20,134 nucleotides of DNA, taken from a virus. A model generated the notes under the pieces. That model was not told the origin of the DNA, searched no databases, and saw nothing but the letters and a program-made list of their open reading frames with translations. This document shows positions 1 to 20,134 of the stretch, in pieces. The translations under genes were made by a program, and so were the position numbers. The DNA lies in the IMG/VR virus record IMGVR_UViG_3300030202_002701, positions 1 to 20,134 of that record. One strand, given 5' to 3'. How positions within the stretch are numbered: the first letter of the stretch is position 1; every line of letters begins with the position of its first letter.

Positions 1-993
1 AGCTTCTCTTTCCTGCGTGCCATCAACTACCTAAGCAATCCTGGCGATCGCGCTGCACGCGATGCTGCTGGTTTTGAAATTGAGGCCTCTGAAGCCGCTG
101 CAGCCAAGCTTGGCCGTCAGTCTCGTGGCATCACTGTCCCGTCTGACGTTATGCGTCGTGATCTCAACGTTGGCACGGCTACTGCCGGTGGCAACCTTGT
201 TGAGACTGAGTTGGATGCAGCCAACTTTATCGACCTTCTGCGTAACGCATCAGCACTGACTCAAGCCGGCGCAAGTGTGTTGACTGGCCTTTCTGGCAAC
301 GTCAACATTCCTCGTCAGTCAGGCGCTGCAACTGCTTACTGGGTGGCTGAATCTGGTTCTCCAACCGAATCACAGCAAACCATTGATCAGGTTGCGCTTA
401 CGCCTAAGACCTGTGGTGCTTTTACCGATTTCAGTCGTCGTCTAGTTATCCAGTCCTCCATTGACGTGGAGAACATGGTGCGTGGCGATCTTGCCAAAGT
501 GCTTGCTTTAGAAATTGACCGCGTTGGCCTTTATGGCTCCGGTTCTTCTAACCAGCCCTTAGGTCTTAAAGACACCACTGGTGTTTTGACTGAAGACTTT
601 GCCGCTAACACCCCAACATTTGCTGAGGTAGTTGCGCTTGAGTCTGATATTGCTAGCGCCAATGCCTTGCTGGGCTCTCCTAAGTATCTGATGAACGCTG
701 CAATGCGCGGCGCTCTGAAAACAGCAGAAAAAGCCAGCAACACCGCTCAGTTCATTTTCACAAACGGTGAAGTGAATGGTTATGAAGCTGTAATTTCTAA
801 CCAAGTAGCAAGCAACGATCTTTGGTTTGGAAACTTCTCTGATCTAATCATTGCTTACTTCTCTGGCTTGGATCTGATGGTTGATCCTTACACTCACAGC
901 ACCTCTGGCACTGTCCGAGTGGTTGCGCTGCAGGATGTTGACGTGGCAGCCCGCCATGGTCAATCCTTCAGCCGTGGTAACAACACCCTCTGA
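1..993 (+). CDS. Major capsid protein, HK97 gp5 fold (5' partial)
   Basis: The reading frame is open from base 1, so the gene starts upstream; 330 residues are visible. It forms the icosahedral head lattice. The visible part begins where HK97-type proteins pass from the scaffolding delta domain into the mature shell protein. It then shows family hallmarks: the GG-LVETEL stretch near residue 62, a Gly-rich segment followed by IPRQSG, AYWVAESG, the LTPKTCGAFTDFSRRL segment, a DVENMVRGDL helix and a GLYGSGSSNQPLG loop. The ATG at 151 is internal and is not the real start, because strong family similarity continues upstream of it. The scaffold/protease region cannot be assessed. The stop is followed after two bases by the next ATG (TGATCATG). 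The family is confident; HK97-like chemical cross-linking cannot be judged from this fragment. Confidence 0.95.
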   Translation, partial: SFSFLRAINYLSNPGDRAARDAAGFEIEASEAAAAKLGRQSRGITVPSDVMRRDLNVGTATAGGNLVETELDAANFIDLLRNASALTQAGASVLTGLSGNVNIPRQSGAATAYWVAESGSPTESQQTIDQVALTPKTCGAFTDFSRRLVIQSSIDVENMVRGDLAKVLALEIDRVGLYGSGSSNQPLGLKDTTGVLTEDFAANTPTFAEVVALESDIASANALLGSPKYLMNAAMRGALKTAEKASNTAQFIFTNGEVNGYEAVISNQVASNDLWFGNFSDLIIAYFSGLDLMVDPYTHSTSGTVRVVALQDVDVAARHGQSFSRGNNTL

Positions 994-995
994 TC

Positions 996-1202
996 ATGAA
1001 GATCAAGATCCGTAAGCAAGTTGTGCTAGCGGGTCAGGTGGTTCGGATTGGGGAAGTCGTTGAGGCATCCCCAGCCGACGCCAATATCCTGATCGGTAGT
1101 GATCTTGCGGAGGTTTACAACGAACCTCCTGAAGTCGAACAACCCGTCAAACCCAAACGCCGGAGGAAGGCAACCAATGACGATCCAAAATCTGGGGACT
1201 AG
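996..1202 (+). CDS. Small head-region protein of unknown function (68 aa)
   Basis: The gene starts two bases after the capsid stop. The N-terminal half is a compact beta-rich module (VVLAGQVVRIGEVVEASPADANILIGSDLAEVY). Short phage proteins next to capsid genes often have this shape: a value-like strand, a G-x-V/E turn, then an A-x-x-L-I-x-x-x-x-A-E helix. The C-terminus is a Pro/Lys/Arg tail containing KPKRRRK. Position between capsid and joiner genes points to a head-completion or accessory role, possibly in the slot lambda uses for FI, but no sequence homology to FI is claimed. The last 26 bases overlap the next gene. There is no clear Shine-Dalgarno, so coupling to capsid translation is likely. 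Function is unassigned. Confidence 0.75.
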   Translation: MKIKIRKQVVLAGQVVRIGEVVEASPADANILIGSDLAEVYNEPPEVEQPVKPKRRRKATNDDPKSGD

Positions 1203-1557
1203 AACAGAAGTTCTAAACCTGCTGCCAAGCGATGTGGTTGATTCCACAGGAGTTGGTTCTGCGATTGACCTGCTTGATTACGAGGGCGACATTGCTGTTT
1301 CTCTTGACGCCGAAGCTGGTGGTTCAGGTGTCACCTACGCAGTCAAACTGACTGAGTGCGACACGTCCGGTGGTACTTACACCGACGTAACCGGTGGTGG
1401 ATTTACCACTAGTGGCGCCAACGCTGCGGCAACTGAAAAAATCAGTGTCAACACTGATTCGATTCAGCGTTTTATCAAGGTTAGTGTCACCGTTGCAGGT
1501 GGTACAGGCGCTGGCGCTATTAGCGTCATTGCCGTCGGCTCTAAAAAGTACGGCTGA
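1177..1557 (+). CDS. Probable capsid-associated (decoration-like) protein
   Basis: 126 residues from the ATG at 1177. This start is preferred over the upstream alternative at 1099 because GGAGGAAGG at 1162-1170 sits about 6 bases before it, and because the 1099 start would add residues that look like out-of-frame translation of the previous gene. The protein is rich in Gly, Thr, Ser and Val, with short alternating strands (DLLDYEGDIAVSLDA, VTYAVKLTECDTSGGTY, IQRFIKVSVTVAGG). This suits a small beta-sandwich. Proteins of this kind often follow HK97 capsid genes and may decorate or stabilise the head. The assignment rests on position and composition only. Its stop again forms TGATCATG with the next start. 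Confidence 0.7.
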   Translation: MTIQNLGTRTEVLNLLPSDVVDSTGVGSAIDLLDYEGDIAVSLDAEAGGSGVTYAVKLTECDTSGGTYTDVTGGGFTTSGANAAATEKISVNTDSIQRFIKVSVTVAGGTGAGAISVIAVGSKKYG

Positions 1558-1559
1558 TC

Positions 1560-1844
1560 ATGGCTATTGAAGATACCTTCGCTTTTCTAAATACAGAGGA
1601 GTTTGGGACTACCTGCCAAATTGGTGGGGGTTCCAATTTTGTTGGTATCTTGGATTCGCCTATGGACGTGATCGCGGGTGGTGTTGCTTTAAGTCGCGAG
1701 TATTTGCTAATGGCAAAAACTTCAGACGTAAGCTCTGCTGCTCGCGGCACTTCTATTACTGTTGCATCTGAGGCTTACACCGTCAGGGAAAACCGCCCTA
1801 TCGATGATGGCCTGTTTTCTGAGCTTTTGTTGAGTAAGGACTAA
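1560..1844 (+). CDS. Head-tail joining protein, lambda FII-like
   Basis: 94 residues, slightly shorter than lambda FII (117). FII-type proteins bind the head connector and create the docking site for a finished tail. Features matching the family are an N-terminal helix ending in a Phe-Gly pair (EEFGTTC), a short G-I-L-D-S strand-turn, a central hydrophobic strand (YLLMAKTSDV), a G-T-S-I-T-V strand followed by YTVRENRPIDDGLFSELLL at the C-terminus. That last segment (Y-x-V then a D-D-G-turn and L-x-L strand) is the most typical part. The gene ends in TAATG, sharing one base with the next start. It lies after the capsid genes and before the U-like gene, as FII does in lambda. No separate Z-like gene lies between them. 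Confidence 0.75.
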   Translation: MAIEDTFAFLNTEEFGTTCQIGGGSNFVGILDSPMDVIAGGVALSREYLLMAKTSDVSSAARGTSITVASEAYTVRENRPIDDGLFSELLLSKD

Positions 1845-2266
1845 TGGCCGACACAAGGCGTGAATTGATTCTTGCTCGAATTAAAACGAACCTTGATTCT
1901 GCCACTGGCGTAACGGTTTACCGAAGCAGGGTTGAACCGTTGGCGCGTGGCGAAGTGCCCGCAATTATTGTCGAGCCGGTGTCGGACCAGCCGTCCGAAC
2001 AGTTCAGTAATAAATTGCAATGGACCTTGCGGGTAAGGGTGACGGTGCTGGTTCGATCTGGCGTACCTGATGACGCCTCCGACACTTACTCACAGCAGGT
2101 TCACAACTTGATAATGGCTGACAGCACTGTCAACGGCTACGCTTTAGACATTGATCCTGATCGAGTTGACTTCAGCCTGTACGAGGCTGATGTGCCGTTA
2201 GGGGTTGTTAGTATGGATTATCTGGTCAAATATCGCTCAAGCCGCGTTGACCTGACATCAGCGTAG
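1844..2266 (+). CDS. Tail terminator / minor tail protein, lambda gpU-like
   Basis: 140 residues, close to lambda U (131). U-type proteins form a hexameric ring that stops tail-tube growth and offers the head-binding surface. The order of elements fits: an N-terminal helix (RRELILARIKTNLDS), a Val-Tyr-Arg strand, an acidic/Pro loop leading to VPAIIVEPVS, the beta strand LQWTLRVRVTVLVRS, the helix YSQQVHNLIMAD, and a final strand ending in DYLVKYRS. The start is set by the TAATG overlap, with AAGGA at 1836-1840. Position before the tube gene matches lambda (U, then V). A Z-like alternative is possible, but the strand-helix pattern favours U. Confidence 0.8.
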   Translation: MADTRRELILARIKTNLDSATGVTVYRSRVEPLARGEVPAIIVEPVSDQPSEQFSNKLQWTLRVRVTVLVRSGVPDDASDTYSQQVHNLIMADSTVNGYALDIDPDRVDFSLYEADVPLGVVSMDYLVKYRSSRVDLTSA

Positions 2267-2335
2267 GGTTGGCTTGCGGAAGCAGTTAACTTAAACTGAT
2301 GCGATAAACATCGCCCTTTTTCTGAGGCCTTACAC
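2267..2335 (+). other. 69-base gap before tail tube gene; weak hairpin
   Basis: This is one of two notable gaps in the module. It contains GCGAT (2301-2305), loop AAAC, ATCGC (2310-2314), two C bases and a T5 run (2317-2321), a short terminator-like or processing hairpin. The stem is only 5 base pairs, so termination would be weak. TGAGG at 2323-2327 can serve as ribosome site for the tube start at 2336. I see no convincing -35/-10 promoter pair. Because tube subunits are needed in large amounts, mRNA processing or attenuation here is plausible, but this is inference. Confidence 0.35.
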
Positions 2336-3280
2336 ATGGCAAAACTAGCCCGAGTGAGGTCTATCCTCGCCAAAACCGAGTCAACCTACGGATCTGACAG
2401 CACGCCAACAGGTTCGGCAAACGCAATTCAAGTTTCAGCTCTTGAAATCAATCCTGCTGAATCTGAAGTTCTTTCGCGTGATCTAATTCGTAGTTATCTA
2501 GGCAACAGCCCTCAGCTAATTGCAAACACTCGCGTTAGCGTTACCTTTACCGTTGAGTACGCAGGATCCGGTGCTGCCGGCACCGCACCAAAATACGGTC
2601 CTTTGCTTGAAGCATGCGGGTTTGGCGAAACAATTGTTTCAAGCACTTCCGTAACTTACGCACCTATCTCAACAACGCCTGAATCAGTCACGATTTACGT
2701 TGACAGCGACGGCATTCGGCACAAGGTGACTGGAGCGCGTGGAACGTTTTCCCTTAGCCTCAACGCTAACCAAATTCCGGTTTACAATTTTACAATGACC
2801 GGGCAGTACGTTGCCCCAACAGATACAGCGTCACCAACCTTGACGTTTAGTAATCAGGCAGACCCTGAAATCTTTAACGACACAAACACCACTGGCTTTA
2901 CTTTGTTCTCGGCCACAGGCTTGGCGTTGCAATCTGCTGAGATTGATCTTGGCAATAATGTTGTTTACCGAGAGCTGGTTAACTCAAGCAAAGATGTGTT
3001 AATTACTGACCGTGCAGCAACGGCTAACTTTGTAATTGAAGCCCCAGCCTTGTCGGTCAAAGATTTCTTTGCTCTTTCTGTCGCAGGAACATCAGGCAAT
3101 TTAAGTATTGTTCACGGTGCGACTGCAGGTAACATTATTACCTTGAGTTCTCCGTCAACTGGTTTGTCATTAGGCAACCCAACGTATTCGGAAGACCAAG
3201 GCATTGTTATGTTGAACATTCCTACTACTATGGTGCCAAGTTCAGCCGGTAACAACGAGCTGACACTCGCTTACACCTAA
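2336..3280 (+). CDS. Major tail tube protein
   Basis: 314 residues. It polymerises as stacked rings around the tape measure to form the tail tube. The N-terminus is typical of the large siphovirus tube family (Phage_tube_2 type): a short strand, K-T-E-S-T-Y-G-S-D (residues 13-21), a PTGSANAIQV segment, then SEVLSRDLIRSYLGNSPQL and a VTFTVEYAGSGAAGTAPKYGPLLEACGF motif. The C-terminal half is Ser/Thr/Asn-rich beta structure with an Ig-like or extra-domain look (LSIVHGATAGNIITLSSPST). This makes it longer than lambda V (246), which itself carries a C-terminal Ig domain. TGAGG lies 8 bases before the ATG. The neighbours (terminator upstream, chaperones downstream) fit exactly. Confidence 0.9.
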   Translation: MAKLARVRSILAKTESTYGSDSTPTGSANAIQVSALEINPAESEVLSRDLIRSYLGNSPQLIANTRVSVTFTVEYAGSGAAGTAPKYGPLLEACGFGETIVSSTSVTYAPISTTPESVTIYVDSDGIRHKVTGARGTFSLSLNANQIPVYNFTMTGQYVAPTDTASPTLTFSNQADPEIFNDTNTTGFTLFSATGLALQSAEIDLGNNVVYRELVNSSKDVLITDRAATANFVIEAPALSVKDFFALSVAGTSGNLSIVHGATAGNIITLSSPSTGLSLGNPTYSEDQGIVMLNIPTTMVPSSAGNNELTLAYT

Positions 3281-3285
3281 CCTGC

Positions 3286-3612
3286 ATGGCTTTTGTTCTC
3301 AAAAAGGTTTCTTCTTATAAGTGGCCTGTTGCCGTCGACGTTCCTGTTGACGGCGGCAAGTTTAAAAAAGAAACTTTTACGGCAATCTTTAAAAAGATGA
3401 GCCGCTCAGCTTTCAACGATTTAATTGAGCAAGGCGACGATGCTTTGATTAGTGAAATTGTTGAAGGTTGGGAAGGGATTAAAGACGAGGATGGAGACGA
3501 GGTCGTTTACAGCGAGGAAGCGCAAGCTGAGCTGTTTGACGACCCATACGTTTTGCGTGGTGTGATTTCTGCTTACACCGACAGCATTACGGGGTCACAA
3601 GCAAAAAACTAG
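3286..3612 (+). CDS. Tail assembly chaperone, lambda gpG-like
   Basis: 108 residues when translation stops at TAG 3610-3612. It is acidic, with a basic N-terminus, and starts AFVLKKVSSYKWPVAVDVPVDGG followed by a KKETFTAIFKKM strand, the usual opening of long-tail chaperones. The helical acidic part (NDLIEQGDDALISEIVEGWEG, then EEAQAELFDDPYVLRGVI) matches the same class. The G product coats the tape measure with GT during tube assembly and is absent from the virion. The last sense codons GCA AAA AAC contain the slippery heptamer A AAA AAC immediately before TAG, so a fraction of ribosomes makes a longer G-T product. Assignment is by position, shape and frameshift signal together. Confidence 0.9.
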   Translation: MAFVLKKVSSYKWPVAVDVPVDGGKFKKETFTAIFKKMSRSAFNDLIEQGDDALISEIVEGWEGIKDEDGDEVVYSEEAQAELFDDPYVLRGVISAYTDSITGSQAKN

Positions 3613-3646
3613 AAGCCGCCGCTAAGCATTGGTGCGAAGGCGGCGG
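3603..3646 (+). promoter_or_regulatory. Programmed -1 ribosomal frameshift element
   Basis: The slippery heptamer A AAA AAC occupies 3603-3609 in the correct register (GCA AAA AAC), and the zero-frame stop TAG follows directly. Six bases later a GC hairpin starts: CCGCCGC 3616-3622 pairs with GCGGCGG 3640-3646, plus a T3623-G3639 wobble. Inside the 15-base loop GCA 3626-3628 can pair with TGC 3633-3635. After a -1 slip the next codon is CTA at 3609, and the frame is open to 3953. Spacing and stem fit known -1 frameshift stimulators. Confidence 0.93.
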
Positions 3647-3953
3647 GGTTTTTGATGAAAGCATTGATGACTTGATGGCTAAGGGTATGGACCCTGGCGA
3701 GATCAATGCAATCCGTAAGGCACGTAAGGCTGCGGATTTTGAGGTGTGGGAAGAGAACTGGGATATTGTTGCAATGTTTTTAAGAATGCAAACGCAATGG
3801 AATGTCAGTATGGGCGGGGTTTCTGGTTTGAATTACTCGTCACTGGACTACCTCTGTAGACTGTATGAAGTCAAGGATCCTGTCGCTCTTTTTGAAGGGG
3901 TGCAGGTGATGGAACTAACCGCACTCGCCAGCCTGAACAAGAAGGACTCCTGA
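3609..3953 (+). CDS. T domain of frameshifted tail chaperone GT
   Basis: This frame is read as the C-terminal part of a 222-residue G-T fusion: 108 residues from 3286, then 114 from CTA 3609 after the -1 slip. There is no good independent start; TTG 3672 and ATG 3675 are internal and lack a ribosome site. The sequence has the gpT/DUF1799-like pattern: a Trp-Cys segment, an M-D-P-G helix, then FEVWEENWDIVAMFLRMQTQW, G-G-V-S-G-L-N-Y and a C-terminal helix EGVQVMELTALASLN. In lambda the T part recruits tube subunits to the chaperone-coated tape measure. The stop overlaps the tape-measure start (TGATG), the expected neighbour. Independent translation as a separate protein is less likely. Confidence 0.88.
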   Translation, partial: LEAAAKHWCEGGGVFDESIDDLMAKGMDPGEINAIRKARKAADFEVWEENWDIVAMFLRMQTQWNVSMGGVSGLNYSSLDYLCRLYEVKDPVALFEGVQVMELTALASLNKKDS

Positions 3954-6136
3954 TGGCCAAGGTTACAACCGACTTAACAGTTGTCATAAAAACCGCAGGC
4001 GATGCTGGTCTTGATAAATTAACGCGGACTTTAAACGGGCTAGGGCGACAAGCTAAAAGTGCTGCAGCTCCGTTTGATCAAATATCAAAAGAACTAAAAG
4101 AAGTTCAAAGAACGTCGAAAAATAGTATTGCAAACCTTCGGGGTTACAGAAACGCTTGGCGTGACATTACGGAGCAGGTTGAGATTGGCAGTGCTGCCTT
4201 TAAGAAGGCTACGGCTGAGGCAGCAAGGCTTGACAAGCAACTGCAGAAAGCGGAAGGAAGAAAAGGCCCAGGGGGCAGTGGAAGACTTAGAGCTGCTGCT
4301 CAAGTTGCAGGCACAGTTGCAGGCGCTGGAGTTTTTGGCGGCCCTGAAGGCGCAGCAGGCGCGTTGCTTGGTTCTATTGGAGGCCCAGGCGGTGCAATTG
4401 TTGGAGGTGCCATTGGTGCTCAAGTTGGCCAATTAAGGCAAGCGGTTGGCGCAACAGCGGAATATTCCGCTTCACTTGAAAAATTAAGGATTGCATTATT
4501 TGGCGTAACAACAAGCCAACAAGAATATCAACAATCTCTTGAATTTATAACAAAAACATCTGATGAGCTTGCTATACCTCAAGACATATTAACCAAACAA
4601 TTTACAAAATTGCAGGCATCTGTATTGGGAGCGGGTGGCAGTGTTGAGGATACTAAGCTTGCTTTTAGAGGAATTGTTGCTGCCGTCAGGGCGACAGGCG
4701 GTTCCTTACAAGATGTTGATTCTGCTTTGACTGCAACAGCGCAGGTCTTCTCCAAAGGCAAAGTTAGCGCAGAAGAATTAAGACAGCAAATTGGCGAAAG
4801 ATTGCCTGGCGCTTTTACTTTGTTTGCAGAATCAATAGGCAAAACACCGCAAGAGTTAGACAAAGCTTTAGAGAAAGGCGAAGTTAGTTTAGAAGATTTT
4901 TTAACATTTACAAAAGCAATTTTTGACCGTTACGACAAAAACGCACAAATAATTGTTGACTCACCTTCTGCCGCTGGGGACAGGTTGCAACAAAAGCTAA
5001 AAGAATTGCAAGAAGCGGTTGGAATTTTAGTTGCGCCTATTGGTGCTGCATTCCAAGGAGCAGCTTCAATTGCCGTTGATGCTTTGACCGGTATAATCAA
5101 AAAAATTGATGAGTTATTTAAGAAGTTTGAATTTTTAACTAAGATTGCAGCAGTTTTAGGGGAAGTACAGGCGTCCGCTCTTTTAGGACCAGTAGGAGGC
5201 AGGTTGGCAAGAATTGCTTTAAGCAATTTGGGGGGAGGAACAAGTGTTGACATTAGAGAAGGCATACAGCAACCAGCTCCAGGGGATGGACTGCCTGGCT
5301 TTACTCGTACTCCTGGCAGCGCAGATAGTGGCGGAACAACAAGCCGAATAAAAGACACAAGCGAAGAGGTGCTTCGTCTTACTCAAGAAATGAATGCTGC
5401 CAGCGCAACTCGTCAGTTAATACTTGCAGAACAGTTAAGATTGCAAATAGACATTCAAAGAATAACTGAGCAATTTAACGCTGGCGAAATAACCTTTAAT
5501 AGGGCGCAAGAGTTGTCTTCAAACGCAATCGAAAAAAGCAGGAAAAGAGGGCTAAAACTTAGAGATGACGAAAAGAAAGCAATGCGCGACCTTACAAAGG
5601 GTCAAAAAGAATTTAAGAAGGAACTTACTGAAACAGAAAAGCTAGTTAAAAGCATAGAAAACACATTGGCAACCAGCATGGCTAGCGCCATCGAAGGATT
5701 AATTGATGGCACGAAATCATTAAGTGAGTCTTTGTCTGGCGTGTTAAGGCAAATGGCTAGTTTGCTGCTGAACTTTGGCACAAAATCTCTTGTTGGCAGT
5801 TTCTTTGCTGATGGCGGCGTAGTAGCTCAAAACAAAATTGTTCCTTTTGCCTCTGGCGGCGTTGTAAACAAGCCAACCATTTTCCCAATGGCTAACGGCA
5901 TGGGATTGATGGGTGAGGCTGGCCCTGAAGCAATCATGCCTTTGCGTCGTGGAGCAAATGGCAAGCTTGGTGTTGAAGCCTCTGGAGGCGTTGGTAACGT
6001 AGTAGTTAACGTTGATGCTGCTGGATCTAACGTGCAAGGTGATCAGCCAAATGCCAAGGCTCTTGGCTCTGCAATTGGTGCAGCCGTACAGGCTGAGTTA
6101 ATCAAGCAAAAACGTCCTGGAGGATTATTGAGCTAA
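3953..6136 (+). CDS. Tape measure protein, lambda gpH-like
   Basis: 727 residues. It sets tail length and later passes through the tube on infection. An N-terminal helix carries LDKLTRTLNGLGRQAKSA. Residues about 114-160 form a Gly/Ala-rich hydrophobic stretch. Residues about 169-350 match the tape-measure N-terminal domain, with SAEELRQQIGERLPGAF and the L-Q-Q-K-L-K-E-L-Q-E end. A long Lys/Glu/Arg helix occupies about 470-590. The C-terminus has the lambda-type motif FASGGVVNKPTIFPM, then GLMGEAGPEAIMPLRRG (about 620-670). AAGAAGGA at 3939-3946 is a good ribosome site. At roughly 1.5 angstroms per residue the tail would be near 110 nm (inference). The middle of the gene uses AGA/AGG and AT-rich codons more than the capsid gene does. 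Confidence 0.95.
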   Translation: MAKVTTDLTVVIKTAGDAGLDKLTRTLNGLGRQAKSAAAPFDQISKELKEVQRTSKNSIANLRGYRNAWRDITEQVEIGSAAFKKATAEAARLDKQLQKAEGRKGPGGSGRLRAAAQVAGTVAGAGVFGGPEGAAGALLGSIGGPGGAIVGGAIGAQVGQLRQAVGATAEYSASLEKLRIALFGVTTSQQEYQQSLEFITKTSDELAIPQDILTKQFTKLQASVLGAGGSVEDTKLAFRGIVAAVRATGGSLQDVDSALTATAQVFSKGKVSAEELRQQIGERLPGAFTLFAESIGKTPQELDKALEKGEVSLEDFLTFTKAIFDRYDKNAQIIVDSPSAAGDRLQQKLKELQEAVGILVAPIGAAFQGAASIAVDALTGIIKKIDELFKKFEFLTKIAAVLGEVQASALLGPVGGRLARIALSNLGGGTSVDIREGIQQPAPGDGLPGFTRTPGSADSGGTTSRIKDTSEEVLRLTQEMNAASATRQLILAEQLRLQIDIQRITEQFNAGEITFNRAQELSSNAIEKSRKRGLKLRDDEKKAMRDLTKGQKEFKKELTETEKLVKSIENTLATSMASAIEGLIDGTKSLSESLSGVLRQMASLLLNFGTKSLVGSFFADGGVVAQNKIVPFASGGVVNKPTIFPMANGMGLMGEAGPEAIMPLRRGANGKLGVEASGGVGNVVVNVDAAGSNVQGDQPNAKALGSAIGAAVQAELIKQKRPGGLLS

Positions 6137-6477
6137 TGGCTACTTTTCCTGACATTGCTCCTGACTATGGGGCTTCAAAAGCGGCGCAACCAAAAGTGCG
6201 TTCAATTCAATTTGGTTCAGGATATTCGCAACGTGCTGCCTTTGGAATTAACCAAGATCCCAAAACATGGAGTTTGACTTGGCAAAACAGAACAACAGCT
6301 GACGCAAACTCGATTGAAGACTTTTTGGAAGCTAGAGCAGGTGTTGAATCATTTAATTGGTCGCCACCAGACGAGGCAACTACTTATAAATGGGTTTGTG
6401 CAAACTGGACTAAGACGATGCCGTATTCAAACCTTTTCAACATAACGGCTACTTTTGTCCAAGTGTTTGAGGCGTAA
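6136..6477 (+). CDS. Minor tail protein, lambda gpM-like
   Basis: 113 residues, near lambda M (109). M belongs to the distal tail, joining the tube end to the tip complex (distal tail protein fold). Diagnostic signs are the opening T-F-P-D-I-A-P-D-Y-G, then KVRSIQFGSGYSQR, which is the strongest family motif, followed by WSLTWQNR, an I-E-D-F-L-E-A-R helix, FNWSPP, and a closing strand ITATFVQVFEA. The start shares a base with the tape-measure stop (TAATG), and its own stop shares a base with the L start. TGGAGG at 6118-6123 lies slightly far upstream, so coupling may matter more than direct initiation. Confidence 0.9.
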   Translation: MATFPDIAPDYGASKAAQPKVRSIQFGSGYSQRAAFGINQDPKTWSLTWQNRTTADANSIEDFLEARAGVESFNWSPPDEATTYKWVCANWTKTMPYSNLFNITATFVQVFEA

Positions 6478-7457
6478 TGAGTTACCCAATCTCTGACCAC
6501 GCCTGGGAGGCCAATAAAAGTTATTTAGTCAACGACGTTGTTCGTGCGTCTGTTTCGCAAAACCTAACGCTTGCATTTAAGTGCATTGTCGCTGGTACGT
6601 CAGACGAAAGCGAGCCAGTCTTTCCGCGACAGATTACTCATACTGTTGTCGACAACGAAGTTACGTGGGAAGCGTTTGAGCCTCTTTCCGACCAGCTTCA
6701 AAAGCTAGCGCCGACTGCTGTTATTGATTTGTTTGAAGTTCATTTGACATCAGCGGTCAACGGATCAGACAGCGTTTTGTATTATCACGCCGGAACAAAT
6801 AATTTAGTTGAAAATGTTGTATTTGATGGAAAAATTTACCCTGCAGCTCCTGTTGAGGTTGATGGTTTTGCGTTTTCGGCAAAAGGTACTTTGCCAAGAC
6901 CAAGTTTAAAAGTAGCAAACGTTAATAACGCTATAAGTTCACTTCTTCTTACAGTAAATCCATTAAAAGCAGAAGTAAGGCGGATCCGTACATTTAAAAA
7001 GTTTTTAGACCCTGTTAATTTTGGCCCGCAATTAATTTTGACAGAAGGCGACGACTTGCTTGTGACTCAACAAAATGCCAATTTTATTATTGGTGTAAGC
7101 GGCAACGACACTGCTGACCCAGACGCAAAGTCTGTTGAGACGTGGTACATCGATCGGGTCGCATCGGAAAACTTGCAATTTGTCGAGTTTGAGCTGACAG
7201 CAAGGCTTGATTTAATAAACCTTCAATTGCCTAGGCGAACTGTTAATGAGTTTTGTCCTTGGAAGTACAAAGGCGCAGAGTGCGGCTATAACGGATCTAA
7301 TTTCTTTGATATAGATGATGAGTCAACAGCGTTGGAGGCCAATGACGTTTGCGGTAAGCGTCTGAGCAGTTGCAGAAAAAGATTTGAGGACAATAAAGGT
7401 GATGGTGCTGAGGCAATTCCGTTTGGAGGCTTTATTGGAGCAAGACTTCAGGCTTGA
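6477..7457 (+). CDS. Minor tail protein, lambda gpL-like, with Fe-S cysteines
   Basis: 326 residues against 232 in lambda L. The core (about 85-326) is the L family: LFEVHLTSA near the start, then a FDGKIYPAAPVEVDGFAFS strand pair, RPSLKVANVNNAISSLL, and at the C-terminus CPWKYKGAECGY and VCGKRLSSCRKRF. The four cysteines fall at about 260, 269, 292 and 299. In lambda L, conserved C-terminal cysteines hold a 4Fe-4S cluster. The extra N-terminal 80 residues contain AWEANKSYLVNDVVRAS, FKCIVAGTSDESEPVFP and VTWEAF, a pattern like small chitin-binding-type (CBM5/12-like) modules in phage proteins. It is therefore an L protein with an added surface module. It overlaps the following JAMM gene in another frame. 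Confidence 0.9.
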   Translation: MSYPISDHAWEANKSYLVNDVVRASVSQNLTLAFKCIVAGTSDESEPVFPRQITHTVVDNEVTWEAFEPLSDQLQKLAPTAVIDLFEVHLTSAVNGSDSVLYYHAGTNNLVENVVFDGKIYPAAPVEVDGFAFSAKGTLPRPSLKVANVNNAISSLLLTVNPLKAEVRRIRTFKKFLDPVNFGPQLILTEGDDLLVTQQNANFIIGVSGNDTADPDAKSVETWYIDRVASENLQFVEFELTARLDLINLQLPRRTVNEFCPWKYKGAECGYNGSNFFDIDDESTALEANDVCGKRLSSCRKRFEDNKGDGAEAIPFGGFIGARLQA

Positions 7458-7746
7458 TGCAATAAAACACGCACAGGCAGAAATGCCGCGTGAAGCTGTT
7501 GGCCTAGTTGTTGATGGTGCCTATTGGCCGTGCAAGAACATTGCTGACGCTCCACAACAACATTTTGTGCTTGACCCGCACGATTATGCCAAGGCTATGT
7601 TCGCTGGAACGATTGAAGCAATTGTGCATTCTCATCCAAAGGGTACGTCACCAAGCGAGTGTGATCGCAAGGCATGTAGGCAAAGTAAGCTGCTTTGGTA
7701 CGTGTATTCCGTGCCAGACAATTTATGGTCAACTATTTACCCTTGA
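7402..7746 (+). CDS. JAMM/MPN metalloprotease-like tail protein (gpK N-terminal half)
   Basis: 114 residues from ATG 7402; the exact start is uncertain, because TTG 7384 and inner codons are possible and the gene overlaps L by about 56 bases. It contains the zinc-dependent JAMM signature: Glu in MPREAVGLV (E31 from ATG 7402), H-S-H-P (H76 and H78), then S85-E-C-D88. A downstream Cys and the strand LLWYVYSVPDNLW match the lambda K N-terminal domain. In lambda, JAMM and NlpC/P60 domains are fused in one K protein; here the frame closes with TGA 7744-7746 and the second domain is read in another frame. The likely role is tail-tip maturation or cell-wall related cleavage, by analogy to K. All key residues are present. 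Confidence 0.85.
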   Translation: MVLRQFRLEALLEQDFRLDAIKHAQAEMPREAVGLVVDGAYWPCKNIADAPQQHFVLDPHDYAKAMFAGTIEAIVHSHPKGTSPSECDRKACRQSKLLWYVYSVPDNLWSTIYP

Positions 7747-8114
7747 TTGGCAAGGAGTTTGCGTATGGAACGCAGGATTGCTATAGCTTGTTGCGTGATT
7801 ATTACGCGTTGCGTGGCATTGACTTTCCTGACTTTGAAAGGCCAAAAAATTTAGAGTCTACCGATAGCATTTTTTTTCGTTATGCCAAAACGCTTGGTTT
7901 TGTGCTTGTAGATTTTGACGATCGGGAAGAAGGCGACGTATTGATTATGCGGTTAGGCACTAGGACGCCAATGCACGCAGCGGTTTATCTAACTGGCGAT
8001 CGAATTTTGCACCAGCGCATGAATAGCATCAGTGCGGTGGAACCATTTGGGCGGTACTATAGGCAGAGCGTTGCCGCCGTCTATCGCTATGCAACTGGTG
8101 ATGTTAGCCGGTGA
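7725..8114 (+). CDS. NlpC/P60 peptidase-like tail protein (gpK C-terminal half)
   Basis: 129 residues from ATG 7725 (139 if TTG 7695 is used), overlapping the JAMM gene by 22 bases. It opens with NYLPLIGKEFAYGTQDCYSL, the K-family junction where the NlpC/P60 domain starts. The nucleophile is Cys19 in D-C-Y-S-L-L-R-D-Y-Y; a G-D-V-L-I-M-R segment precedes His84 in P-M-H-A-A-V-Y, and a second His (96) follows in L-H-Q-R. Such enzymes cut peptidoglycan stem peptides, and in the tail tip this would aid local cell-wall opening. No clear ribosome site is seen, so coupling to the preceding gene is probable. I see no slippery heptamer in the overlap, so two separate proteins are more likely than a frameshifted fusion. 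Confidence 0.87.
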   Translation: MVNYLPLIGKEFAYGTQDCYSLLRDYYALRGIDFPDFERPKNLESTDSIFFRYAKTLGFVLVDFDDREEGDVLIMRLGTRTPMHAAVYLTGDRILHQRMNSISAVEPFGRYYRQSVAAVYRYATGDVSR

Positions 8115-9381
8115 GCTGGGCGATAAATACGGCACACAACACGAGTATTACAACCTAAGGACACCAGCAGATGCGATCAAACTGCTGTGCGTCAACTATC
8201 CGCAGCTGCAGAAAGATCTGGTAACAGCGCACGAAAATGGGATTGGCTACAAGCTAATTCAGTCTGGTGCGGCGATGGGATATGACGAATTGCATTTGCC
8301 GTTTGGCAGCAAGCCGATGATGCTTGTGCCGGTGATTAGCGGTAGTGGCGGATCAACGCGTCAAATTTTGTTTGGCGTTGGCTTGGTTGCGGCTTCGTTT
8401 TTGTTACCTGGCGCTGGTTTGTTTGGAACGGTAGGGCTTTTTGGAGCTGGGGCGGCTGGTGTAGCTGGTATTTCCACTACTGCTGTTTTGACTGCAACAA
8501 CAATTGGCACAGCATTAAGTGCTGTTGGCGCAAGCATGATTCTTAGCGGGGTGGCGAATTTAATTTCGCCGCAACCAGAAATGCCAAAACTTGGCAACAA
8601 CCGGTTTGATAACGGCACAAACGTTAGAGGCACTGGGGCGCAAGGCGTAACTCGTGGTGCAGACGGTCAGCAGTCTTATGGGTTTTCAGGCCCTGCAAAC
8701 ACCGTTGGGACGGGCGCGACTGTCCCTGTAATTTATGGGGAAGTAATTACTGGCGGTCATCTTATGGCTGTCGACCTTCAGGTAACTGACGATTCAGATC
8801 GTTTAGCAAAAACGATTGTTGCACCAGATGTAAGCAGAACAACAATTAATGGTGAGCGTCTTAAGAGGGCGTTTAATTCTGCGGCTGGGTTGGACACAAA
8901 AAGGTTAAGACCTGAATACAAAATCAGAACAACTGACAATGACAAAAAAGTCAAGATTGACCAAGGGTTTGGTCCAGGTTTAGAAAAAACGCTTGAGGAA
9001 GGACGTTCTATTTCAAATGACAATTTAAAATACAAAAAAGGCAACAATAAGCGTAAAAAAATTGACGTAATTTTTAAAATAGAAGGCGGTTTGTTTGACA
9101 GGATTTCAGGGGCAGGCTCTACCGAAATACCTGGGTTCATAAGTTATGAAGTCAAGCTTGTGCTTGAGCGACCTGGAGAGCCAAATTTTACGGGGGCAAG
9201 TGCAGGCGTTACAGTTCAAGGACTTTTTCACTCCAACGAAACTTTGGTTTACGGTCATCGATTTGAAGTGCCAAGAGCAGGCAAGACCGATGACCTTCGC
9301 CTAAGGGTTGAGATTGTCGATGCAGAGACAGTAAACAGAACAAAGTTGACTATTATTGGCTACGGCTACGACTTGATCTAG
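8089..9381 (+). CDS. Tail assembly protein, lambda gpI-like, with long C-terminal extension
   Basis: 430 residues from ATG 8089, almost twice lambda I (223). The start is chosen because MQLVMLAGELGDKYG is the usual beginning of the family; ATG 8101 is an alternative, and the ATG at 8032 adds unrelated residues. Residues 1-90 fit the I domain (A-D-A-I-K-L-L, Y-D-E-L-H-L-P-F, MLVPVISGSGG). About 93-165 is Gly/Ala/Val-rich and hydrophobic. Residues about 199-225 carry FSGPANTVGTGATVPVIYGE and G-G-H-L-M, common in I-type C-termini. Residues about 226-430 are extra: a basic linker (KKGNNKRKK), then beta-rich sequence ending in LRLRVEIVDAETVNRTKLTI. That part looks like a tail-tip beta domain. The gene overlaps the NlpC/P60 gene by 26 bases. 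Confidence 0.85.
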   Translation: MQLVMLAGELGDKYGTQHEYYNLRTPADAIKLLCVNYPQLQKDLVTAHENGIGYKLIQSGAAMGYDELHLPFGSKPMMLVPVISGSGGSTRQILFGVGLVAASFLLPGAGLFGTVGLFGAGAAGVAGISTTAVLTATTIGTALSAVGASMILSGVANLISPQPEMPKLGNNRFDNGTNVRGTGAQGVTRGADGQQSYGFSGPANTVGTGATVPVIYGEVITGGHLMAVDLQVTDDSDRLAKTIVAPDVSRTTINGERLKRAFNSAAGLDTKRLRPEYKIRTTDNDKKVKIDQGFGPGLEKTLEEGRSISNDNLKYKKGNNKRKKIDVIFKIEGGLFDRISGAGSTEIPGFISYEVKLVLERPGEPNFTGASAGVTVQGLFHSNETLVYGHRFEVPRAGKTDDLRLRVEIVDAETVNRTKLTIIGYGYDLI

Positions 9382-9383
9382 GA

Positions 9384-12300
9384 ATGGCTCTCAACTCTAA
9401 AACTAATCTTCATGTCGTCGACATCATAGGCGAAGGCCCAATTGAAGGATTAACAAAAAGCCGAAGCAGCATCTTTTTAGACGAAACGGAGGTGCCGGGA
9501 AAGGGAGCTGGAACGTACGATTTTGAATTTAAAAACGGAATGCCTAAGCAGCCTCCGTTTAGCGATCAAACTGCATTTAAGGATAATGTTACGACATTAA
9601 TCAATGTTGGCGTTCAGGTTGGAGCAAATTACAGCGAAACAGTTGACGCAGAAAACAAAGTAACAGACCGAGATTATGGCCAAGGTGTAGTTGTTCGCAC
9701 AATTACAGATTCGTTTGTAGACGATATTCAATTAATTTTTACTGTTCCTAAGCTTTACTGCCAGGGGATGGAGGGTCTTGCAAAGGGGCAGCTGTTTTTT
9801 GCACAAATAAAATTTGAAGTTGCAGTTCAAGGGAGTAAAGGAGGTTATCAACCAATTGATCTATTGACCACCGATGGGATCACTGACGGCAATATAATCA
9901 AAGGAATATCTACTTCTAACTATCAGATAAAAACACAACCAATAAAGCTAGACGAGCGAAAGTTTGGCAACGGTCCTTACAACATTAGAGTAAGAAAAAA
10001 GCGGTTTAAAAACCGGGAAGATGCTTTTGAAGTGCAAATTAATGACTTTGAAGACATTTCTAAAAAAACACCGCTTGCAAATACTCGCGCAGACACGCTT
10101 GTTTGGTCTTCTATTATTGCAAGAACAAACGTTAAAGTTAACTACGCAAATACAGCTTGTATCGCTTCAAGTATTGACTCAGAGCTTTTTAACACATTGC
10201 CTAAGCGAGCGTATCAAGTGCGTGGGTTAAAAGTCAAAATTCCTAGCAATGCCACGCCTCGGGCTGACGGAAGCTTGGAATACAACAATACTATTCCTTT
10301 TGATGGGCAATTAAAGGATGGATTGCATTGGACAACATGCCCCATTTGTTGTTTTTACGACATGCTTACCAACGCTCGTTATGGAGCGGGTGATTTTATT
10401 GACGCTGCAAATGTAAGTTGGATTGATTTAATTGAACTGTCTAAATACGCTAATGAGCTTATCAATAAAGACTTTTCAAATCCTGCGGCAGGCACAGAGC
10501 CTAGGTTTGCAATCAACACTGTGATTGGTTCACGGGCTGATGCTTACAACGTCTTGCAAGATCTAGCCAGCGTATTTCGCGGGATGATCTACTGGAAGTC
10601 TGACACCGTACAGGTCGCAGCAGATCACGGCAACTTAGATGGTAGTGTTCTTGACCCTGTTCATGTTTTTAATAATTCAAGTGTTGTTGGTGGAGGCTTT
10701 GAATACAGCGGATCATCTCTTAAAACACGCAGCACGCGGGTCACTGTTAGGTATAACGATCCAGACAATTTTTACAAGCCAGACCATGTAATTATTGAAA
10801 ACAGGGCCTTAATCGATAAGTACGGCTTCCAAGAGCGTGATGTTGTGGCGTTTGGCTGCACATCTAAATACCAGGCCCAGAGGATGGGTCGATGGATTCT
10901 TACGTCAGAAGAGGTTGACGGCAATATCGTGTCGTTTTCCGTTGGCCTAGAAGGTCTTGCGGTATTGCCTGGGCAGATCTTTGCCGTGTCGGACGCAATG
11001 CGTCAAGGCGCTCGATTGGCTGGGCGTGTTGCTGGAGCGGAGTTTGATTTTGTCATAGGCGACCAAACGATCACGTTGCCTTCTGGCAGCAACAACGTTT
11101 TGACAGTTGTCTTGCCTGATGGAACGGTTGAAGCAAAACCAATCAGTAGTGTTGTTGGCACTCGGATTAACGTTTCTAGCTCTTTTTCCCAGATTCCAGC
11201 TGATGATGCGGTCTACACGATTTCAAACAACAGCGTTGAAAACCAAAAGTTTCGTTGCCTTTCTGTAGGAGAAGGCGAGGGCGGCGTTTATGTAATTACT
11301 GGAGTTCAGCATGTAGATAACGTTTACAGCGTTGTTGAAGGAAAAGATTCACAGCTTGATTTTGCCGACATTTCAATTTTTGATGAAAAGCCAAACGCGC
11401 CAACAGATCTGCAGGTTACTTTTGCAGAGATTAGTCAAAACGACAATACAGTTAACAGAACCACGTTCTCTTGGAGCAGAGGGCTAGAGGCCACTGCGGT
11501 TAAATTTAAAGTTCGCTACAGGGTAGGTAGTGGAAACGATATTGAAGCAGAGACAACAAACACGTATATCAATATCGATGGCTTGCCTGTTGGTGCAACT
11601 TTCTTTGGCCAAGTTAAATCAGTTGGTCCGGCACCAAACAACAAAGAATCGGTGTTTGCAACGCTAACTGTTGCGATTGGTTCGCCTGACATTAGTACAG
11701 GTGTCGATGGCTTGACGAGCCAGACACTGCCGCCTGATCCAGAAAATGTCACTATTGAAGCGGTAGGCAAAGACCAAGCCGTTCTTCGCTGGAACGTTCC
11801 TTCTATTGGTGGAAATATTTTAAATTTGACGGCGGTTGTTCGTCATTCAGACAAAACAAGCACAACTAACCCTGCTTCTTGGGCTGATGGTTCCTTGTTG
11901 CGTACCGTTGAGGCCAGGGCTGGTTACGTCAGCTTGCCTTTAATCGAGGGCACGTACCTCGTTAAATTTGAGACCAAGACCGGCATAAGAAGTCAAAACG
12001 CAATTATTGCAATCATTAACCTGCCTGATGGAATACCAAGGTTTAATTTAGAAGTTATCAATGAACATCAAGATCCGTTTGAGTTCCAAGGCCAAAAAGA
12101 TGGTGTTTATTACAACGACGATTTGGATGGGCTAGTTCTTGACGGGGATGCGTTTATTGATGACATTAGCGGCACTTTTGACAACTTAACGTCAGTTGAT
12201 TTTATTGGAACGCAAAATACGTCAGGGGTATATCATTTCGCAAAAACCTTGGATTTAGGCGCAAAATACAGCATTCTTTTAAAGAGAAGATTATTGATGC

Positions 12301-12917
12301 GTGGTATTTACACAAGTGATTTGATTGATAGTAGGACTGAGCTTATTAACAATTGGACTGATTTTGACGGCCTGGTCCCGGATGATACAAACGTCAGTGT
12401 TTATTTCCGTAAGACAGACAACGCATCTGTTGATGAGTATCAAGTTACAGAAGATGGGTTTTCTCTTCAGCTTGAAGATGCTAGCAAAATTAAACTTAAC
12501 TCTAACTTAGAATTTGAAGATTGGATTCCTCTTGAAAACGGAAACTACGTTGGCAGGCAGTTCCAGTTCAAGGCGGAACTAGAAACGTTCCACCCTGATC
12601 AGACGCCGTTGATTGATCAACTAGGTTGTTTAATACAACTGGAGCGTAGAGTTGAAAGCAGCCAACTTATCTACTCTGGGGAAGGAACGAAAGACGTAGC
12701 TTTTGAGTATCCGTTCTATGTCGATGCTGACACCAAGGTTACTGTCAGCATTGTCGCTTATGACATGCAGACTGATGATTACTTTGAAATGTCTGAAGCG
12801 ACTGCTACTGGTTTTAGCGTTACGTTCAAAACTTCATTCGATGGCGATCAAGTCGTTAGCCGCAGGTTTAGATATACTGCGACTGGATATGGCACACTAC
12901 AGCCAACGACCCCTTAG
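9384..12917 (+). CDS. Central tail fibre / host specificity protein, lambda gpJ-like
   Basis: 1177 residues, near lambda J (1132). J forms the trimeric tip that contacts the host. The N-terminus has the classic LHVVDIIGEGPIEGL and SSIFLDETEVPG. The middle contains the tail-hub region (W-T-T-C-P-I-C-C-F-Y-D-M-L-T, NARYGAGDFID, L-A-S-V-F-R-G-M-I-Y-W), followed by STRVTVRYNDPDNFY and an R-M-G-R-W-I-L-T helix. Two fibronectin type III-like domains follow (about 669-770, starting NAPTDLQVTF, and about 785-875, starting DPENVTIEAV). The last 300 residues are beta-rich and probably bear the receptor-binding part. The gene starts two bases after the I stop. No frameshift or break is visible. Confidence 0.95.
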   Translation: MALNSKTNLHVVDIIGEGPIEGLTKSRSSIFLDETEVPGKGAGTYDFEFKNGMPKQPPFSDQTAFKDNVTTLINVGVQVGANYSETVDAENKVTDRDYGQGVVVRTITDSFVDDIQLIFTVPKLYCQGMEGLAKGQLFFAQIKFEVAVQGSKGGYQPIDLLTTDGITDGNIIKGISTSNYQIKTQPIKLDERKFGNGPYNIRVRKKRFKNREDAFEVQINDFEDISKKTPLANTRADTLVWSSIIARTNVKVNYANTACIASSIDSELFNTLPKRAYQVRGLKVKIPSNATPRADGSLEYNNTIPFDGQLKDGLHWTTCPICCFYDMLTNARYGAGDFIDAANVSWIDLIELSKYANELINKDFSNPAAGTEPRFAINTVIGSRADAYNVLQDLASVFRGMIYWKSDTVQVAADHGNLDGSVLDPVHVFNNSSVVGGGFEYSGSSLKTRSTRVTVRYNDPDNFYKPDHVIIENRALIDKYGFQERDVVAFGCTSKYQAQRMGRWILTSEEVDGNIVSFSVGLEGLAVLPGQIFAVSDAMRQGARLAGRVAGAEFDFVIGDQTITLPSGSNNVLTVVLPDGTVEAKPISSVVGTRINVSSSFSQIPADDAVYTISNNSVENQKFRCLSVGEGEGGVYVITGVQHVDNVYSVVEGKDSQLDFADISIFDEKPNAPTDLQVTFAEISQNDNTVNRTTFSWSRGLEATAVKFKVRYRVGSGNDIEAETTNTYINIDGLPVGATFFGQVKSVGPAPNNKESVFATLTVAIGSPDISTGVDGLTSQTLPPDPENVTIEAVGKDQAVLRWNVPSIGGNILNLTAVVRHSDKTSTTNPASWADGSLLRTVEARAGYVSLPLIEGTYLVKFETKTGIRSQNAIIAIINLPDGIPRFNLEVINEHQDPFEFQGQKDGVYYNDDLDGLVLDGDAFIDDISGTFDNLTSVDFIGTQNTSGVYHFAKTLDLGAKYSILLKRRLLMRGIYTSDLIDSRTELINNWTDFDGLVPDDTNVSVYFRKTDNASVDEYQVTEDGFSLQLEDASKIKLNSNLEFEDWIPLENGNYVGRQFQFKAELETFHPDQTPLIDQLGCLIQLERRVESSQLIYSGEGTKDVAFEYPFYVDADTKVTVSIVAYDMQTDDYFEMSEATATGFSVTFKTSFDGDQVVSRRFRYTATGYGTLQPTTP

Positions 12918-12928
12918 CTGAATTAATC

Positions 12929-13891
12929 ATGGCTCAAGCTGACGGCAATGTTGCGAATGGGAGTGGATCCGCCGTTCGTAGCGACATCAATACACAGCTT
13001 GCAGCGGTATTTACGAACCACAGCGGGGGCACCGCTCCCTCCACCACGTTTGCGTATCAGTTTTGGGTTGACACTACTGCAGGCGAGCTGAAGATTCGCA
13101 ATGGCGCAAACAGTGCTTGGATTTCACTGCGTTCCATAACTAGCGGTGGAATTGTTTTTCCTGCAGGTGGCGAGGCTGCTCCATCCGTAACGTTTGGCAC
13201 TGACGGTCCTGATTACGGTTTTTACCGTTCATCTCTTGGCGCTGTTGCTTATGTAACTCAATTCAGCGGCGCTGACCATACGCTTTTTTCAATCGGTAAA
13301 GACAACGGCACTGACGCTGACGGCGTTGCAGACGGACCGTCTTTGTACTGGGGGATGCAAACCAACCCCACGGCTTCAAATAACACGACAAACGAAGGAT
13401 TAATTATTTCAAAACGCGGCCGCATTCGCGTTACATGTAACAACAGCTTTTCCGGCGTATTTAACAGAGTTGGCTCAGGCGGAACGCAGCTTGGCTCTGT
13501 TGTTGAGTTTCGTTCAAACGGCACACAAGCTGGACGAATTGGAATTATCAGCGCAACAGACGTTTCTTTAATTGACGCTTCAGACCGTCGGCTGAAAGAC
13601 AACATTACTGACATGCCGGAGGCCAAGTCTCGAATCAATCAGATTCAGATGCACCGTTTCCGCATGATCAGCACTGAAACCTACGAGGAAGGTTTTATTG
13701 CTCAGGAGCTTCAAGCCGTAGTTCCTTCTGCAGTGATGGGAATGGAAGACAGCGTTGATGAAAATGGCAATGTTGAATACATGGGTGTTGGCAAGGATAT
13801 GTTGGTGCCATTGTTGATGAAAGGACTGCAAGAGGCTTTCGCTGAGATTGCTGCTTTGACGGCCCGTGTTGAAACCCTGGAGGCTGGCTGA
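12929..13891 (+). CDS. Tail fibre protein with S74 intramolecular chaperone
   Basis: 320 residues. The N-terminus (NVANGSGSAVRSDINTQLAA, then YQFWVDTTAGELKIRNGANSAW) is a common attachment module in marine phage fibres. Next comes a shaft-entry motif, APSVTFGTDGPDYGFYRSS. The C-terminus is a peptidase S74-type chaperone: S218-D219-R-R-L-K223-D-N-I, then EEGFIAQELQAVVPSAV, LVPLLMKGLQEAF and a closing coiled coil (AALTARVETLEAG). In endosialidase chaperones the equivalent Ser and Lys, spaced by five, perform self-cleavage just before the Ser after the trimer folds; both are present. Cleavage would leave about 217 residues. The stop overlaps the next start (TGATG), implying coupled expression. 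Confidence 0.88.
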   Translation: MAQADGNVANGSGSAVRSDINTQLAAVFTNHSGGTAPSTTFAYQFWVDTTAGELKIRNGANSAWISLRSITSGGIVFPAGGEAAPSVTFGTDGPDYGFYRSSLGAVAYVTQFSGADHTLFSIGKDNGTDADGVADGPSLYWGMQTNPTASNNTTNEGLIISKRGRIRVTCNNSFSGVFNRVGSGGTQLGSVVEFRSNGTQAGRIGIISATDVSLIDASDRRLKDNITDMPEAKSRINQIQMHRFRMISTETYEEGFIAQELQAVVPSAVMGMEDSVDENGNVEYMGVGKDMLVPLLMKGLQEAFAEIAALTARVETLEAG

Positions 13892-14988
13892 TGTCTGACC
13901 GCAAAATCTCTGCGCTAACAGAACTCACCGCACCTGTTACTGCAGACGTATTCCCAATCGTTGTTACTGCTGAGGCTAACAACGCGCTAAAAAACAAAAA
14001 GGTTGCGTTTGGCACGCTTCATAAGGCATTGCCTGATGGAACGGAAGCTGGCCCTGCTGTTGCATTTTTGTCAGATAGCGGCGCAACAGGGTTATATCGC
14101 TCTGGTGCGAATGAATTGGCGTTTAGTGCCAACTCGACCAACATCGGCAAGATTACGGCGACTGGCTTTCAGCTAGGCACTGGAACGGCTGCCGCTCAAT
14201 TGCATCTGTTTAGTACCGATACGACTGATCAAGTCATTATTGAGAACACTGATGCTGGCCTAGATACGGCACCTGATGTTGTGCTGTATCGCAACTCTGC
14301 GTCACCTGCTGCCAATGACAATCTTGGCAATCTTGAGTTTCGCGGAGAGGATGATGCAGGCAACGCTCAGGCGTATGCCCAGATCCTTGCTCAAATCCAA
14401 GACCCAACTAGCGGATCAGAGGATGGCACTCTTGATTTGATGACCGCATCGGGCGGGTCTATTGCGACACGGATCCGTCTGTTTGGCAACAAGGTTGGCA
14501 TTGGTGAAGCTGCCCCAGCTCATCCGCTCCACATCACCGAATCAGTAGAAAACACAGCGTTATTCCTTGAGTCAAAGGAAAACGTTGCTGTTAGTGCTGG
14601 TGACATTACGTTGTATCACCACCGCAATGGTGCTGTTGGTCAAGCAGCTGATGCACTAAGTGCGTTGATTTTCCAGGGCAATAACGGTGCTGGAACGCCT
14701 GAGCAAATTCAGTTTGCCAAGATTGAGGCGTCAATTGTCGACCCAGTTGATACGACAGAAGACGGCAAGATCGACCTACAGGTCCAGGCTGCTGGGACGT
14801 TAACGAGCATGGCGGCAATCACTGCCGCAAATGTGACGTTAGGGTCACGGCCTATTTTGCCAACTCATACTCCTGCATCAGCTACGGCTGCTGGAACGTT
14901 GGGTGAGGTGGCATGGGATGCAAACTACATCTACGTTTGCACTGCCACGAACACTTGGAAACGAGTGGCAATTGGCACTTGGTCTTAA
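13891..14988 (+). CDS. Tail fibre / tip structural protein with internal duplication
   Basis: 365 residues. TGGAGG at 13878-13883 lies 7 bases before the ATG. The N-terminus, SDRKISALTELTAPVTADVFPIV, is a fibre-attachment module also seen in the next protein (VKISDLTAYVDPASSDILPIV). A shaft-entry motif follows (AGPAVAFLSDSGATGLYRSGANELAFS). Two related segments of roughly 100 residues come next (about 109-208 and 217-318), each with a D-x-x-L-Y-x-x-x-N/S core, an acidic loop, Q-I/Q-F-A strands and E-D-G-x-x-D-L. The C-terminus, GEVAWDANYIYVCTATNTWKR, is typical of phage structural proteins ending in a small beta cap. It lacks an S74 domain. Its exact place in the particle is unknown. Confidence 0.8.
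   Translation: MSDRKISALTELTAPVTADVFPIVVTAEANNALKNKKVAFGTLHKALPDGTEAGPAVAFLSDSGATGLYRSGANELAFSANSTNIGKITATGFQLGTGTAAAQLHLFSTDTTDQVIIENTDAGLDTAPDVVLYRNSASPAANDNLGNLEFRGEDDAGNAQAYAQILAQIQDPTSGSEDGTLDLMTASGGSIATRIRLFGNKVGIGEAAPAHPLHITESVENTALFLESKENVAVSAGDITLYHHRNGAVGQAADALSALIFQGNNGAGTPEQIQFAKIEASIVDPVDTTEDGKIDLQVQAAGTLTSMAAITAANVTLGSRPILPTHTPASATAAGTLGEVAWDANYIYVCTATNTWKRVAIGTWS
14215..14845 (+). repeat. Tandem duplicated fibre domain (two ~100-residue copies)
   Basis: The segments at about 14215-14515 and 14539-14845 encode similar sequence. Matching points are VIIENTDAG/ALFLESKEN, DVVLYRNSA/DITLYHHRN, LGNLEFRGEDDAG/LSALIFQGNNGAG, AYAQILAQIQDP/QFAKIEASIVDP, and EDGTLDL/EDGKIDL, in the same order and spacing. 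DNA identity looks low, so the duplication is old. Confidence 0.7.
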
Positions 14989-15012
14989 AATTAAGCTAAA
15001 GCATCGACAGTC

Positions 15013-18000
15013 ATGGCAAACGTCAAGATTTCGGACCTGACGGCATACGTCGATCCGGCCAGTTCAGATATTTTGCCGATTGTCGATTTGGTGAACGACG
15101 TTACCAAGAAGGTGACGATTGCGGATTTATTGGAAAATGCAGGGGATGGCAGCGCTGCTGCACCTGCGTTTGCATTTAATTCTGATAGCAATACTGGTAT
15201 TTATAGAAGTGGTGCAGATGAGCTGAGCTTTGCGACGGCTGGAACGCAACGGCTTGTTATTGATAGCAGCGGGAATGTCTCTGTTGGTGGCAGCAACGTT
15301 GTAACTGTAGGAGATACTGGAACGGTCACAAGCACGATGATTCTTGACGGGACAATCGTCAATGCTGACATTAATTCCGCTGCAGCTATTGCTCTAAACA
15401 AATTGGCAAGTGGAGCACTACCTTCCACAATTACTATAGGATCATCAAATATTGTGAATGGCACTATTGTAGATGCCGATATTAGTACATCTGCTGCTAT
15501 AAGCCTGAGTAAACTTTCTTCAGGAGCACTACCGTCGAATATCACTGTTACATCGTCAAATATCTCTGATCTGTCTATCGTCAACGCTGATGTTAACGCA
15601 TCTGCAGCGATCGCTGGTACTAAAGTAAGTCCTAATTTTGGTAGTCAGAATGTATTGACGACTGGAAATTGTGGGATTGGCACTACGAGTCCAGTTAGAG
15701 CACTACAAATCGGAACACACGGTTCAGGTAATGGTGAAATGGCTCTTGCCTCTTCCACTACCGGCAATTGTAGTATTTTGATGGGTGATGGAGCAAGTGG
15801 AAGTGACTTTTATAGAGGTTATATTCAGTATCAAAATAATACGGATTCTTTGGTATTTGCTACGGCTACTACACAGAGGATGGCAATCGACAGCTCGGGC
15901 AATCTAAACGTAGGTACGACAGGAGTTAACAACAATTTCCGCCTTAATGTTAAAGCACCGTCTGGGAATGGTGGCATTGCGTTTGTACCAGCTACGGATG
16001 GAGCAACCGTTCCTGTTATTCGTATGCTTAATGCTGCGATAAGCGCTAATGTTGCAGAGATTGGTACAGTTTCCGGAAATCATTTCTATATATCTACAGG
16101 TGCAAGTGAGCGACTCAGAATCGATTCAAGTGGCAACGCCACGTTTACTGCAGACGCAACCATCAACTCACTAACGATTGGCCGTGGTGCGGGTAACGTT
16201 TCAAGTAATACGGTGGTTGGTAGTAGTGCTCTGAATGCAAACACCAATGGTACTTTCAACGCAGCTGTAGGATTAAATGCTCTCTCTTCTAATACCGGAG
16301 GTGATTACAACACGGCTATCGGTGGAGATAGCCCCCTCGGTGCAAACACCACAGGTAATTACAACACAGCTGTCGGGGCAGGTTCCCTCAAGGCGAACAC
16401 CACTGGCTCTCTCAACACAGCTAGCGGACTCAACTCTCTTCGATTAAACACTACTGGTTCTAGAAACACAGCCACCGGACGACAAGCTCTTTATTCCAAT
16501 ACCACTGCTAGTGATAATACAGCTAGCGGTCATCAAGCTCTTTATTCCAATACAACTGGTGCTAGTAACACAGCTAGCGGATCCAGTGCTCTCTATTCTA
16601 ATACCACTGGTGGTAACAACACTGCTAGCGGAGTAAACGCTCTTACATCAAACACCACTGCTGATAACAATACAGCTTACGGGATAGGTTCTCTTTATTC
16701 AAATACCACTGCTTCTAACAACACAGCCCACGGTTTTAAAGCTCTCTATTCCAATACTACAGGTACTTTCAATACATCCATTGGGATGCAATCTCTTTAT
16801 ACTAACACCACTGGTAGTTATAACTCAGCTAGTGGAATGTATGCGCTGTATTACAGCACCACTGGTACTAATAATACGGCTACCGGATTTCAAGCTCTGT
16901 ATACCAACACTACTGGCGGTGGCAATACAGCTAACGGGAAAAGTGCTCTACAGCAAAACACTACGGGTACTCTTAACACAGCTATAGGGTATCAAGCTTT
17001 AGTCCTCAACTCCACTGGCTCTAGTAATGTAGCAAGCGGGGTCAATGCTCTTTATAGCAACACTACTGGTGATAAAAACGTAGCAAGTGGGTATCAGGCA
17101 CTCTTTACAAATTCCACTGGTAGTTACAACGTAGCTGTTGGAAATGAAGCACTAACTCTAAACACTACAGCATCTGAAAATACTGCAGTTGGCAATAAAG
17201 CTTTAAAAAGTAACACGACAGGCGCTAGTAATACAGCACAAGGTGCTGGTGCGCTTCATACGAACACCACTGGTGCTTACAACACAGCAAACGGTTACCA
17301 TGCTCTCTTTTCCAACACCACTGGCGGTAATAATACAGCCGTTGGAAGACAAGCTCTCTTAAGCAACACCACTGCGAGTGGTAACACAGCTACTGGATAC
17401 AATTCGCTTGCTTTAAACACCACTGGCGGTAACAACACAGCCTTTGGATTTGAAGGTTTAATCAGCAATACCACTGGTGCTTACAACACAGCTACTGGAT
17501 ACCAAGCTCTTTATAACAACACCACTGGTCATAGCAACGTAGCTAACGGGTACCAAGCTCTTGCTTTAAACTCCACTGGTTATAGCAACACAGCTAGCGG
17601 ATATCAAGCTCTTTATAACAACACCACGGGTCAAGGCAACACTGCTGCCGGGGAAAATTCTCTTCTTTCTAATACCACTGGTGTTGAAAACACAGCCACT
17701 GGCATACAATCTCTACGTTTCAACACAACTGGTACTGAAAACGTAGCAAGCGGATATAACGCTTTGCGTGTCAATACAACTGGGAACTACAACGTTGCAT
17801 ACGGGGCAAGAGCCTTATATAGCAACACCACTGCCAGCAATAATGTAGCTGTCGGATATTTTGCACTCTATTCCAACACCACGGGTTATCACAACGTAGC
17901 CAACGGAGTCAGTGCTCTTCGTTTTAACACCACTGGTACTAATAATACAGCCTGCGGGTTTCAAGCTCTTTACTCCAACACTTCTGGCGGAGATAACTCA

Positions 18001-18855
18001 GCCTACGGGATGGATGCACTCTTACTCAACACTACTGGTAATTACAATACAGCTGCAGGATGGAGGGCTCTTCGTAGTAACAGCACTGGTAATTCAAACG
18101 TAGCTACTGGATATCAGGCCCTTTTTGGCAACACCACTGGTATTAATAACACAGCTACTGGATTAAATTCTCTCCTCAACAACACCACTGGAAACAACAA
18201 TGTAGCTAACGGATTAGACGCTCTTCGTAACAACACCACTGGTGCTAGTAATGTAGCCCTCGGATACCAAGCCCTCTATTCAAACACTACTAGCAATACA
18301 AACACAGCTATTGGAAGAGATACTCTCTATAACAACACCACTGGTACAGCTAATGTAGCCCTCGGATACTCAGCTATGGTCTCAAACACCACTGGATCCG
18401 GTAATATTGGCATTGGTTTTATAAGCAGCAATGGGTCTTATGGACCAGTGTTTGCCACAACAACAGAAAACAACCGTCTAGCTTTAGGTCATACATCAAT
18501 CACTAATGCCTACGTCAAAGTATCTTGGACCGTTACATCAGATGAACGCGATAAGATGAACTTTGCTCCAGTACCGTATGGTCTGGACTTTGTTAATCAA
18601 CTCAAGCCAACTGCCTATCAGTTCAAGGTAGATCGTGACACTGAAACACCAGATGGTGATGTACGTTATGGATTCAAAGCGCAAGACATCCTTGCCTTAG
18701 AAGGTGACAACCCAGTCATCATTGACACCGAAGACGCTGATCACCTCAAATACAAAGGTGAGCATCTGGTTCCTGTGCTGGTAAATGCCGTACAAGAGTT
18801 GACGGCTATGGTTAAAGAGTTGCAGAATGAGGTCGCTGCGCTGAAGAGCGCGTAG
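15013..18855 (+). CDS. Giant repeat fibre/adhesin with S74 chaperone
   Basis: 1280 residues. Order: attachment module VKISDLTAYVDPASSDILPIV (1-30); shaft-entry motif APAFAFNSDSNTGIYRSGAD (about 55-75); three 37-residue repeats (about 113-206); two further I-D-S-S-G-N shaft segments (about 290-380); a run of 42 repeats of 17 residues plus one degraded unit (about 410-1141); then the S74-type chaperone from S1176-D-E-R-D-K1181, with RYGFKAQDILAL, LVPVLVNAVQEL and a C-terminal coiled coil. Ser and Lys of the self-cleaving pair keep the five-residue spacing. The repeat consensus N-T-T-G-x-x-N-T-A-x-G-x-x-A-L-x-x recalls the beta-roll heads of YadA-type adhesins, but with a longer period. A trimeric receptor-binding side fibre is the likely role. 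No clear ribosome site was found before the start. Confidence 0.9.
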   Translation: MANVKISDLTAYVDPASSDILPIVDLVNDVTKKVTIADLLENAGDGSAAAPAFAFNSDSNTGIYRSGADELSFATAGTQRLVIDSSGNVSVGGSNVVTVGDTGTVTSTMILDGTIVNADINSAAAIALNKLASGALPSTITIGSSNIVNGTIVDADISTSAAISLSKLSSGALPSNITVTSSNISDLSIVNADVNASAAIAGTKVSPNFGSQNVLTTGNCGIGTTSPVRALQIGTHGSGNGEMALASSTTGNCSILMGDGASGSDFYRGYIQYQNNTDSLVFATATTQRMAIDSSGNLNVGTTGVNNNFRLNVKAPSGNGGIAFVPATDGATVPVIRMLNAAISANVAEIGTVSGNHFYISTGASERLRIDSSGNATFTADATINSLTIGRGAGNVSSNTVVGSSALNANTNGTFNAAVGLNALSSNTGGDYNTAIGGDSPLGANTTGNYNTAVGAGSLKANTTGSLNTASGLNSLRLNTTGSRNTATGRQALYSNTTASDNTASGHQALYSNTTGASNTASGSSALYSNTTGGNNTASGVNALTSNTTADNNTAYGIGSLYSNTTASNNTAHGFKALYSNTTGTFNTSIGMQSLYTNTTGSYNSASGMYALYYSTTGTNNTATGFQALYTNTTGGGNTANGKSALQQNTTGTLNTAIGYQALVLNSTGSSNVASGVNALYSNTTGDKNVASGYQALFTNSTGSYNVAVGNEALTLNTTASENTAVGNKALKSNTTGASNTAQGAGALHTNTTGAYNTANGYHALFSNTTGGNNTAVGRQALLSNTTASGNTATGYNSLALNTTGGNNTAFGFEGLISNTTGAYNTATGYQALYNNTTGHSNVANGYQALALNSTGYSNTASGYQALYNNTTGQGNTAAGENSLLSNTTGVENTATGIQSLRFNTTGTENVASGYNALRVNTTGNYNVAYGARALYSNTTASNNVAVGYFALYSNTTGYHNVANGVSALRFNTTGTNNTACGFQALYSNTSGGDNSAYGMDALLLNTTGNYNTAAGWRALRSNSTGNSNVATGYQALFGNTTGINNTATGLNSLLNNTTGNNNVANGLDALRNNTTGASNVALGYQALYSNTTSNTNTAIGRDTLYNNTTGTANVALGYSAMVSNTTGSGNIGIGFISSNGSYGPVFATTTENNRLALGHTSITNAYVKVSWTVTSDERDKMNFAPVPYGLDFVNQLKPTAYQFKVDRDTETPDGDVRYGFKAQDILALEGDNPVIIDTEDADHLKYKGEHLVPVLVNAVQELTAMVKELQNEVAALKSA
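15349..15639 (+). repeat. 37-residue (111-base) tandem repeats in fibre shaft
   Basis: Copies begin at 15349, 15460 and 15571 (the third is partial). Each reads as G/S-x-I-V-x-A-D-I/V-x-x-S/A-A-A-I, then a K-L-x-S-G-A-L-P-S and an S-S-N-I segment. At DNA level GGAGCACTACC recurs at about 15413 and 15524. The exact 111-base period shows unit duplication. Confidence 0.85.
16240..18435 (+). repeat. Array of 42-43 tandem 51-base coding repeats
   Basis: Units of 51 bases encode 17 residues each, with consensus N-T-T-G-x-x-N-T/V-A-x-G-x-x-A/S-L-x-x. From 16240 to 18384 there are 42 units: 2145 bases equals 42 times 51 plus one extra codon, located in the second unit. The unit at 18385-18435 is degraded. 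Skeleton positions are nearly fixed, while positions 5, 6, 10, 12, 13, 16 and 17 vary. By eye the copies are diverged rather than identical. Confidence 0.95.
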
Positions 18856-18881
18856 ACTCGCATCATTCTCCTAGACCTGTC

Positions 18882-19109
18882 ATGTCTGTTGAAACGCCAA
18901 CTGCTGCAGAAATAGCTCAAAACTATTCTGCAGCTCTTGATTCCGTCACTGTCATCACTGACTTAATGGCTCTGTCTTCTCGTGATGCTGATCAAACAGC
19001 AACAGTTGCTCGCAATGTCGAGCACTTGGAGCTGATGGTTGCCAAGGACTACTGGACAACAGAAGACCTTGAGCCTTTAAATTCCGCAATCACAGCAGGT
19101 AAAGCCTGA
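18882..19109 (+). CDS. Conserved-looking small protein of unknown function (75 aa)
   Basis: 75 residues, mostly helical and acidic, without signal peptide or membrane segment. A first helix (AAEIAQNYSAALDSVTVITDLMAL) leads to a polar turn and ARNVEHLELMVAKDYW, then TEDLEPLNSAITAGK. The R-N-V-E-H-L-E-x-M-V-A-K pattern is one I associate with small late genes of marine cyanophages, but no function is known to me. It sits 26 bases after the giant fibre and two bases before the next gene (TGATCATG), so it belongs to the same late operon. A fibre-assembly or structural accessory role is only a guess. Confidence 0.75.
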   Translation: MSVETPTAAEIAQNYSAALDSVTVITDLMALSSRDADQTATVARNVEHLELMVAKDYWTTEDLEPLNSAITAGKA

Positions 19110-19111
19110 TC

Positions 19112-19435
19112 ATGGCAAACACCTACACATGGAAAGTCGGTCAATGCGACAGACTTCTTCAAACCGGAGTGATCAGTACGCTCCACTACACCGTCACAGC
19201 AGAGACTGAAGACGGCGTTTATTCCAGTGGGGCGTATGGCTCAATCGGTCTTGAAGCACCTGATGCTGACGACATGATCGCTTATGACGATGTGACTGAG
19301 GCGCAAGCAATTTCTTGGCTGCAAACTGCACTTGGCGGTGCAGAGAAGGTGACTGAAATCCAAACTGCTTTGGACAATCAGCTGACGGAAAAGCGCACAC
19401 CAACAACAGGTGCTGGCTTACCCTGGGCCGCCTGA
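19112..19435 (+). CDS. Small phage protein of unknown function, DUF7936-like (107 aa)
   Basis: 107 residues. It has a beta-rich first half (TYTWKVGQCDRLLQTGVISTLHYTVTAE), then a Ser/Gly loop, a P-D-A-D-D-M-I-A-Y-D-D-V-T-E segment, an A-I-S-W-L-Q-T-A-L helix and a C-terminus ending P-W. This arrangement (Y-T-W-K-x, H-Y-T-V, Y-D-x-V-T-E, W-L, terminal P-W) is recurrent in phage proteins near fibre genes; the DUF7936 label is from memory and should be treated as tentative. No catalytic motif is seen. The start shares the TGATCATG junction with the gene before, and the stop shares a base with the gene after (TGATG). Confidence 0.78.
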   Translation: MANTYTWKVGQCDRLLQTGVISTLHYTVTAETEDGVYSSGAYGSIGLEAPDADDMIAYDDVTEAQAISWLQTALGGAEKVTEIQTALDNQLTEKRTPTTGAGLPWAA

Positions 19436-19629
19436 TGCAAAGACCTGATCCAATGATGTCTGCGTCCTACGGGGCTACGGACATTGAGAGTCAGAATAAT
19501 CGCATTGTCTGGCTCGACATGCTTTATAAGCTTGAGGGCAGAGACAGAGCAGACCATCCAAAGCGTGGTCTTTACACCGGCTTGCATAAACGTCACTTCT
19601 CAACGTTTCCTGGAACGGATGAGAATTAA
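19435..19629 (+). CDS. Small protein of unknown function (64 aa)
   Basis: 64 residues, polar and without a signal peptide or membrane segment. An Asp-rich helix (ESQNNRIVWLDMLYKLEGRD) is followed by HPKRGLYTGLHKRHF. The D-x-L-Y-x-L-x-G-R-D ... H-P-x-x-G-L-Y-T-G-L pattern resembles short proteins I recall from marine cyanophage late regions, with no function attached. It is coupled to the preceding gene by TGATG. This is the last gene of the coupled chain before a 71-base gap. It could be a structural or regulatory accessory protein; nothing in the sequence decides this. Confidence 0.7.
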   Translation: MQRPDPMMSASYGATDIESQNNRIVWLDMLYKLEGRDRADHPKRGLYTGLHKRHFSTFPGTDEN

Positions 19630-19700
19630 GGAACAGATTCAAAACTGTCCATTGACTGGGCCAGCTAATCTGGCTCAAGAAAACTCACCTCCTTCTACAA
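19630..19700 (+). promoter_or_regulatory. 71-base gap with inverted repeat, possible promoter
   Basis: The gap separates the coupled operon from the secreted-protein gene. It holds the inverted repeat GCCAG-CTAAT-CTGGC, extendable to a 7-base-pair stem with one wobble, inside a stretch that begins TTGACT at about 19653. A matching -10 box (TCAAGA, 17 bases later) is poor. No T-run follows the hairpin, so it is not an intrinsic terminator. No Shine-Dalgarno precedes ATG 19701. An operator or promoter is possible but weakly supported. Confidence 0.3.
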
Positions 19701-20057
19701 ATGATCAAAGCATTCGCAGTAGCTGTTTCTGGTGTTCTCGCTGGTTCAGCTGCCTTGGCAGGCCCTTATGTCAACGTAGAGAATAACGGCGGTTATTCGG
19801 GCGGAGATTACGCCGGATCTGTAACAGATTTCCACGTTGGTTTTGAAGGTTCTGACGGCGTTTACGGTTACTACCTGCAGGGCGGTCCAGCCTTGGTTGC
19901 TCCTGACGGTGGCGATTCTGAGTTTGAACTGTCCGGCAAAGTTGGCGGAAACGTCCAAGTAGCCCAAAACGTTGGCATCTATGGCGAGCTGAGCTTCATC
20001 ACTGCAGAAGATGATCCTTCTGTTGGAACCAAGCTTGGCGTGAAGTGGGCTTTCTGA
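19701..20057 (+). CDS. Secreted small outer-membrane-like protein, phage moron candidate
   Basis: 118 residues. The first 20 form a clear Sec signal peptide: Lys at 3, a hydrophobic Ala/Val/Leu core, and A-L-A before G21 as a signal peptidase I site. The mature part (98 residues) is Gly/Asp-rich with alternating strands (FHVGFEGSDGVYGYYLQGG, ELSGKVGGNVQVAQNVGIYG, TKLGVKWAF) and ends in Phe, a common outer-membrane barrel signal. It would be exported by the host. It is too short for an eight-stranded OmpX/Lom barrel, so an oligomer or a periplasmic beta protein is possible. Lambda encodes the outer-membrane protein Lom just after J, so position suggests an analogue altering the host surface. 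It has its own preceding gap and a terminator directly downstream. Confidence 0.8.
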   Translation: MIKAFAVAVSGVLAGSAALAGPYVNVENNGGYSGGDYAGSVTDFHVGFEGSDGVYGYYLQGGPALVAPDGGDSEFELSGKVGGNVQVAQNVGIYGELSFITAEDDPSVGTKLGVKWAF

Positions 20058-20092
20058 GCTATAACTAGCTTAGGTTTCTCACACGAACCAAC

Positions 20093-20123
20093 AAGGGGCT
20101 CCCGCAAGGGGGCCTTTTGTTTT
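20093..20123 (+). terminator. Strong intrinsic terminator
   Basis: An 11-base-pair stem, AAGGGGCTCCC (20093-20103) with GGGGGCCTTTT (20108-20118), closes a GCAA tetraloop; three of the pairs are G-T. The T-tract TTTTGTTTT runs 20115-20123. It lies 36 bases after the last stop and ends the late block. The A-rich opposite side is short, so activity in the reverse direction is doubtful. Confidence 0.93.
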
Positions 20124-20134
20124 ATCTAGGATCA

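What the first reader, a model, noticed from the sequence alone, without database searches (positions are those of the whole stretch)
16240..18435. 42-unit, 17-residue-period solenoid in a phage fibre
The 51-base period is exact across 42 units apart from one inserted codon. The skeleton N-T-T-G-x-x-N-T-A-x-G-x-x-A-L-x-x resembles YadA-type head repeats in spirit but differs in period. In front of an S74 chaperone it probably forms a trimeric beta-solenoid arm. If each unit is one coil with about 0.48 nm rise, the arm would be near 20 nm (inference).
Basis: partly seen in the sequence, partly recalled or inferred. Interest (0 to 1): 0.72.

Follow-up and report, generated by a model that had tools for sequence, protein, structure and literature searches.

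The report
Repeat-built arm of a cyanophage tail fibre
A virus of marine cyanobacteria carries a tail-fibre gene made mostly of 43 near-identical 17-residue units that probably stack into a stiff rod about 20 nm long, a common but poorly described relative of bacterial YadA-type adhesin rods, and related viruses appear to swap the far end of this rod by recombining inside the repeats.

Summary
The array is real. The skeleton is N-T-A-x-G-x-x-A-L-x-x-N-T-T-G-x-x. An S74 self-cleaving chaperone (Pfam above cut-off, SDERDK motif) ends the protein. The phage is a Synechococcus-type siphovirus. The same 17-mer array is common in phage tail fibres (SPO1, P-SSM2, pelagiphages), bacterial S74 proteins and some giant viruses, but no Pfam or NCBIfam model covers it. 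Best explanation: a trimeric, probably left-handed, beta-roll of YadA type with 17 instead of 14 residues per layer. Evidence: invariant G with a second G seven residues before it, YadA-type 14-mers in the same proteins, and a register test (22 of 2000 permutations). Monomer AlphaFold shows two short strands per unit, but confidence was inconsistent between runs and Foldseek against PDB was not significant, so fold, handedness and trimerisation remain inferred. New here: near-identical phages switch abruptly inside the array and differ in unit number, so distal layers and chaperone look like an exchangeable module.

The parts
15013..18855 (+). tail-fibre gene, 1280 aa (start ATG, stop 18853-18855)
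   Evidence: PHROG structural/tail families, Pfam S74
15013..15261 (+). N-terminal ~83 aa, probable virion-attachment end; 67.5% identical to a 271-aa tail-fibre protein of cyanophage KBS-S-2A that lies in the same place after a tail protein and another fibre gene and lacks the array and S74
15262..16206 (+). linker modules (GIYRSG.. and GIGTTSP-type motifs) between attachment end and array
   Evidence: sequence; weak cyanophage fibre matches; no Pfam hit
16207..18402 (+). array of 43 units of 17 residues, NTAxGxxALxxNTTGxx
16309..16362 (+). unit 3 with the single extra codon (18 residues)
18403..18537 (+). irregular closing layer(s) and 45-residue link to the cleavage site; the 45-residue spacing recurs in most relatives
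18538..18855 (+). S74 intramolecular chaperone / self-cleaving domain, starts at the predicted cleavage Ser of SDERDK; ends in a predicted long helix (about 18769-18849)
   Evidence: E 1.8e-8, 35 bits, cut-off 22; SDERDK invariant in 24 sequences
17683..17841 (+). zone where a relative (L003), identical to the window over 7891-17682, becomes unrelated: 9 mismatches between 17683 and 17801, then full divergence from 17834
9384..12917 (+). J-like tail tip protein upstream
12929..13891 (+). first fibre gene after J, also ends in S74
13891..14988 (+). second fibre-like gene with a similar-looking N-terminus (KISxLTxxxxPxxxDxxPIV)
   Evidence: sequence

Best explanation
The gene encodes a side tail fibre of a Synechococcus-type siphovirus. 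Three copies would fold together under the C-terminal S74 chaperone; each 17-residue unit would form one layer of a parallel beta-roll of YadA type (a 14-residue layer plus three residues), giving a rod of about 43 layers, about 20 nm. The chaperone would then cut itself off before Ser1176, exposing the distal end for host contact. The number of units sets rod length, and recombination between arrays replaces the distal layers together with the chaperone. Shown here: array, register, S74 with catalytic motif, tail location, family spread, mosaic arrays. Inferred: left-handed roll, trimer, cleavage, receptor binding at the distal end.
For: S74 above Pfam cut-off, with the SDxxxK catalytic motif described in PMC10769870 invariant in 24 relatives. 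Three fibre genes in a row follow a J-like gene. Major capsid protein 57-60% identical to Synechococcus phages S-CBS1/S-CBS3. Register: G5 in 98% of units in viruses and bacteria, with G15 seven residues ahead of the next G5, matching G@1/G@8 of 14-residue left-handed rolls, where G@8 is completely conserved (PMC9543794). An explicit search over all registers and three-column deletions puts G15 on @1, T2 on @5, A3 on @6, G5 on @8 as best; 22 of 2000 column permutations do as well. HHalign of the true order scores above all permuted controls (14.2 vs at most 10.0 of 40; 12.1 vs 11.3 and 12.9 vs 11.8 of 100 each), although the alignment of the last run covers only one column. 14-residue YadA-type runs and 17-mers share a single ORF in L178 (virus) and L091 (bacterium); 27 of 100 untruncated bacterial arrays end in a 14-spaced cap before the next domain, as does SPO1 gp2.52. 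Monomer AlphaFold of 11 units + S74: mean pLDDT about 92 over the first 130 residues, two strands per unit.
Against: No Pfam YadA_head hit in the window or 24 relatives. HHalign probabilities are only 1-7%. Only one of five models in the first AlphaFold job was confident (the others 51-54), and a second job with a 109-row alignment fell to pLDDT 63. The S74 part of the model is poor. Trimers could not be predicted.
Confidence: 0.68

Rival explanations
1. The units form a right-handed parallel beta-helix, as in tailspike enzymes, rather than a left-handed YadA-type roll.
For: The best (non-significant) Foldseek matches of the higher-confidence model are right-handed helices: polygalacturonase, phage tailspikes.
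Against: E-values 0.085 and worse, probability at most about 0.2, TM-scores below 0.3; 17 residues with two short strands is small for such helices (own knowledge); the register match and co-occurrence with YadA 14-mers point the other way.
Confidence: 0.15
2. Three chains intertwine into a triple-stranded beta-helix, the fold usually found just ahead of S74 domains.
For: S74 domains are known to chaperone trimeric beta-helices (PMC10769870).
Against: Monomer models show two short strands in every unit; a strict 17-residue period with two conserved glycines fits one layer per unit of one chain (inference).
Confidence: 0.1
3. The array is only a spacer; host contact is made entirely by the closing layer and tip, not by the rod surface. 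(A rival on function; compatible with either fold.)
For: The unit count varies widely among relatives, roughly 9 to 55 in fibre ORFs of the first viral set, while the 45-residue link to S74 is kept.
Against: Unit positions 6, 7, 10, 11, 16, 17 vary strongly and the swapped modules include many distal units.
Confidence: 0.4
4. The abrupt switches between near-identical phages are assembly chimeras created by repeats. (A rival only to the module-swap part.)
For: Contigs come from metagenomes; repeats favour misassembly; the breakpoint sample is small and loci were chosen for this gene.
Against: The units are only 59% alike at DNA level, so few long exact words are shared; the L003 switch passes through scattered substitutions over about 150 bases; L011/L014 agree on both sides of a replaced inner patch; two other contigs carry the window's version unchanged.
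Confidence: 0.2

Closest known systems
YadA-type left-handed parallel beta-roll heads (YadA, BpaC, CbpF)
   Same: one repeat per layer, invariant G@8-like glycine, second glycine seven residues earlier, T/V-A before it, expected rise 4.8 A per layer; BpaC also has 42 layers (PMC9543794)
   Different: 17 residues instead of 14 (15 in UspA1), no YadA_head profile hit, no membrane anchor; phage fibre with S74 instead
S74-terminated phage fibres and spikes (K1F endosialidase, T5 pb1) and Bdellovibrio MAT fibres
   Same: C-terminal S74 chaperone with SDxxxK, expected trimer and self-cleavage (PMC10769870)
   Different: the shaft is a 17-residue repeat array rather than the beta-helix seen in those structures
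Tail-fibre / spike proteins with the same 17-mers: SPO1 gp2.52, P-SSM2 PSSM2_298, HTVC111P gp52, CRP-7 gp48, Venkman gp55
   Same: same skeleton and spacing in the tail region of isolated phages; followed by S74-type motifs
   Different: fewer or less regular units (about 10 to 37 by a lenient count), different N-termini
Bacterial S74 proteins of Bacteroidota, Verrucomicrobiota and others
   Same: same 17-mer profile, often capped by YadA 14-mers and S74
   Different: lie in bacterial assemblies, some with N-terminal stretches that look like signal peptides; whether prophage or cellular was not sorted

Membership tests
Peptidase_S74 (PF13884) fibre | profile hit above curated cut-off at the C-terminus | tested here: met
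   35 bits, cut-off 22, aa 1176-1227
Peptidase_S74 (PF13884) fibre | Ser-Asp-x-x-x-Lys catalytic motif | tested here: met
   SDERDK at 18538; invariant in 24 relatives; motif from PMC10769870
Peptidase_S74 (PF13884) fibre | trimerisation and self-cleavage | not testable with these tools
   needs expression
YadA_head (PF05658) | profile hit | tested here: not met
   none, even at lenient E-value
YadA-type left-handed parallel beta-roll | 14-residue layer | tested here: not met
   17 residues; 15 occurs in UspA1
YadA-type left-handed parallel beta-roll | invariant glycine per layer with T/V-A before it | tested here: met
   G5 43/43 in the window, 98% of distinct units elsewhere; register test 22/2000
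YadA-type left-handed parallel beta-roll | left-handed parallel roll fold | tested here: inconclusive
YadA-type left-handed parallel beta-roll | obligate trimer | not testable with these tools
   single-chain prediction only; PMC9543794 warns that a monomer AlphaFold model of such a rod misleads
Trimeric autotransporter adhesin | C-terminal membrane beta-barrel anchor | tested here: not met
   the C-terminus is S74; no anchor profile in the Pfam scan

The most novel reading that the evidence does not exclude
The 17-residue unit defines an unrecognised, very widespread class of beta-roll shared by phages, giant viruses and bacteria, and in phages the array is a preferred crossover zone that lets lineages exchange the distal rod plus its chaperone as one module, changing length and receptor surface together.
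Probability: 0.35. Interest if true: 0.6.

Novelty: new variant of a known kind. Interest (0 to 1): 0.42.

Why it matters
No Pfam or NCBIfam model covers this repeat although it is common in phage receptor-side proteins; naming it would annotate many tail fibres. If the roll and the distal-module swap are real, fibre length and receptor specificity could be read from the unit string, and host-range change in cyanophages would have a simple natural recombination route.

Tried and rejected
Sequence searches of PDB (only weak S74 relatives) and NCBIfam (nothing for this protein). The profile alignment as a search query failed (no conserved stretch). A placement of the three extra residues exactly at N-T-T between YadA positions 14 and 1 was my first guess; the register test puts the insertion only somewhere in the stretch from x7 to T14. 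Papers: no description of the 17-mer found; a YadA-annotated pelagiphage tail fibre in a variable region is mentioned in PMC3909814. Unit counts made with a low score threshold are unreliable in sequence of this composition (about 8 hits in a shuffled array); I rely on the 17 spacing (2931 of about 3224 neighbour spacings in viruses, 2168 of about 2487 in bacteria).

Full report
Observation. The array is real. ORF 15013-18855 encodes 1280 aa. In the register NTAxGxxALxxNTTGxx there are 43 units, 16207-18402; all step by 51 bases except unit 3, which has one extra codon. Lag-17 identity is 0.548 against 0.115 in shuffles. Units are 59% alike in DNA, with third codon positions the most variable, which speaks for an old array under protein-level selection. 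Two further IMG/VR contigs carry the identical array.

Context. The window is most of a 20,719-base IMG/VR fragment. It starts in a major capsid protein 57-60% identical to those of Synechococcus siphophages S-CBS1 and S-CBS3, runs through a tape measure and a J-like tail protein whose nearest isolate relative is in Prochlorococcus phage MED4-117, then three fibre-like genes (12929, 13891, 15013), and ends with DUF7936 and a cyanophage outer-membrane-like protein, whose relatives lie almost only in cyanophages. The first 83 residues of the array protein are 67.5% identical to a 271-aa tail-fibre protein of cyanophage KBS-S-2A in the corresponding gene position; that protein has neither array nor S74. 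The array and S74 therefore look like a module fitted to a shared attachment end (inference).

S74. The C-terminus matches Peptidase_S74 above cut-off from aa 1176; SDERDK fits the SDxxxK motif (PMC10769870) and is invariant in 24 relatives, mostly 45 residues after the last unit.

Spread. tblastn finds 104 isolate phage records (some match through S74 alone), including SPO1 gp2.52 and fibres of P-SSM2, HTVC111P and CRP-7 with 17-spaced units. About 90% of neighbour spacings are 17 in both groups, and the unit profiles are nearly the same. The structure library of viral proteins gives matches down to E 3e-19, including Bodo saltans virus and a marseillevirus.

Fold. AlphaFold on 11 units plus S74 gave mean pLDDT about 92 over the first 130 residues and two short strands per unit, but only one of five models was confident. 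A second job on 14 units with 109 rows reached only 63, with the same strand pattern where resolved. The case for a YadA-type roll rests on sequence: invariant glycine with a second glycine seven residues before it, the best register in an exhaustive test (22 of 2000 permutations), HHalign above all permuted controls though with low probability and, in the longest comparison, a one-column alignment, and 14-mers and 17-mers in one protein (L178, L091; caps; SPO1). Against it, YadA_head never hits. The rise of 4.8 A per layer is from BpaC (PMC9543794); 43 layers would be 20.6 nm.

Mosaic arrays. L003 is identical to the window over 7891-17682, gathers 9 differences from 17683 to 17801, then diverges completely; it has five fewer units and an 87.6% identical C-terminal end. 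L007/L009 share the last 15 units and L017/L021 the last five, with unrelated units before; L011/L014 share both sides of a replaced inner patch with one unit of difference. Breakpoints lie in arrays 11 times per 18 kb aligned, outside 20 times per 113 kb. These counts are not independent and the loci were chosen for this gene, so this is a lead, not a test. Assembly chimeras are not excluded.

Verdict. A real, ordinary-to-interesting fibre: a new variant of the YadA-roll kind by inference, widespread and absent from Pfam, with a plausible and testable module-swapping role.

Noticed in passing
19701-20057 (+): Cyanophage outer-membrane-like protein (PF24653, E 1.6e-39); 445 phage records match, nearly all cyanophages; best about 52% identical (Synechococcus phage Bellamy), so no close match in isolates.
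   Followed up: partly
12929-13891 (+): The first fibre gene after J also ends in an S74 domain, so this phage has two S74 fibre genes near each other.
   Followed up: no
L178, ORF from 368 (1477 aa): Viral ORF holding a run of eight YadA-type 14-mers (TTASGxYSHAEG) and, further on, an array of 17-mers.
   Followed up: partly
L216, ORF from 1: Bacterial ORF with collagen-like GPKGDKG repeats, then YadA 14-mers, then an S74-like end.
   Followed up: no
L222, ORF from 52: Bacterial ORF with a 16/17-residue variant in which Phe replaces Ala (NxFxG), closed by a YadA-type cap.
   Followed up: no
L224 / L129 (Limnobacter parvus): A 4325-aa open frame that gives weak YadA_head matches (E 0.0015) lies in the region fetched for its 17-mers.
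   Followed up: no
one search list: The viral structure library shows this repeat in giant viruses (Bodo saltans virus 44% identical; also a marseillevirus and, more weakly, medusavirus).
   Followed up: no
L012, L029: Two adjacent open frames each with a long 17-mer array in the same virus contig.
   Followed up: no
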